64,000 nucleotides of DNA from Eubacterium coprostanoligenes (GTDB lineage: Bacteria > Bacillota > Clostridia > Oscillospirales > Acutalibacteraceae), in NCBI RefSeq assembly GCF_900167205.1, contig NZ_FUWW01000008.1, positions 1 through 64,000 of the forward strand. Reading direction: 5' to 3'. Below, in pieces: positions 1 through 64,000 of this stretch (positions are counted from its first letter, which is position 1; every line of letters starts with the position of its first letter). The notes under the pieces were generated by a model. It did no database searches and had not been told where the DNA came from. It saw nothing but the letters and a program-made list of their open reading frames with translations. A program made the position numbers and the translations under genes.

Positions 1-2
1 TA

Positions 3-1457
3 CCAAACAGCGTAACAAGTATAGGTAATAATGCATTTTATAGTTGCGACAGTTTAACAAGCATAACAATACCAAACAGTGTAACAAGTATAGGTCCTTA
101 TGCATTTTGTGCTTGCGACAGTTTAACAAGTATAACTGTTGATGGTAATAATCAAAACTATTCTTCACAAGACGGAGTATTATTCAATAAGGATAAAACT
201 GTTTTGATACAATATCCAACAGGTAATACAATAACATCATATACAATACCAAACAGTGTAACAAGTATAGGTAGTCATGCATTTGAAGATTGTGACAGTT
301 TAACAAGCGTAACAATAGGAAACAGTGTAACAAGTATAGGTGATTATGCATTTAGATTTTGCAGCATTTTAACAAGCGTAACAATAGGAGACAGTGTAAC
401 AAGTATAGGTGATTCTGCATTTCGGTATTGCGACAGTTTAACAAGCATAACAATACCAAACAGTGTAATAAGTATAGGTGAATATGCATTTTGGAATTGT
501 GACAGTTTAACAAAAATAGATGTTGATGATAGTAATCAAAACTATTCTTCACAAGACGGAGTATTATTCAATAACGATAAAACTGTTTTGATACAATATC
601 CAGAAGGAAACACAAGAACATCATATACAATACCAAACAGTGTAATAAGTATAGGTGATTGGGCATTTGCTGGTTGCAACAGTTTAACAAACATAACAAT
701 ATCAAACAGTGTAACAAGTATAGGTTATGATGCATTTGGTTGGTGCAGTAGTTTAACAAGCGTAACAATAGGAAACAGCGTAACAAGCATAGGGACAGAG
801 GCATTTTTAGATTGCAACAGTTTAACAAGCATAACAATACCAAATAGTGTAACAAGTATAGGTTGTGCTGCATTTGGGGGTTACAACAGTTTAAGTGATG
901 TATATTATTCAGGTAGTGCTAATGAATGGAATAATATTTCTATTGCAGATGGTAACTATGATTTACTTAATGCAACTATACATTATAATTCAACCGGTCC
1001 GGAAAATCCCGGCGGATCAACCGGTGGTGGCGGTTCGACCGGTGGCGGTGGATCTATCGGCGGTGGCGGTGGAGGAGGATTCGTTCCTGCTCCTACACCG
1101 GAGGAGCCTACAACACAACCGAGTACAAAGCCGACTGTTCCTACTACTACCACTACCACTGTAAAGAAGCCATCAACTGTTAAGGTTGAAAAGGTTACAA
1201 AGGGAACAAAATCGTTTAAGGTAACCTGGAAAAAGAAGACGGGTGTATCGGGCTATCAGGTGCAATATGCAACCGATAAAAAATTCAAGAAGAATAAGAA
1301 AACCGTAACCATAGCAAAGAAAAATGCTACAAGCAAAACCATTAAGAAATTAAAGTCAAATAAAACATACTATGTTCGTGTCAGAACATACAATATTGTC
1401 AACGGTAAAAAAGTGTATTCTTCTTGGTCAAAGGTTAAAGCGGTTAAAACAAAATAA
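3..1457 (+). CDS. Secreted BspA-like leucine-rich repeat protein with C-terminal Fn3 domain (5' partial)
   Basis: The reading frame is open from base 3, so the N-terminus and any signal peptide lie left of the window. What is seen is a run of ~23-residue LRR_5 repeats of the form NSVTSIGxxAFxxCxSLTSITI. They are broken twice by a longer spacer containing [11 protein letters not shown]. Next comes a Gly/Ser-rich stretch with GGGGS-like units, then a Pro/Thr-rich linker. The C-terminus is a Lys-rich fibronectin type III-like domain (motifs [14 protein letters not shown] and YYVRVRTYN) ending at the stop. No LPXTG sorting signal is present. Family knowledge: BspA-like LRR proteins are extracellular and often bind host or matrix ligands; binding here is inference. 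A hairpin terminator follows immediately. Confidence 0.85.
145..634 (+). repeat. Two copies of a ~100-bp block within LRR coding repeats, 384-bp period
   Basis: The block beginning near 151 (atcaaaactattcttcacaa) recurs near 535 almost unchanged. The period is 384 bp, or 128 codons. Four LRR units lie between the two copies. The shorter 69-bp LRR units (cagtgtaacaagtataggt core) repeat throughout 1-890. The repeats are protein-coding and in frame, so unequal recombination would add or remove whole LRR blocks. Confidence 0.85.
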
Positions 1458-1467
1458 TTCAATGTTT

Positions 1468-1495
1468 AATGCCCCTCTCGCACGAGAGGGGCATT
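1468..1495 (+). terminator. Hairpin terminator after the LRR gene
   Basis: The inverted repeat aatgcccctctcg / cgagaggggcatt forms a GC-rich stem with a very short loop ten bases past the stop codon. Only a weak T-rich stretch (tgttatatgttt) follows. Confidence 0.75.
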
Positions 1496-1566
1496 GTTAT
1501 ATGTTTATATGAATATATTGAATTAGTAAAAAAATAGCATATTTTTTAAATAATTTATGAACCCTA

Positions 1567-1594
1567 TTGACATTTTTGAAAAAGTTGCTAAAAT
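1567..1594 (+). promoter_or_regulatory. Sigma-A promoter of groES-groEL
   Basis: TTGACA (1567-1572), a 16-nt spacer, and TAAAAT (1589-1594). It lies just upstream of the CIRCE operator, so repressor bound there would overlap the transcription start. Confidence 0.75.
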
Positions 1595-1599
1595 ATATA

Positions 1600-1626
1600 T
1601 TAGCACTCGGAGATAAAGAGTGCTAA
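1600..1626 (+). promoter_or_regulatory. CIRCE operator (HrcA binding site)
   Basis: TTAGCACTC (1600-1608), nine bases, then GAGTGCTAA (1618-1626) is an exact match to the CIRCE consensus. HrcA binds this element and represses groE and dnaK operons when unfolded protein is scarce. It lies 37 bp before the groES start. Confidence 0.97.
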
Positions 1627-1656
1627 CACATAAATGATAAATTTTTAATGAGGTGA

Positions 1657-3592
<1,936 letters not shown>

Positions 3593-3628
3593 TCCGTTTT
3601 TTCAGATTTATTCCAATATATTTCAAAA

Positions 3629-3660
3629 ACTCTCTTGGGTTCGCCCAAGGGAGTTTTTTT
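3629..3660 (+). terminator. Intrinsic terminator of groES-groEL
   Basis: An 11-bp stem (actctcttggg / cccaagggagt, one G-T pair) with a ttcg loop is followed by seven or more T residues. Confidence 0.92.
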
Positions 3661-3661
3661 G

Positions 3662-3690
3662 TTGACGAATTGTTAAAATAATGGTATAGT
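3662..3690 (+). promoter_or_regulatory. Sigma-A promoter of the fucosidase gene
   Basis: TTGACG (3662-3667), a 17-nt spacer, and TATAGT (3685-3690), 35 bp before the start codon. Confidence 0.75.
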
Positions 3691-3725
3691 TAAAATGTTA
3701 AAATCAATTATGGTGGTACATTGCT

Positions 3726-5105
3726 ATGAATATGAAACTTGACAGAAACTGGACAACCGATAATAACGGTGCACCTCTCAATGATGCAGAGGTACAGAGA
3801 TATATTTCAGTTGTTCCGACTCCAAGCCAACAAAGACTTCAGGACAAGCCGTTTTATGCGTTTTTCCACTTTGGTATGAACACTGCAAACGACAGAGAAT
3901 GGGGTTGCGGAAGCGAGGTTGTTTCTGATTTCGATATTACAAAAATCAAGCCGGAACAGTGGGTAAAAACCGTTAAAGCGGCAGGTATGACAGGTGTCAT
4001 CCTCACTTGTAAGCACCACGATGGTTTCTGCCTTTGGAATACAGGCACAACAGATTTCAATGTTATGAACAGCCCTATGGGCAAGGATATTGTAAAGGCT
4101 GTGTCGGATGAATGTCACAAGCAGGGTATTGAATTCGGTGTTTATCTCTCTCCGTGGGATATGCACGAGCCAACTTACGGAACAGAGCAGTATAATGATT
4201 ATTTCATTCGTCAGCTTACAGAACTTTGTGGTAACTATGGCGAACTTTTTGAGGTTTGGTTTGACGGTGCAAAGGGAGCAAATGCAAAGGCGTTTACATA
4301 TGATTGGCAGAGATATTACAAACTCATTCGCACAATGCAACCAAATGCAAATATTGCAATCTGCGGTGAGGATATTCGTTGGGTAGGCAACGAGGCAGGC
4401 AAGGCAAGAAAGAATGAGTATTCTGTTGTTCCTGCTTCTCTCAAGCATTGCGAGGCTATCGAAAAGAACAGCCAAAACGCTGAAGGCGATGCCGCAAGAC
4501 TTCAAAAGGTAGACACTATGGATGAGGATTTAGGCTCAAGAAATATCCTCAAGAATAACGCAAACCTCTCTTGGTATCCTGCCGAGGTTGATGTTTCAAT
4601 CCGTAAAGGTTGGTTCTATCACAAAAAAGATGACAGAACCGTAAAGAGTGCAAGACGACTTTTCAAGATTTATCTCACATCTGTCGGCAACAACTGCACA
4701 CTTCTCCTCAATATTCCGCCAACCGATAAGGGCGTAATTTGTGCAAAGGATGTTCGCAACCTTAAAGCTCTTGGCAAAAAAATCAATGACATCACTGCTT
4801 ATCCCGTTTTGGAGCAGAATATCGGTGAACTCAAAGCGGATCAAGGTTATCTTGAATTCAATTTTGATTCTGAAAAGAAACTTAAGTATTTTGTTATCAG
4901 CGAAGATTTGGCTTATTCACAGAGAATTGAGAAGTTTGACCTTTATATCAAAAAACCAAACGGAAGCTACAAGCGTGCTTATCAGGGCACAATCGTTGGC
5001 GCAAAGAAGATTGTCAAACTCAACAAAAAGGCAACCGGCGCTGTCCTTGTTATTCGTCAAAGTCGTTCAACTCCTCATATCAAGTCAGTCGGTTTCTACG
5101 AATAA
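3726..5105 (+). CDS. Alpha-L-fucosidase, glycoside hydrolase family 29
   Basis: This 459-residue GH29 enzyme hydrolyses terminal alpha-L-fucose from oligosaccharides with retention of configuration. Diagnostic motifs are FFHFGMNT (45-52), LTCKHHDGFCLW (93-104) and EVWFDGAKG (176-184), where Asp180 is the expected nucleophile. The last ~100 residues look like the beta-sandwich found at the C-terminus of many bacterial GH29 enzymes. No signal peptide is visible, so it probably acts on imported sugars in the cytoplasm. The sugar symporter gene follows downstream, separated by a terminator and its own promoter. The start at 3726 sits behind GGTGG; the in-frame ATG at 3732 is an alternative. Confidence 0.92.
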   Translation: MNMKLDRNWTTDNNGAPLNDAEVQRYISVVPTPSQQRLQDKPFYAFFHFGMNTANDREWGCGSEVVSDFDITKIKPEQWVKTVKAAGMTGVILTCKHHDGFCLWNTGTTDFNVMNSPMGKDIVKAVSDECHKQGIEFGVYLSPWDMHEPTYGTEQYNDYFIRQLTELCGNYGELFEVWFDGAKGANAKAFTYDWQRYYKLIRTMQPNANIAICGEDIRWVGNEAGKARKNEYSVVPASLKHCEAIEKNSQNAEGDAARLQKVDTMDEDLGSRNILKNNANLSWYPAEVDVSIRKGWFYHKKDDRTVKSARRLFKIYLTSVGNNCTLLLNIPPTDKGVICAKDVRNLKALGKKINDITAYPVLEQNIGELKADQGYLEFNFDSEKKLKYFVISEDLAYSQRIEKFDLYIKKPNGSYKRAYQGTIVGAKKIVKLNKKATGAVLVIRQSRSTPHIKSVGFYE

Positions 5106-5126
5106 AATTCAATATTTTCTATGTCG

Positions 5127-5158
5127 CTCCTCTTGCTGTTTCGGCAAGGGGAGTTCGT
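5127..5158 (+). terminator. Intrinsic terminator after the fucosidase gene
   Basis: ctcctcttgc / gcaaggggag (10 bp with one G-T pair), loop tgtttcg, then a T-rich run. The stem closely resembles the terminator at 19282-19306 and one hairpin of the repeat element at 44337-44358. Confidence 0.85.
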
Positions 5159-5293
5159 TTATTCTTTAAAAATTTAAATATACTTTAAGTTTGTATTTTG
5201 TCGTTGAATTCCAAAACTTTTTAACAATATTGCACTAAATTTAGATATAAAATATTCATATTGTATAAATTTTTTTCTTTTTAATTAATTTTC

Positions 5294-5322
5294 TTGTATT
5301 TAATCACAAGATGTGTTATCAT
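5294..5322 (+). promoter_or_regulatory. Probable promoter of the GPH symporter gene
   Basis: TTGTAT (5294-5299), a 17-nt spacer, and TATCAT (5317-5322). The rest of the gap from 5159 to 5293 is very AT-rich with no other recognisable element. Confidence 0.55.
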
Positions 5323-5352
5323 ATTGGCAGTATTTGTAAAGGAGTAATTTTT

Positions 5353-7911
5353 ATGGCTGAAAAAACAAAGCAGTCCAGCAAAGTAAAGACCTTGATTGAT
5401 CAAGTGAAGTACTACTGGAAAAAGCCTGCAAAGGGCAGATATATGTCCTTTAAGGAAATTGCCTCATACGCTTTTGGCGGTATAGGCGCATACTTAATCG
5501 TTTGTATGAGCTACCCTTGTATCTTGGGTGCAACAAACGTATTCTTGTCCGGTACAATCGGTATCGGTCTTACAGATATGTACATCATGTACGTTATCGC
5601 AATTTTATCAGGTATTCCGCTTACGGGTCTTCGTGCCAATATTGTAGATAATACCCGTAACAAAGCAGGTAAATATCGACCGTATCTTTTAAGAATGGGT
5701 ATCCCTTGTGCAATCATCTTTGTTGCAATGGTTTGGTTCCCATACGATAAACTTCACCTCATTGTCGGTGACGGTCAAATGTTTGGCAAGAGCAGTGAAT
5801 ATATCGCAAAGTGTGCGGTTATTCTTGCATTTAACATTGCACTTCAATTTTTCTACAACTTCTTCTATGATGCTTATGAAAACCTTATTCACGTACTTTC
5901 TCCAAACTCACAGGAGCGTGCCGATGTAGCATCAATTAAGAGTGTAATTTATTCGTTCGGTCCAACCGTATATAACCTTATCATTCCTCTTATTGCAGCA
6001 ATGCTTAAGACAAACCAAACAGATATTAAGGTTTACAGAATTGCTTTCCCTGTTATCGGTGTTATCGGTATTCTCCTTGTATTTGTTGTTTACGCAAACA
6101 CACAGGAAAAGATTATTCAGGCTAAAACTCACGTTATTCAGATTAAATTTACAGATGCACTTCGTGAGGTTGCAAAGAATAAGTATTTCTGGATTATTTC
6201 GCTTGCTACATGGATCGGCTTCCTTGAAACAGCGTATTCCAACATCCTTTATTGGCTCTGTAACTACGGTGGTGCCTGCTCGCAGGGTACATATGCAATC
6301 ATAACCACCGTCTACGGCAACGCCTCCCTTTGGGGTATGCTCCTTGCTCCGCTTTGTATCAGAAAATGGGGTAAGAAAAAGGTTCAGATTGTTACAAATC
6401 TTTTCAACATTATTTTCATTCTTTGTATGTATCCGTTCTTCCACAGTTCTGCCGGTCCGGACGGTAACATTCAAAACTATGTAATTTGGGCAGTTCTTGC
6501 ATGCCTTTACCTCAACGGTATTGTCGGTGCGTTTGCTCATATTCTTAACCCATCAATTCAAGCCGATATTCGTGACTATCAGCAGTACAAGACAGGTGAG
6601 CGTATTGACGGTATGTTCGCAGCCGTTGCCGCTATCGGCAGTGTTATCACTCTTATTACTGCCGGTGTTCTTCCTGCACTTCAGGAAAAATACGGTATGA
6701 CTGCTGCTATGGCTCAAAAGGTAACAAGTGATGCATCTCTTATGTCAAGAGTTCTTCCGGGTACACAACAGCCAATCAGCCAAATGCTTTCAGATCAGCT
6801 TGCAAACGGTCAAAACAACTTTATCAACCCTTCATCAGCACTTTATAATGTAGACGGTATCTTGTTGCCACTTCTTCGTGTTTTGGTTCTTATCGCTGCT
6901 CTCGGTGCTACACTTAATGTTATTCCGTTCTTCTTCTACGATTTAACAGAAAAGAAGCAAAAGTCATATGTTCGCGTTCTTAAGGTTCGTGCCGTATTCG
7001 AGGACTATGGCAACAACGCTATGAAGGATAAGGACATTGTTGAAATGATTGACCTTGTCAACAATGCCAAGGAAATGGCAGTTGCAACACCAAAGGTTGT
7101 TGATAAGTCATCATATAAAGGCATATCCGACAAGGCAGAGCGTAAAGCAGCTAAAAAAGCATACAGAGAAGCTCTTCAATATAACGAAGAAATCGAAGTT
7201 TCAAAGTTCGTTGTAGATGAGCTCAACAAGTTTAATTCAGAACTTGGTAAGCATAAGCTTGAAGCATACAACAAGATTTTCGAAGCAGGTCTTGAGGGTA
7301 TCAAAAATACTTCTCTTGAAGAAGCAAAGTCAAATCTTGCACAGGCAAAGGCTATGCCAAAGAACACCGAAGAAGAAAAGGAAATCAGAAAGTTCTATGT
7401 TGAGCTTGCAAAGAGCCAAATTTCTGCTGTTAAGGCTTATAACAAGTACTTTGGTTCTGTTAACGAATTCAAGGAACTCGGCTTTGAAACTATTGAACAG
7501 TATTTCAATAAAGAAGACGAGCTTGATGAAAAGATTGCAGAACTTGCCAAACTCAGCCATATTGCAAAGAAAGATAAGGATTCCTCTGAAGTTAAGAGAC
7601 TTAAGGCTGAAATTAATAAACTTTCTGAAGAACGCAAGGAAGTTCGTAAACTTTCAAAGGCAGAAATGGATAAGCATGCACAGTTCAATCGTGCTGCAAA
7701 GCCATATGTTGATGCAAAGAAACTCTTGGCTCAACAAGAAAACTTCTCACACTTCGATGAAATTGCCGCACAGTATGAAACTGCAAAGGCAAATGTAGCA
7801 CTCGCTGAAAAACAAGAGGCTGAAGAAGAAGCAAAGCGTCTCGCTGAAGAGAAGGAAGAGCTTGAACGCCGTAAGGCTGAAAAAGCTGCTAAAAAGGCTT
7901 CAAAGAAATAA
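5353..7911 (+). CDS. GPH-family sugar:cation symporter with long charged C-terminal extension
   Basis: This is an 852-residue protein. Residues 1 to about 530 form a polytopic membrane protein with features of the glycoside-pentoside-hexuronide (MFS) symporters, including the conserved loop VDNTRNKAGKYRPYLLRMG. Such transporters are normally 450-500 residues. Here a further ~320 residues (about 532-852) are strongly charged, rich in Lys, Glu and Ala, and predicted helical or coiled-coil. They end in a run of Lys/Ala/Glu and should lie in the cytoplasm. The start follows AAAGGAG with a 9-nt gap; an upstream in-frame start has no ribosome site. Its position between GH29 and GH38 genes suggests uptake of fucose- or mannose-containing oligosaccharides, but the substrate is inferred. 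Confidence 0.85.
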   Translation: MAEKTKQSSKVKTLIDQVKYYWKKPAKGRYMSFKEIASYAFGGIGAYLIVCMSYPCILGATNVFLSGTIGIGLTDMYIMYVIAILSGIPLTGLRANIVDNTRNKAGKYRPYLLRMGIPCAIIFVAMVWFPYDKLHLIVGDGQMFGKSSEYIAKCAVILAFNIALQFFYNFFYDAYENLIHVLSPNSQERADVASIKSVIYSFGPTVYNLIIPLIAAMLKTNQTDIKVYRIAFPVIGVIGILLVFVVYANTQEKIIQAKTHVIQIKFTDALREVAKNKYFWIISLATWIGFLETAYSNILYWLCNYGGACSQGTYAIITTVYGNASLWGMLLAPLCIRKWGKKKVQIVTNLFNIIFILCMYPFFHSSAGPDGNIQNYVIWAVLACLYLNGIVGAFAHILNPSIQADIRDYQQYKTGERIDGMFAAVAAIGSVITLITAGVLPALQEKYGMTAAMAQKVTSDASLMSRVLPGTQQPISQMLSDQLANGQNNFINPSSALYNVDGILLPLLRVLVLIAALGATLNVIPFFFYDLTEKKQKSYVRVLKVRAVFEDYGNNAMKDKDIVEMIDLVNNAKEMAVATPKVVDKSSYKGISDKAERKAAKKAYREALQYNEEIEVSKFVVDELNKFNSELGKHKLEAYNKIFEAGLEGIKNTSLEEAKSNLAQAKAMPKNTEEEKEIRKFYVELAKSQISAVKAYNKYFGSVNEFKELGFETIEQYFNKEDELDEKIAELAKLSHIAKKDKDSSEVKRLKAEINKLSEERKEVRKLSKAEMDKHAQFNRAAKPYVDAKKLLAQQENFSHFDEIAAQYETAKANVALAEKQEAEEEAKRLAEEKEELERRKAEKAAKKASKK

Positions 7912-7934
7912 TAAAAATTTCATTAATTACAACG

Positions 7935-7960
7935 AAAGAGGTAGACCTGTCTACCTCTTT
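7935..7960 (+). terminator. Intrinsic terminator after the symporter gene
   Basis: aaagaggtaga / tctacctcttt, an 11-bp perfect stem with a cctg loop and a T-rich tail. A TATAAT at 7966-7971 just past it could be the -10 of the next gene, but no clear -35 accompanies it. Confidence 0.88.
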
Positions 7961-8041
7961 TGTTGTATAATAAAGCCGATAAAAACCTTTTTTGTGGGTC
8001 GAATCGTATAAATGCAATGTGTTTGCAGTAGGAGGACAATT

Positions 8042-9688
8042 ATGGACATCAATCAAAAATATAATTTGTGGCTGACATTTGATGATGAAACCAAAAAAGA
8101 ACTTGAATCTGTCACCGATAAAAAGGAAATTGAGGATAGATTTTATAAGGATTTGGAATTTGGCACGGGCGGACTTCGTGGCATTATGGGCGCAGGAACA
8201 AACCGTATGAATTCGTACACCGTAGGCAAGGCTTCTCTCGGCTTTGCAAAGTATCTCAAAGATAAGTACGACGGCGAAATCAGCGTTGTAATTGCATGTG
8301 ATTCTCGCCTTAATTCTCGTGCGTTTGAGTGGGATAGTGCAAGGGTTTTCGCATCCCAGGGCATAAAGGTATATGCTTATACTCAAATCGTGCCTGTTCC
8401 TATGCTTTCTTTTGCAACAAGGTATTTGCATTGCAACGCAGGTGTTATGATTACCGCTTCCCACAATCCAAAGGAATATAACGGATATAAGGCTTATGAC
8501 AATACCGGTTGTCAACTTTGCACCAATGATGCAAAAGAAGTGCTCTCATATATCAATGCTATTGACGATTATTCATCCGTTTATAATGATGTAAAAACTG
8601 TTGACGAATATATTTCCGATGGTATGATTGTCGGCATTTATGACGAACTTTTTGACGAATTTATCAAGGCTGTAAAAACACAGTCGCTTTATAATGAACA
8701 CAGCGAGTTGAAGATTGTGTACACTCCGCTTCACGGCACGGGAAATGTTCCTGTTCGCAAAGTTCTTGAGGACAAAATCGTTTATGTTGTCAAGGAACAG
8801 GAAGAACCTAACGGCAATTTCCCAACGGTTGTTTCTCCAAATCCCGAGGACAGAAAAGCTCTCACTTTAGGCATTGAACTTGCTAAAGAGAAAGATGCCG
8901 ATATAGTTCTCGGCACAGATCCGGATTGTGACAGAGTAGGCGTTGCCGTAAAGCATAACGGCGAGTATGTTCTTTTGACAGGCAACCAAACAGGAGCACT
9001 TCTTGTTAACTTTGTGTTGACTATAAAAAAAGATAGCCTCAATTCAAAATCAACCCTCGTAAAAACTATTGTAACCTCCGAACTTGGTGCAAATATCGGC
9101 AGAAGTTTCGGCTTGCAGGTCGAGGAAACTCTCACAGGTTTCAAGTATATTGGCGACAAAATTAATAAGTTTGAGACATCGGGTGAGCGAGAATTTGTTA
9201 TCGGCTACGAGGAATCGTACGGATATTTGGTCGGCACTCACGCAAGAGATAAGGACGGCGTTGTGTCATCAATGCTTGTTTGCGAAATGGCTGCTTGGTA
9301 CAAAAATCAAGGCAAAACCCTTGTAGACGGACTTAATGAGATTTACGATAAATACGGCTATTATCTCGATTTCCTCGATAGTTTTGTCTTAAAGGGCAAA
9401 GATGGTGCCGAAAAAATTCAAAACCTTATGGTCGAATTCAGAAATATAGGCAATGAACTTTTGCCTGATATTAAGGAAATTGTTGATTTCAAGGACGGTA
9501 TCCGTGATTTGCCAAAGGAAAATGTTCTCAAGTATATTTTTAATGTCGGCTCGTGGATGGCAGTTCGCCCAAGCGGTACAGAGCCAAAAATCAAGGTCTA
9601 CTATTCAATCGTTGACCCCGATAAGAGCAAAGCAAAGGCTCGCCTTGAAGAAATAAGACAAACAATTTCATCAATTATAAATGCGTAG
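8042..9688 (+). CDS. Phosphohexomutase (phosphoglucomutase/phosphomannomutase)
   Basis: This 548-residue alpha-D-phosphohexomutase interconverts hexose 1- and 6-phosphates. The phosphoserine loop TASHNPKEYNGYK places the catalytic Ser at 140. The metal loop is GTDPDCDRVG, the sugar-binding loop GYEESYGYLVG, and the phosphate loop RPSGTEPKIKV. It belongs to the long (~550-residue) type of the family common in Firmicutes. The start at 8042 follows TAGGAGGA, which is better placed than the in-frame ATG at 8012. A small NifU-like gene follows after 8 bp and a mannosidase after that, consistent with hexose-phosphate metabolism for the glycan block. Whether glucose or mannose phosphate is preferred cannot be told. 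Confidence 0.93.
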   Translation: MDINQKYNLWLTFDDETKKELESVTDKKEIEDRFYKDLEFGTGGLRGIMGAGTNRMNSYTVGKASLGFAKYLKDKYDGEISVVIACDSRLNSRAFEWDSARVFASQGIKVYAYTQIVPVPMLSFATRYLHCNAGVMITASHNPKEYNGYKAYDNTGCQLCTNDAKEVLSYINAIDDYSSVYNDVKTVDEYISDGMIVGIYDELFDEFIKAVKTQSLYNEHSELKIVYTPLHGTGNVPVRKVLEDKIVYVVKEQEEPNGNFPTVVSPNPEDRKALTLGIELAKEKDADIVLGTDPDCDRVGVAVKHNGEYVLLTGNQTGALLVNFVLTIKKDSLNSKSTLVKTIVTSELGANIGRSFGLQVEETLTGFKYIGDKINKFETSGEREFVIGYEESYGYLVGTHARDKDGVVSSMLVCEMAAWYKNQGKTLVDGLNEIYDKYGYYLDFLDSFVLKGKDGAEKIQNLMVEFRNIGNELLPDIKEIVDFKDGIRDLPKENVLKYIFNVGSWMAVRPSGTEPKIKVYYSIVDPDKSKAKARLEEIRQTISSIINA

Positions 9689-9696
9689 AGGTAATT

Positions 9697-9939
9697 ATGG
9701 ATAGAGTACAGAAATATATAGAAAATGTCCTTCAACCTAAAATTCAGGGTGACGGCGGTTGGATAGAATTCGATTCGCTAAACGGTGATGAATTGACAGT
9801 TGTCTTTCGTGGCGAATGTTCAAAGTGCCTCATCCTTGACAGATGCATTGCTTGGATAAAAGACGAAATAAAAAGAGATTGCAAGAAAAATGTGAACATC
9901 ACGGCAATAAGAAAAAAGCCGTATTTTCAGGATGTTTAA
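9697..9939 (+). CDS. NifU-like C-terminal domain protein (Fe-S scaffold type)
   Basis: This 80-residue protein resembles the NifU C-terminal domain, which holds or transfers Fe-S clusters. The N-terminal helix followed by LQPKIQGDGGWIEF matches the family pattern (xxPxIQxDGGxxEL), and the cysteine motif is C41-S-K-C44 with an extra Cys50. The predicted beta strand DELTVVFRG precedes the cysteines as in NifU. It is packed between phosphohexomutase and GH38 genes with gaps of 8 and 12 bp, so probably co-transcribed, although it has no obvious link to sugar use. It could be a divergent member without scaffold activity. Confidence 0.75.
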   Translation: MDRVQKYIENVLQPKIQGDGGWIEFDSLNGDELTVVFRGECSKCLILDRCIAWIKDEIKRDCKKNVNITAIRKKPYFQDV

Positions 9940-9951
9940 GGAGGGTGAACT

Positions 9952-12876
9952 ATGGCACATATAAAGGTTGTCAGACGCTCTATGCGTCCTGAAGAATGGA
10001 CAGATTTACGCTTCGGTTGGCTCAAAAGACATATTTATTCCTCAAAGTGGGAAATAACTAATTTGATGATTAAGGATGCCCGTCAGGTGTCCGAAATGGA
10101 GTTTGAATATTACAGCGATGATTACAGACCGCTCCAAAAAGGTGATATGTATTTTACCCCTGACGGCACGGCGTTTATCAAGGCTGATGTTGACATTCCA
10201 AAAGAACTTCAAGGCAAAGAATTGTGGTTTTCTCTGAAAACTGCTGCCGAAATTTGCGTCAAGGTCAACGGCAAATATGTTGGCGGTGTTGACCCAAACA
10301 GAGAGAGAATGCTCCTTTCTCCTTATGTTGACGATACAAAAACGCTTCATTTTGATATGATGGGCTATAACCGTTCAAAGCCGGATGATGAACGAAATCC
10401 TGAAAGTCTTTCTGTTCGTGGTTGCCGTCAAATCTTTGAGGGCGCATATATTTGCACGGTTAATCACGAGGTGCAGGATTTGGTGTGGGATTTTGAACTC
10501 CTGCTTGATATTGCAAAATCCGATTTATTCAACGAGGATTACCGTGATTTTCTTAATCGTGAACTTAACAACGCAATGAACTTCATTGATTTTGACAGCG
10601 ATGAGCTTACAGGAGTTGCGGAAGCTAAGAAATATATAGACGAGGTTATCTATGCAAATGACACATATAAGGGCACGGGTGATGTCGCACTTATTGCACA
10701 TTCTCACCTTGATATTGCGTATTATTGGCGCAGAATTCACGCTGTTCAAAAGAATTTGCGTACTGTGCTTATTCAGCTTCGCCTTATGGATAAGTATCCT
10801 GATTTCAAGTACACTCACACTCAACCATATGTGTACGAAACCTTGGAAAAGCATTATCCCGATGTGTTTAAGGAGCTTCAGCAAAAGGTTAAAAACGGTC
10901 AGTTTGAGCCTGTCGGCGCAATGTATGTTGAGCCTGATTGCAATATTCCGTGTGCCGAAAGTCTTATTCGTCAGTGCCTTTACGGTCAAAAAACATATAA
11001 GCGTATGTTCGGCAAGTATGTCAATAATGCTTGGTTGCCCGATGTGTTTGGCAACAGTTGGATTATGCCGCAAATCCTCAAAAAAAGCGGTGTTGATTAT
11101 TTTGTTTCAAACAAAATGTCAACTTGGAATGATACAAACCGTTTTCCGCACAATAATTTCATTTGGAAGGGAATTGACGGAAGCAGTGTTTATGCTTGTG
11201 TTCCGCCTACTCATTTCATCACTTGGAATGCTCCGTCTCAAATTCAGGAGAATTGGGAAGCATATATAGACAAAGACCAAGGCGGTCAAACTATGAATAT
11301 GTTTGGCTATGGTGACGGCGGTTCGGGCTGTACAGAGGAAATGATTGAACTTATGCACCGTTTTGATAAATTGTCCGTTATGCCAAAATGTGAGCATATG
11401 GGCGGTGCAGAATTCCTTGAAAAGAACCTTAAAGATAACAAAAATCTTGAGGTTTGGGACGGCGAACTGTACCTTGAAATGCACCGTGGCACATTCACCA
11501 CAAAAAGTAATTTGAAGCAGAAAAACAGACAGCTTGAATTCAAATTCAGAACTGCCGAGATGCTTTCTGTTTTGCGTGGGGATGATAATCGTGACACCCT
11601 CACCGCCTTGTATAAAAAATTTCTCGTAAATCAGTTCCACGACATTCTCCCGGGCTCTCATATTCACCCTGTTTATGAGGATGCAATGGCTGATTATGCC
11701 GAAATTGAAACTGCACTTGATGAAATCATCGGCACAGGCTCAAAGTATTTCAACACCCTCAATTTTGAGAGAAATGCACTTGCTTTTGTGCCAAATAAAA
11801 CCGGCTCTGCAACCCGTCACGGAGCAAAGGGAAATTGGCTTGTTCCGTCAATTCCTGCACTTTCGTCAAAGACTTTGCGTGCCACAAAGTACAACAATGA
11901 TTGGTTTACTTATAAAAACGGCACAATTACTACACCGTTTTACACCGCAAGCCTCAATTCTGACGGTTCGTTCTCATCGCTTTTTGACAATGAACTTTGC
12001 AGAGAGTGGACAGACGGCGACTTCAACAAGTTGAAGATTTATACCGACAATCCGGGCAACTATGACGCTTGGGATATTCTCCCTAACTATAAGGACAAGC
12101 AGATTGAAATTGAGGTCACAGAGCCTCTTGCAATCACCGAGCAGGACGGCGAGTGCGTAACTTTCAAAACTGTTTTGTCAACAGAAAAATCTTCGTGGAC
12201 AATGCTTGTCCGCTTTTTCCGTCAAAGCAGGGGAATAGAGGTTGAAAATCAGGTTTCGTGGAACGAAAAGCACAGACTTGCAAAGGTTGAATTCGCTTCA
12301 AATATCCTCACTCGAAAAGCTCTTTGCGACACTTCAGCAGGCTTTATCGAACGAGAAACAAACAAAAACACCACTTGGCAGCAGGCGAGATTTGAGGTTT
12401 GCCACCATAAGTGGTGCGATATGTCGGAAACAGGCGGAGGTATTTCTCTCATAAATGAGGGCAAGTACGGTGTCGGATTTGATGAAAACAAAATGAGTCT
12501 TTCTCTTCTTCGTGCAACAATCCGCCCTGATGTCACTTCCGATATGGGCAATCACGATTTTTGCTATATGATTATGCCACATAGCGGTGACGCTGTTTCT
12601 GCCGATATAAACAAAATTGCACTTCAATATAATGCACCGCTTGTAAAGGCTGATGTTGAGTGGTCGCTTTCGACATTTGAACCGCTTTATCTTCAGGCAG
12701 TTAAGAAGGCGGAGGACAGCGAAATGACAGTTGTCAGATTGTCCGAGCAAAACGGCTCAAGAGGCGAAATTAAACTCGACAGAACCGTTAAGTTCCTCAA
12801 TATGCTTGAAGAAGAAATCGGCGAAACCGATACAATCCGGTATTCACCGTTTGAAATTATAACATTGGGAGTTTGA
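9952..12876 (+). CDS. Alpha-mannosidase, glycoside hydrolase family 38
   Basis: This 974-residue GH38 enzyme removes alpha-linked mannose. The zinc-binding N-terminal catalytic motif AHSHLDIAYYWR has His250, His252 (less certain) and Asp254, and the nucleophile motif WLPDVFGNSW has Asp364. The metal-site HDILPGSHIHPVYEDA follows in the middle domain. The C-terminal beta-rich half (NYDAWDILPNY, then HDFCYMIMPHSG) is typical of the bacterial long form. No signal peptide is seen, so it should be cytoplasmic like the GH29 enzyme. It starts behind AAGGAGGG. Together with the symporter and fucosidase it suggests degradation of imported mannose- and fucose-bearing glycans, for example host N-glycan fragments (inferred). 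Confidence 0.93.
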   Translation: MAHIKVVRRSMRPEEWTDLRFGWLKRHIYSSKWEITNLMIKDARQVSEMEFEYYSDDYRPLQKGDMYFTPDGTAFIKADVDIPKELQGKELWFSLKTAAEICVKVNGKYVGGVDPNRERMLLSPYVDDTKTLHFDMMGYNRSKPDDERNPESLSVRGCRQIFEGAYICTVNHEVQDLVWDFELLLDIAKSDLFNEDYRDFLNRELNNAMNFIDFDSDELTGVAEAKKYIDEVIYANDTYKGTGDVALIAHSHLDIAYYWRRIHAVQKNLRTVLIQLRLMDKYPDFKYTHTQPYVYETLEKHYPDVFKELQQKVKNGQFEPVGAMYVEPDCNIPCAESLIRQCLYGQKTYKRMFGKYVNNAWLPDVFGNSWIMPQILKKSGVDYFVSNKMSTWNDTNRFPHNNFIWKGIDGSSVYACVPPTHFITWNAPSQIQENWEAYIDKDQGGQTMNMFGYGDGGSGCTEEMIELMHRFDKLSVMPKCEHMGGAEFLEKNLKDNKNLEVWDGELYLEMHRGTFTTKSNLKQKNRQLEFKFRTAEMLSVLRGDDNRDTLTALYKKFLVNQFHDILPGSHIHPVYEDAMADYAEIETALDEIIGTGSKYFNTLNFERNALAFVPNKTGSATRHGAKGNWLVPSIPALSSKTLRATKYNNDWFTYKNGTITTPFYTASLNSDGSFSSLFDNELCREWTDGDFNKLKIYTDNPGNYDAWDILPNYKDKQIEIEVTEPLAITEQDGECVTFKTVLSTEKSSWTMLVRFFRQSRGIEVENQVSWNEKHRLAKVEFASNILTRKALCDTSAGFIERETNKNTTWQQARFEVCHHKWCDMSETGGGISLINEGKYGVGFDENKMSLSLLRATIRPDVTSDMGNHDFCYMIMPHSGDAVSADINKIALQYNAPLVKADVEWSLSTFEPLYLQAVKKAEDSEMTVVRLSEQNGSRGEIKLDRTVKFLNMLEEEIGETDTIRYSPFEIITLGV

Positions 12877-12878
12877 TT

Positions 12879-13280
12879 ATGCCGACTTCGTTAATTGTGG
12901 GCATTGTTGTTGCCGTGATTATTGTTCTCGGAGTTGTAGTATTTCCGATTGTCAATAAGCACCAACTTAAAAATATGCCTTATGACCAGCAGATCAGAAT
13001 AATTATGAAAAGCGCCAATAAACTGCACTATTTTAAAAATATTTCTGACGGCACAAAAGGTACGCTGATTTATGTAAAAAATAAGCGCAAAATCCTTGCG
13101 TATCCGTGGATGCTTATAGACGGCAAAATGCTTTGCACAAAGGCAAATCCGTTTGATAAATGGGATTATCCCGAGGAGCAACCGCCTTTTACCGATGAAG
13201 AAGTGCAAATAGCACTCCGAGAACTTGAAAAATACAATAAGCACTCCGCAGTAAAACTATATTTACAGGAAATAAAATGA
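12879..13280 (+). CDS. Small N-terminally anchored protein of unknown function
   Basis: This 133-residue protein is not recognised. Residues ~4-25 (LIVGIVVAVIIVLGVVVFPIV) form one hydrophobic helix, followed by a basic, soluble region with KGTLIYVKNKRKILAYPWML in the middle. The in-frame TTG at 12873 overlaps the mannosidase stop, so the ATG at 12879 is preferred; GGGAG lies upstream. It is tightly packed between the mannosidase gene and cca (1-bp gap) and is probably co-transcribed. A single-pass membrane protein with a cytoplasmic domain is the best description. Confidence 0.7.
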   Translation: MPTSLIVGIVVAVIIVLGVVVFPIVNKHQLKNMPYDQQIRIIMKSANKLHYFKNISDGTKGTLIYVKNKRKILAYPWMLIDGKMLCTKANPFDKWDYPEEQPPFTDEEVQIALRELEKYNKHSAVKLYLQEIK

Positions 13281-13281
13281 T

Positions 13282-14622
13282 ATGAATTTGCCAAATGATG
13301 CAAAAATGCTAATATCTCTGTTTGAGCATAACGGTCACTCTGCCTACGCTGTGGGCGGTTGTGTCCGTGATGCTCTTATGGGCGTTGTCGAAAAAGATAT
13401 TGACATAACCACATCTGCCACTCCTGAGCAGACGGAGCAGATTTTGGCAAACAACGGCATAAAGTTTATAGAAACAGGCATAAAGCATGGCACGGTTACG
13501 GCACTTGTCAATCATATTCCGTATGAGATAACCACATTTCGTACCGAGGGCAAGTATGCCGATAACCGCCATCCCGACAGCGTTGATTTTGTAACGGATG
13601 TAAGGCTTGACCTTGCACGCCGTGACTTCACTATGAACGCAATTGCGTATAACGACACGGTCGGTTTTGTTGATTGCTTCGGCGGTGTCGATGATATAAA
13701 AAACAAGATTATTCGTGCCGTGGGTGACTCGGATAAAAGGTTTGAAGAAGATGCACTTCGCATTATGCGTTGTATTCGCTTTGCTTCTGTTCTCGGTTTT
13801 GATATTGAAGAAAACACTTCAAGAGCCGTACACGACAATAAAGAACTGTTGAAAAATATTGCTGTTGAACGAATTTATGTTGAACTTATCAAACTTCTTA
13901 TGGGTAAAAATTGTGAGCGGGTTTTGCTTGAGTATAAGGATGTAATCGGCGTGATTATTCCCGAACTTGTGCCGACTTTTTATTGCCGACAGGTCAGCAA
14001 ATGGCATATTTATGATGTTTACACTCATATTGCAAAATCCGTTGCAGTTGCACCGAATAAGGACTATATTCGCCTTGCACTTCTTTTTCACGACATTGCA
14101 AAGCCGCAAACCAAAACAACGGACGAAAACGGCAACGACCATTTCAAATTCCACGGCTTTGAGGGTGAAAAAATAACCGCAATTGTTCTCAAAAGGTTAA
14201 AGGTCAGCAACGATGTTTTCAACAAGGTCACTATGCTTGTAAAATATCACGATGACCACATCACAACCAAACATAAGAATATCAAAAAATGGCTTCGTGT
14301 TTTCGGTGAGGATATGATTTTTGATTATATTGATTTGAAAATTGCCGACCTTTCAACGCACAATCTAACCTATGCACAGGAGGAAATTGACACCCTTTAC
14401 AAAATCAGAGAGATTACCGCACAGGTTATTGCATCGGGTGAGCCGTATAGGGTGAGCGACCTTGCAATTACGGGCAAAGATTTGATTGCACTCGGCTACC
14501 AAGGTCACGAAATCGCAGAAGAACTTGACGCTCTTGTCAAAATCGTTTCGGGCGACCCAAATTGCAATACAAAAGAAAAACTCATTCATCAGGCTGTTTC
14601 GGATATAAAAAACAATGCTTGA
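13282..14622 (+). CDS. cca: CCA tRNA nucleotidyltransferase
   Basis: This 446-residue class II nucleotidyltransferase adds or repairs the CCA end of tRNAs. It has the GGCVRD motif (25-30), the catalytic acidic pair EKDIDIT (Asp39, Asp41), LARRDFTMNAIAY, and the EDALRIMRCIRFASVLGF motif of the neck helix. An HD-type motif (LLFHDIAKP) lies in the second half, as in the bacterial proteins that also have phosphatase or phosphodiesterase activity. Length is usual. A hairpin shared with the convergent rodA gene ends transcription. Confidence 0.95.
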   Translation: MNLPNDAKMLISLFEHNGHSAYAVGGCVRDALMGVVEKDIDITTSATPEQTEQILANNGIKFIETGIKHGTVTALVNHIPYEITTFRTEGKYADNRHPDSVDFVTDVRLDLARRDFTMNAIAYNDTVGFVDCFGGVDDIKNKIIRAVGDSDKRFEEDALRIMRCIRFASVLGFDIEENTSRAVHDNKELLKNIAVERIYVELIKLLMGKNCERVLLEYKDVIGVIIPELVPTFYCRQVSKWHIYDVYTHIAKSVAVAPNKDYIRLALLFHDIAKPQTKTTDENGNDHFKFHGFEGEKITAIVLKRLKVSNDVFNKVTMLVKYHDDHITTKHKNIKKWLRVFGEDMIFDYIDLKIADLSTHNLTYAQEEIDTLYKIREITAQVIASGEPYRVSDLAITGKDLIALGYQGHEIAEELDALVKIVSGDPNCNTKEKLIHQAVSDIKNNA

Positions 14623-14630
14623 TGTCCATA

Positions 14631-14651
14631 GGCGAACACAGTTCGCCCCTA
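14631..14651. repeat. Short REP-like palindrome
   Basis: ggcgaac-aca-gttcgcc followed by cctac lies between cca and the shared terminator. Reading gtaggggcgaactgtg on the other strand, it resembles interspersed palindromes common in gut Clostridia genomes. No second copy was seen in this window. Confidence 0.5.
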
Positions 14652-14670
14652 CGCACAAACACAAAGAAAA

Positions 14671-14698
14671 ACTCTACGATACCGAAATATCGTAGAGT
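14671..14698. terminator. Bidirectional terminator between cca and rodA
   Basis: actctacgata / tatcgtagagt, an 11-bp perfect stem with a ccgaaa loop. It is flanked by T-rich runs on the plus side (catttttattttg) and, on the minus side, by the complement of aaagaaaa. Confidence 0.9.
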
Positions 14699-14703
14699 CA
14701 TTT

Positions 14704-15885
14704 TTATTTTGTATAGAACAATGTTTCTCTCGGTGCTCGTGAAAATCTGTACACCGAATACTCAATTCCGAGTGCCAAATAAATGCACAGTGAACTTGAA
14801 CCGCCTGCCGAGAACAACGGAAGCGTGATACCGATACACGGCAAAAGCGACAGCTCCATGCCGACATTAACGAGTATCTGTGCAAACAGCATAACCGCAA
14901 TGCCTCCACACATCAAATATCCAACATTATCTCTTGCGTTCATTGCGATTTTGATAACTCTCAAAACAAGGAAAAACAAAATCAGCAGGGCAGCCATTGT
15001 GCCGACAAATCCAAATTCTTCACCTGCAACGGTAAGCACCATATCACTTTCGTTAACGGGAACCGCACCGCTCTGCGTCATATTTCCGTGCAAAAAGCCT
15101 TGCCCGAAAAGTCCGCCCGAACCCATTGCGATTTTGCCGTTCGTTTGCTGATACATAGCGTCTGCGTATTGTTCAGGGTAGAACAAAGCAACAATTCTCT
15201 GCCTTTGAATACCGTCAATTATGCCTGCTTTCCAAGCAACTGCAAATCCAACGAATATTGCACAAAAGCCTGCAATGAAGTAGCCGATGTTAACTCTTGA
15301 TAAGAACAGCATACCGATGAACATAATGAGGAAAATAAGTGCCGAGCCTGCGTCACCCGTAAGCAGTACAAGACCTACAGGGATTGCACCGTGGATAACA
15401 AGCGGAATAATCGTTTTCAGCTTGTTGATTTTATCTCTGACCAAATCAAGATGGTAGGAAAACGAAATGATGAATCCTACTTTTAATAATTCTGATGGTT
15501 GGAAATAAAAAACTTTGAGGTCAATCCAACATTTTGAATCGGGTCGTGATTCGGGTGCAACACCAAAGAAGAATGTAAATATCATCAACCCGACACAACC
15601 GGCGGCGATAATCGGCCATAGCTTTGAAATAACATCATAGTCGATGTTTGAAACTGCAATAGAAATAACAAAGCCGATTATAATCGAAACAAGCATTGAC
15701 CTGACATCACTTGATATAACTCTTCCGCCTGAAAGTGAAGAATACGATGCACTGTACACAAGCATAAGTCCGTAGATTGATGCCGAAAGTGCCGTGAGCA
15801 TTGTAACAAAGTCCGTGCCTTTAATCAGTGTCCATATTGAGTTTTTTCGTTTTAGTATGTTTGAATCAACTGCCAGGGTTGCCAT
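14704..15885 (-). CDS. rodA: SEDS-family peptidoglycan glycosyltransferase RodA
   Basis: This 393-residue polytopic membrane protein of the RodA/FtsW/SpoVE family polymerises lipid II during wall elongation. Family motifs are SRPDSKCWIDL, FQPSELLKVGFI, GDAGSALIF, NESDMVLTVAGEEFGFVG and LPLFSAGGSSSL. About ten hydrophobic segments are visible. RodA is preferred over FtsW or SpoVE because of the early motif spacing, but paralogues are hard to separate. The ATG is preceded by AGGAGG. It is a single gene, convergent with cca and divergent from fhs. Confidence 0.88.
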   Translation of the reverse strand: MATLAVDSNILKRKNSIWTLIKGTDFVTMLTALSASIYGLMLVYSASYSSLSGGRVISSDVRSMLVSIIIGFVISIAVSNIDYDVISKLWPIIAAGCVGLMIFTFFFGVAPESRPDSKCWIDLKVFYFQPSELLKVGFIISFSYHLDLVRDKINKLKTIIPLVIHGAIPVGLVLLTGDAGSALIFLIMFIGMLFLSRVNIGYFIAGFCAIFVGFAVAWKAGIIDGIQRQRIVALFYPEQYADAMYQQTNGKIAMGSGGLFGQGFLHGNMTQSGAVPVNESDMVLTVAGEEFGFVGTMAALLILFFLVLRVIKIAMNARDNVGYLMCGGIAVMLFAQILVNVGMELSLLPCIGITLPLFSAGGSSSLCIYLALGIEYSVYRFSRAPRETLFYTK

Positions 15886-15914
15886 CGCACTCCTCCTTTT
15901 GCAGTAATATATTT

Positions 15915-15943
15915 ATTATATTATGTATTCTCCTATTTTTCAA
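15915..15943 (-). promoter_or_regulatory. Sigma-A promoter of rodA
   Basis: On the minus strand: TTGAAA (15943-15938), a 17-nt spacer, and TATAAT (15920-15915). Confidence 0.75.
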
Positions 15944-15964
15944 TATAAATAATAAATTTTTATG

Positions 15965-15993
15965 TTGGAATGTTTTGCAATATGTGTTATAAT
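15965..15993 (+). promoter_or_regulatory. Sigma-A promoter of the fhs operon
   Basis: TTGGAA (15965-15970), a 17-nt spacer, and TATAAT (15988-15993), 32 bp before the start codon. Confidence 0.8.
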
Positions 15994-16025
15994 ATATTTC
16001 ACTAATAAATATGGAGAGAAAATCT

Positions 16026-17693
16026 ATGCTCACAGATATTGAAATTGCTCAAAACGCAAAAATGAAGGATATTAACAAAATTGCCGCTTCTCTCGGCATT
16101 TCGTCTGATGAAATAGACCCTTACGGTCACTATAAAGCAAAAATATCCGATTCTGTTATGGAACGATTAAAAGATAAAAAGGACGGCAAGCTCATTCTTG
16201 TAACCGCTGTAAACCCGACACCGGCTGGTGAGGGCAAAACAACGGTTTCTATCGGTCTCGGTGAAGCTATGAGCCAAATCGGCAAAAAAGCGATTATTGC
16301 ACTTCGTGAGCCGTCACTCGGTCCTGTCTTTGGCATTAAAGGCGGTGCAGCAGGCGGCGGATATTCACAGGTTGTGCCTATGGAGGACATAAATCTTCAC
16401 TTCACAGGCGATATGCACGCAATCACATCGGCAAATAATTTGATGTGTGCAATGCTCGACAATTCCATTCAGCAGGGCAATGAACTCAATATTGACCCAA
16501 GAAGAATTCAGGTTAAGCGTTGCCTTGATATGAACGACCGTGCGCTTCGCAACATCATCAATTCCCTTGGCGGAAAACTCAACGGTATCCCTCGTGAGGA
16601 CCATTTTTGTATCACCGTTGCAAGCGAGGTTATGGCAATTCTTTGCCTTGCCTCCGATTTGTTTGATTTAAGGGAAAGACTCGGCAATATTCTTGTTGCT
16701 TACACATTTGACGGTCAGCCTGTTTATTGCAAGGACATCAAGGCAAACGGTGCGATGACCGTTCTTCTCAAGGAAGCTATTAAACCGAACCTTGTGCAAA
16801 CTCTTGAAAATACTCCGGCAATTATGCACGGCGGTCCTTTTGCAAATATTGCACACGGCTGTAACTCTGTTCGTGCAACAAAGACCGCACTTAAACTTGC
16901 GGATTACACAATTACCGAAGCGGGCTTCGGTTCTGATCTCGGTGCTGAAAAGTTTATGGATATTAAGTGCCGTTTCGCCGGTTTAGCTCCGTCTTGCGTT
17001 GTTTTGGTTTCAACCGTTCGTTCAATGAAATATAACGGTGGCGTTGCAAAGGAAGACCTCAAGGAAGAAAATCTCGAAGCACTCAAAAAGGGTAGCGTAA
17101 ATCTCGGTGCTCATATTGATAATCTTAAAAAATTCGGCGTTCCCGTTGTTGTTGCAATCAATCATTTCTATGCCGATACCCAAGCAGAAATTGATTATAT
17201 CGAGCAGTATTGCAAGGAAAAAGGCGCTGATTTTGCAGTAACCAAATGTTTTGCCGAGGGTGGCAAGGGCGGAACCCAACTTGCTCAAAAGGTTGTTGAT
17301 GCTTGCGAAAAGGAAAATAATTTCCACTGCCTTTATGACCTTGATATGCCTGTTTATGAAAAAATCGAAACTATCGCAAAAGAAATCTACGGTGCAGACG
17401 GCGTTGATTTCACCAAAGAAGCAAGAAATGCTATTGACGGATTTATAAAATTGGGTGCCGATAAAATGCCTGTATGTATGGCAAAAACACAGTACAGTTT
17501 ATCGGATAATCCAAAACTTCTCGGTAAGCCGGAAAACTTCAGAATTACTGTTTCTTCGGCTTCTCTTTCAAACGGCGCAGGATTCATTGTTTGTCAAACA
17601 GGCTCAATTATGACTATGCCGGGACTTTCAAAATCTCCTGCCGCATACAGAATTGATATTGACGAAAACGGCAATACGGTGGGTCTTTTCTGA
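16026..17693 (+). CDS. fhs: Formate--tetrahydrofolate ligase
   Basis: This 555-residue cytoplasmic enzyme makes 10-formyltetrahydrofolate from formate, THF and ATP. It has the ATP-binding loop [18 protein letters not shown] near residues 65-80, [20 protein letters not shown], and [20 protein letters not shown]. The start at 16026 follows GGAGAG with a 7-nt gap; the in-frame ATG at 16011 is part of that ribosome site. The stop overlaps the tsaE start (ATGA). It feeds one-carbon units to purines and formyl-methionine, and is widespread in Clostridia, including non-acetogens. Confidence 0.97.
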
Positions 17694-18130
17694 TGAAAGA
17701 AGTTATTACTTACAGCTATGAAGAAACGCTTGCTATGGCGAGCGATTATGCCAAAACTTTGCCAAAGGGCAGTGTAATTGGCTTTGTCGGCGGACTCGGT
17801 ATGGGCAAAACAGCTTTTACAACCGGCTTTGTAAAAGGACTTGGCATCAATGCCGATGTGTCCTCTCCGACTTTTGCCATATGTAATGATTATATCGGCG
17901 AAAAAGCAAGGGTTTATCATTTTGATATGTACAGGGTTGAAAGCTGGGACGACCTTTATTCCACAGGTTTTTTCGATTATCTCGAAACAGATGCCTACAT
18001 TCTTGCCGAATGGAGCGAAAATGTTTTCGGTGCTCTGCCCGATGACGCCGTTATTATTGAAATAGAAAAAATTTATGAAAATACTCGCAAGTTTATTTTC
18101 AAATCAAAATCAGATTATATCGAGGATTGA
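17693..18130 (+). CDS. tsaE: tRNA threonylcarbamoyladenosine ATPase TsaE
   Basis: This 145-residue P-loop protein acts with TsaB and TsaD in making t6A at position 37 of ANN-decoding tRNAs. The Walker A motif GGLGMGKT (33-40) and the family motifs SSPTFAICNDY, HFDMYR and ILAEWSENV are present. It overlaps the end of fhs by 1 bp and is followed 1 bp later by tsaB. The usual third partner tsaD is not beside them; see the TsaD-like gene at 45441. Confidence 0.95.
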   Translation: MKEVITYSYEETLAMASDYAKTLPKGSVIGFVGGLGMGKTAFTTGFVKGLGINADVSSPTFAICNDYIGEKARVYHFDMYRVESWDDLYSTGFFDYLETDAYILAEWSENVFGALPDDAVIIEIEKIYENTRKFIFKSKSDYIED

Positions 18131-18131
18131 T

Positions 18132-18803
18132 ATGCTTTTATCAATGGATTCAAGTGCCGTCACAGCTTCTGTTGCTTTGACTGACGGCGATGAAATTATA
18201 AAAAGTGAATTTGTAAATTCGGGACTTACTCATAGCGAAACATTGCTTCCTATGATTACAAGAGTTATGGACGGTCACAAATACAGCGAACTTGACGGAA
18301 TTGCAATCACAGCAGGTCCGGGTTCTTTCACAGGTGTTCGTATCGGCGTTGCAACGGTTAAAGGACTTGCATTTAATGATGACATCCCTTGTTTCTCCGT
18401 TTCAACATTGGAGGCAATAGCGTATAATTTTGTTGACAAAAACGCTGTTGTTTGTGCTGTTATGGACGCAAGAAGGATGCAGTTCTATAATGCTTTGTTC
18501 AGAGTTCAAAACGGTAAGGTTGAGCGTCTTTGCGATGATAGGGCAATTTCTATCGAAGATTTACGAAATGAGCTTAAACAGTACGACAAGGTTGTTATTG
18601 CCGGTGACGGTGCAAAACTCTGTTTTCATAATATCGAACTTGAAAATTGCACTCTTGCTGATGATGACCGAATTTATCAAAATGCCGTAGGCGTTGCCAA
18701 GGCGGCACAAAATAAAAATGCAATCTCTCCCAAGGCACTTATGCCTGTTTATTTAAGACAGAGCCAAGCCGAAAGAGAATTGAAATTAAAATTAAAAAGA
18801 TAA
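18132..18803 (+). CDS. tsaB: tRNA threonylcarbamoyladenosine protein TsaB
   Basis: This 223-residue member of the ASKHA fold scaffolds TsaD in t6A synthesis. It starts MLLSMDSSAVTASVAL and carries the hallmark GPGSFTGVRIG (62-72) and VCAVMDARR motifs. An upstream in-frame ATG at 18075 lies inside tsaE and would add 19 unrelated residues, so 18132 is chosen. Co-transcribed with fhs-tsaE; rpiB follows after 11 bp. Confidence 0.94.
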   Translation: MLLSMDSSAVTASVALTDGDEIIKSEFVNSGLTHSETLLPMITRVMDGHKYSELDGIAITAGPGSFTGVRIGVATVKGLAFNDDIPCFSVSTLEAIAYNFVDKNAVVCAVMDARRMQFYNALFRVQNGKVERLCDDRAISIEDLRNELKQYDKVVIAGDGAKLCFHNIELENCTLADDDRIYQNAVGVAKAAQNKNAISPKALMPVYLRQSQAERELKLKLKR

Positions 18804-18814
18804 GGAGAATAATT

Positions 18815-19267
18815 ATGACAATAGTTTTAGGTTCGGACCACGCAGGATTTCCGCTTAAAGAGGCTGTTCGTGCTCATTTTGAAGAAAAGGGGATTGACTA
18901 TATCGATGTAGGTTGTTATTCTCCAGAAAGATTTGATTATGCCGTTTCGGCTCAAATCGCTTGCGATAAGGTGTCTGCGGGTGAAGCCGATATGGCAATT
19001 CTTTGTTGTGGTACAGGTGTTGGTATTTCTATGGCTGCCAATAAGGTAAAGGGTATCAGAGCTTGCTGTTGCAGCGATTATTTCAGTGCAAAGTATACCC
19101 GACTTCACAACGATGCAAACTGCCTTTGCATGGGTGCTCGTGTTATCGGTGAGGGCACAGCAATTGAACTTGTTGATGTATTTATCAATACAAAATTTGA
19201 GGGCGGCAGACATCAAACAAGAATTGACCAAATTATGGCCATCGAAAACGGTGAAAAATTATATTAA
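18815..19267 (+). CDS. rpiB: Ribose-5-phosphate isomerase B
   Basis: This 150-residue LacAB/RpiB-family isomerase interconverts ribose 5-phosphate and ribulose 5-phosphate. It has GSDHAGFPLK at the N-terminus, CCGTGVGISMAANKVKGIRA with Cys65 as the expected catalytic base, and RLHNDANCLCMG with His98. Length is typical. It follows AAGGAG. It is the last gene of the fhs-tsaE-tsaB-rpiB unit and ends at an intrinsic terminator. Related enzymes also act on allose phosphate. Confidence 0.93.
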   Translation: MTIVLGSDHAGFPLKEAVRAHFEEKGIDYIDVGCYSPERFDYAVSAQIACDKVSAGEADMAILCCGTGVGISMAANKVKGIRACCCSDYFSAKYTRLHNDANCLCMGARVIGEGTAIELVDVFINTKFEGGRHQTRIDQIMAIENGEKLY

Positions 19268-19281
19268 TCTAAACCTTTTAA

Positions 19282-19306
19282 GGCTCCTCTTGTTGCAAGG
19301 GGAGCC
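19282..19306 (+). terminator. Terminator of the fhs-rpiB unit
   Basis: ggctcctcttg / caaggggagcc, 11 bp with one G-T pair and a ttg loop, then gttgttattt. Confidence 0.85.
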
Positions 19307-19339
19307 GTTGTTATTTATCAACCATTAATTATAAAAATA

Positions 19340-19367
19340 AACCCTGTAGATTTTACTCTACAGGGTT
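19340..19367 (-). terminator. Terminator of the downstream lipoprotein gene
   Basis: aaccctgtaga / tctacagggtt, an 11-bp perfect stem with a six-base loop. On the minus strand it is followed by a T-rich stretch (complement of ataaaaataa), just past the stop at 19379. Confidence 0.85.
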
Positions 19368-19378
19368 GTTTGTTTAGT

Positions 19379-20299
19379 TTATGACCATCTCATAGCCTTG
19401 ATACTAAAACCTAATTTGTTATCAAGTTTGTTCTTCTGAACAACTGCAACAACCTTTGTTTTGCCTCCGCCTGAAACGGAACCGGTAACCTTGTAATAGT
19501 TGTTGTTATTCTTTTGAGCATATTCCTCAACCTTGTCAATAGTAACTGTTTGCACAGTGCTTTCGGCATTTGGAATTGTAAAAGTATCGTTGTCTGCGTT
19601 GTATTTAATCTCTTTAGTTGAACCGCAATTGTTTTTGAAGTTAACTACAGTTTGACCAAAGAATTTGAAAAGTCCGAGAACAATAGTTCCCGATGCGTAT
19701 GTTTTTGTGTTGAGTTCCTCTCGTTGTGCCATCCAAACAGCAGCGTGTCTTGCTACATCAATCGGAACGCCGTCAGAATTTTCGTAGTTTGAATTGCAAA
19801 GATTTGGAACGCTGAGCATTGATTCAACCACTTCTTTTTCGGAATTGTTAAATTCAGCAGGCTTTGTTTTGTCATCGATTTTTGGTACAATATCCTCATC
19901 TGCCGGAACAGTTGTAACCTCACTTGTCGGCTCATTTGATTGGTTTGGTGGAGTTGCTGTAGTCGTAGTTGTTGGTTTTGCTGTGACCGGCTTTTTGTTT
20001 TTGTCAGTAACAACTTCGCCGTTATCATCGACCTTAACAGTGATTTTGTTGCCTTTTTTGTCGGTTGTTTCCTTGTACATAACTTGAGTTGTAACAGCGT
20101 TTCCGTTCTTGTCTGTAACCGTTTCGCCTTTTTCGTCAGTCACTTCTTCGTCAACAATATCATATGTATCTTCGTTGCCGATAAGTCCGTCAATTGTTGT
20201 TGATGTGCTGTCTTCCTTTTTTCCGTTTTTGGAGCAACCTATCATTGCCACGGATACAGCTATTGCGGTTGCAAGAACCACAGCTATTGCTTTTCTCAT
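19379..20299 (-). CDS. Putative lipoprotein of unknown function with Lys/Asp-rich repeats
   Basis: This 306-residue protein has a signal peptide ending in AMIGC, an acceptable lipobox, so Cys22 is probably lipidated. Residues ~50-105 hold repeated short units of the type VTDKNGNAVT / TTDKKGNKIT / VTDKNKKPVT, followed by a Thr/Pro-rich linker. The C-terminal ~150 residues (from VESMLSVPNL) form a folded-looking domain of mixed alpha/beta character that is not recognised. The DKxG repeats resemble those in other clostridial secreted proteins. It is a single gene with its own promoter and terminator, on the outer face of the membrane. Confidence 0.8.
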   Translation of the reverse strand: MRKAIAVVLATAIAVSVAMIGCSKNGKKEDSTSTTIDGLIGNEDTYDIVDEEVTDEKGETVTDKNGNAVTTQVMYKETTDKKGNKITVKVDDNGEVVTDKNKKPVTAKPTTTTTATPPNQSNEPTSEVTTVPADEDIVPKIDDKTKPAEFNNSEKEVVESMLSVPNLCNSNYENSDGVPIDVARHAAVWMAQREELNTKTYASGTIVLGLFKFFGQTVVNFKNNCGSTKEIKYNADNDTFTIPNAESTVQTVTIDKVEEYAQKNNNNYYKVTGSVSGGGKTKVVAVVQKNKLDNKLGFSIKAMRWS

Positions 20300-20329
20300 A
20301 TAAACACCTCTTGTTTGTTCATTAACTAA

Positions 20330-20358
20330 ATTATAATGATTTTTTTATCTTTTGTAAA
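20330..20358 (-). promoter_or_regulatory. Sigma-A promoter of the lipoprotein gene
   Basis: On the minus strand: TTTACA (20358-20353), a 17-nt spacer, and TATAAT (20335-20330); GAGGTG precedes the ATG. Confidence 0.75.
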
Positions 20359-20477
20359 TACCCCTAATATAATTAAAAGTAAATATTTATAATTTAGTAA
20401 TAATGTTTACGAATAATTCACAACTCGATGGTTTTATTTGTTATAATATGTATCAGACATCATAAAGAGGTGATTGT

Positions 20478-21005
20478 TTGAAAAATTCAAAGATTATAGC
20501 CTATTCCGGCGTGGCAACTGCTTTGTCGGTGGTTATGCTGTTTTTAGGTTCTCTTATCTGGGTACTTGCCTATACAATGCCGCTTATCGCAAGTCTTATT
20601 ATGATTATTCTTTTAGACTCAATATCACAAAAAAGTGCAATTCTTACTTTCGTTTCAACATCTGTTATATCATTCATATTGCTCAGTGACAAGGAATGCT
20701 TGCTCCTATATGTGCTGTTTTTTGGCTATTATCCACTAATAAGAGATAAAATCAATGATATAAAGCCCAAATTTTTGTCTGTATTACTAAAATATTTAAC
20801 TTTCAACGCATCAATGATACTAACTCAAATTTTGTGTGTTTATGTGTTTGGAATACCGTTTGATGATATGCTTGGCAAGTGGGGAATTGTTATATTTATT
20901 ATTTGCTTAAACCTTGTCTTTGCCGTGTATGATAAGCTGTATGACCTGCTTCTGAAACTATACAGAATAAAACTCAAGAAAAAAGTCGAAAAATATATAA
21001 AATAA
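20478..21005 (+). CDS. Multi-pass membrane protein, function unknown
   Basis: This 175-residue protein is mostly hydrophobic, with about five membrane segments and a Lys-rich tail (KLKKKVEKYIK). It begins at a TTG codon with AAGAGGTGAT just upstream and no nearby ATG. The opening GVATALSVVMLFLGSL resembles the first helix of small membrane proteins such as ECF-transporter substrate-binding components, but the match is too weak to name a substrate. A TATAAT at 20442-20447 fits a -10 with a poor -35. It is divergent from the lipoprotein gene. Confidence 0.7.
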   Translation: MKNSKIIAYSGVATALSVVMLFLGSLIWVLAYTMPLIASLIMIILLDSISQKSAILTFVSTSVISFILLSDKECLLLYVLFFGYYPLIRDKINDIKPKFLSVLLKYLTFNASMILTQILCVYVFGIPFDDMLGKWGIVIFIICLNLVFAVYDKLYDLLLKLYRIKLKKKVEKYIK

Positions 21006-21018
21006 TTAAATTATAATA

Positions 21019-21047
21019 TTGAATTATATTTTCCGTTTTTGTATAAT
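21019..21047 (+). promoter_or_regulatory. Sigma-A promoter of the arabinose operon
   Basis: TTGAAT (21019-21024), a 17-nt spacer, and TATAAT (21042-21047). No clear operator palindrome is seen between it and the start at 21080. Confidence 0.8.
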
Positions 21048-21079
21048 AATTATATCTTGAATTTTGGAGATATATTTTC

Positions 21080-22651
21080 ATGGATTATAGGCTTGACGGT
21101 ACTGAATCTTTGGGTATAGAATTTGGCTCAACCAGAATCAAAGCGGTGCTTATTGATAAGGATTTTAACCCTATTGCTTCAGGCTCATATACTTGGGAAA
21201 ATAAATTTGAAAACGGCATTTGGACTTATGCTATGGATGAGGTTTGGCAAGGGCTTCAAGCTGCTTATAAAAACCTCAATGCTGATTGTGGAAATAAGTT
21301 TGGAGCAAAAATAACAAAACTTGCTTCTCTCGGCTTTTCCGCAATGATGCACGGGTATCTTCCGCTTGACAAAGACGGCAATCAGCTTTGCGAATTCAGA
21401 ACTTGGCGCAATACCATTACGGGTGAATCTGCCAAGGCTCTTACCGAACTTTTTGGCTTTAATATTCCGCAAAGATGGAGCGTTGCCCATCTCTATCAAG
21501 CTATACTCAATGGAGAAAAGCACACAAAGGATATTGATTTTCTCACAACTCTTGCAGGATATGTCCACTATAAACTGTCGGGTCAAAAGGTTGTCGGTGT
21601 CGGCGAAGCATCAGGTATGTTCCCAATAGACAGCACCGTCAATGATTATAATTCCGAAATGGCAGAAAAATTCAATGCATTGCCTAAAGTTAAGGAACTT
21701 GGTATTGATATTGTTCAGATTTTGCCAAAAGTTCTTGTGGCAGGTGAAAATGCAGGCGTTCTTACCAAAGAGGGCGCAAGGCTTATTGACCCGTCAGGAA
21801 ATCTTGAACACGGAGTTCCTATGGCACCTCCCGAGGGTGATGCCGGAACAGGTATGACCGCCACCAATTCAATAGCCGTAAAAACAGGTAATGTCAGTGC
21901 TGGCACTTCAATTTTTTCAATGGTTGTTCTTGAAAATCAGCTTTCAAAGGTGTATGAAGAAATTGATATGGTAACTACTCCTGTCGGCAAGCCGGTCGCA
22001 ATGGTACACTGCAACAACTGTTGCACGGATCTTGATTATTGGGTAAATGTTTTCGGGCAGTTTGCTTCGGCAATCGGAGCGCAGATGTCAAAACCGGAGC
22101 TTTATGACGCTTTGTATGAATCTGCACTTTACGGCGAGCCTAACGCAGGCGGTCTTGTTAATATAAATTATTTTTCGGGCGAACCTGTTTCTCATACAGA
22201 TGACGGCAGACCGCTTTTTGTAAGAACACAAAATGCTAATTTTAATCTTGCAAATTTTATGCGTTCTCAAATTTATTCAACAATGGCAACTCTTAAAATC
22301 GGTATGGAAATTCTTGAAAAAGAAAATGTCACTATCGATTGCCTTATGGGGCACGGCGGACTTTTCAAAACTCCGCTTGTCGGTCAAAAATTAATGGCAG
22401 GTGCGATGAATTGCCCTGTTGCTGTTATGAAAACAGCAGGTGAGGGCGGAGCCTGGGGTATGGCTGTGCTTGCAAAATATGTTGTTGACGGTGACGAACC
22501 GCTTGACGAATATCTCAATAATAAGGTGTTCGCAAACAGTGAATGCAAAACTGTTGCACCCGATGAAAATGATGTAAACGGATTTAATGAATATATGAAA
22601 TTGTATAAGTCGGCACTTAAAGCAGAGGTTGTCGCTTACGAAAATATTTAA
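21080..22651 (+). CDS. FGGY-family pentulose kinase, probable L-ribulokinase
   Basis: This 523-residue sugar kinase of the FGGY/ASKHA fold has LGIEFGSTRIKAVLID (phosphate-1 motif), LGFSAMMHGYLPLD, FRTWRN, and the C-terminal GHGGLFKTPLVGQKLMAGAM. Its sequence is closer to xylulokinase-like FGGY proteins than to classical AraB. However, it lies 11 bp upstream of araA and in one operon with araD, so phosphorylation of L-ribulose is the likely role (inferred from context). The start follows TTGGAG. Confidence 0.87.
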   Translation: MDYRLDGTESLGIEFGSTRIKAVLIDKDFNPIASGSYTWENKFENGIWTYAMDEVWQGLQAAYKNLNADCGNKFGAKITKLASLGFSAMMHGYLPLDKDGNQLCEFRTWRNTITGESAKALTELFGFNIPQRWSVAHLYQAILNGEKHTKDIDFLTTLAGYVHYKLSGQKVVGVGEASGMFPIDSTVNDYNSEMAEKFNALPKVKELGIDIVQILPKVLVAGENAGVLTKEGARLIDPSGNLEHGVPMAPPEGDAGTGMTATNSIAVKTGNVSAGTSIFSMVVLENQLSKVYEEIDMVTTPVGKPVAMVHCNNCCTDLDYWVNVFGQFASAIGAQMSKPELYDALYESALYGEPNAGGLVNINYFSGEPVSHTDDGRPLFVRTQNANFNLANFMRSQIYSTMATLKIGMEILEKENVTIDCLMGHGGLFKTPLVGQKLMAGAMNCPVAVMKTAGEGGAWGMAVLAKYVVDGDEPLDEYLNNKVFANSECKTVAPDENDVNGFNEYMKLYKSALKAEVVAYENI

Positions 22652-22662
22652 GGAGAATTACA

Positions 22663-24135
22663 ATGGCATTTAAAGATTATGAATTTTGGTTTGTAGTAGG
22701 CACACAATTCCTTTACGGCGAAGATATTTTTGAAACTATTAATTCTCACGCAACAGAAATGGCGGACGAATGGAGCAAAAAACTCCCTTGTAAGGTTGTT
22801 GCGAAGCCTTGCGTAAAAACTTCAAAAGAAATTTTGTATATTATGCAAGATGCAAACAACGATGAGCACTGCGCAGGTGTTATCACATGGATGCACACCT
22901 TTTCACCGTCTAAAATGTGGATTGCGGGATTTAACGCTCTTAAAAAGCCGTTTCTTCATGTAAATACTCAATATAACCGTGACATTCCGTGGCAGGATAT
23001 TGATATGGATTTTATGAATCTCAATCAGTCTGCACACGGCGACAGAGAACACGGCTACATCACCGCTCGTATGAGATTGAAGCAAAAGGCGGTTGCAGGC
23101 TATTGGAAGGATGAAACCGTTCAGGACAAAATCGGCACTTGGATGAGAGCCGCAGTCGGCGCTATGGAAAGCCGTAAACTTCGTGTTCTCCGTATTTCCG
23201 ACAATATGCGTAATGTAGCAGTAACCGACGGTGACAAGATTGAAGCACAGATTAAACTCGGTTGGCAGGTTGACCACTACGGTGTGGGCGATATTATTAA
23301 ACTCGTCAATGCTGTTACCGACGATGAAATCGACGCTCAAATGGCAGAATATGAAAAGAATTATATTATGGATACCGATAATCTCGATGCCGTAAGGTAT
23401 CAGGCAAGGGAAGAAGTTGCAATCAAAAAGTTCCTTGAAAAAGAGGGATTCGGTGCATTCCATACAAACTTTGAGGATTTGCAGGAACTTCGTCAGCTTC
23501 CGGGTCTTGCCGCACAGGATTTGATGCGTCAGGGCTACGGCTTCGGCGCCGAGGGCGACTGGAAAGTTGCCGCTATGACCCGTGTTATGAAACTTATGGC
23601 AGAGGGTATGCATGGCGGTACAGCCTTTATGGAAGATTATACATATCATTTTGAACCGGGCAACGAAATGCTCCTTGGTTCACATATGCTTGAAGTTTGC
23701 CCAACTATTGCATCTGAAAAAGCAAAAATTCAGGTTCACCCTCTTGGAATAGGAGATAGAGAAGACCCTGCTCGTTTGGTATTTAAGGCTCAAACAGGCA
23801 ATGCAATCGTTGTCACTCTTGTTGATATGGGCGACAGACTTCGTATGATTGTCAATGATGTTGAATGTAAGGAACAGGTAAATGATATGCCAAAACTTCC
23901 TGTTGCAGGAGTTTTGTGGAAGCCGCTTCCTTGCCTTCAAACTTCGGCAGAAGCATGGATGTATGCCGGCGGTGCACATCACAGCGTTCTTTCGTATTCA
24001 CTTAATGCCGAGCACATGCGTGATTTTGCTGAAATTATGGGTATTGAGTTTATCCATATCAATAAGAATACAGAGATTAATGAATTCAGAAAAGAATTGT
24101 TTTATAACGATGTTGCATACAAACTCGGTATGTAA
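22663..24135 (+). CDS. araA: L-arabinose isomerase
   Basis: This 490-residue enzyme isomerises L-arabinose to L-ribulose, the first step of arabinose use, with Mn2+. Recognisable stretches are FWFVVGTQFLYGE at the N-terminus, VITWMHTFSPSKMWI, NTQYNRDIPWQ, YGFGAEGDWK, and GGTAFMEDYTYHF with a catalytic Glu. HHSVLSYSL near the end carries a metal-binding His. Length is normal. AAGGAG precedes the start, and araD follows after 9 bp. Confidence 0.96.
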   Translation: MAFKDYEFWFVVGTQFLYGEDIFETINSHATEMADEWSKKLPCKVVAKPCVKTSKEILYIMQDANNDEHCAGVITWMHTFSPSKMWIAGFNALKKPFLHVNTQYNRDIPWQDIDMDFMNLNQSAHGDREHGYITARMRLKQKAVAGYWKDETVQDKIGTWMRAAVGAMESRKLRVLRISDNMRNVAVTDGDKIEAQIKLGWQVDHYGVGDIIKLVNAVTDDEIDAQMAEYEKNYIMDTDNLDAVRYQAREEVAIKKFLEKEGFGAFHTNFEDLQELRQLPGLAAQDLMRQGYGFGAEGDWKVAAMTRVMKLMAEGMHGGTAFMEDYTYHFEPGNEMLLGSHMLEVCPTIASEKAKIQVHPLGIGDREDPARLVFKAQTGNAIVVTLVDMGDRLRMIVNDVECKEQVNDMPKLPVAGVLWKPLPCLQTSAEAWMYAGGAHHSVLSYSLNAEHMRDFAEIMGIEFIHINKNTEINEFRKELFYNDVAYKLGM

Positions 24136-24144
24136 GGAGCAAAA

Positions 24145-24855
24145 ATGTTAGAAGCGTTAAAAAAAGAAGTATTTGAACAAAATTTAAAACTTGTTGAGTA
24201 CGGCTTGGTTGTACTTACTTGGGGCAATGTTTCGGCTATTGACCGAGAAAGCGGACTTTTTGTAATAAAGCCATCGGGTGTGCCATATAGTGAAATGACT
24301 GCTGAAGATATGGTGGTTATGGATTTGGACGGTAACAAGGTTGAGGGCAAACTTAATCCTTCATCCGATACACCGACCCATATGGAATTATACAGGAATT
24401 TCAAAGATATAGGCGGAGTGGTTCACACTCATTCGTCTTGGGCTTGTGCTTGGGCACAGGCAGGAAGGGATGTTCCGGCTTACGGTACAACTCATGCTGA
24501 TTTTTCCAACGGCGCCGTTCCTTGCACAAGAGGACTAACCAAAGAAGAAGTTGAGTCGGCATATGAACTCAACACCGGCAGAGTTATAGTGGAAGAATTT
24601 GCCAAAAGAGGTATTTCGCCAAAGGCGTGTCCGGCAGTTCTTATCCACCGTCACGGTCCTTTCACTTGGGGCGAAAATGCCCAAAAGGCTGTTGAAAACG
24701 CATTAATATTAGAAGAGGTTTGTAATATGGCATACAGAACCGAATCCGTTGCAGCATTAAGTACAGATTCAAATATCGGAATAGAAGATTATCTTCTTGA
24801 AAAGCATTATAATCGTAAACACGGCAAAAATGCATATTATGGTCAGAAATTATAG
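24145..24855 (+). CDS. araD: L-ribulose-5-phosphate 4-epimerase
   Basis: This 236-residue class II aldolase-fold enzyme converts L-ribulose 5-phosphate to D-xylulose 5-phosphate. Motifs are LTWGNVS, IKPSGVPY, SDTPTHMELYR, VVHTHSSWA (zinc ligands), YGTTHADFS and HRHGPFTWG. It completes the kinase-araA-araD set needed to send arabinose into the pentose phosphate pathway. The next gene starts 13 bp after its stop. Confidence 0.95.
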   Translation: MLEALKKEVFEQNLKLVEYGLVVLTWGNVSAIDRESGLFVIKPSGVPYSEMTAEDMVVMDLDGNKVEGKLNPSSDTPTHMELYRNFKDIGGVVHTHSSWACAWAQAGRDVPAYGTTHADFSNGAVPCTRGLTKEEVESAYELNTGRVIVEEFAKRGISPKACPAVLIHRHGPFTWGENAQKAVENALILEEVCNMAYRTESVAALSTDSNIGIEDYLLEKHYNRKHGKNAYYGQKL

Positions 24856-24868
24856 GAGGAACATATTA

Positions 24869-26104
24869 ATGAAAAAAACAAACAAATTTTTTGCGCTCTT
24901 TCTTTCTCTCATTTTGCTTATTGGTACAGTTATGCCTGTGTATGCATTTGATGAAGAAAAGATTGATTTGCAAAATGCAGTAATTTCTTTTGAAAACAAT
25001 ATTACTGAATACGAGGCAACAGGCGAAGCTATCAAACCGGCTTACAATGTTATGGTTGGTGATATTTTGCTCACCAAAGATGTTGATTACACAGAAAAGT
25101 TTGAAAACAATATTCAGCCGGGCACAGCTTCACTCACAATTACTGCCACCGACACTTCCGTTTACTATAAAGGTTCAAAAACGGTTCAGTTTACTATCGT
25201 TCAAAGTGATTTAGATGACGATGATGACGAAATTGTAACACCAAAGCCTGTTTCGCCACCAAAAGCTGTCAAACTTCTTGCAACCTATGGCAAAAAGAAT
25301 AAAAGTCAGCTTGTTGTAAAATGGAAAACTGTTTCTTGTGATGCGTATCAAATTATGTATTCAAAGGATGCTTCGTTCAAGAAAGGTGTAAAGTATGTAA
25401 CTGTTAAGGGTAAAAATACATCTTCAAAGACCGTAAAGGTTAAGAATAATAATAAAAAATATTTTGTTAGAGTAAGAGCAATAAGATATAATACAAACAA
25501 AAAGCCTGTATATGGTGTATGGTCAAATAAACTCAATAGCTCTTTCACAAAGACTTATGCCAAGTATTCATCTCATTATGTAAATAACAGAGACAGAACA
25601 ACAAATTTGAGAATTGCATCAAAGGCTATTGACGGCACAGTTCTCGCACCCGGCGAAACTTTTTCGTTCAACGAAACAGTAGGAAAGAGAACTTCTCAAA
25701 AAGGCTACAAAAAAGCCCATGTTTTCAACGGACCGAATTCTACATCAATGGGCATCGGCGGTGGCGTTTGCCAGGTTGCATCAACTATTTTCAACACAGT
25801 TTTATTTTCAAATCTCAAAATAGTTGAAAGACATCAACATTCACAAAGAGTTTCTTATGTTCCGCTTGGCAGAGATGCGGCTATTTATTGGCCAAGTCAG
25901 GATTTACAGTTTAAGAACGATACAAATTATCCTATAAAAATTAAGATGGTTGTTAAGGACGGCGTTATTTCTTGCACATTCCTCACATGCCAAAATGTAA
26001 AACCTAAAAAGGTTAAGGTTACTGTCAGCAGAAGCGGCAAGAACTTCACTATGAAGCGTTACGCAGGCGGTAAATGTAATTACACAACAAGATCTTATTA
26101 TTAA
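24869..26104 (+). CDS. Secreted VanW-family protein with Fn3-like domain
   Basis: This 411-residue protein has a signal peptide (1-26, cleavage after VYA) and an N-terminal Ig-like or bacterial cell-adhesion-type segment. A Lys-rich Fn3-like domain follows (CDAYQIMYSKDASFKK, then YFVRVRAIRY). The C-terminus is a VanW-type domain (LAPGETFSFNETVGKR, GGGVCQVASTIFN, HQHSQRVSYVPLGRDAAIYWP). VanW domains occur in glycopeptide-resistance clusters and many Firmicute surface proteins; their biochemical role is not settled. The start at 24869 follows AGGAGG; an in-frame ATG at 24797 lies inside araD. It may be read from the ara promoter although its function seems unrelated. Confidence 0.88.
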   Translation: MKKTNKFFALFLSLILLIGTVMPVYAFDEEKIDLQNAVISFENNITEYEATGEAIKPAYNVMVGDILLTKDVDYTEKFENNIQPGTASLTITATDTSVYYKGSKTVQFTIVQSDLDDDDDEIVTPKPVSPPKAVKLLATYGKKNKSQLVVKWKTVSCDAYQIMYSKDASFKKGVKYVTVKGKNTSSKTVKVKNNNKKYFVRVRAIRYNTNKKPVYGVWSNKLNSSFTKTYAKYSSHYVNNRDRTTNLRIASKAIDGTVLAPGETFSFNETVGKRTSQKGYKKAHVFNGPNSTSMGIGGGVCQVASTIFNTVLFSNLKIVERHQHSQRVSYVPLGRDAAIYWPSQDLQFKNDTNYPIKIKMVVKDGVISCTFLTCQNVKPKKVKVTVSRSGKNFTMKRYAGGKCNYTTRSYY

Positions 26105-26120
26105 TAATGTCCAAAAAACG

Positions 26121-26149
26121 ACACCCATCATTGCCTTTTGGTGGGTGTT
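26121..26149 (+). terminator. Hairpin terminator after the VanW gene
   Basis: acacccatca / tggtgggtgt with one G-T pair and a nine-base loop, then tgtgttatt. Only a modest T-tract. Confidence 0.65.
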
Positions 26150-26178
26150 GTGTTATTCTATATTAAAGGAGTGATTAG

Positions 26179-27366
26179 ATGATTACATATATTTTGCTCG
26201 GTATTTGCATAGTCCTTTTGATTGCAGTTATTGCAATTCTGTTGACACAGGGCAAAAAGGACGATTCGGCAAAAATAGAGGAACTTCAGCGTCAACTTTT
26301 GGACGCAGTTAATAAGAACAATAATTCTGCAAGAATAGAGGAGCTTTCCCGTCAAATGAATGACCTTGTTAATAAGAATTACGAACAGCAGGTCAAGGTT
26401 ATTGAGGCTCTTAATAATAACTATAACAATCAAACAAAACTCATTCAGAGTTCAATTGCCTCAATGCAGGAGAGCAACGAAAAGAAACTGGAACAAATGC
26501 GTGCTACTGTTGACGAAAAACTCACTTCAACACTTAATAAGCGTATTGATTCTTCGTTTGAACAGGTTTCAAAGCAACTTACTTCTGTTTATAAGTCGCT
26601 CGGCGAAATGAAAGATTTGTCTGTCGGCGTAAGCGGACTTAACCGTATTCTCACCAATGTCAAAACCCGTGGCACTTGGGCAGAACTTCAACTTGGCAAT
26701 ATTCTTGAGCAGATTATCCCGAATATGTACGAAACTAATGTAAGAACAAATCCAAAATACAACGGTCAGGTAGAATTCGCCGTTAAAATTCCGAATGCCG
26801 AGAATGATGAGGTTTGCTGGCTTCCTATCGACTCAAAGTTCCCGATGGAGGATTATATCCGTTTAAGCGAATCAGCCGAAATGGGCGATGTGGAAGCTGT
26901 GGAGCGTGCTCAAAAGGCTCTTGAAGCAAGAGTTAGGGATGAAGCAAAGGCAATTAAAAATTATATCAGCGAGCCACAGACAACTCCGTTTGCAATTATG
27001 TATCTTGCAACAGAAGGTCTTTATGCCGAAATAATGAACAGCAAAACCGGACTTCCCGAAAAACTTCAAAATATGGGCATTTTGGTTGCAGGTCCAAGCA
27101 CTATCACCGCACTTCTTAATTCGCTTTCACTTGGCTTTAGTTCAATTGCAATCAATAAGCGTGCAAATGAGGTTTGGAAAGTTCTTGGCAATGCCAAAAA
27201 GCAGTATGATATGTTTGGAACTCTCCTTGAAAAAGCAAAGAAAAAGATTGATGAAGCCGGCAGAACTATTGAAGATGCAAATCATAGAAATGACATTATT
27301 CAAAAGAATTTGAAATCTGTCAATACTCTTGATACAGACCCTACGGATATTGAGCTTCTTGATTAA
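26179..27366 (+). CDS. rmuC: RmuC-family protein
   Basis: This 395-residue protein is related to E. coli RmuC, which limits recombination at inverted repeats. An N-terminal membrane helix (ILLGICIVLLIAVIAILL) is followed by a coiled coil (about 35-140, with repeated IEEL and VNKNN stretches). The nuclease-like RmuC domain follows, with LTNVKTRGTWAELQLGNILEQI, WLPIDSKFPMEDY and LVAGPSTITALLNSL. Length and layout are usual. It follows AAAGGAG, and a TetR gene starts 15 bp after its stop. Confidence 0.92.
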   Translation: MITYILLGICIVLLIAVIAILLTQGKKDDSAKIEELQRQLLDAVNKNNNSARIEELSRQMNDLVNKNYEQQVKVIEALNNNYNNQTKLIQSSIASMQESNEKKLEQMRATVDEKLTSTLNKRIDSSFEQVSKQLTSVYKSLGEMKDLSVGVSGLNRILTNVKTRGTWAELQLGNILEQIIPNMYETNVRTNPKYNGQVEFAVKIPNAENDEVCWLPIDSKFPMEDYIRLSESAEMGDVEAVERAQKALEARVRDEAKAIKNYISEPQTTPFAIMYLATEGLYAEIMNSKTGLPEKLQNMGILVAGPSTITALLNSLSLGFSSIAINKRANEVWKVLGNAKKQYDMFGTLLEKAKKKIDEAGRTIEDANHRNDIIQKNLKSVNTLDTDPTDIELLD

Positions 27367-27381
27367 TGGAGTGTGAGCATT

Positions 27382-27912
27382 ATGCAACAATTCACAAAAA
27401 AGGAAATAAAGCTATCAACCCTTCGTTTGCTTCAATCAAAACCTCTTGATAATATAAAAGTTAAGGATATAATTGACGATATCGGTATCAGTCGCAACAC
27501 TTTTTATTATCATTATCATGATATTTATGATGTTCTCAAGGATATTTTTGATGAAACTATGCTTGAAATAACAAAGAACAGTGATGAAAATTTTGATTGG
27601 GAAGCGGTGTTCAAAAAGATGTCTGAAAATGCTCTTGCCAAAAAGAGTATTATCACAAATATCTTTAAATCAAAGTATTCCGATAATATAAAAAGTTATA
27701 TTGCAAATTCGGTAGGGGACACCATATGCAGCAAAATCAAGGCAAAATATGATGCTGAGGGCAAAAAAATAGACGATTATGATTTAAAAATTATGTCAAC
27801 TTTCTATAAACATGCTTTGACAGGCACATTTTTCGAGTGGGTACATAACGGTATGAGAGTTCCTCCAAAGGAATTTTTTGAAAAATTGTCAAATGTCACC
27901 CGCAAAGTTTAG
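27382..27912 (+). CDS. TetR/AcrR-family transcriptional regulator
   Basis: This 176-residue protein has an N-terminal helix-turn-helix (about residues 25-47: VKDIIDDIGISRNTFYYHY) typical of TetR repressors. The C-terminal half resembles the TetR_C_8/DhaS-like group that ends with the conserved FFEWVHNGMR. GGAGTG lies 8 nt before the ATG at 27382; the GTG at 27373 is less well placed. Ligand and targets are unknown. The neighbouring DUF308 gene is a candidate target, with inverted repeats in its leader (inferred). Confidence 0.87.
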   Translation: MQQFTKKEIKLSTLRLLQSKPLDNIKVKDIIDDIGISRNTFYYHYHDIYDVLKDIFDETMLEITKNSDENFDWEAVFKKMSENALAKKSIITNIFKSKYSDNIKSYIANSVGDTICSKIKAKYDAEGKKIDDYDLKIMSTFYKHALTGTFFEWVHNGMRVPPKEFFEKLSNVTRKV

Positions 27913-27945
27913 TTGGTTTAATAAATTTCAGTATTACAAAAATAG

Positions 27946-27980
27946 GAAAGTGCACAAATATTGTGTACTTTTCTTTTTTT
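27946..27980 (+). terminator. Intrinsic terminator after the TetR gene
   Basis: gaaagtgcaca / tgtgtactttt stem with one G-T pair, loop of about five bases, then tctttttttg. Confidence 0.85.
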
Positions 27981-28019
27981 GACAGTTTTATTTCATCCCA
28001 AAAGGTGATTTAATATAGA

Positions 28020-28195
28020 CAAGGAGTTAAGCCTAACATTCGGTCAGTTCTTAAAAGTTAGGATTCAAGCATCTTATAAGTTCTCTTTTCATGTTTCTCC
28101 AAAAGTTTGTTTTTCTCAATTTGAATTGACCGTTGTCCGGTACGGAATGTTGCTATAACGCTCCGTGCCGGAATATATTTTAGGATGGTGATTTT
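28020..28195 (+). other. Structured leader of the DUF308 gene (possible cis-regulatory RNA)
   Basis: The ~176 bases before the DUF308 start hold several complementary segments. CCTAAC (28032-28037) pairs with GTTAGG (28057-28062). CGGTCAGTTC (28041-28050) pairs with GAATTGACCG (28123-28132), which would form a pseudoknot with, or exclude, the first helix. CCGGTACGGA (28137-28146) pairs with TCCGTGCCGG (28162-28171), 25 bases before the ATG. A DNA palindrome TCAATT-tg-AATTGA (28116-28129) could instead be an operator. It does not match any riboswitch class I recognise. Confidence 0.45.
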
Positions 28196-28792
28196 ATGAA
28201 GTATCTACAAAACATCAAAATTGCGTATATGACCGCTTGCGTTATATTTATGCTTATAGGAATTATGCTGATGGGCTTCCCGGAATTCTCTATGGTCGCA
28301 GTTTGCTATTTGATTGGAATAATGTTTATCATCCTTGGTGTAATCAAAATTATGGCATATTTCTCGCAAGAAAAGTATAACATTGCTTTTCAATTTGACC
28401 TTGCACTTGGCATATTGTCCGTGATTGTCGGTATCTGCACGGTCATCCACCACAATTGGATAATCAGCATCCTGCCGATAATTATCGGAATAATGATTAT
28501 TGCCGATAGCTTGTTTACTCTTCAAGCATCAATAGATGCAAAACGATTTGGACTTCCTCGTTGGTATTTTCTGCTTTTGTTCTCCGCAGTGTCTGTTGTG
28601 CTCGGTCTTGTCTTGGTGTTCAAGTCATTTAAGAGTGCTGTTGTAATAACTATTCTTTATGGTTTGGGTTGTTTCTTTATCGGTTTTGAAAAGCTTGTTT
28701 CAATCATTTACACAACTCAAAAAATAAAAAAATATGCACCGCATAACGATATAATAGAAGATGATTACACGCTTCACGATAAAAACGAATAA
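28196..28792 (+). CDS. DUF308 (HdeD-like) membrane protein
   Basis: This 198-residue protein has six hydrophobic segments in three pairs (for example VIFMLIGIMLMGFPEF, LALGILSVIVGICTV, LLLFSAVSVVLGLVLV) and a short acidic cytoplasmic tail (DIIEDDYTLHDKNE). The repeated GIxxxxxGI pattern is characteristic of the HdeD/DUF308 family, linked in enterobacteria to acid resistance; the role in Firmicutes is unknown. The ATG follows AGGATGGTG. It has an unusually long, structured upstream leader and is the only gene in its transcription unit. Confidence 0.85.
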   Translation: MKYLQNIKIAYMTACVIFMLIGIMLMGFPEFSMVAVCYLIGIMFIILGVIKIMAYFSQEKYNIAFQFDLALGILSVIVGICTVIHHNWIISILPIIIGIMIIADSLFTLQASIDAKRFGLPRWYFLLLFSAVSVVLGLVLVFKSFKSAVVITILYGLGCFFIGFEKLVSIIYTTQKIKKYAPHNDIIEDDYTLHDKNE

Positions 28793-28798
28793 AAGTAA

Positions 28799-28824
28799 AA
28801 GGAGCGTTTGAAAAAACGCTCCTT
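28799..28824. terminator. Bidirectional terminator between the DUF308 and SDR genes
   Basis: aaggagcgttt / aaacgctcctt, an 11-bp perfect stem with a gaaa loop, serving the two convergent genes. Confidence 0.88.
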
Positions 28825-28845
28825 AATTTGTTTGTGTTTGTGTAA

Positions 28846-30408
28846 TTAGTGCTTAATGTCGTCCCACTTAACGCCATCAATCTGGAACAAATCGTCAAAC
28901 TTGTAAACATTTGTTTCTTCCTTGGTGTGGTTAGGATACCAAACTTGTGCGAAGAATGGGTTTGTTCTTGCGATGTTGTCGTAATCCCACTGCTTTTGAG
29001 GGATGTAGCACTCTGGGCACCAGTGACCGCCGAGGAGAATAAGAGCAGGTGATGCTTCAAATTCTGCACCGCAGTAACCGCATTTCCACTTGAGTTTTGT
29101 TGCCATATCGCCCTTTGTCATTGTTTCGCTGAGGCACTCACCGCCACGGAATTTAGCAGCTTGCTTCATATCTTCAATGTCAAGTTCTGATTCAGGCTTT
29201 GTTTCATCATAACCGTGGTCAAGTTTGAATTCATCTGCATCAGATGTCTTCTTTGCAAACTTTTTGATTTCAAAATCTTCCCACTTTGCAGGAATCTTTG
29301 CCCAATCCTCATATGTACCGTAGTATGCTGAAAGTCTTTCAGGATTTCTTGTAGCAACCCAGTCAAGAGTACCGAAGTCTTTTGTAGAAGCAATCTTCTT
29401 CATGAATGGCTTTGCACAAGCTGCAACGAGATTCTTTGGAAGATATCTTGGTATTTTGAAGTAGAATTCAACCTGATCTGCGAGTCTGTTGAAGTAATCC
29501 TTAACAGGGAGGTTCTCTCTGAAGTGGAGGAATTCCTCGAGCTTGTCGCCGTCTGCATAGAATTGACCGTGGAAGTTCTTTGTGATGAACCAGTTAGGGT
29601 CAAAGAGCTTTTCAGGGCCTGCAAGACCAAGTGTGCCAAGGAGAAGGCACTCAAATTCATAGTTAGAAATTCTGTACTGCTCACCTGAACCGATGTTGAA
29701 GAAGTGGTTCCAGAAGTCAGCACCGAGTGTGCCTTTTTCGTCTTCAAGTACAAGGTTGCACATAAGTCTGCCTGAGTCCTCAACAGTACACCATTCAAGA
29801 ACGCCGTTGATTGGTACATGGAACATAATTGGGTCCATATTCTTAAGAATGTTTGGATAGAGAATACCGCTCTGACGCATAACAACCCAATTCTTAATAC
29901 CGCTTTCTACGAATGTGCGCTCTGCAACAGTCTTTGAAATAGCATAGTGGTCATAGATAGAAATTTTGATAGGGTCACCACATCTGCCCCAGTGGATAGG
30001 ATAGTTTCTGTCGCCTGTTTCAGCAACAGTACCGATGTAGCATACTTTAATATCATCAGCGTTCGGTTGAGCCAAAACAGCCTTGCAGATATTCTGTGCA
30101 GCACCGATGTTTGTCTTTTGTGTTCTGTATGGCTTCCAGTCAGCTGTTGGAGATACCATACCACCAATATGAAGAACATAGTCAGAACCTGTTACACCCT
30201 CAAGGATTGAGTCGTAATCGCCCAAGTCACCCCATACAACCTGAACATTTGGCTTTGCCATAATACCCTTTAATTTTTCTTCGTTCTTTGGGCTCTTTCT
30301 TGCAAGCATCTTAATGTTGATTTCATTTGGATGCTTAATCATTTCCTGAACTGCAGCCCAACCCATATTACCGGTACCGCCGGTAAGGAATACGGTTTTC
30401 TTTGCCAT
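28846..30408 (-). CDS. Extended SDR-type NAD(P)-dependent epimerase/dehydratase fused to a zinc ribbon
   Basis: This is a 520-residue protein. Residues 1 to about 330 are an extended short-chain dehydrogenase, with the dinucleotide loop TGGTGNMG (9-16) and the catalytic Tyr155-x3-Lys159 pair. After a ~100-residue linker region comes a four-cysteine zinc-ribbon-like motif: Cys443-x2-Cys446-x17-Cys464-x2-Cys467. The C-terminus is acidic and aromatic-rich. The substrate is not recognisable; the family includes nucleotide-sugar epimerases and 3-beta-hydroxysteroid-type dehydrogenases. The start is preceded by AAGGAGG. It is a single gene, divergent from metK. Confidence 0.82.
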   Translation of the reverse strand: MAKKTVFLTGGTGNMGWAAVQEMIKHPNEINIKMLARKSPKNEEKLKGIMAKPNVQVVWGDLGDYDSILEGVTGSDYVLHIGGMVSPTADWKPYRTQKTNIGAAQNICKAVLAQPNADDIKVCYIGTVAETGDRNYPIHWGRCGDPIKISIYDHYAISKTVAERTFVESGIKNWVVMRQSGILYPNILKNMDPIMFHVPINGVLEWCTVEDSGRLMCNLVLEDEKGTLGADFWNHFFNIGSGEQYRISNYEFECLLLGTLGLAGPEKLFDPNWFITKNFHGQFYADGDKLEEFLHFRENLPVKDYFNRLADQVEFYFKIPRYLPKNLVAACAKPFMKKIASTKDFGTLDWVATRNPERLSAYYGTYEDWAKIPAKWEDFEIKKFAKKTSDADEFKLDHGYDETKPESELDIEDMKQAAKFRGGECLSETMTKGDMATKLKWKCGYCGAEFEASPALILLGGHWCPECYIPQKQWDYDNIARTNPFFAQVWYPNHTKEETNVYKFDDLFQIDGVKWDDIKH

Positions 30409-30471
30409 TATTTTTCCTCCTTAAACAGCAAATTGTACTTATTAACAATAAGCATAAATGTTAACAATATA

Positions 30472-30500
30472 ATTATAAACTATTTCTAAACAAATTACAA
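30472..30500 (-). promoter_or_regulatory. Sigma-A promoter of the SDR gene
   Basis: On the minus strand: TTGTAA (30500-30495), a 17-nt spacer, and TATAAT (30477-30472). Downstream of the -10 are two TTGTTAA half-sites about 19 bp apart and a CTTATT-aac-AATAAG palindrome (30438-30452) that could bind a regulator. Confidence 0.7.
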
Positions 30501-30533
30501 TATAAATTAACAAATATTTCAATAAAAATTTTG

Positions 30534-30562
30534 TTGACACGGCATATTTTTTGTAGTATCAT
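30534..30562 (+). promoter_or_regulatory. Sigma-A promoter of metK
   Basis: TTGACA (30534-30539), a 17-nt spacer, and TATCAT (30557-30562), about 25 bp before the riboswitch. Confidence 0.85.
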
Positions 30563-30587
30563 AAATGTAATATAGCAAAAAGGAATA

Positions 30588-30721
30588 GAGATTATCAAGA
30601 GTGGTTGAGGGACTGGCCCTGCGACACCACAGCAACCTGCGTTTGTAAGGTGCTAATACCTGCGGTAAGATAATACCGAATGATGAATTATCAGCATACG
30701 GTCACCGCTGTATGCTTTTTA
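30588..30721 (+). promoter_or_regulatory. SAM-I (S-box) riboswitch with terminator, controlling metK
   Basis: The conserved core is present in order: ttatcaagagtggttgaggg, actggccctgcgacacc, agcaacctgc, aaggtgctaatacctgc, then gataat closing helix P1 (30591-30596 with 30669-30674). After it lies a terminator hairpin (agcatacggt / gctgtatgct, 30693-30716) with a T-run. Known mechanism: SAM binding stabilises the aptamer and allows the terminator, turning metK off when SAM is plentiful. Confidence 0.97.
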
Positions 30722-30775
30722 TTTTACTTTTTGCAAGAATAAACGCTGTATTTTATAGAAATGAGGTAATATACT

Positions 30776-31954
30776 ATGTCACGCTTTTTATTTACAAGCG
30801 AATCGGTTACAGAAGGACATCCTGACAAAATCTGTGACCAAATTTCAGACGCAATTCTTGACGCTATGATCGAGCAAGACCCACAATCTCGTGTTGCTTG
30901 CGAAACAACCTGCACAACAGGTCAGGTTCATGTTATGGGCGAAATCACAACAAAAGCCAATGTTGACATCAACGCTATTGTTCGCAAAACTGTTTGCGAA
31001 ATCGGATATGATGACAGTGCAAAGGGATTTGACGGCAACACTTGTGCTGTAATCACTTCTCTTGACAAGCAGTCACCTGACATCGCTATGGGTGTTGATA
31101 AGTCATTCGAACTTAAGAACAACGAAGAAGATGAGGACAACCTCAACGGTGCCGGCGACCAGGGTATGATGTTTGGTTATGCTTGCAACGAAACCAAGGA
31201 ACTTATGCCAATGCCTATTTCTCTTGCTCACAAGCTTGCTCTCAAACTCACGGAGGTAAGAAAAAACGGCACATTGCCTTATCTCCGTGCAGACGGCAAA
31301 ACACAGGTTACTGTTGAATATGTAGACAACAAGCCTGTCCGTGTTACAACAATCGTTGTTTCATCACAGCACAGCGCTGATGTTTCTCTTGAACAACTCC
31401 GTGAAGATATTATCGAAAATGTAATCAAAACAACTGTTCCTGCCGAATTTATGGATGAGGATACTGTATTTTATGTAAACCCAACAGGCAGATTTGTTAT
31501 CGGCGGTCCTATGGGTGACTCAGGTCTTACAGGCAGAAAGATTATTGTTGATACATACGGTGGATACGCTCGTCACGGTGGTGGTGCTTTCTCCGGTAAA
31601 GACCCAACAAAGGTTGACCGTTCAGCTGCTTATGCTTCAAGATGGGTAGCAAAGAATATTGTTGCAGCAGGTCTTGCAGACAAGTGTGAGGTTGAACTTG
31701 CGTATGCAATCGGTGTTGCAAAGCCTGTATCAGTAATGGTTGACACATTCGGCACAGGTAAGAAGTCTGATGACGAAATCAGCGAAATTGTTAATAAGGT
31801 TTTCGACCTTCGTCCGTCTGCAATCATAAAGAACCTTGATTTGAGAAGACCGATTTACAAGGCAGTTGCCGCTTACGGTCATATGGGCAGAGAAGACCTC
31901 AATGTTCCTTGGGAGCAAACAAATAAGGTTGATGAAATCAAAAAGTATATGTAA
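30776..31954 (+). CDS. metK: S-adenosylmethionine synthetase
   Basis: This 392-residue cytoplasmic enzyme makes SAM from methionine and ATP. It shows [20 protein letters not shown] near the N-terminus, the signature hexapeptide region [12 protein letters not shown], and the second signature [18 protein letters not shown]. Length is normal. It is the sole gene behind the SAM-I riboswitch, giving feedback control by its own product. The ATG follows GAGGTAATA. Confidence 0.98.
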
Positions 31955-31975
31955 TTTATACATTATAATAATAGT

Positions 31976-32008
31976 AAAACGGCTTGAATTTTTTCAAGCC
32001 GTTTTTTG
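31976..32008 (+). terminator. Intrinsic terminator of metK
   Basis: aaaacggcttgaa / ttcaagccgtttt, a 13-bp perfect stem ending in a T6 run. The 3' arm sequence ttttcaagccgt recurs at 32025-32036 without a partner. Confidence 0.93.
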
Positions 32009-32041
32009 TGTGTTGAAAAAGAATTTTCAAGCCGTCTTCTT

Positions 32042-33223
32042 TTACCATTTTTTAATTGTGTTCTTTGATTTAACAAGTTTTTTTATGCTCTTTGTGAGTT
32101 GCAAAGCCTTGTCTTTGCCTTTTTTACAATAGATTTTGTTGCCTTTGATTTTAACTTTGTTGAACTTTGCTTTTGACTTTAAGTTCCACATTTTAAGTCC
32201 GGCTGTGTTGCCGTAAATTTTGTTGTTGGTGATTGTTGCATTTGCTTTTGATGCGTTGCCACCTTTTGGCACACTGTCAAGTCCCACATACATTGCAACA
32301 GAACGATAGTCCTTGAATTTTCCTGTGGTTTTGATTGTGCACTTGTTGACATTCAAACCGAGTACATCATACATATTGAGTGCTTCGTTTGTTGATGTGA
32401 TTGTGCAACCTTGAATCTTAATGTTCTTGAAAAATGTGTTGCCGACTCTGTTTGTGCCGATACCTCTTGCAAATTTGATTTTGCAGTTTGAAATCGTGAT
32501 GTTTTCGCAAGCCGTGTCATCCCACGGAGCACCTGACGGAGAATTGCTCTGCTGATATGTGTTGTCAATTTGGATAGCTTCATTTGAACCTTCACCTACA
32601 TATCTGCTTCCGCTCATAGCCATATTGCAGTTTTCAATTCTTGCGTTTTTAACTCCTGCAAATTCAATGAAATGTCCGTTGTAGTTGTTCTTGAATGAGC
32701 AGTTTTTGATGGTGATATTTTGAGCGTGCATAAATAAAAATGACGAGTAGCCAACATAAAATCCGTTGTCTTTCAGGGTCTTTTCTGTGTTAGGCTCTGC
32801 TGTGCCAACCCAAGTACCGCCGTTGATTACAACATTTTTGAGTGAGCCGTATCCGCCCGAACCTTTTCCGTATGAGCTGTTCATATGAAATCCGTTGATG
32901 AGCAAGCCTTTGCCATCTGTTTTTTGATTGAATACAGCACCGTTGGCATTGAATGTTGTGTTGTCAAAAATCGGCAGGGAATTAGTCAGCGTGTATTCGC
33001 CGGGCGCAAAGTTAACAACAAGTTTGTTGCACATACTGTCTTTTAGGACTCTGCGGATTGAAAGGGTGTCGTCCTCTTCACCGTTCGGTGAAATGTTAAC
33101 AACCCTTGTTCCGTCATCGCTGACAGTGTCAGAATCAATTTGTGCGGCAAACACAGTTGATGTGCCGAATACAAAAATGCAAAATAGGCAAGCGGTGATT
33201 AAAATTGAATATACTTTTTTCAT
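32042..33223 (-). CDS. Secreted right-handed parallel beta-helix protein
   Basis: This 393-residue protein has a signal peptide (1-26, cleavage after VFA). Its body is a series of ~22-30-residue turns of the type ITIKNCSFKNN, ITISNCKIKFA, IKIQGCTITST, ATITNNKIYGN and VKIKGNKIYCK. These are hallmarks of the pectate-lyase/GH28-like beta-helix fold. No catalytic set can be assigned, so it may bind or cleave polysaccharide (inferred). The C-terminus is very basic (KSIKKLVKSKNTIKKW). AAAGGAG precedes the start. It is a single gene, convergent with metK. Confidence 0.83.
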   Translation of the reverse strand: MKKVYSILITACLFCIFVFGTSTVFAAQIDSDTVSDDGTRVVNISPNGEEDDTLSIRRVLKDSMCNKLVVNFAPGEYTLTNSLPIFDNTTFNANGAVFNQKTDGKGLLINGFHMNSSYGKGSGGYGSLKNVVINGGTWVGTAEPNTEKTLKDNGFYVGYSSFLFMHAQNITIKNCSFKNNYNGHFIEFAGVKNARIENCNMAMSGSRYVGEGSNEAIQIDNTYQQSNSPSGAPWDDTACENITISNCKIKFARGIGTNRVGNTFFKNIKIQGCTITSTNEALNMYDVLGLNVNKCTIKTTGKFKDYRSVAMYVGLDSVPKGGNASKANATITNNKIYGNTAGLKMWNLKSKAKFNKVKIKGNKIYCKKGKDKALQLTKSIKKLVKSKNTIKKW

Positions 33224-33300
33224 TGTATTCTCTCCTTTATATACATATATAAATATTTTAACATTTATATATAGTTTTGTCTATTAGCAAAACAAATAAA

Positions 33301-33333
33301 AAAGCACTTGAGATTTTTACTTTCAAGTGCTTT
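33301..33333 (-). terminator. Terminator of the spoIIID-proC unit
   Basis: aaagcacttga / tcaagtgcttt, an 11-bp perfect stem. On the minus strand it is followed by a T-rich run (complement of aataaaaa). Confidence 0.88.
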
Positions 33334-33346
33334 GAATATTTAGTTA

Positions 33347-34144
33347 TTATAATTTGTTGTCTTTTTCAACAGCCTTGTCAACGGCTTTGTGAATTGCGGA
33401 GTTGAATCCGCTTTCCTGCAAGGAGGTGACAGCTTCAATAGTTGTACCACCCGGAGAGCATACTTTGTCAATCAAATCATATGGATGTTCATCGCTTTCA
33501 AGAATCATTTTTGCACTGCCAAGAACAGCCTGTGCAGAAATTTTCAATGCAACATCCTTTTTCATTCCGTTTTTCACACCTGCTCTTGCAAGTTCGTCAA
33601 TGAACATATATGCAAGTGCCGGGGTGCAACCGCCGAGAACTCCGAAAAGAGGGAAGTAGTTTTCATCCAAATAAATAATTTCGCCTACTGCCGAAAAGAT
33701 TTTTTCTGTTAATTTTTTGTCATCATCGGTTGCTTTGTCATTTGCTGTGTATGCACAAATAGCCTCCGCAACTTTTGCGTTGATGTTTGGCATAACTCGG
33801 ATAATTCTATTGTCGTGAGTAAGCTGTGAAGCAATGAATTCGGTGCTTTTGCCCGCAGCAATAGAAATAAGCAAAGTGTCTTTTTCGTTAAGTGCACTAT
33901 CTATTTTGTTGAGCACTGATGCAAGAATATTTGGCTTAACTGCCAAAATAACCGTGTCGCTGTTTTTAACGATTTCGGTTTCGCTGTCAAAAACATTGAC
34001 ATTGTATTTTGATTTCATTGCCTGTGTTGCAGGTGCGTAAATGTCAAAAATATTTACTTCTTCTGCTTTTACAGCTTTGCTGTCAATAATTCCGCAGATA
34101 ATGGCACTTGCCATATTTCCGCATCCGATAAATCCGATAGACAT
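33347..34144 (-). CDS. proC: Pyrroline-5-carboxylate reductase
   Basis: This 265-residue NAD(P)H enzyme carries out the last step of proline synthesis. It has the Rossmann loop GFIGCGNMA (4-12), AVKPN, the motif RVMPNINAKV, and the C-terminal signature DLIDKVCSPGGTTIEAVTSL. Length is typical. It begins 5 bp after the spoIIID stop, so the two are probably co-transcribed, linking proC expression partly to sporulation (inferred). Confidence 0.96.
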   Translation of the reverse strand: MSIGFIGCGNMASAIICGIIDSKAVKAEEVNIFDIYAPATQAMKSKYNVNVFDSETEIVKNSDTVILAVKPNILASVLNKIDSALNEKDTLLISIAAGKSTEFIASQLTHDNRIIRVMPNINAKVAEAICAYTANDKATDDDKKLTEKIFSAVGEIIYLDENYFPLFGVLGGCTPALAYMFIDELARAGVKNGMKKDVALKISAQAVLGSAKMILESDEHPYDLIDKVCSPGGTTIEAVTSLQESGFNSAIHKAVDKAVEKDNKL

Positions 34145-34149
34145 AGCTT

Positions 34150-34410
34150 TTACTTCTTTCCTTTTATTAGACGATATTTCTCCCTCGTTGCTTCTCCGCC
34201 TCTGATGTGTCGTTGAGATTTGTTGCTTTGCAAAACCTCGTTCACTTTTCCGGCAAGCAGGGGAGCAATTTCGCCCAGCCGTTTTGTAACATCTATATGT
34301 ACCGTGCTTTTGCTGATACCAAAAACTTTTGCCGTTTGCCTGACAGTTGTTTTGTTTTCAACTATGTATTCGCCCAGCTCAATACATCTTGATTCTACAT
34401 TTTTGGTCAT
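34150..34410 (-). CDS. spoIIID: Sporulation transcriptional regulator SpoIIID
   Basis: This 86-residue DNA-binding protein is active in the mother cell, where it turns on or off many sigma-E genes and helps make sigma-K. The match to the family is strong: GEYIVENKTTVRQTAKVFGI, SKSTVHIDVTKRL (helix-turn-helix, ~20-45), and the basic C-terminal NKSQRHIRGGEATREKY. Normal length. AAGGAG lies before the ATG. It is followed at once by proC. A sigma-E-like promoter lies upstream, matching the known control of spoIIID in Bacillus. Confidence 0.96.
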   Translation of the reverse strand: MTKNVESRCIELGEYIVENKTTVRQTAKVFGISKSTVHIDVTKRLGEIAPLLAGKVNEVLQSNKSQRHIRGGEATREKYRLIKGKK

Positions 34411-34432
34411 ATCAATTACTCCTTCTAAGTAA

Positions 34433-34460
34433 AAGATATGACCGTTTTTTAGTTTATATT
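34433..34460 (-). promoter_or_regulatory. Predicted sigma-E promoter of spoIIID
   Basis: On the minus strand: AATATA (34460-34455), 14 bases, then CATATCTT (34440-34433). This fits the sigma-E pattern (-35 like ATATT, -10 like CATACAnT). spoIIID is a sigma-E gene in B. subtilis. Confidence 0.6.
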
Positions 34461-34484
34461 ACTTTGTGTTTGTTCTTCTGATGA

Positions 34485-34991
34485 TTAGTTTTTGTCAGAA
34501 TTTTCTTCCTGTGCGGATTCAACAATCGAACCGAGCAAATCGGTCAATGACTTTGTTTCGATTCTGTCAACTCTGCCGTATTCTGTTGTTTGATTGTTTT
34601 CAGAAAGCATACCGTTTTCTTGCTCAACAGTCATAGTGAGAGAATTCTTGTCAACAGAGATTTTGTAAACAACGGTGCTGTTGCTTGATGGGTTAGAAAG
34701 CGTAAGTTCGTCACCCTTAACAGTGTAATCACCTTTGAATGAAAATGTGCTGAAATAGCTTTCGTAAGTGCCGTCATCAAAAAATTCATATGCAGAACTT
34801 CTTGATTGATTTTGCCACTTGCCGATAATCAATTGAGAATTGTTTGATGTAAATGCTGAAGAAACCATTTGAACAGGATTGATTCTTTCAACAGCACAGT
34901 AAATTGCAGATGGAATTAATGTCATAGCAAAAATGCTGAAAATAATAACGAATATAACTCTGCCTGCACCGCTTTTTTTCTTTGTAGCCAT
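34485..34991 (-). CDS. Membrane-anchored protein of unknown function
   Basis: This 168-residue protein has a short basic N-terminus and one membrane helix (VIFVIIFSIFAMTLIPSAIYC, about 12-32). A small beta-rich extracellular domain follows, beginning IIGKWQNQSRSSAYEFFDDGTYE and rich in alternating strands. This resembles small lipocalin-like or DUF5640-type domains that open with xGxWxxxxxxxxxFxxDGT. The C-terminal tail is acidic. It starts 2 bp after the prs stop and is probably co-transcribed, although no functional link is evident. Confidence 0.72.
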   Translation of the reverse strand: MATKKKSGAGRVIFVIIFSIFAMTLIPSAIYCAVERINPVQMVSSAFTSNNSQLIIGKWQNQSRSSAYEFFDDGTYESYFSTFSFKGDYTVKGDELTLSNPSSNSTVVYKISVDKNSLTMTVEQENGMLSENNQTTEYGRVDRIETKSLTDLLGSIVESAQEENSDKN

Positions 34992-34993
34992 AA

Positions 34994-36169
34994 TTATTTG
35001 AGTCCTTTTTTCTTAAGTAATGAGTCGATTTTGTTTGAGTTGTCAAGAAGAGAAGATACAGACAAATCGTGGTTGATTGTGTCAAGGAAGTATGCAAGAT
35101 ACTTTGAAAGTTCAACACTTTCGTACCAATTTCTTGAAAGAAGTTCCGGTGATTGATAAACACCGTTGGTTGTGAATACTTTTTCAAAAATGCCTTCTTC
35201 GTGTGCCTTGTCAAAAATTTCAAGACCGTTGCAGAAAAGACCAAAAGCTGTGCAAACGAAAATTCTCTTTGCTTTAAGCTCCTTGAGCTTCTTTGCAACT
35301 TCAAGCATGCTTTCACCTGAAGAAATCATATCGTCAACAATGATGATGTCCTTGCCCTCAACGCTGTCACCAAGATATTGATGCGCAACGATTGGGTTTC
35401 TGCCGTTTACAACCCTTGTGTAATCTCTTCTTTTGTAGAACATACCAAGGTTAACACCAAGCTGTGTTGCAAAGTAAATACATCTGTGCATTGCACCTTC
35501 ATCAGGGGAGATGATCATAAGATGATCAGGGTTAACCGATAAATCGTCAACATTGTTTACAATTGCTTTAATCATTTGATATGTAGGCATAACATTTTCA
35601 AATGACTTGTGAGGAATTGAGTTTTGAACTCTTTGGTCGTGTGCATCAAATGTGATGATGTTTTCAACGCCCAACGCTGTAAGCTCCTGCAAAGCCATTG
35701 CGCAGTCAAGTGATTCACGAGATGAACGCTTGTGCTGTCTGCCCTCATAGAGCATAGGCATAATAACATTGATTCTTTTTGCTTTACTTGATGCTGCAGA
35801 GATAACTCTCTTCAAGTCTGAAAAGTGGTCGTCCGGTGATTTTGGAACATCCATTCCGTACATATTGTATGTAACGCTGTAATTGAAGCAGTCTACAATG
35901 ATGTAAAGGTCGTAGCCTCTGATTGAGTCGTTGATAACTGCTTTGCCCTCACCTGAACCGAATCTTGCAATAGATGTGTCGATAAGGTATGAGTCCCTCT
36001 GATAGCCGTAAAAGGCGATGTTTTCCTTGTGTGCGGCAGCCTGCTCGGCTCTCCATTTTACAAGGTAATTATCAATCTTTTGTGCGAGTCCTTCCGTACC
36101 CGGCAAAGCGATAATTCCCAATGGACCGTAAGGGATTGTTTGTACTTCTTCTGCTGTGATTCTTGGCAT
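34994..36169 (-). CDS. prs: Ribose-phosphate pyrophosphokinase, long form
   Basis: This 391-residue PRPP synthetase-family protein is longer than the usual ~315 residues. Recognisable parts are RSSRESLDCAMALQEL (flexible loop region), NIITFDAHDQRVQNS, VIISPDEGAMHR-like (here LMIISPDEGAMHRC), and the PRPP-binding loop IIIVDDMISSGESM near residue 280, a variant of the canonical VDDMIDTAGT. It makes PRPP for purines, pyrimidines, His and Trp. The altered loop and extra residues may mean different regulation. AGGAG precedes the start. Confidence 0.87.
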   Translation of the reverse strand: MPRITAEEVQTIPYGPLGIIALPGTEGLAQKIDNYLVKWRAEQAAAHKENIAFYGYQRDSYLIDTSIARFGSGEGKAVINDSIRGYDLYIIVDCFNYSVTYNMYGMDVPKSPDDHFSDLKRVISAASSKAKRINVIMPMLYEGRQHKRSSRESLDCAMALQELTALGVENIITFDAHDQRVQNSIPHKSFENVMPTYQMIKAIVNNVDDLSVNPDHLMIISPDEGAMHRCIYFATQLGVNLGMFYKRRDYTRVVNGRNPIVAHQYLGDSVEGKDIIIVDDMISSGESMLEVAKKLKELKAKRIFVCTAFGLFCNGLEIFDKAHEEGIFEKVFTTNGVYQSPELLSRNWYESVELSKYLAYFLDTINHDLSVSSLLDNSNKIDSLLKKKGLK

Positions 36170-36308
36170 TTTAAAAATACTCCTCTCAATTTATGCTTAC
36201 ATTTTACAACATATTACACAAAAAATAAATACTTAAATAATATTTTTAATATAAATATTTATTTATGGGTATAATGAATTTTTATATATAATTAACAAAA
36301 CTGTTGAA

Positions 36309-39300
36309 TTATAGCAATTCCTGTGCCTTTTTTGTTCGCTTTATTCGTTTTAGTAATTCGTAGCCGAACACACCAACCCATGCACAAGCGGATATTGGCA
36401 ATCCATAGGTTAATCCTTTTGGAGAATAAACCAATTTGATTGTGTGCTTGCCTTGCTTAATTGCTGCCGAAAGTTGGCTGTCGCCGATTTCAAATGTTTT
36501 TACTTTGTGACCGTCAATATAGATTTTCCAACCCTCGTCATATGGAATTGAGGTATACAAGAAACCGTCATATCCGGCATTTATTGTGCCTTCGAGCTTT
36601 GTATCGCTGTGCTTTTCAATATTCATTTTTCCGAGTGAAAGCATTTCGTATGCCGAGTTGAGAACGGTATCGTCGATGTTATAAGCGTAGATATAGAACG
36701 ATGCGCCCGATGATGAAATGCCGTTAAGGTCAATCACTGCTTTTATCTCATCGCCCGCCTTGTGATAACCAAGGTCAAGAATGTATGGCTCTGCAATGCT
36801 TTGGAATGTTGTGTTTGTGCTGTTGTTCCAATAGTAATTTATGTTTTCGATTTCGCTTGACGAAACATAAATATATACATTGCCGTCTTTGACGGATTTA
36901 AACAAAACACTCACGCTTCCGCCTGTGTTTTCTTCAATCTCATCAATGAAATATGCACCGTTTTGAGTGACTTCTTCGCAGTTTGCATTGTAGCTTTCCG
37001 TGCCAATGTATTCGACCGGTACAAACAAATTGCTCACTCCTGTTGCTTTGTCAATCAAGTCTTCCTGAACTTCAAAAGGATTGCCTTCGGTGTTGTCCCA
37101 ATTTTCGATTGATTTTGATGCCAAAAATGCAATTGGCAGATTGTATTTGTTTTCATAAACAGGAGTTTTAGCTCCGTCTTTTGTTGTATAAATCTTTTTG
37201 TAATAAGTATCCGATAAATCAAGACTGCTTGACTCTTTGATCAAATACTTTATGTTGTACATCATATTGTACACAGGAGTTTGGGTGTTGTAGGTGTATG
37301 AGTTTATTCTGTTGCCAAACATACCGAGGTTGTATTGCGTTTGACTGTAGCTTTCATATGCCATAGATGAAAATGCAGACATTCCGTTGTAGTTGTAAAG
37401 ACACGGGTCCATTCTTGTGTTGAGATAGGTCAACTCTGTTCTGTAAAAGCCCTTGTCTTTTTCTTTCAGATAATTCACAGCGTTTGCCATTGTGTCCATT
37501 TTTTCAACATACGGAGTTTGATCTTGTGTAAACAAATATGATTTGCTGTCGCCGACAATAACCTCACAAAATGCCATACACAAAACGGTAATGCCGATAA
37601 CGAATTTTGAAAAGTTTCCTTTTTTTATCACGAGCAAAACAAGTGTCCAAACAATTATGAATGCAAGCGAAACATAAATTGTGTAGTTGCTTATTTTGTT
37701 TGTCGGATATTTTTGGAAATAAAGAACAAGGAAAATGAATGCTATGCCGGTTATCATAACATCTTTGTATGCTATTCCTTTGAAATTCATTAAGCATCTG
37801 AATGACATAACAAGCAGAATGAACACATAAAGGAATGAATATCTAAACGGCAAATCATTAGGCACATGGAATGCGTGCCAAATGAAATCAAGTGCGTTGC
37901 AATTGAAACTTACAATAAAGAACAAAAGCAAAAATACATAAGAAGCCTTTTCCTTAAGCCCGATTTTTTTGTTGATTAGATATAACGGTAGCAATATTGC
38001 CGGCAATATTCCGCAGTAAATGTTCGGCAAAACATCGTCACCCGAAGAACGAATTGTTGTTTCAAGTCCTGCAAGGTGAGATGAAAGCATATCAATCAAA
38101 TTGAAGTTCTGCTCAACCGTTGACGGAAAACTGTCTGAAGTTGCAGAACAGGATTGTAAAATAAAATAAACAGGAACGAGGAAGCATGCACAAAGCATAC
38201 CGACAAACAAGGAACTAAAGCCGAATTTAACAACGCTCATTACAAATTTGTTGTTGAAAAACTCCTTGAGAGGCTTTTGCTTTTCGCTGTAAATATTGAT
38301 TTTTGCAGAAAAGTCCTTGTGTGCAATGAAATAAACAAAGAAATATAAAACAGAAAAAATACAGGTCATATATCCGATGTAATATGAACTGAACAAAAGA
38401 ACCGATAACGACAAAATGTATCGTTTGCACTTGCCGTTGTTGATGATGTCCTCAATTCCGAGAGCGACAAGCGGCAACCAAATCATACCGTCAACCCACA
38501 TAATGTTCCAGTAATATGCAAGAAAATATCCCGAGAAAGCATAGAACACGCCAAAAGCAGCGGAAACATATGAATGTGCGTCAAAACTTTTTTTAAGGAA
38601 ATATGCAAATGTTCCTGCGGATGCAACACCTTTGGCAATAACCAAAAATGTGATTGCATAGCCGATTTGGTCTCTGTCAAATAAGAAAATCAAAAATGAA
38701 AACGGACTTGAAAGATAGTTGAAATAATTGCCCAAAAAGCTCGAACCACCGCCCGATTCCCAAGAGTATAGAAAACTCTTGAAATCGGTGATTCTGTCAT
38801 ATAACTCAACAAAAAGAGGTCCGTATTGATGGTAGAGGTCCATTCTTAAAACAGTTGTGTCGCCAAAAGGGAACATCTTGAATATCATAAAAACAAAGAG
38901 TATTCCGATAGTCGCAAGACACATTGACAACAGCACAAATCTGTTTTCAAAAAATGAACGATACAGTTTTGTGTTGCCGTTTCTCTCTGCTTTTTCGATG
39001 TTGTCAAATACAATCAACCTGTCAAAATAAAGGTTGAACACAAATATAAGAATAGCGGAAAAAATATACACCAACATTGCACTCATATTGAGCATATCGT
39101 TCAGCGTGAAATCAAGTATCTTGAAAAAGCCAAAGTCAACAACGCATCTGAACAAATAGGTCAACGCCTGTTTCAACGGTTTTGAATTTATGCTTTTTGC
39201 AAATACAAACTTTTTTTCGCAAAAAAATAAACCAAGCATAACTGCAACAAAGGATACCGACATCGCAATTCCTGCCGATAAACCAAAGCCTTTTAGCATC

Positions 39301-39416
39301 TGCTTAATTATCAAAAATACGACCAACCCGATTGAATACACAAGACTGTATGCGACCGTTTGTGCGTTGAATACTTTATTTGTTTTAATTATATTTCCTG
39401 ATTTGGTAATGTCCAT
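36309..39416 (-). CDS. YfhO-family membrane protein with N-terminal GtrA-like domain
   Basis: This is a 1035-residue polytopic protein. The first ~140 residues form four hydrophobic helices of the GtrA type (LLFRCVVDFGFFKILDF-like middle, YLFRCVVDFGFFKI here), normally a stand-alone undecaprenyl-linked sugar flippase component. The rest matches YfhO, a large GT-C-like membrane family: MFPFGDTTVLRMDLYHQYGP, WESGGGSSFLGNYFNYLSSP, then about ten more helices. A C-terminal extracellular domain follows, with a final helix and basic tail. YfhO has been linked to glycosylation of lipoteichoic acid in Bacillus and Listeria. A role in cell-envelope glycosylation is likely but inferred. AGGTG precedes the start. 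The 139-bp gap below it (36170-36308) is AT-rich with no recognisable element. Confidence 0.85.
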   Translation of the reverse strand: MDITKSGNIIKTNKVFNAQTVAYSLVYSIGLVVFLIIKQMLKGFGLSAGIAMSVSFVAVMLGLFFCEKKFVFAKSINSKPLKQALTYLFRCVVDFGFFKILDFTLNDMLNMSAMLVYIFSAILIFVFNLYFDRLIVFDNIEKAERNGNTKLYRSFFENRFVLLSMCLATIGILFVFMIFKMFPFGDTTVLRMDLYHQYGPLFVELYDRITDFKSFLYSWESGGGSSFLGNYFNYLSSPFSFLIFLFDRDQIGYAITFLVIAKGVASAGTFAYFLKKSFDAHSYVSAAFGVFYAFSGYFLAYYWNIMWVDGMIWLPLVALGIEDIINNGKCKRYILSLSVLLFSSYYIGYMTCIFSVLYFFVYFIAHKDFSAKINIYSEKQKPLKEFFNNKFVMSVVKFGFSSLFVGMLCACFLVPVYFILQSCSATSDSFPSTVEQNFNLIDMLSSHLAGLETTIRSSGDDVLPNIYCGILPAILLPLYLINKKIGLKEKASYVFLLLFFIVSFNCNALDFIWHAFHVPNDLPFRYSFLYVFILLVMSFRCLMNFKGIAYKDVMITGIAFIFLVLYFQKYPTNKISNYTIYVSLAFIIVWTLVLLVIKKGNFSKFVIGITVLCMAFCEVIVGDSKSYLFTQDQTPYVEKMDTMANAVNYLKEKDKGFYRTELTYLNTRMDPCLYNYNGMSAFSSMAYESYSQTQYNLGMFGNRINSYTYNTQTPVYNMMYNIKYLIKESSSLDLSDTYYKKIYTTKDGAKTPVYENKYNLPIAFLASKSIENWDNTEGNPFEVQEDLIDKATGVSNLFVPVEYIGTESYNANCEEVTQNGAYFIDEIEENTGGSVSVLFKSVKDGNVYIYVSSSEIENINYYWNNSTNTTFQSIAEPYILDLGYHKAGDEIKAVIDLNGISSSGASFYIYAYNIDDTVLNSAYEMLSLGKMNIEKHSDTKLEGTINAGYDGFLYTSIPYDEGWKIYIDGHKVKTFEIGDSQLSAAIKQGKHTIKLVYSPKGLTYGLPISACAWVGVFGYELLKRIKRTKKAQELL

Positions 39417-39500
39417 ATAGCACCTAAATTAAAATTTTTCTTTATTTTAACATATTATATGTCTTGCTTCAATCCATTTTTATATTTTTTACTTCTTTGT

Positions 39501-39528
39501 AATATTTTTTTCAGTCCGTTCATAAATT
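39501..39528 (+). promoter_or_regulatory. Predicted sigma-E promoter of the spoIIIA operon
   Basis: AATATT (39501-39506), 14 bases, then CATAAATT (39521-39528): a close fit to the sigma-E consensus. The spoIIIA operon is sigma-E-controlled in B. subtilis. Transcription would begin near 39533-39535. Confidence 0.7.
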
Positions 39529-39543
39529 TTTATGGGTGATAGC

Positions 39544-40533
39544 TTGAAAGTTTTTGACTATGTAAAAAAATATTTGCCCCTTGATGTTGTTAAAACGCTT
39601 GATAATCTGAATTCATCTCAACAGCAGGGGATAACCGAAATTCGAATTCGTCGCAATATGCCCGTAACCTTTGTGATTGATAATCGAATAAAATTTGCGG
39701 ACAGGTTTTGCCAAACATTGGCAGTGCTTCCGAAAGAACCTTTGATAATATCATCGCAGGAATTTGACGATATGTTCAATCGTCTGTGTTCGTTTTCTGT
39801 TTACGGCAATATGACGAATTTGAAAAATGGATATATAACTCTCGAAAACGGCTCTCGTGTCGGTGTCTGTTCAACTGCTATATATGAGGATGACAACTTG
39901 GTGTCGGTCAAAGATGTCACTTCGGTCAATATTCGCATACCTCGTCAGGCAGTGGGTTGCAGTCGTGATATAATTGCCAAAACCTTTGCAAACGGAGTGT
40001 GTAGTGTGATTGTTGCAGGCAAGCCGTCAAGCGGAAAAACAACGCTTCTGCGTGATATGGCAAGACAAATCTCAAATGGCATAAACGGTACATATAAAAA
40101 AGTTGTTGTGATTGATGAACGCAACGAACTCGCAGGCAAGGTTGGTGACGAATTCACGCTTGATGTCGGAATGAACACCGATGTGATAACCGGCTTTGAC
40201 AAACCAAAGGCAATAGAAAATGCAATCCGAACAATGTCGCCACAGGTTATTGTTTGTGACGAAATCTCCGCACCGAGGGAGCTTGACAGTATTCGATTTG
40301 GTTTTGCTTGCGGTGTAAATTATTTGCTTTCTGTTCACATTGGCAAACAGCAGGATTTGTATACCAAGCCGATTGTTCGCCTTATGCTTTCAATGGGCGA
40401 GTTTGAAAAATTGATTTTGCTTGACGAGGACTATTCGGCAAAAATTCTTGATGCACGGGAGATATTAAATGAAATTCATAGGCGTAGTAATAATAGTTGC
40501 GTCATCATTGATGATGGGAATATATATGAGTAA
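39544..40533 (+). CDS. spoIIIAA: Stage III sporulation ATPase SpoIIIAA
   Basis: This ~329-residue secretion-type ATPase on the mother-cell side of the SpoIIIA-SpoIIQ channel is thought to energise its assembly or activity. It has a Walker A motif AGKPSSGKTTLL near residue 160, VVVIDERNEL (Walker B-like), and the final CVIIDDG stretch. TTG at 39544 is preferred: GGGTGAT lies just before it and the predicted sigma-E start is at about 39533, which leaves the ATG at 39532 outside or at the very end of the message. The alternative ATG would add four residues. It overlaps spoIIIAB by 65 bp. Confidence 0.94.
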   Translation: MKVFDYVKKYLPLDVVKTLDNLNSSQQQGITEIRIRRNMPVTFVIDNRIKFADRFCQTLAVLPKEPLIISSQEFDDMFNRLCSFSVYGNMTNLKNGYITLENGSRVGVCSTAIYEDDNLVSVKDVTSVNIRIPRQAVGCSRDIIAKTFANGVCSVIVAGKPSSGKTTLLRDMARQISNGINGTYKKVVVIDERNELAGKVGDEFTLDVGMNTDVITGFDKPKAIENAIRTMSPQVIVCDEISAPRELDSIRFGFACGVNYLLSVHIGKQQDLYTKPIVRLMLSMGEFEKLILLDEDYSAKILDAREILNEIHRRSNNSCVIIDDGNIYE

Positions 40534-40921
40534 TTCGATTAAAAAGAAGATTAATTTATGCCGTGCGTTGATTGATACCGCAAATTATATCTTGCCCGAA
40601 ATAAAGCTAAAACAAACCCCACCGTGCGAAATTCTTGCAAGTGAACGGCTGAAATCGCTTGACTTTGTGGGACAAGATATGCTTCTTGCCGAGCAAAAAG
40701 CAAAAACTCCGCTCAATGATGAGGAAAACGAGGCAATAGGACACTTCTTTTATTCGCTCGGCAAGTTCGATGTTCAAAATCAAATCAAACAAATTGAATT
40801 TTTTAAGGAATATATGTCATCGGCTGTGCGTAAATATGAAGTGGAGTATAAGTCAAAATCAAAAATTTATGTCAGCATCGGATTTTCGTTTGGCACGGTA
40901 ATAGCGTTGGTATTGATTTAG
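40469..40921 (+). CDS. spoIIIAB: Stage III sporulation protein SpoIIIAB
   Basis: This 150-residue protein has an N-terminal membrane helix (FIGVVIIVASSLMMGIYMS), a soluble helical domain containing LIDTANYILPEIKLKQTPPCEIL, and a second hydrophobic segment at the end (IYVSIGFSFGTVIALVLI). This layout resembles a type II secretion GspF-like piece, as known for the family. The start follows GGGAGATATTA and lies within the 3' end of spoIIIAA. Second gene of the operon. Confidence 0.92.
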   Translation: MKFIGVVIIVASSLMMGIYMSNSIKKKINLCRALIDTANYILPEIKLKQTPPCEILASERLKSLDFVGQDMLLAEQKAKTPLNDEENEAIGHFFYSLGKFDVQNQIKQIEFFKEYMSSAVRKYEVEYKSKSKIYVSIGFSFGTVIALVLI

Positions 40922-40933
40922 AGGTGTAACATT

Positions 40934-41128
40934 ATGGAAGTGAATTTTATTTTTAAAATAGCGGCAATCGGAATAATCGTTGCCGTGCTGAATACCTTGC
41001 TTGTTCGCTCGGGGCGTGATGACCAGGCAATGCTTACAACTCTTGCAGGCGTAATTGTTGTGCTTATGATGCTCATTCCGCAGATTAAAGAACTGTTTTC
41101 AACAGTCAAATCTTTGTTTAATTTGTAG
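40934..41128 (+). CDS. spoIIIAC: Stage III sporulation protein SpoIIIAC
   Basis: This 64-residue protein with two membrane helices (FIFKIAAIGIIVAVLNTLLV and AMLTTLAGVIVVLMMLIP) joined by the charged loop RSGRDDQ is typical of SpoIIIAC. It is part of the mother-cell membrane ring of the feeding-tube channel. GAGGTG precedes the start. Confidence 0.93.
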   Translation: MEVNFIFKIAAIGIIVAVLNTLLVRSGRDDQAMLTTLAGVIVVLMMLIPQIKELFSTVKSLFNL

Positions 41129-41130
41129 CT

Positions 41131-41511
41131 ATGGCAAAAGTTATAGGAATTTCGTTTTGCGTGCTGATGTGTAGCTTGATAGTAAAGGAGCACAACAGAA
41201 GTTTTGCACTTATATTGTCGGTTGCAGGCGGTGTTCTTTCGTTTCTTGCAATATCGGACAAGGTGTCCGAATTGTATTCTGCCTTGATTCAACTTTCTGA
41301 CACTGTGCCTTCGGGAGTTGCTTATGTCAGGCTTATGCTGAAAGCACTTTTTATAGTAATCATAACGCAGTTTACTGTGGATATTTGCAGGGATAACGGC
41401 GAAAACGCACTTGCTTCTCTTACGGAAATATCGGCAAAAGTGCTCGTGCTTTCTCTTGTTATGCCTTTGATAGAAACGGTGATTTCAATGGTGGTAGGAC
41501 TTGTCAAATGA
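41131..41511 (+). CDS. spoIIIAD: Stage III sporulation protein SpoIIIAD
   Basis: This 126-residue membrane protein is related to SpoIIIAC. It has about four hydrophobic helices, the motif IVKEHNRSFALILSVAGGVL and the ending PLIETVISMVVGLVK. It starts 2 bp after spoIIIAC with no strong ribosome site, which suggests translational coupling, and its stop overlaps the spoIIIAE start (ATGA). Confidence 0.92.
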   Translation: MAKVIGISFCVLMCSLIVKEHNRSFALILSVAGGVLSFLAISDKVSELYSALIQLSDTVPSGVAYVRLMLKALFIVIITQFTVDICRDNGENALASLTEISAKVLVLSLVMPLIETVISMVVGLVK

Positions 41512-42641
41512 AAAAGACGATATTATTTTTGTGTGCTTTGCTTTTCTTTCTGTCTTTTTCGGAAACGGCATATTCAGAAGATTTCAGCAGAGAAAAATAT
41601 GATAAAACCCTTGAAAGTTATGATTTGTCATCATTCGAAAAGCAACTTGATGATGATACTCAAAAAATGCTTGAGGAACTCGGCTTGCTTGATTTTTCGT
41701 ATGACAGTATAACAAAACTTTCGCTTAATGATATAGTGGAATTAATCAAATCTTTGTTGTCAAAAAAAGCGGAATTGCCGATTAAATCGAGTGTAACCGT
41801 GCTTGTGTTTATTCTGCTTTCCGCATTGCTTCAAAGCCTGAAAAATGATTCGGACAACTCGTTGAATACGATTTATTCAACAGCAACGGCAATTTTCATT
41901 TCAACGGTTATCCTTGTAAAACTCACAACAACGGTTTCAATGGCGTCAATGGCAATATCGGTTGCGTCTGATTTTGTGTATGCGTTCATTCCGGTATTTT
42001 GCAGTATTGTTGTCGCTTCCGGTGGTATCACAACAGGGTTTTCAACAAACACAACGCTTCTTGTTTTGTCGCAGGCATTGTCTTTTATTTCGTCAAATGT
42101 GTTTATGCCGATTGTCAATTGCTACCTTGCTTTGGGTGTAACCTCGTCACTTCGATATGAACTTAATTTGGATAAATTGTTGACATCACTCAAAAGAATT
42201 ATAACAACTTGTATATCTTTTTTATCAGGTGTGTTTGTGTCAATATTGTCGGTGAAAACGGCTGTGGCAGGCAGAGCCGATATGCTCGGACTCCGTTCAG
42301 TTCGCTTTGCAATAAATTCTGTTGTGCCCGTTATCGGTTCGTCAATCAGTGAGGGTTTGCTTTCGATTCAAGCCTATTCGTCACTTATAAAAAGCAGCGT
42401 CGGTGTGGTCGGTGTGATTGCGGTTGCACTTGTGTTTTTGCCGTCAATAGTTGAGGTGGTATTGTGGCGAATTTCACTGACGGTATGTGCAATTGTATCC
42501 GATGTTTTCGGCGATAAATCGGTATCTGCGGTGCTCAATGCTTTTTTGAACACCCTGCTTTTGATGAATGTAATTCTGATTTTGTCAATGGTCACAACGG
42601 TTATATCATTTGGAATTTTGATAGCGGCAGGCGGAAGATAA
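41508..42641 (+). CDS. spoIIIAE: Stage III sporulation protein SpoIIIAE
   Basis: This 377-residue polytopic protein has a signal peptide (FLCALLFFLSFSETAYS, 6-22), a short extracellular helical region and about seven to eight membrane helices. The conserved central part includes FVYAFIPVFCSIVVASGG and VVPVIGSSISEGL. It is thought to be a core membrane part of the channel and is the largest of the SpoIIIA membrane subunits. It overlaps its neighbours at both ends. Confidence 0.93.
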   Translation: MKKTILFLCALLFFLSFSETAYSEDFSREKYDKTLESYDLSSFEKQLDDDTQKMLEELGLLDFSYDSITKLSLNDIVELIKSLLSKKAELPIKSSVTVLVFILLSALLQSLKNDSDNSLNTIYSTATAIFISTVILVKLTTTVSMASMAISVASDFVYAFIPVFCSIVVASGGITTGFSTNTTLLVLSQALSFISSNVFMPIVNCYLALGVTSSLRYELNLDKLLTSLKRIITTCISFLSGVFVSILSVKTAVAGRADMLGLRSVRFAINSVVPVIGSSISEGLLSIQAYSSLIKSSVGVVGVIAVALVFLPSIVEVVLWRISLTVCAIVSDVFGDKSVSAVLNAFLNTLLLMNVILILSMVTTVISFGILIAAGGR

Positions 42642-43069
42642 TGGACTTTTTTAAGCAGTGGACAATCTTTGTGTGTATGACGGTTTTGATGTGTGTTGTG
42701 TTTTCGTTTTTGACGCCAAAAGGGAGTATGGGACGGTTTTATAAAATGATAATTTCGCTTTTCATTTTTCTGTCTTTTCTGTATCCTTTTTCACAGTCGA
42801 AAATTAATTTTGACCTCCCTGAAATCGAAACGGCAAATACATATAGTATAAACGATGAAATGATAGAAAGCCAAATTAAAACTTGCCTTACAGAAAATAG
42901 TATCATAGGTGCAAATGTCAATTGCCGTTCAAGAATAAATTCGGATAACGAAATTGTTGTTGAAAAAGTAGTTGTTTCCGTGAGTGATGATTACGACACA
43001 GCAACGGTTCAAAAATTGATTTTTGAAAATTTGTCAATCAATGCGGAGGTGGTGCACATTGGACAGTAA
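42641..43069 (+). CDS. spoIIIAF: Stage III sporulation protein SpoIIIAF
   Basis: This 142-residue protein has two N-terminal membrane helices (FVCMTVLMCVVFSFL and MIISLFIFLSFLYPF) separated by TPKGSMGRF. A soluble beta-alpha domain of the ring-building type follows (residues ~65-140), as known for SpoIIIAF. Its start shares a base with the spoIIIAE stop, and its end overlaps the spoIIIAG start by 11 bp. Confidence 0.91.
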   Translation: MDFFKQWTIFVCMTVLMCVVFSFLTPKGSMGRFYKMIISLFIFLSFLYPFSQSKINFDLPEIETANTYSINDEMIESQIKTCLTENSIIGANVNCRSRINSDNEIVVEKVVVSVSDDYDTATVQKLIFENLSINAEVVHIGQ

Positions 43070-43577
43070 AATCAAATCATATGTTGAAAAATTCAAGCAA
43101 TCAAAGCATAAAGAGCGACTGCTGATTGTTGCTTGCATATTCGGTGTTGTGCTCATTCTTTTGTCCGAAATCAAACTGCCTGCCACCGCTTCAAAAAAAT
43201 CTGCCCAAACCGATTATCAGCAGTACATTTCAACATTGGAGGACAAAACAGAAAGCATAATTTCATCAATTGACGGTGTCGGCAAATGCAAGGTGATGAT
43301 TACTTTGCAGGAAACCGACGAAAATTTTTATGCTCAAAATTTGGATGAAAACAAAAACAGCGGTTATATTTCAAAAAAGAGCGAATATGTATTGTATGAG
43401 GATAACAACAACGATTCTCCCGTGCTGATTAAGCAATCGTTTCCAAAGGTTATGGGTGTTGCGGTTGTTTGTCAGGGTGGCAACAATGCCAATGTAAAGG
43501 AAAAAATTATTTCTGCCGTGTCGTCTCTTTTTGGCATATCAACGGCAAAAATCAGCGTATCAAAACTTAACAGGTGA
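43059..43577 (+). CDS. spoIIIAG: Stage III sporulation protein SpoIIIAG
   Basis: This 172-residue protein forms the large periplasmic-type ring between forespore and mother cell. It has one membrane helix (LLIVACIFGVVLILL), then a ring-building motif domain (SIDGVGKCKVMITLQET, VMGVAVVCQGG, VSSLFGISTAKISV). TTG at 43059 is chosen: GGAGGTGG at 43045-43052 is ideally spaced and the result begins within the family's usual length; upstream ATG codons lie in spoIIIAF. Confidence 0.93.
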   Translation: MDSKIKSYVEKFKQSKHKERLLIVACIFGVVLILLSEIKLPATASKKSAQTDYQQYISTLEDKTESIISSIDGVGKCKVMITLQETDENFYAQNLDENKNSGYISKKSEYVLYEDNNNDSPVLIKQSFPKVMGVAVVCQGGNNANVKEKIISAVSSLFGISTAKISVSKLNR

Positions 43578-43581
43578 TTAT

Positions 43582-44283
43582 ATGAAAAATAAAAACGAAC
43601 AAATCAACCCGATCGATGAGCAAATCAAATCAGATGAGGAACAATTTGCAGAATTCGAAAATGAGTTTGATTCGGAAATTGTTGACGAAAAGCCTATTGA
43701 ACTCGTCAATCCCGATGATAAAAAAGACCGTAAAAAGCGTAAAAAATACATATCAACCGTTGCTGCTTTTGTGCTGATTTTGGGTATCGGTGTTGTCGGC
43801 AATTGGTATTATCAAAACACGGATGTCGGTTCAACTATCCGGCCTCTTATTGACTCGGCAACAGAAAAAACTCTCGGCAAGGCAGAGCTTGTTGATGCAA
43901 CAACAACCGATGTCAAAGAAAGCGACACTTATTTTACAAAGGCTCGTATGGAGCGTAATTCTGCCCGTGATACCGCTCTTGAAAAACTCCAAGCAATTGT
44001 TTCAAACACCTCCGAAACCGAAGGTGCCCGAACAGTTGCGGCGGAGAATATCACAAGAATATCAAACTTCATCACTATTGAAAATAAGATAGAAACCCTT
44101 GTGTGTGCAAAGGGTATTGATAATTGCATTGCCGTTGTCAAAGATGACGGCACGGGAGTTGATGTCGTGGTTGATTGCAAAACGCTCGACGATACCACGA
44201 TTATGCAAATCAAAGACATTGCAATGTCACAGCTTAAGTGCGGTTTTGAAGATGTATCTATAATTCAATCTAATAATAATTAA
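43582..44283 (+). CDS. spoIIIAH: Stage III sporulation protein SpoIIIAH
   Basis: This 233-residue protein binds SpoIIQ of the forespore and bridges the two membranes. It has an acidic N-terminal cytoplasmic segment, a membrane helix at 56-77 (ISTVAAFVLILGIGVVGNWYY), and a C-terminal YscJ/FliF-like ring domain with FTKARMERNSARDTALEKL and IEKxVCAKGI-like NKIETLVCAKG. AGGTGAT precedes the ATG. It is the last gene of spoIIIA; a repeat element starts 3 bp after its stop and no classical terminator is seen before it. Confidence 0.94.
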   Translation: MKNKNEQINPIDEQIKSDEEQFAEFENEFDSEIVDEKPIELVNPDDKKDRKKRKKYISTVAAFVLILGIGVVGNWYYQNTDVGSTIRPLIDSATEKTLGKAELVDATTTDVKESDTYFTKARMERNSARDTALEKLQAIVSNTSETEGARTVAAENITRISNFITIENKIETLVCAKGIDNCIAVVKDDGTGVDVVVDCKTLDDTTIMQIKDIAMSQLKCGFEDVSIIQSNNN

Positions 44284-44286
44284 ATC

Positions 44287-44512
44287 AGACTGTCGATAAA
44301 GCTTCTGAAACACGCCAAATACATTTAACCGACTTGCCTCCACTTGAAGCAAGGGGAGGTGGCAACACGAAGTGTTGACGGTGGGGTTTTAAAAATGCTG
44401 TAAGTATCGAACTTACAGCATTTTTGGCGTTTTTCGTTTTTTGCTCAGTCGAGGTATTTGTATACATCTTCCTTCGCAAGAAAACGAAATTCAGAAACTT
44501 TCTCAACAGCCT
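44287..44512. repeat. Structured interspersed repeat element, copy 1
   Basis: A 226-bp non-coding element. The outer arms pair imperfectly: 44287-44309 with the complement of 44490-44512 (core ctgt-ga-aaag-ttctgaa). Inside, ACGCC (44312-44316) pairs with GGCGT (44426-44430) and encloses three hairpins: cctccacttg / caaggggagg (44337-44358), caacac-gaa-gtgttg (44363-44377), and a 15-bp perfect stem aaaaatgctgtaagt / acttacagcattttt (44391-44425). The right part holds ttttcg...cgaaa with an inner gaggtat / atacatc stem. A second copy lies at 58527-58753. No reading frame is conserved between copies. Confidence 0.85.
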
Positions 44513-44515
44513 ACA

Positions 44516-44543
44516 GCGTGTCGAAAATACTTTTTCGACACGC
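44516..44543. other. Perfect 12-bp hairpin after repeat copy 1
   Basis: gcgtgtcgaaaa / ttttcgacacgc with a four-base loop and no T-run on either side. It may block read-through from spoIIIA or be a remnant of the repeat; it lies just before the asp23 promoter. Confidence 0.6.
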
Positions 44544-44554
44544 CGAAATATATC

Positions 44555-44583
44555 TTGTATAATTATTTCTTTTGTGTTATAAT
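44555..44583 (+). promoter_or_regulatory. Sigma-A promoter of the asp23-nusB-recN cluster
   Basis: TTGTAT (44555-44560), a 17-nt spacer, and TATAAT (44578-44583), 24 bp before the asp23 start. Confidence 0.8.
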
Positions 44584-44607
44584 ATAAACACCAAAGGAGT
44601 TATGTAT

Positions 44608-45000
44608 ATGGAAATTACAAGTTCAAACGAAAAGGGCAACCTTATCATCAATGAAGAAGCAATTTCATCAATCGCAATCAATGCCGCAAAGGATGTTGAC
44701 GGCGTGAGTTCTTTTTCAAGCAAGCCGATGGATGTTGTCGGCACAATCAAAAAAGGTAGCCTCAAGGTTATGAGTCCCGTACGAATCACACAGGATGGCG
44801 AGGATATGGATATCAGCATCTATATCAACCTACTTCCAAATAAAAAAATCAAAACTGTGTCAGAAAATGTACAGCACAATGTACACGAGGCAATTCTCAA
44901 TATGACCGGCAAGGAAGTTTCCAAGGTCAATGTTATTATTGCCGGTATTGATTTTCCGGAGAACGGCGACTCCAATGCACCTTTAACAAGTGAAAACTGA
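44608..45000 (+). CDS. Asp23/Gls24 family envelope-stress protein
   Basis: This 130-residue protein of the Asp23 (DUF322) family has GNLIINEEAISSIAINAAKDVDGV at the N-terminus and VQHNVHEAILNMTGKEVSKVNVIIAGI near the end. Family members are small soluble proteins tied to envelope or alkaline stress; the copy upstream of nusB is conserved in many Clostridia but its role is unclear. AAAGGAG lies 8 nt before the ATG at 44608. An in-frame ATG at 44602 is too close to it. Confidence 0.9.
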   Translation: MEITSSNEKGNLIINEEAISSIAINAAKDVDGVSSFSSKPMDVVGTIKKGSLKVMSPVRITQDGEDMDISIYINLLPNKKIKTVSENVQHNVHEAILNMTGKEVSKVNVIIAGIDFPENGDSNAPLTSEN

Positions 45001-45007
45001 TTAAACT

Positions 45008-45046
45008 GCCGGCTCAATACTGTTGTTATATGAGTCGGCTTTTTTA
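45008..45046 (+). terminator. Partial terminator between asp23 and nusB
   Basis: gccggctca / tgagtcggc, eight of nine pairs, with a 14-base loop and then T6. It lies inside the cluster, directly before the nusB ribosome site, so it probably reduces rather than stops transcription. Confidence 0.6.
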
Positions 45047-45057
45047 TAGGAGAATAT

Positions 45058-45441
45058 ATGAACAGGACAGAACAAAGGGAACAGGCTTTTTGCCTTGTGT
45101 TCCAAAATCTATTTAACAACGAAGAAACCCTTGCTATTTATGAGGAAAATGTTGCCAAGGTCGGCAAATATGCAAAGGAACTTTTTGAGGGAGTAGATTC
45201 CAAAATCAAGGAGTTGGATGAGGTTATCAACACCTATTCAAAGGGCTGGAAAACAAACAGACTTCCAAAAGTCAATCTTGCTATTCTTCGCCTTGCAATT
45301 TACGAAATCAAATATGTTGATGATGTTCCTGCAAGCGTTGCAATCAACGAGGCAGTTGAGCTTGCAAAGAAGTATTCAGGCGAGGGTGACTATTCATTTA
45401 TCAACGGTATTCTCGGTTCTGTTGCCAAGGGAGTAGAGTAA
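45058..45441 (+). CDS. nusB: Transcription antitermination factor NusB
   Basis: This 127-residue all-helical RNA-binding protein joins NusE (S10) at boxA in rRNA antitermination. It starts RTEQREQAFCLVFQ and has LAILRLAIYEI, VPASVAINEAVELAKKYSG and FINGILGSVAK at the C-terminal end. Normal length. It lies behind TAGGAG, and its stop overlaps the next start (TAATG). Confidence 0.96.
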   Translation: MNRTEQREQAFCLVFQNLFNNEETLAIYEENVAKVGKYAKELFEGVDSKIKELDEVINTYSKGWKTNRLPKVNLAILRLAIYEIKYVDDVPASVAINEAVELAKKYSGEGDYSFINGILGSVAKGVE

Positions 45442-46355
45442 TGTATATCGGCTTTGACACAAGCAATTATACAACTTCAATTGCAACCTATGACGGCAAG
45501 ATTATTCGTCAGGCAAAGCAGGTGCTCACCGTTAAGCGGGGTGAACGGGGACTTCGTCAAAGTGATGCGGTTTTTCAGCACACGGTCAATATGCCGAGGC
45601 TCTGCAAAGAATTAGAATTTGATGTGCCAAAGGCTGTCGGTGTCAGCACCCGTCCACGAAATGTTGACGGTAGCTATATGCCGTGTTTTTTGGTTGGCGA
45701 AAATGTTGCAACTGTGCTTTCAAGTGTGAATAATGTGCCTATGTACAAAACTTCACATCAGGTTGGGCACATTCTTGCGGCTCTCTATTCGGCTGATATG
45801 CTTGAACTGATTAACCAAAGGTTCATTGCGTTTCATTTGAGCGGAGGCACTACCGAGGCTCTCATTGTTGAACCCGATGATGAAGAAATAATCAAAGCAA
45901 CCGTTGTTGCTCAAAGCACGGACTTAAAAGCAGGACAGGCTGTTGACAGAACAGGTGTGATGCTTGGTATGACTTTTCCGTGTGGCAAAGAGCTTGACGC
46001 TCTTTCGAAAAAAAGTGACAAAAATTATAAGATTAAACCAACTATGCTTGACGGCGATTGTTCGTTGAGCGGTGTTGAAAATAAAGCAAGAAATATGATT
46101 GATAAAGGCGAATTGGCAGAAGATGTTGCCAAGTTTGTGCTTACTTACATTGCCGAAACAGTGTCGTCAATGCTTGGCGGTGTTGTCGACAAATACGGTG
46201 ATTTGCCTGTTGTTTTTTCGGGCGGTGTTGCATCAAATTCCTTGCTTCGCAAAATAATCAACGAAAGATATAATGCGTATTTTGCCGAAAGCGAATTTTC
46301 TCTCGACAATGCGGCAGGCACGGCAATTTATGCTTATTTGAAAGATAACAGATAA
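45441..46355 (+). CDS. TsaD-like (Kae1/peptidase M22 family) protein
   Basis: This 304-residue ASKHA-fold protein resembles TsaD, the catalytic subunit of t6A synthesis. It has FDTSNYTTSIA, the metal-binding pair His106/His110 (SHQVGH), HLSGGTTEAL, VFSGGVASNSLLR and DNAAGTAIYA. It is ~35 residues shorter than standard TsaD and several motifs differ (DNAAGTA in place of DNGAMIA). It may therefore be the paralogue often found next to nusB-xseA in Clostridia rather than the true TsaD. tsaE and tsaB are elsewhere (17.7-18.8 kb). Function uncertain. Confidence 0.82.
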   Translation: MYIGFDTSNYTTSIATYDGKIIRQAKQVLTVKRGERGLRQSDAVFQHTVNMPRLCKELEFDVPKAVGVSTRPRNVDGSYMPCFLVGENVATVLSSVNNVPMYKTSHQVGHILAALYSADMLELINQRFIAFHLSGGTTEALIVEPDDEEIIKATVVAQSTDLKAGQAVDRTGVMLGMTFPCGKELDALSKKSDKNYKIKPTMLDGDCSLSGVENKARNMIDKGELAEDVAKFVLTYIAETVSSMLGGVVDKYGDLPVVFSGGVASNSLLRKIINERYNAYFAESEFSLDNAAGTAIYAYLKDNR

Positions 46356-47557
46356 TGACTACACTTACAGTTTCACAAATTAATAGATATATCAAGTCAT
46401 TGTTTGACGAAATTCCGCCTATTCAAAACATTTATGTAATGGGCGAAATTTCCAATTTTAAGCATTATCGTCAAAGCGGACATATGTATTTTACGCTGAA
46501 AGATAGCTCCTCTCAACTTAAATGTGTTATGTTTGCAACCGATAATTATAAATTGAAATTTGTTCCGAAAGACGGTATGAATGTTGTTTGCTTCGGTCAA
46601 ATCGGAGTGTACGAGCGTGACGGTGTTTATCAGCTTTATGTTCGTGACATTCAACCAAAAGGCGCAGGAGATTTGGCTGTTGCGTTTGAACAGCTTAAGG
46701 CAAAACTTGCACAAAAAGGCTATTTTGACGAAGATATAAAAAAGCCTATTCCCGAATATCCCGAAAAAATCGGTGTTGCCACTTCAAATATGGGCGCTGC
46801 TGTTGAGGATATAAAAAATGTCCTCTCTCGCCGTTATCCGCTGTGTGAGATAATTATTGTTCCAACCGTTGTTCAGGGCGATTTGGCATCAAAGGATATT
46901 GCATCGTCAATTCGATTTTTGGATAATCTCGGCGTGGACACAATCATAGTCGGCAGGGGCGGCGGCTCAATCGAAGATTTGTGGGCGTTCAATACCGAGG
47001 AAGTAGCCGATGCGGTATATAATTGCAAAACTCCGATTATTTCGGCTGTCGGTCATGAAACGGATTTTACAATCTGCGATTTTGTTGCGGATTTGCGAGC
47101 ACCTACTCCGAGTGCAGCGGCAGAACTTGCCGTGCCGGATATAAACAACGAATTTGTCAATCTTCAAGGACTTGAAATCTTGCTTGAAAGAAATATTGAA
47201 AGTATTGTTCAGGGCGAGGAAGCAAGACTTGATTATATTATGAAAAAATCTCCGCTTGCCGACATTGACAAGTTGTTTGATTTTCATTCTTCAATCATAG
47301 AAAATTATCAAAAGACTATCGGTCTTTATTTTGAAAATATTTTAAAGAGTAAGGCATACGATTTGCAGAAAAATTCCGCTATGCTTGATGCTCTCAGTCC
47401 TCTTGCCGTCATCGGCAGAGGGTACACAATTACAGAAAAGCAAGGTGCTGTGCTGACTGATGCAAAAAATGTCAATGTCGGCGACAGCATTGTAACAAAG
47501 CTAAAGAACGGAACATTGGTTTCCACAATAACAGAGGTTAACGCTGATGGCAACTAA
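46355..47557 (+). CDS. xseA: Exodeoxyribonuclease VII large subunit
   Basis: This 400-residue protein has an N-terminal OB fold (LTVSQINRYIKSLFDEI, VMGEISNFKHYRQSGHMYFTLKD) that binds DNA. The catalytic domain has GVATSNMGAAVEDI, VGRGGGSIEDLWAFN and GHETDFTICDFVADLRAPTPSAA, then a coiled-coil that binds XseB. The enzyme degrades single-stranded DNA into short pieces. Overlaps xseB by 11 bp. Confidence 0.96.
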   Translation: MTTLTVSQINRYIKSLFDEIPPIQNIYVMGEISNFKHYRQSGHMYFTLKDSSSQLKCVMFATDNYKLKFVPKDGMNVVCFGQIGVYERDGVYQLYVRDIQPKGAGDLAVAFEQLKAKLAQKGYFDEDIKKPIPEYPEKIGVATSNMGAAVEDIKNVLSRRYPLCEIIIVPTVVQGDLASKDIASSIRFLDNLGVDTIIVGRGGGSIEDLWAFNTEEVADAVYNCKTPIISAVGHETDFTICDFVADLRAPTPSAAAELAVPDINNEFVNLQGLEILLERNIESIVQGEEARLDYIMKKSPLADIDKLFDFHSSIIENYQKTIGLYFENILKSKAYDLQKNSAMLDALSPLAVIGRGYTITEKQGAVLTDAKNVNVGDSIVTKLKNGTLVSTITEVNADGN

Positions 47558-47741
47558 AAAAGAAATGACATACGAACAGGCAATTTCCCGACTTGAAGAA
47601 ATTGTTTCTATACTTGAAAAAAACGAGGTTTCTCTTGATGAGGCTTTGGAACTTTTTGAGGAGGGCACAAGGCTCACTTCATTTTGTGCCGACAAACTCA
47701 AAAATGCAAAGGCAAAAATCACAGAGATAAATAAGGAGTAA
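47547..47741 (+). CDS. xseB: Exodeoxyribonuclease VII small subunit
   Basis: This 64-residue helical hairpin protein binds the XseA C-terminal region. The family motif MTYEQAISRLEEIVSILE is followed by VSLDEALELFEEGTRL. The start lies inside the end of xseA and implies coupled translation. Confidence 0.95.
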   Translation: MATKKEMTYEQAISRLEEIVSILEKNEVSLDEALELFEEGTRLTSFCADKLKNAKAKITEINKE

Positions 47742-47744
47742 ATG

Positions 47745-48629
47745 ATGTTTACAGTTGATTTAAAAAACCAACTTGAGCAGTACAGCAAAGAGGTTTCGGA
47801 ACATTTGGTGGAATTTTTACCAAAGGCAAATGACGGTCAGGCTCAAGTTGTAAAAGCTATGAGATATTCTTTGCTCAACGGTGGCAAAAGATTAAGACCT
47901 GTTTTTGTTCTTGAATTTTGCAGGATGTGTGGCGGAGATGTCCAAAAAGCAATGGCGTATGCTTGCGCTATTGAATATATACACACATATTCTCTCATTC
48001 ACGATGATTTGCCATGTATGGATGATGACGATATGAGAAGAGGCAATCCGTCTTGCCATAAAATGTATGGCGAGGCTACTGCGCTTTTGGCTGGTGACGC
48101 ACTTCTCACACACGCATTCGAGATTTGTGCGGGCGCAGATTTTGATGACACAAAAAATGCAACTGCTGTCAGCCTTTTGGCGCAGAATGCAGGTGTCGGC
48201 GGTATGATCGGCGGTCAGGTTATCGACTTGAAATATGAGGCTTGTGACCCTAATATTTCGGAAATTTTGACTGTTCATAAACTGAAAACAGGCGCTCTCA
48301 TTTCTGCGGCTTGTTTGCTTGGTTGCATTGCAGCAGGCGCAGATGAAGAAAAGATTGCACTTGCTTCAAAATATGCTTATCTCATCGGCACAGCTTTTCA
48401 AATCAAGGATGATTTGCTTGATATTTACGGAGATGAACAAAAACTCGGCAAGCATATAGGCTCTGATGCTGAAAACGACAAAACAACTTATGTTACTCTT
48501 GTCGGAGCAGAAAAAGCACAAAAGGATGTTGAAACTCTCACAGCGTCGGCGGTCGAGATTTTGCAGAATTTTGATAATAACGAATTTATGGTGGCACTTT
48601 CAAATTATCTCACCACCAGAGAAAATTGA
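47745..48629 (+). CDS. ispA: Polyprenyl (farnesyl/geranyl) diphosphate synthase
   Basis: This 294-residue isoprenyl chain-elongating enzyme has both aspartate-rich motifs: HDDLPCMDDDDMRRG (first) and QIKDDLLDIYGD (second), plus GGKRLRP and AGDALLTHAF. Short-chain (C15) product is likely from the family and from its place before dxs, but chain length was not determined. The second ATG at 47745 is 8 nt from AAGGAG; the ATG at 47742 is an alternative. It supplies precursors for undecaprenyl and quinone-type lipids. Confidence 0.93.
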   Translation: MFTVDLKNQLEQYSKEVSEHLVEFLPKANDGQAQVVKAMRYSLLNGGKRLRPVFVLEFCRMCGGDVQKAMAYACAIEYIHTYSLIHDDLPCMDDDDMRRGNPSCHKMYGEATALLAGDALLTHAFEICAGADFDDTKNATAVSLLAQNAGVGGMIGGQVIDLKYEACDPNISEILTVHKLKTGALISAACLLGCIAAGADEEKIALASKYAYLIGTAFQIKDDLLDIYGDEQKLGKHIGSDAENDKTTYVTLVGAEKAQKDVETLTASAVEILQNFDNNEFMVALSNYLTTREN

Positions 48630-48659
48630 GCACTTCGCTCATAGAAAAGAGTTGAGCTT

Positions 48660-50495
48660 ATGTCGTATCTTGAGAATGTAAATTCTCCAAAGGATATAAA
48701 AAAACTTAATATAGACGAGCTTGACGCATTGTGTGATGAAATCAGAGAATTGATGATAGATACCGTGTCAAAAAACGGAGGTCACCTTGCTTCCAATTTG
48801 GGTGCTGTTGAATTGACCGTTGCAATGCACAAGGTCTTTAATTCACCAAGCGACCAATTCGTTTTTGATGTCGGTCATCAGTGCTATACTCACAAAATTC
48901 TTACGGGCAGAAAGGACAGCTTTTCCACCTTGCGCACAGAGGGCGGAATCAGTGGTTTTACCCGTCCTTGCGAAAGTAATCACGATATTTTTTCATCAGG
49001 ACATTCGTCAACTTCAATTTCAGCCGCTATCGGTCTTGCAAAGGCAAAGACTCTCAACGGCGACAAAGGCAAGGTTATTGCCGTTATCGGTGACGGTGCG
49101 CTGACAGGCGGACTTGCTTATGAGGCACTCAATAATGCCGGCAATGAGCATAATAATCTCATTGTAATATTAAATGATAATAATATGTCTATAAGTGACA
49201 ATGTCGGCTCTATGGCAAAGAATTTGAACCATATCCGCATTTCTCCAAAATATTTTACTTTTAAGTCAAAAATTCAGCATGCACTTTCCCGAGTGCCGAA
49301 AATCGGTGCACAGGTTCAAAGATTTATTACCATAACTAATACAAAAATCAGAAAAAGACTTTATCATTCAACAGTTTTCGAGGATTTAGGATTTAGGTAT
49401 TACGGTCCTATTGACGGTCACGATTTGGAAAGTCTTATTGATGTTTTGACAGTTGCAAAAGCACATAATAACAGCGTGCTTGTTCATGTTAACACCTTAA
49501 AAGGCAAAGGCTATGAGTTTGCCGAAAAGAATCCGTCAAAGTTTCATGGAATAGGCAAATTTGATATTGAAACGGGCGAGCCTCTTTCGTCAGGCGAAAA
49601 TTATTCATCGGTTTTCGGCGATTATCTTTGCGAACTTGCAAAAAAAGATAAGAGAATTTGTGCTATAACCGCTGCTATGAGTACCGGTACGGGACTTGTT
49701 GATTTTTCGTATAAGTATCCCGAAAGATTTTTTGATGTCGGTATAGCGGAGGAACACGCCGTGACCTTTTCTTCAGGTCTTGCAAAGAATGGTATGATTC
49801 CGTTTTTTGCCGTCTATTCAACCTTCCTTCAAAGGTCGTATGACCAACTTGTGCACGATGTTGCAATGCAGGACTTAAAGGTTATTTTCGGCATTGACCG
49901 TGCAGGTTTTGTCGGTGAGGACGGCGAAAGCCATCAAGGCGTTTTTGACACAGCTTATCTTATGAGCGTGCCTAATCTTTCGGTGTTTGCTCCGTCATCA
50001 TTTGATGAACTTCGTGAAATGATGTATCAAGCCGCTTACAGAGAAAATCATGCTGTCGCAATTCGTTATCCGAGAGGCGGTCAAGGCAAAATTATTGACG
50101 GCTATAAATACGAGCGTGCGGATTTTGACACTTTCGGCGATACCAATGCAGAAAAATGTATTGTCGGCTTCGGCAGAGAATTTTTGAATGTCTATGACGC
50201 ACTCGGCGAGCTTGACAATACATTTGCAATAAAACTTAACAGAATTAAACCTATCAATCCGAATGTGCTTGACCTTTTGAAGAATGTCAAAACCGTCTAT
50301 TTCTTTGAAGAAGGTATAAAGTCAGGCGGTGTAGGTGAGTGCTTCGGCTCAATGCTTGCAGAAAGTGATGTAACGGCAAAATTCCGCCACATCTGTATTG
50401 AGGATGAATTCATCAAGCAGGCAAGCGTTGACAGTCAACTAAAAAAATACAGACTCGACAAGGAGTCAATAATTGATATAGTAAATCAGGATTAA
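48660..50495 (+). CDS. dxs: 1-deoxy-D-xylulose-5-phosphate synthase
   Basis: This 611-residue thiamine-diphosphate enzyme carries out the first step of the non-mevalonate isoprenoid pathway. It has HLASNLGAVELTVAMH, GHSSTSISAAIG, the TPP motif GDGALTGGLAYEALNNAG with NDNNMSIS, FHGIGKFD, and GIAEEHAVTFSSGLA. Length is normal. It follows ispA after a 30-bp gap. With ispA it shows use of the MEP route, as usual in Clostridia. Confidence 0.96.
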   Translation: MSYLENVNSPKDIKKLNIDELDALCDEIRELMIDTVSKNGGHLASNLGAVELTVAMHKVFNSPSDQFVFDVGHQCYTHKILTGRKDSFSTLRTEGGISGFTRPCESNHDIFSSGHSSTSISAAIGLAKAKTLNGDKGKVIAVIGDGALTGGLAYEALNNAGNEHNNLIVILNDNNMSISDNVGSMAKNLNHIRISPKYFTFKSKIQHALSRVPKIGAQVQRFITITNTKIRKRLYHSTVFEDLGFRYYGPIDGHDLESLIDVLTVAKAHNNSVLVHVNTLKGKGYEFAEKNPSKFHGIGKFDIETGEPLSSGENYSSVFGDYLCELAKKDKRICAITAAMSTGTGLVDFSYKYPERFFDVGIAEEHAVTFSSGLAKNGMIPFFAVYSTFLQRSYDQLVHDVAMQDLKVIFGIDRAGFVGEDGESHQGVFDTAYLMSVPNLSVFAPSSFDELREMMYQAAYRENHAVAIRYPRGGQGKIIDGYKYERADFDTFGDTNAEKCIVGFGREFLNVYDALGELDNTFAIKLNRIKPINPNVLDLLKNVKTVYFFEEGIKSGGVGECFGSMLAESDVTAKFRHICIEDEFIKQASVDSQLKKYRLDKESIIDIVNQD

Positions 50496-50497
50496 TT

Positions 50498-51307
50498 ATG
50501 CAAAAAAAAACAAGACTTGATGTTGCCGTATTTGAGCAGGGCTATGCTCCGAGCAGGGAAAAAGCAAAGGCTATAATTATGGCAGGAATAGTATATGTAA
50601 ACAATCAAAAGGTGGACAAGGCAGGTTTTGAACTCAAAGAGGGCGATGTTCTTGAAGTTCGAGGCAAAACACTTCAGTATGTGTCACGAGGCGGTTTAAA
50701 ACTCGAAAAGGCTATGCAGGAATTCCCTATAACTCTTGAGGGCAAGATTTGTATGGATGTCGGTGCTTCAACGGGCGGTTTTACCGATTGTATGCTCCAA
50801 AACGGTGCAGTAAAGGTGTATTCCGTTGATGTCGGCTACGGTCAGCTTGCGTGGAAACTTCGCACAGATGAACGAGTTGTCAACCTTGAACGAACAAATT
50901 TCAGATATGCAACCCGTGAACAAATCCCTGATGAAGTTGATTTTGCATCGGTTGATGTGTCGTTTATCTCTCTCAAACATATTTTGCCAAACTTGAACAC
51001 ACTTCTTGCAGCGGACGGACAAGCAGTTTGTCTTATTAAACCGCAGTTTGAGGCAGGCAAGGAAAAAGTCGGCAAAAAGGGTGTAGTCAGAGATTTGAAT
51101 GTTCATCTTGAGGTTGTAGAAAATGTAATCAAACTTGCTCTCGAAAACGGCTTTAGCGTTATGGGACTTCAGTTCTCTCCAATCAAAGGTCCGGAGGGCA
51201 ATATTGAATATTTGATTTATCTCAACAAGTCGCAAGAACCTGTTGTTTCGGATGATGTGAATGCAAAAGAACTTGTAAATATGTCACACACAGAGCTTGA
51301 TAAGTAG
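50498..51307 (+). CDS. tlyA: TlyA-family rRNA 2'-O-methyltransferase
   Basis: This 269-residue protein has an N-terminal S4 RNA-binding domain (ARLDVAVFEQGYAPSREKAKAIIMAG-type start, residues 1-65) and an FtsJ-like SAM-binding domain. The domain carries the signature MDVGASTGGFTDCMLQNGA, then VDVGYGQLAW and VSFISLKHILP. In mycobacteria TlyA methylates 16S and 23S rRNA (some homologues 16S only). A putative hemolysin role in older annotations is unlikely. It starts 2 bp after dxs and precedes nadK. Confidence 0.92.
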   Translation: MQKKTRLDVAVFEQGYAPSREKAKAIIMAGIVYVNNQKVDKAGFELKEGDVLEVRGKTLQYVSRGGLKLEKAMQEFPITLEGKICMDVGASTGGFTDCMLQNGAVKVYSVDVGYGQLAWKLRTDERVVNLERTNFRYATREQIPDEVDFASVDVSFISLKHILPNLNTLLAADGQAVCLIKPQFEAGKEKVGKKGVVRDLNVHLEVVENVIKLALENGFSVMGLQFSPIKGPEGNIEYLIYLNKSQEPVVSDDVNAKELVNMSHTELDK

Positions 51308-51315
51308 GTGAGAAA

Positions 51316-52179
51316 ATGAAAATTGCCATTTTTCCTAATATATATAATAAGGATGTTGCCAAACTGACCGACCAAATTGTTGCTGTCCTTTTTCAACTCG
51401 GCATTCAAGTTGAGATTGCAAAATGCAACAAGGATATTGAGGACATTTCAAAGCCTCTTTTTGCCAATCAGGAAGAACTTATCAAAAGAAATGATATTAT
51501 GATTGCTGTCGGCGGTGACGGCACAACCCTTAATATTGCCAAATCATCTGCTTTGTTCGACAAGCTAACTCTTGGCATAAACGCAGGCAGACTTGGTTTT
51601 ATGAGCGGACTTGAAAGGGATGAACTTGCTCTTTTGAAATGCCTTTCAACCGCTGATTACGAGGTTGAAGAGCGTATGATGATACGGGCAGTAGTCACCG
51701 ATAAAAACGGTGTGCAAAGCGAATATCAGTGTCTTAATGATGCTGTTATTTCAAGAGGCGACCTTGCAAGGCTGATTGATATTTCCGTTACGTGCGGTGG
51801 CAGACTTGTGTCGGATAACAGAGCAGACGGAATGATTTTTTCAACTCCGACAGGCTCAACCGCATATTCAATGGCAGCAGGCGGACCTGTTGTCAGCCCG
51901 GATAATTCGTGCGTTGTGGCAACTCCGATTTGTCCGCATTCATTAATCAATCGAAGTATTGTTTTTTCACCTGATAAAACACTTGAAATTTCTGTGGTTA
52001 ACGATAGGAACAACAATGCTTATCTCTCAATAGACGGCAAGGAGTCCATTCCTATTGATGAGGAAACAAAAATTACTATTTCAAAATCGTCTTATACAGC
52101 CAAGCTGATTAAGATTAAACCCGATAATTTTTATGAAATTCTCAATAAAAAATTGCTCGAAAGGAGAATTTTACCTTGA
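51316..52179 (+). CDS. nadK: NAD kinase
   Basis: This 287-residue enzyme phosphorylates NAD to NADP. It has the GGDGT motif at 66-70, NAGRLGFMSGL, ISRGDLARLIDI, TPTGSTAYSMAAGGPVVSP, and ICPHSLINRSIVF. The final residues overlap the argR start by 4 bp. GTAGGTG precedes the ATG. Its nearness to tlyA, argR and recN is typical for Clostridia. Confidence 0.95.
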   Translation: MKIAIFPNIYNKDVAKLTDQIVAVLFQLGIQVEIAKCNKDIEDISKPLFANQEELIKRNDIMIAVGGDGTTLNIAKSSALFDKLTLGINAGRLGFMSGLERDELALLKCLSTADYEVEERMMIRAVVTDKNGVQSEYQCLNDAVISRGDLARLIDISVTCGGRLVSDNRADGMIFSTPTGSTAYSMAAGGPVVSPDNSCVVATPICPHSLINRSIVFSPDKTLEISVVNDRNNNAYLSIDGKESIPIDEETKITISKSSYTAKLIKIKPDNFYEILNKKLLERRILP

Positions 52180-52628
52180 AAAAAAGAAGACAGGCAAAAA
52201 TTATAGAGCTTATTACACAAAATGAGATTGAAACACAAGAGGAACTTCAGGATATGCTCAACAGCTTCGGTTTTGAAGTAACTCAAGCAACCATTTCCCG
52301 TGATATAAAGGAACTCCGACTTGTCAAGGAATTGTCATCAAAGGGCAGATATATCTATTCAACAGGCAAAAAAAATGCCGATAATATTGCCCATAGAGTT
52401 GGCGGAATTTTTAACGAAACAATTATCAGCATTGATTTTGCAATGAATATTATTGTAATCAAATGCTTTGCAGGTATGGCAAATGCTGCCTGTGCCGCAA
52501 TTGATTCAATGAATCACGGAGAAATTCTCGGCACCATTGCAGGTGACGATACTATTTTCATCCTTTGCAGAAGCGAGGAAATTGCTTCACAGTTTACAGA
52601 CAAATTGAGGACTATGTTAAATGCTTAA
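52176..52628 (+). CDS. argR: Arginine repressor ArgR
   Basis: This 150-residue winged-helix regulator of arginine metabolism becomes a DNA-binding hexamer with L-arginine. It has KIIELITQNEIETQEELQDM, the recognition helix VTQATISRDIKELRLVK, and the C-terminal hexamer domain with GTIAGDDTIFIL (arginine site). It starts at TTG overlapping the nadK stop, with AAAGGAG upstream. Overlaps recN by 8 bp. Confidence 0.95.
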   Translation: MKKRRQAKIIELITQNEIETQEELQDMLNSFGFEVTQATISRDIKELRLVKELSSKGRYIYSTGKKNADNIAHRVGGIFNETIISIDFAMNIIVIKCFAGMANAACAAIDSMNHGEILGTIAGDDTIFILCRSEEIASQFTDKLRTMLNA

Positions 52629-54291
52629 AACTTTGAGTATCGAAAATATTGCTGTTATCGAAAAGGCAGAAATAGAGTTTTCAAACGGCTTCAATGTCCT
52701 GACCGGTGAAACCGGTGCGGGTAAATCCATTGTTGTCGATTCTATCAATGCCATTTTGGGCGAGCGAACATCAAAAGAACTTGTCCGTGCGGGCAGTGAA
52801 AATGCTCTTGTTACAGCGTATTTTGAAGATATAAGCAAAGAAGTTGAACAAAAACTTAATGAATTTGACTTGCCTTGTGATGATGACGGTGCTCTTGTCC
52901 TTTCAAGAAAAATCTCTGCACAGGGCAAATCAACTTGTAGAATTAACGGCAGTGTTTGCACTGTTTCAATGCTCAAGGAGGTTGGCAATCTTCTTGTCAA
53001 TATCCACGGTCAGCACGACAGTCAAACCTTGCTTAATGCCGATTATCACTACAAATTTGTTGATATGTATGGCTCTCTTGACGGCGTTCTTGATGAATAT
53101 AAGCAGTCGTTCAAACAGCTTTTGTCAGTCAGAAAGCAGTTGAAGGCTCTCACTATGGACGCAGACGAACGAGACAGACAGATTGAACTTTTGGATTATC
53201 AAATCAAGGAACTTTCCGATGCCGAAATCAAGGTTGGCGAATGGGACGAACTCAAAAAACGCAAGAATATTATTTTGAATTCGCAAACCCTTTTGCAGTC
53301 GCTCAATTCTGCATTGTCGGCTTTTAACGGCAGTGACGAGTATTCCGGTATTTCAACTTTGCTTTCAACAGCGGTTAAGGAAATCGGCTCTGTTTCGGAT
53401 GTTGACAGCGAAATAAAGTCTGTTTATGACAAGGCAGAAGCACTCAACGACAGCGTAGAGGTTGTAAAAGATGCCCTGCTTGATAAGATTAACAGCATTG
53501 AATTCGAACCCGAAGAACTTAACAGAATAGAAGAACGGCTTGATTTGTACTATACTTTTTCAAATAAGTATGGCGAAACCGAACAAGATATGCTATACTA
53601 TCTTGATGAAGCTGTAAAAAAACGAACAGCGTTTGAAAACTCCGAGGAGGAGCTTGAAAAATTCAATGTGCAGTATGACGAGATTTTTAATAAAACCGTT
53701 GCACTTGCACAAAAACTTACCGACTTGAGAAAATCGACAGCTGAAAAACTCGGAAACGAAATTTGCAAACAACTTGAATTTTTGGATATGCCTAAAATCA
53801 AGTTTACAACTTCGTTCGAAAAGGGCAATTTGTCGGCCAACGGCTGGGATAAGATTGAGTTCCTTATTGCAACCAATGTCGGCGAAACGGCAAAGCCCCT
53901 TGCAAAAATCGCTTCGGGCGGTGAGCTATCAAGAATTATGCTTGCCATCAAGAGTATTATTGCTCAAAAAGACAGCATCGACACTCTGATTTTTGACGAG
54001 ATTGATACGGGCGTTAGCGGTAAGGCGAGCAGAAAAATCGGCTTAAAACTGAAAGAACTCGGTGCATTCACACAGGTTATCTGCGTCACTCATTCCGCAC
54101 AGATTGCTTCTGTTGCCGACAGTCATTTTCTTATTGAAAAGAATGTTGAAAACGATAGGACATATACCAATGTCACCGCTCTTGATTATGACGGCAGAAA
54201 GAATGAACTTGCAAGAATTATGGGCGGTATCAATGCTACCGAATCATTGCTGAAATCAGCGGAGGAATTACTTAATAATTATGGGAATTAA
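52621..54291 (+). CDS. recN: DNA repair protein RecN
   Basis: This 556-residue SMC-like ATPase acts at double-strand breaks. Walker A GETGAGKS (29-36) is near the N-terminus, followed by ISAQGKSTCRINGSVC and VNIHGQHDSQTLLN. A long coiled coil (about 150-350) links to the C-terminal ABC signature IASGGELSRIMLAIK and Walker B LIFDEIDTGVSG. It is the last gene of the asp23 cluster. The usual next genes spoIVB and spo0A are not here; tyrS follows on a separate unit. Confidence 0.96.
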   Translation: MLKTLSIENIAVIEKAEIEFSNGFNVLTGETGAGKSIVVDSINAILGERTSKELVRAGSENALVTAYFEDISKEVEQKLNEFDLPCDDDGALVLSRKISAQGKSTCRINGSVCTVSMLKEVGNLLVNIHGQHDSQTLLNADYHYKFVDMYGSLDGVLDEYKQSFKQLLSVRKQLKALTMDADERDRQIELLDYQIKELSDAEIKVGEWDELKKRKNIILNSQTLLQSLNSALSAFNGSDEYSGISTLLSTAVKEIGSVSDVDSEIKSVYDKAEALNDSVEVVKDALLDKINSIEFEPEELNRIEERLDLYYTFSNKYGETEQDMLYYLDEAVKKRTAFENSEEELEKFNVQYDEIFNKTVALAQKLTDLRKSTAEKLGNEICKQLEFLDMPKIKFTTSFEKGNLSANGWDKIEFLIATNVGETAKPLAKIASGGELSRIMLAIKSIIAQKDSIDTLIFDEIDTGVSGKASRKIGLKLKELGAFTQVICVTHSAQIASVADSHFLIEKNVENDRTYTNVTALDYDGRKNELARIMGGINATESLLKSAEELLNNYGN

Positions 54292-54379
54292 TGTGGAGCA
54301 AAAGGTAAAAAACGGCACATGTGTTGTTTTGCCGGCTTGATTTATAATAGATAATATTTATTTTTTGGAGGATATATAA

Positions 54380-55603
54380 ATGGGAGTTTATGAAGAACTC
54401 GTTGAGCGTGGACTTATCGCTCAGGTGACAGATGAAGAACATATCAGAGAACTTGTAAATAACGGTAAGGCAGTATTCTATATCGGCTTTGACCCAACTG
54501 CCGATTCACTTCATGTCGGTCACTTTATGGCACTTACACTTATGAAGCGACTTCAACAAGCAGGCAACAAGCCTATCGCTCTTATCGGTGGCGGTACTGC
54601 AATGATCGGTGACCCATCAGGCAGAACCGATATGCGTCAAATGATGACAAAAGAAACTATTAATCACAACTGCGAATGTTTCAAAAAGCAGATGTCAAGA
54701 TTTATCGACTTCGGTGAGGGCAAGGCTATAATGGTTAACAATGCCGATTGGCTTCTTGACCTTAATTATATTGAGGTACTTCGTGAGGTTGGCGCTTGCT
54801 TCAGCGTAAACAGAATGTTGAACGCAGAGTGCTATAAGCAAAGAATGGAAAAGGGACTTTCATTCCTTGAATTCAACTATATGATTATGCAGTCATATGA
54901 CTTCTATGCTTTGTATCAAAAGTACGGTTGTAATCTCCAATTCGGCGGTGACGACCAGTGGAGCAATATGATTGGCGGTATGGAACTTATCCGCAGAAAA
55001 CTTGGCAAAGAAGCAAATGCCATGACTATCACACTTCTCACCAACTCCGAGGGTAAGAAGATGGGCAAAACTCAAAAGGGCGCTGTTTGGCTTGATGCAG
55101 AAAAAACAACTCCTTATGAGTTCTATCAGTATTGGAGAAATGTTGATGACGGCGATGTTATCAAGTGTATGAAACTTCTCACATTCATCCCTATGAGCGA
55201 GATTAACGAGTATGCAAAACTCGAGGGAGCAGAGCTTAACAAGGCAAAAGAGGTTCTTGCTTATTCTCTTACAGAACTTGTTCACGGCAAGGAAGAGGCA
55301 GACAAGGCCCAAACAGCGGCAAAGGCTCTTTTTGCAGGCGGTTCAGATGACAGCAATATGCCGACAACAACTGTTGAAGATGCAGATTTCGAGGATGACA
55401 AAGTAACTGTTCTTTCTCTTATGATTAAGGCAGGTATGATTAAGTCAAACGGCGAGGGCAGACGCCTCATTCAGCAGGGCGGTATCAGCGTAAATGATGA
55501 AAAAATCACCGATGTTTTCACTGCTGTATCAAAGGACGACCTCGCAAACGGTATCGTTGTTAAGAAAGGCAAAAAAGTATTCCACAAGTTCACACTTGCA
55601 TAA
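54380..55603 (+). CDS. tyrS: Tyrosyl-tRNA synthetase
   Basis: This 407-residue class I synthetase charges tRNA-Tyr. It has the HIGH-type motif HVGH (45-48), [33 protein letters not shown] (tyrosine site), the KMSKS-type loop [14 protein letters not shown] (about 226), and a C-terminal S4 domain ([17 protein letters not shown]). The KMGKT loop is normal for the family branch. The 88-bp leader has a small hairpin and a TATAAT but no T-box features. GGAGG precedes the ATG. Confidence 0.96.
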
Positions 55604-55616
55604 ATTAATATTTTTT

Positions 55617-55650
55617 AAATACCATTTCATAAATGAAGTGGTATTTTTTT
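55617..55650 (+). terminator. Intrinsic terminator of tyrS
   Basis: aaataccatttca / tgaagtggtattt, 13 pairs including one G-T, four-base loop, with the 3' arm running into a run of T. Confidence 0.9.
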
Positions 55651-55662
55651 ATGCCGTGTAGG

Positions 55663-55691
55663 TTGATAAAATGTCCTTATAATGTTATAAT
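55663..55691 (+). promoter_or_regulatory. Sigma-A promoter of ligA
   Basis: TTGATA (55663-55668), a 17-nt spacer, and TATAAT (55686-55691), 29 bp before the ATG at 55721. Confidence 0.8.
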
Positions 55692-55699
55692 AATTATAA

Positions 55700-57691
<1,992 letters not shown>

Positions 57692-57692
57692 T

Positions 57693-58529
57693 ATGAGAGA
57701 ATTTAGAAAAAAGCAAAAACGATTAAAAAAAATAATGAACTCAGTTGTTATTGTAACAGCCATTTACCTTTTTGTTTATATCGGTGTTGAGCCTGTTATG
57801 GCAAAATCGCTCGGTGCAACGATGACTATGATAGCTGCATATTTGAGTGATATTCTTGTTGTTGCGAGTATGGCTGTTTTGTTCCTGTATTTTTCAAAAT
57901 ACGGTAAGAGCGATAAATTCCTTGAATCTGTTGAAAATGAATTGTCCGACACAGGATATTATTTCACCGCAAGACAGGAAAAAGATATAGACAGCTATTA
58001 CAACGCTGTTGTTGAGAACTTGCGACTCAATTCTTTTTCGGTTGACGAAAAAGTTGTTGTTGATGATTTTGAGTTCACCGCCCGTGCAACAAAGGGCAAG
58101 AGTGTAATCTATATTCTCAAAGAAGATGAAGTTGACAAAAATGACTTAATTGCTTATCAAGAATCGGCAATTTATGATTTGACATCAATCAACCTAAAAC
58201 GCAAGGCTGATGTTGTTATGCTTTATATTTGCGACCGTGCCGATGACGGTGCCGTTTCGCTGTCAAAAATGATTACTCCGCTTGGCAGAAAAGAGCAAAT
58301 CAAGATTGCAAATGCCGTTGTGGAGGTTTCATCTTCACGCTGTTATTTCCTCGGAAATAAAGCAACAAAGTGCCAACAGCTGATTGCAAATTATGCTATG
58401 AATGTTGAAGTTCCTATCAAGGACGAGTTCAAGGGTAAGGAGCAATTGCCGTTTCAGGCAGAACTTGAAGAACATATGAAAGAATTTAACATAAAAGATT
58501 TTAAAGCAGGAACATTTTATGCACATTGA
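57693..58529 (+). CDS. Membrane protein of unknown function
   Basis: This 278-residue protein has two N-terminal membrane helices (SVVIVTAIYLFVYIGV and AAYLSDILVVASMAVLFLYF) after a very basic start (REFRKKQKRLKK). A soluble alpha/beta domain follows (residues ~90-270) with no recognised motif; YYNAVVENLRLNSF, DDFEFTARATKGKSVIYILKED and ADVVMLYICDR suggest strand-rich folding. It immediately follows ligA. Its TGA stop is the first three bases of repeat copy 2, so the native C-terminus may have been altered by that insertion (inferred). Confidence 0.75.
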   Translation: MREFRKKQKRLKKIMNSVVIVTAIYLFVYIGVEPVMAKSLGATMTMIAAYLSDILVVASMAVLFLYFSKYGKSDKFLESVENELSDTGYYFTARQEKDIDSYYNAVVENLRLNSFSVDEKVVVDDFEFTARATKGKSVIYILKEDEVDKNDLIAYQESAIYDLTSINLKRKADVVMLYICDRADDGAVSLSKMITPLGRKEQIKIANAVVEVSSSRCYFLGNKATKCQQLIANYAMNVEVPIKDEFKGKEQLPFQAELEEHMKEFNIKDFKAGTFYAH

Positions 58530-58753
58530 TTGCTGATAAAGCACCTTAATCGTGCCATAAATATATAGACCGATTTGAGCCTCCTTTGTGTAAAGGGAGG
58601 TGGCAACACGAAGTGTTGACGGAGGGATTGTAAATATATTTTGTACATTGAGCACAAAATATATTTGGCACTTTTCGTTTTTTACTCAGTCGAGGTACCA
58701 TCGTACATCTTCCTTCGTAAGAAAACGAAATTTAGGCACTTTCTCAACAATCA
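58527..58753. repeat. Structured interspersed repeat element, copy 2
   Basis: A 227-bp non-coding element, the partner of 44287-44512. The outer arms are tgattg-tga-aaag-cct (58527-58549) and the complementary tttaggcactttctcaacaa-tca (58731-58753). Inner helices: GTGCC (58552-58556) with GGCAC (58667-58671); cctccttt / aaagggagg (58580-58600); caacac-gaa-gtgttg; and aaatatattttgt / acaaaatatattt (58632-58666, 13 bp perfect). The last hairpin has no sequence in common with the same helix in copy 1. ttttcg...cgaaa and an inner gaggtac / gtacatc stem close the right part. Confidence 0.85.
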
Positions 58754-58758
58754 TTAAT

Positions 58759-58806
58759 ACAACTTATCCGACTACAATAAGTTGTAAAATTATATATTGT
58801 AGTCGG
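58759..58806 (+). promoter_or_regulatory. Mutually exclusive hairpins in the murD leader
   Basis: Hairpin A is ACAACTTAT (58759-58767) with ATAAGTTGT (58777-58785). Hairpin B is CCGACTACAATA (58768-58779) with TATTGTAGTCGG (58795-58806). They share bases 58777-58779, and the loop of A is the 5' arm of B, so only one can form fully. Hairpin B ends directly before the ribosome-site region (aaaggataggcgg) of murD. Confidence 0.6.
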
Positions 58807-58823
58807 AAAGGATAGGCGGTTTT

Positions 58824-60245
58824 ATGACACCGGCTGAAGAATATATAAATTCAATAAAAGGTAAAAAAGTTGCATTTGTGGGTATGGGAGTTGCAAATAC
58901 TCCGTGTGCCGAATTTTTGGCAAAAAACGGGATAGAAACCTATGCTTGCGATATGCGAGATAAAAAGTATATCGGTGAGGATGTTTGCAAGCGTCTTGAA
59001 AGTTTGGGCGTTCATTTCTCACTCGGCGAACATTATCTTGATGTTTTGCCGCAGATGGACATTGTTTTTCGTTCTCACGGAATTTTGCCGTTTCAAAATC
59101 CTTGGATTGGCGAATGTATCAAAAGAGGACAAACTGTCACAACAGAAATGGAAGTGTTTTTTAAATACTGCCCGTCAAAGATTTTTGCAGTGACAGGCTC
59201 AAACGGAAAAACTACCACAACAACACTCATTTCAAAAATGCTTGAAGCAGAGGGCTACAAGGTGTTCCTCGGCGGAAATATCGGCAAAGCTCTTATGCCG
59301 TGCCTTGATGAAATCACCAAAGATGACATAGCTGTTGTTGAGCTTTCATCATTCCAACTTCTCACAATGGGTAATATGAAAAACAAGCCTGATGTTGCGG
59401 TTGTGACAAATATTGAATGTACACACCAAGACCACCACATCAGCCTTGATGAATATGTTGACGCAAAGCGTAATGTTTTGATTTATCAAAATGCCTCGCA
59501 GCGCACCGTGCTCAATGCGGATTGCGATTATTCAATCGGCAACAGCGTTTATCACGATATGAGATATGATGTAAGAGGACAGCTCTTTGAATTTTCAATC
59601 AAGCATCCTATTGAAAACGGTGCTTATATGGATGAAGCCGGCAATATTTACTATGCAGAAAACGGCAAAAAAACTCTTGTTATGAACAAGTCGGATATTA
59701 TCATCCCCGGTATGCACAATGTTGAAAATTATTGCACCGCTATTTCTGCTGTTTGGGGTATGGTCGGTGTTGACACAATCAAAAAAATTGCACAGACCTT
59801 TGGCGGTGTTGAACATAGAATTGAATTTGTCAGAGAGTTTGACGGAGTAAGATATTATAACGATTCTATCGCAACTTCACCGAGCCGTGTAATCAGCGGA
59901 CTAAAGGCGTTCGGTACAAAAATTATTGTTCTTATGGGCGGAAGCGACAAGGGCAACGATATGTCCGAAATGGTGCCGTATATTTTGAAATATGTAAAAC
60001 TTCTTGTACTCAATGGTGCAACCGCAGACAAGATTTACGATACAATTGTTGCCGACCCGAATTACAAGGATAGCGGTATAGTAATTGAAAAAGTGCCTAC
60101 AATGGCAGAGGCTCTTGAGGTTGCAAAGTTAAAGGCACAGCCGGGCGATATAGTTTCACTTTGCCCTGCGTGTCCTGCTTTTGACCAGTTCAAAACATTT
60201 GAATACAGAGGTAGAGAATTTAAAAGATTGGTTAATGAGTTTTGA
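58824..60245 (+). CDS. murD: UDP-N-acetylmuramoylalanine--D-glutamate ligase MurD
   Basis: This 473-residue Mur ligase adds D-Glu to UDP-MurNAc-Ala in peptidoglycan synthesis. A Rossmann-like N-terminal domain (KKVAFVGMGVANTPCAEFLAKNG) is followed by the ATP loop VTGSNGKTTTT (about 122-132), LGGNIGKALM, VELSSFQL and HHISLDEYVDAK, then a C-terminal domain with HRIEFVREFDGVRYYNDS and GGSDKGNDM. Slightly longer than E. coli MurD (438). It lies away from the usual dcw cluster, behind repeat copy 2 and paired hairpins. Confidence 0.95.
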   Translation: MTPAEEYINSIKGKKVAFVGMGVANTPCAEFLAKNGIETYACDMRDKKYIGEDVCKRLESLGVHFSLGEHYLDVLPQMDIVFRSHGILPFQNPWIGECIKRGQTVTTEMEVFFKYCPSKIFAVTGSNGKTTTTTLISKMLEAEGYKVFLGGNIGKALMPCLDEITKDDIAVVELSSFQLLTMGNMKNKPDVAVVTNIECTHQDHHISLDEYVDAKRNVLIYQNASQRTVLNADCDYSIGNSVYHDMRYDVRGQLFEFSIKHPIENGAYMDEAGNIYYAENGKKTLVMNKSDIIIPGMHNVENYCTAISAVWGMVGVDTIKKIAQTFGGVEHRIEFVREFDGVRYYNDSIATSPSRVISGLKAFGTKIIVLMGGSDKGNDMSEMVPYILKYVKLLVLNGATADKIYDTIVADPNYKDSGIVIEKVPTMAEALEVAKLKAQPGDIVSLCPACPAFDQFKTFEYRGREFKRLVNEF

Positions 60246-60246
60246 T

Positions 60247-61263
60247 ATGAACACTACTGAACTATTGAAAAAACTGACATCAGCAGTCGGTGTCAGCGGT
60301 ATGGAAAATAATGTGTCAGCCTTGCTTGCCGATATGCTCAAGCAGTACGGCGAAGTTACGGTTGACGATATGAACAATGTTGTTTGTATCTTTGGCAAAG
60401 GTAAGCATTTTTTGCTTGATGCTCATCTTGACGAAATCGGTTTTATTGTCAAGGCTATTACAAATGACGGATTCATCAAAGTTGACAAATGCGGCGGAAT
60501 TGATGAAAGAATGCTCCTTGCAAGCGAAGTTTCCGTGTGGGGCAAAAAAGAGGTTAGGGGAGTTATTTCAAACTTGCCTCCTCATCTCCAAAAATCAGGT
60601 GAGAAAAAACCGCCAAAGATTGACGAAATCGCAATTGATGTCGGTATGACAAAGGCTGAAGCGGAGAAAGTTATTTCTCTCGGCGACCGTGTAACATTCA
60701 AGCGTAATTTCAATGAACTTGTCGGCACACAAGTTTGCTCAAATGTTCTTGACGACAGAAGCGGTGTTGCTTCAATATTGCTTGCAGTTGAAAAATTAAA
60801 GGATGTTGATGCAAAGATAACCGTTTGCTTTTCTTCCCAAGAGGAAGTCGGCACAAGAGGTGCAAAGACTGTTGCTTACGGCAAGGATGTTGACGAAGCA
60901 ATTGTTGTTGATGTGTCCTTTGGCTACACTCCGATGTGCAAAAAATCAGACTGTGGTGAAATCGGCAAGGGTGTTATGATTGGTGTTGCTCCGATTTTGG
61001 ATAGCGCTATGTCACACAAAATGCAAGAGATTGCAAAGTCTATGAATATTCCTTATCAAATCGAGGTTATGGGCGGTGGTCACACAGGCACAAATGCCGA
61101 TGTGATTACAATCAATCAGCGTGGAATAAAAACTTCGCTTCTTTCAATCCCTGAAAAATATATGCACTCACCGATTGAAATTGTTGATACAAAGGATGTT
61201 GAAGCAACAGCCGATTTGATTTGCGAATATATCAAGGAAAGTGTGGGTGATGTAAATGCTTAA
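60247..61263 (+). CDS. M42-family metal aminopeptidase, first of two
   Basis: This 338-residue FrvX/PepA-type M42 peptidase has metal ligands in AHLDE (His60, Asp62), LDDRSG, SQEEVGTRGAK, DVSFG and MHSPIEIV. These enzymes trim N-terminal residues of short peptides and form large tetrahedral complexes. Start ATG 60247 lies 1 bp after murD with no strong ribosome site; the upstream ATG at 60181 is in murD. It overlaps the second M42 gene by 8 bp. Confidence 0.9.
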   Translation: MNTTELLKKLTSAVGVSGMENNVSALLADMLKQYGEVTVDDMNNVVCIFGKGKHFLLDAHLDEIGFIVKAITNDGFIKVDKCGGIDERMLLASEVSVWGKKEVRGVISNLPPHLQKSGEKKPPKIDEIAIDVGMTKAEAEKVISLGDRVTFKRNFNELVGTQVCSNVLDDRSGVASILLAVEKLKDVDAKITVCFSSQEEVGTRGAKTVAYGKDVDEAIVVDVSFGYTPMCKKSDCGEIGKGVMIGVAPILDSAMSHKMQEIAKSMNIPYQIEVMGGGHTGTNADVITINQRGIKTSLLSIPEKYMHSPIEIVDTKDVEATADLICEYIKESVGDVNA

Positions 61264-62263
61264 GGAATTGTGTCTTATTAACGGCACTTCGGGTGACGAG
61301 GGCAAGGTACGAGATTATATTATCAATCAAATCAAGGATTATTGTGAATATTCGGTTGATAATATGGGGTCGATTATTGCGTATAAAAAGGGCAAAAAAG
61401 CGCCCAAGCAAAAGATTAGCATCAACGCCCATATGGACGAGGTCGGATTTATTGTAACAGGCATAACGGATGACGGCTATTTGCGTTTTACTTCTGTCGG
61501 CGGTATAGACAGCAGAGTTTGCCTTGACCGAATTGTTACGGTTGGCAAAAAAGCTGTTAAAGGTGTAATCGGCGATAAGGCTTTTCACCTCCTTTCTTCT
61601 GATGAAAAGGACAGCTGCCCGAGTTTTGATGATTTGCTTATCGACATCGGGGCAACTTCAAAAGACGAGGCAGAGCAATATGTTTCACTCGGCGATTTTG
61701 CATATTTTTACAGCGATTATGTAGAACTTGGCAACGGATATATCAAGGCAAAGGCACTCGATGACCGTATAGGTTGTATGCTGATGATTGAACTTATAAA
61801 AAGCGAACTTGAATATGATACAGTATTTTGCTTTAACGTTCAGGAAGAAGTCGGACTTCGTGGCTCAAAATGCACTTCATATGCTGTTGATGCAGATATT
61901 GCGATTGTTCTTGAATCAACAACAGCAGGTGATTTGGACGGCGTCAGCGGTGCAGACAGAGTTTGTGTCCTCGGTGACGGTCCTGTAATTTCATTTATGG
62001 ATAACCGTACGATTTATGACCGAGAACTGTTTGAACTCGGCTTTGCTGTTGCAAAGGAAAACAATATTCCTGCTCAAACAAAAACAGCGGTTGCGGGCGG
62101 CAATGACGCAGGTGCAATTCAAACAAGCGGTGACGGAGCAAGAGTTATGGCAATTTCGCTCCCGACTCGCTATATTCATTCGGGTGCAAGCGTAGTGAAA
62201 ACATCCGATATAGATGATACAAGGAGATTACTAAAGGCGTTGCTACCTAAATTGACCGATTAA
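61256..62263 (+). CDS. M42-family metal aminopeptidase, second of two
   Basis: This 335-residue paralogue of the preceding gene has ligands in NAHMDEVGF (His59, Asp61), LDDRIG, VQEEVGLRGSK, IVLESTTAGD and IHSGASVVK. The fourth position is Glu in place of Asp in the sister protein, and the middle loops differ, so specificity may differ. The pair could form mixed or separate particles. Translation is probably coupled to the upstream gene. Confidence 0.9.
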   Translation: MLKELCLINGTSGDEGKVRDYIINQIKDYCEYSVDNMGSIIAYKKGKKAPKQKISINAHMDEVGFIVTGITDDGYLRFTSVGGIDSRVCLDRIVTVGKKAVKGVIGDKAFHLLSSDEKDSCPSFDDLLIDIGATSKDEAEQYVSLGDFAYFYSDYVELGNGYIKAKALDDRIGCMLMIELIKSELEYDTVFCFNVQEEVGLRGSKCTSYAVDADIAIVLESTTAGDLDGVSGADRVCVLGDGPVISFMDNRTIYDRELFELGFAVAKENNIPAQTKTAVAGGNDAGAIQTSGDGARVMAISLPTRYIHSGASVVKTSDIDDTRRLLKALLPKLTD

Positions 62264-62289
62264 TCAGATAGGTATGCCTTAATGAATTT

Positions 62290-63009
62290 ATGATAGAAAT
62301 AATAGACTCGGCAGAACAATTTAACGAATGGACAAAGCGTGACATCTACTCAATCAGGGTGTTGTCATTGCTTGAGTCCTATGGAACAAAATATCACTTT
62401 GCAACATTTTATCGTCAAATTATTGACGGCAAAATCACGGCAATTCTTTCTCGACTTGACAACGACATAACCCTTGCACTTGATGACGGCTTTGACAATG
62501 CGGAATTTGTAAGGTTCTTTTGCATTACGGGGCACGGTGCGATTCTTTGCGACCCGTCATTTGAATTCGGTGCAAAGTATGACGAGGGCGTAATTATGTC
62601 GTGTGAGCACAAGATGGAAAGCGTTGTTCACGGAGCAGAAATTGATGAATACCCAAAACTTATGGACCTCTTCAATTTTGTGGATTATGACGGTCAGGAT
62701 TTCAAGGCTTGGTATGTTGATGTCAGCCATAGAATCAGGCATAACACTGCAAAGGCATATACCTTGAATTTTGACGGAAACATCATTTCAAGCGGTATTT
62801 TGTCATCAATTTATGACGGCTACGGTGTGCTTACAGCCGTAAGAACGGCTGATGAATTCAAGCGAATGGGCTATGGCGGACAGCTTGTAAAATATATCTG
62901 CTCGGATGTGAAGAATACCGTATATATTATGCGTGAGCAGAACATGAACGAGCATTTTTATAATGAACTCGGATTTGAAAATATTGGTGTATGGAGAATG
63001 TACAGATGA
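62290..63009 (+). CDS. GNAT-family N-acetyltransferase
   Basis: This 239-residue protein has its acetyl-CoA-binding motif in the C-terminal half: LTAVRTADEFKRMGYGGQLVKYI, followed by the ending IMREQNMNEHFYNELGFENIG typical of GNAT. The N-terminal half is a degenerate second GNAT-like or accessory domain (YHFATFYRQIIDGKITAILSRLDND). The substrate is unknown. Its stop overlaps the start of the next gene (ATGA). Confidence 0.84.
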   Translation: MIEIIDSAEQFNEWTKRDIYSIRVLSLLESYGTKYHFATFYRQIIDGKITAILSRLDNDITLALDDGFDNAEFVRFFCITGHGAILCDPSFEFGAKYDEGVIMSCEHKMESVVHGAEIDEYPKLMDLFNFVDYDGQDFKAWYVDVSHRIRHNTAKAYTLNFDGNIISSGILSSIYDGYGVLTAVRTADEFKRMGYGGQLVKYICSDVKNTVYIMREQNMNEHFYNELGFENIGVWRMYR

Positions 63010-64000
63010 ATCCTTTTTTTAATATTGATGAAAGAATAGAGGCAAAATCTCAGGAAGCACTTGAAAAGTGCAAAGATGCCTTTAAATATATTGATGAAAT
63101 AACAGAATACAATCAACTCAAGGTGCAAAAGGCTTTTATTGATAATGGTATATCCGAAAGTCATTTTACATCATCAACAGGCTACGGTTACGGTGACCGT
63201 GGCAGAGAAACTCTTGATAAGGTATGGGCACAGGTTTTCGGTGCAGAGGACGCTCTTGTTCGTCATAACTTCACTTGCGGAACACACACACTTGCAACTG
63301 CACTTTTCGGCGTGCTTCGTCCGGGTAACAAAATGCTTTGTGTAACAGGCACACCGTATGATACCATACATAATGTAATCGGTATTTCGGGCGAGGGAAT
63401 GGGCTCATTAAAGGAATTCGGAGTTGAATATGATGAGGTTGCTTTGAAAGATAATGTGCCTGATTTGGAAGCTATCAAAAATGCTGTTGATGACAGCGTG
63501 ACTATGGTTTATATTCAGCGTAGCAGAGGCTATGAACTTCGTCCGTCGCTCACCGTTGAGGTGATTGCCGATATAGTAAAAGTGGTTAAAGAAAAAAATC
63601 CAAATGTAATTGTTATGGTTGATAACTGCTATGGTGAGTTTACTCAAAAACTTGAACCTACCGAGGTTGGCGCAGATTTGATTGCAGGTTCACTCATTAA
63701 AAATGCAGGAGGCGGAATTGCAAGCACAGGCGGTTATATCGTAGGCAGACACGATTTGGTCGAAAAATGTGCTTATAGGCTTACTACTCCCGGACTTGGC
63801 AAAGAGGTTGGTTGCACAATCGGTATGAACAGAGAACTTTATATGGGTTTGTTCTTTGCTCCGCACACCGTTGGTGAAGCTCTTAAAAGTGCTGTTTACA
63901 TTTCTGCCCTTTTTGAGGGTTTCGGTTATGATGTAACACCGAAATATAACGAAAAAAGAGGCGATATCGTTCAGTGCCTCGGTCTTGAAAATAAAGAAAG
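63006..64000 (+). CDS. Methionine gamma-lyase-family PLP protein (3' partial)
   Basis: The frame is open to the end of the window (331 codons seen). It belongs to the PLP-dependent group labelled aluminium-resistance or Met gamma-lyase-related (YnbB-like). It has SSTGYGYGDRGRETLDKVWA, LVRHNFTCGTHTLATALFG, SLxVEVIADIV-type spacing, MVDNCYGEF, and the lysine loop AGSLIKNAGGG with Lys232 as the expected Schiff base. The role in metal resistance or methionine breakdown is not settled. It overlaps the GNAT gene by 4 bp. Confidence 0.9.
   Translation, partial: MNPFFNIDERIEAKSQEALEKCKDAFKYIDEITEYNQLKVQKAFIDNGISESHFTSSTGYGYGDRGRETLDKVWAQVFGAEDALVRHNFTCGTHTLATALFGVLRPGNKMLCVTGTPYDTIHNVIGISGEGMGSLKEFGVEYDEVALKDNVPDLEAIKNAVDDSVTMVYIQRSRGYELRPSLTVEVIADIVKVVKEKNPNVIVMVDNCYGEFTQKLEPTEVGADLIAGSLIKNAGGGIASTGGYIVGRHDLVEKCAYRLTTPGLGKEVGCTIGMNRELYMGLFFAPHTVGEALKSAVYISALFEGFGYDVTPKYNEKRGDIVQCLGLENKE

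Follow-up and report, generated by a model that had tools for sequence, protein, structure and literature searches.

Architecture of the element

The window, by which we mean the whole 64,000-nucleotide stretch of Eubacterium coprostanoligenes DNA analysed, harbours two copies of a dispersed repeat, of which its own genome contains about 40. Copy 1 is located between two putative genes, the upstream one presumably being spoIIIAH, as named in the preliminary description, and the downstream one being read by us as asp23-like. Its body spans positions 44287-44512, the extent originally assigned to the element, whereas comparison with relatives places the whole element at 44286-44545, wider at both ends. 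On the forward strand, which defines the orientation used here for all features, copy 1 starts with a left terminal inverted repeat (CAGACTGTCGATAAAG, 44286-44301) differing in a single letter from the end of an IS1182-type insertion sequence (IS) at locus L117. The arms of the outer helix P1 (44287-44310 and 44490-44512), which pair best on the reverse strand, enclose the helix P2, formed by ACGCC (44312-44316) and GGCGT (44426-44430), a variable insert region (44333-44387) which in copy 1 consists of a CCTCC/GGAGG plus AACAC/GTGTT double hairpin, a hairpin designated H (44391-44425) and the 3' hairpin M3 (TTTTTCG...CGAAA, 44430-44489) with its conserved tip. H comprises a perfect 15-bp stem capped by the loop ATCGA, with a T-rich tract behind it, and is the sole hairpin scored as terminator-like in a region where shuffled sequences give 0.5. 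The right end of copy 1 sits in a further hairpin (44513-44545), in which the right terminal inverted repeat reads CTTTTTCGACACGCCG and differs by a single letter from its counterpart CTTTTTCGACACGCTG in relatives. The element ends just upstream of a promoter-like TTGTAT-17-TATAAT of the downstream gene (44555-44583, by direct reading), which is present at the empty site of the related genome G012, too. The body of copy 2 occupies 58527-58753 in the same orientation; a right-end hairpin was not recognised there. Elsewhere in the window, a SAM riboswitch (RF00162, 84.5 bits) is found at 30589-30689, while positions 174-971 hold direct repeats with a period of 69 nt which possibly encode a 23-residue protein repeat.

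A search of the own genome, whose 35 contigs add up to 1.82 Mb, returned 78 matching pieces for positions 44287-44512 as query, and copies were laid out at 40 places, which include a lone 3' module (L036) and the pair L012/L013, probably an assembly duplicate; further ends were located besides. Several copies lie at contig ends, where some of them are truncated, as expected since repeats break assemblies. The lone module (G000:C24, approximately 2496-2569) is a solitary 3' hairpin directly following a native-looking terminator hairpin, the remaining element being absent. Among 165 elements altogether, 109 have a right-end hairpin which starts no more than 20 nt from the body, and 100 have the right terminal repeat, with at most three mismatches, no more than 80 nt from it.

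The bodies of the own copies measure 217-233 nt, or 288-392 nt where at least one of three extra modules is inserted. Two of these three insert modules, all of which have palindromic stretches, occur as alternatives at the CCTCC/GGAGG hairpin, and the third, approximately 100 nt long, lies within the 3' hairpin (loci L006, L017, L024, L025, L027, L029, L030, L032-L035, L037, L072 and L074). The double hairpin observed at 44333-44387 of copy 1 (CCTCC...GGAGGTGGC, AACAC...GTGTTGAC, GGAGGG) recurs in many own copies, where it occupies the variable part. Since relatives of it are found without the element, both in genomes of other families (L061, L065, L069) and in G029 (L070), this module probably constitutes a separate repeat which lies nested within the element. 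The body lengths of the 165 elements are distributed over all three remainders modulo 3 (61, 59 and 45), so that a conserved reading frame through the body is unlikely. An open reading frame of 73 codons with a TTG start, which crosses nearly all of the copy 1 body on the reverse strand (44285-44506), is probably due to chance.

Distribution and partner insertion sequence

The copy 1 query matched 29 of the 60 genomes searched, its own included. Within the genus, 26 of the 37 sampled genomes match, 25 of them beyond the variable middle, and the 5' end of the element, allowing for at most one mismatch, is present in 29 of the 37, a reversed control pattern yielding five matches in total. In G029 and in three of the 23 genomes of other genera the match is confined to query positions 50-108, i.e. 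to the variable insert region. The core pattern occurs in at least 113 stretches of named assemblies, the 80 listed being titled Eubacterium sp., Eubacteriales, Clostridiales, Ruminococcaceae or Clostridia bacterium.

At locus L117, a sister species carries an IS of about 1.6 kb with the ends CAGACTGTCGAAAAAG...TTTTTCTACAGTCTG, bordered by a perfect 26-bp palindromic flanking duplication. Its protein matches the NCBIfam IS1182 transposase model NF033551 with 411.3 bits (cut-off 270) as well as Pfam DUF772 and DDE_Tnp_1. The left end of this IS and that of the element are the two sequences noted above to be one letter apart (CAGACTGTCGAAAAAG and CAGACTGTCGATAAAG, respectively); by reading, IS and element share little beyond about 16 bp per end. 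By inspection, a hairpin directly precedes five more left ends of such ISs, three of this same IS in G006, one in G023 and one belonging to a relic in the own genome. At L117 and L332, terminator-like hairpins lie immediately within the two ends of the IS and may protect the transposase gene against read-through.

Among the 37 genus genomes, the IS1182 transposase family was matched in five and exceeded the cut-off in three (G028, G006 and G023), while the family search of the own genome found no intact IS1182 transposase but a 92-codon relic. Within this sample the partner IS is rarer than the element. ISs may be absent from fragmented assemblies, as suggested by the left ends in G006 which are located near contig ends. 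Four contig-end repeats of G007 (L121-L124), which start with CAGCCTGTCGAAAAAG directly after hairpins, have similar ends; as G007 gave no IS1182 match we left them out of the IS1182 evidence.

The element is short, occurs in many copies, lacks a conserved protein gene, shares its inverted repeats with an IS of the IS1182 group as its partner and shows signs of insertion. It is accordingly best filed as a MITE of that group, where the preliminary description had recognised no named family. In Rfam, no family attained the gathering score for the element within the window. By E-value, none was credible on copy 1 or at seven loci of relatives, whose matches at E≤1 all fell below the gathering score.

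Insertion sites

For 98 of 101 parsed elements (30 own, 68 from relatives) the left flank was sufficient for analysis. A terminator-like hairpin adjoins the left end in 73 of these 98 copies, compared with 85 of 5000 random positions, the share being 15 of 30 in the own genome and 58 of 68 in relatives. Moreover, 42 of the 98 copies possess a flanking duplicate of 18-32 bp, which was seen in 4 of 1457 mismatched flank pairs; such duplicates are far fewer in the own genome (3 of 30) than in relatives (39 of 68). In relatives, the same hairpin often stands on both sides of the element, as at L045 with 31 identical bases. The flanking hairpin copies at L168 have the same stem, and one loop looks inverted relative to the other. 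No hairpin was detected in 15 of the 30 own copies, and by reading neither a target hairpin nor a flanking duplicate is seen at copies 1 and 2.

Using a crude longest-ORF rule, the orientation of the flanking genes could be scored for 71 of the 165 elements. The genes converge at 37 of these sites, both run in the direction of the element at 23 and against it at nine, and they diverge at two. As the left gene is directed towards the element in 60 of the 71 cases, the insertion sites are mostly the 3' ends of genes.

The sites of both window copies were compared with those of sister species, the absence of the element being scored by motif. For copy 1, the downstream gene matched in 29 of the 37 genomes, and both genes are adjacent in 27 of the 29 loci fetched. 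Solely the own genome contains the element (327 bp between the matches), while all 26 others are devoid of a recognisable one (58-242 bp); the joined flanks of copy 1 used in this comparison carry two element bases. For copy 2, 34 of the 37 genomes matched and 29 of 30 fetched loci were scored. Again, the element is present in the own genome (297 bp) and absent from all 28 others, whose gaps of 12-63 bp are too short to accommodate it. Both window copies are lineage-specific insertions, each missing from every comparable sister-species site. The mobility proposed in the preliminary description, which had named empty orthologous sites as a check, is supported by these 26 of 26 and 28 of 28 empty sites as well as by the existence of an IS with matching ends.

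Conservation of the fold

Folded as 241-nt stretches of the given strand, copies 1 and 2 reach z-scores of -4.74 and -3.54, respectively, with none of 200 shuffles being as stable in either case. The compensatory changes between them which had originally been taken to indicate selection on structure are indeed present in the sequence: ACGCC/GGCGT is replaced by GTGCC/GGCAC, and gaggtat/atacatc by gaggtac/gtacatc. The latter helix, however, contains a G-A mismatch in both copies, and 86 of 88 aligned copies carry a mismatch at this position. Similarly, the variable hairpin, claimed to be perfectly paired in both copies, is so in copy 1 (15 bp) but shows an A-C mismatch beside the innermost pair in copy 2.

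In the other copies, too, pairing of this hairpin, H, is maintained. Across 101 elements with 64 distinct 5' arms, 1439 of 1502 pairs are Watson-Crick pairs and 69 elements are free of any mispair, the mispaired cells being G-T in 24, A-C in 18 and other combinations in 21 cases. As H was scored as the best hairpin within a stretch, the same procedure was run on random stretches and shuffles: the share of Watson-Crick pairs amounts to 95.8% in the elements compared with 57% and 56%, and perfect stems of at least 14 bp occur in 66 of 101 elements, while random stretches yield 2 in 1996 and shuffles 0 in 1010. ATCGA is found in the loop of 51 of the 101 elements.

Covariation was assessed on 148 distinct elements against 60 tree-aware null alignments, with purpose-written scripts for null model and parser. 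While the first alignment comprised 88 of 101 parsed elements, the second comprised 150 of 165, from which the 148 distinct ones derive; elements were dropped if more than 100 nt followed the 3' hairpin anchor (in own copies, an inserted module) or if parsing failed. Thirteen column pairs pass E<0.05, namely seven of the 14 pairs of H, one of the seven of the 3' hairpin tip and five others located in the 3' hairpin, possibly owing to an exchange of allele blocks. Covariation above phylogenetic expectation is found, then, in H and one pair of the tip. No pair of P1, of P2 or of the 3' hairpin base passes, though few of these pairs vary enough; P1 was tested at its ends only because the sequence-only alignment loses the common register of the outer arms between own copies and those of relatives. 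Hence, selection on structure, as put forward in the preliminary description, is supported in part, being upheld by covariation for H and one tip pair but not for the outer arms, ACGCC/GGCGT or the 3' hairpin base; the helices beyond H and the tip pair consistently without exceeding the tree-aware null. An RNAalifold structure of the reverse strand for 32 copies from at least 14 genomes has 96.0% of its cells paired and two-sided change in 32 of 41 pairs, which none of 500 shuffles and no slid version equalled, these shuffles ignoring relatedness and the counted structure being derived from the same alignment. Taken together, conservation of the fold is real but uneven.

Strand preference

The mispairs outside H are distributed unequally between the strands. 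According to parsimony on an approximate tree, 79 events convert a Watson-Crick pair to A-C and 17 to G-T on the given strand, compared with 196:246 expected from unpaired columns. Pair by pair, 14 favour A-C and four G-T, for which the sign test is modest (p 0.03). The asymmetry is concentrated in three helix parts, the ratio of A-C to G-T amounting to 25:1 and 11:2 at the base of the 3' hairpin and to 22:3 at the outer end, while P2 (12:6), P1b (8:4) and the tip (1:1) display it weakly. The smaller set of 88 copies gives 56 A-C events and 12 G-T events (14 versus three pairs), and omission of the three most affected pairs leaves 35 versus 12. H exhibits no strand preference (17:23 events), as would be expected if it worked in transcripts of both directions. 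Since an A-C on the given strand corresponds to a G-T or G-U on the other one, the fold is probably kept on the reverse strand. We conclude that the constrained fold outside H is probably that of the reverse strand, either as RNA or as single-stranded DNA.

Computed stabilities point in the same direction to some extent. The reverse strand folds with -88.0 kcal/mol in copy 1 and -78.7 kcal/mol in copy 2 versus -75.1 and -63.1 kcal/mol for the given strand, and the consensus fold reaches -37.4 with 42 pairs versus -30.9 with 37 pairs. The remaining comparisons made use of shuffles and of N linkers, which replaced A linkers because A becomes T on the reverse strand, where it can pair. With H removed, 118 of 150 elements fold more stably on the reverse strand (mean 5.4 kcal/mol), but so do 355 of 450 shuffles (mean 3.3 kcal/mol); for the 3' hairpin alone, this applies to 93 of 150 elements versus 223 of 450 shuffles, while for the whole body the reverse strand is favoured in 94 cases against 54. 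As the shuffles without H favour the reverse strand, too, part of its extra stability is base composition.

The strand data also bear on the reading that the compensatory changes arise from DNA-level correction of imperfect palindromes, i.e. from template switching in replication, instead of selection on a folded molecule. Such correction would suit H, which is nearly perfect, with 69 of 101 elements lacking any mispair, and whose 24 G-T versus 18 A-C cells reveal no clear preference for a strand. A strand-symmetric process, however, does not predict the 79:17 asymmetry of the other helices. In addition, the loop of H retains ATCGA in 51 of 101 elements while its stem has 64 distinct 5' arms, and one helix position remains mismatched in 86 of 88 copies. 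We therefore consider palindrome correction an unlikely source of the changes.

Proposed transposition into terminator hairpins

The shared ends, the position adjacent to hairpins, the duplication of these hairpins, the empty sites and the IS1182 transposase encoded by the partner are all observed. The element is, in our judgement, very probably a MITE moved in trans by DDE transposases of the IS1182 family which inserts into palindromes, often duplicating terminator hairpins, and whose interior is constrained. Both of its ends carry the inverted repeat of the IS, roughly CAGNNTGTMGAWAAAG, and the transposase would be supplied in trans. The target would be a palindrome, in most cases an intrinsic terminator hairpin which probably adopts an extruded, cruciform shape, and strand transfer may join the 3' ends of the element to the two feet of this hairpin, one on each strand. 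Gap filling would then copy the whole hairpin so that a terminator remains on either side of the insert and the host gene escapes harm. H, in which nearly all pairs are Watson-Crick pairs and mispairs are about equal on both strands, would act as a two-way terminator, while the remaining helices seem to be under constraint as parts of a reverse-strand fold, be it of RNA or of single-stranded DNA. Landing at gene ends and leaving a terminator-like hairpin on each side would offer a simple explanation of how some mobile DNA may grow abundant while doing little harm.

A reverse-strand constraint inside a MITE of the DDE type is unexpected and directly testable. We tentatively put forward, as a possibility rather less probable than its opposite, that the MITE carries a multi-helix nucleic acid selected on the reverse strand only, in the form of a small RNA or of single-stranded DNA, which is required for its own spread or for restraining transcription at the terminators which it duplicates. 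If true, this would mean a structured RNA or single-stranded DNA component in a class of transposons thought to use double-stranded DNA alone.

The fold kept across 32 copies of at least 14 genomes, together with the conserved tip and loop letters, would also suit a body which is a functional regulatory or small RNA of the host and merely spread by transposition. Given that both window copies are lineage-specific and that no Rfam family reaches the gathering score over the element, we regard this as somewhat less likely still than palindrome correction.

It is far less probable that an HUH (Y1) transposase of the IS200/IS605 type mobilises the element as single-stranded DNA, in the manner of REP/PATE repeats. 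The element shares with such repeats its palindromic, structured and mostly intergenic nature and a fold seemingly kept on one strand, and the own genome does contain a gene for a Y1 transposase, split into three pieces which lie at the ends of contigs (L364-L366). Yet, its inverted-repeat ends are common with a DDE-type IS, its long flanking duplications are at variance with IS200/605 elements, which are not known to make target duplications, and none of 40 own element stretches matches the Y1-bearing contig ends at E≤0.01. The Y1 (IS200-type) gene pieces at L365 and L366 in G000 are preceded by terminator-like hairpins. From the original suggestion that structure is selected in RNA or in single-stranded DNA during transposition, the folded reverse strand, RNA or DNA, is retained on account of the mispair asymmetry, whereas single-stranded DNA transposition of the known IS200/605 type is not supported in view of the DDE partner, the long duplications and the Y1 surroundings which have nothing in common with the element. 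Finally, a degenerate group IIC intron-like retroelement would explain the position next to hairpins, as group IIC introns also land after terminators, but is the least credible of all since the Rfam searches gave no group II intron match and the element possesses terminal inverted repeats and long duplications, neither of which group II introns are known to have.

Comparison with known systems

The preferred reading, a MITE mobilised by IS1182-family transposases, assigns the element to a known kind. As far as the portions of the open-licence literature covered by our search extend, no report of this element was found, and its hairpin duplication, its spread in the genus and its strand-specific constraint appear undescribed there. 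The Bcr1 repeats of Bacillus cereus are mobile intergenic elements with a conserved secondary structure; the likeness of our element, which is mobile, intergenic and structured as well, refers to this general description of Bcr1.

Short structured intergenic repeats are also known from Streptococcus pneumoniae, where SPRITE, BOX and RUP, some of them terminator-like, insert into one another according to the available text of the source (PMC10969869). They resemble the element in being short, structured and intergenic but belong to other hosts, and the likeness is one of description only; the term IS1182 has zero occurrences in that paper. IS1182-derived MITEs have been reported from Methanosarcina acetivorans, where, with ISMac2 as partner, they measure 160 and 169 bp and are present in 14 and 7 copies (PMC3852290, as far as the accessible part of the paper goes). 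Like the element, these are short non-autonomous relatives of IS1182; unlike it, they are archaeal and shorter, and the same part of the paper mentions no conserved fold. The rows listing them end in 26 and 4 and in 25 and 0, respectively, the legend placing direct repeats before inverted repeats. We take 26 and 25 as inverted repeats, in which case there is no long duplication; if the order of the legend is literal, long duplications would occur there, too (PMC3852290).

Hairpins are known targets of IS1182 elements. For the staphylococcal IS1272 and TnSha1, members of the IS1182 family, the consulted sections of the sources describe the targeting of hairpins without sequence preference, five of them confirmed terminators, and IS1272 is reported to enter terminators by deleting or replacing the hairpin, without duplication (PMC4923244, PMC5678879). 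Our system likewise combines a transposase of the IS1182 family with hairpin targets, yet here the hairpin is kept and duplicated. Replacement of the hairpin in the manner of IS1272 was rejected as the general mode because of this duplication at L117 and in 42 of 98 MITE copies; copies without a hairpin could nonetheless have arisen by it. For the IS1182 family as a whole, the excerpted text of PMC12056078 states that it acts with or without duplication or deletion. In the model outlined in the consulted part of PMC5678879, the attack takes place at the 3' feet of a cruciform, and by analogy the same attack would give rise to hairpin duplication if the gaps were filled instead of trimmed. The 42 insertions with duplicated hairpins represent a natural data set on how IS1182 transposases handle hairpins.
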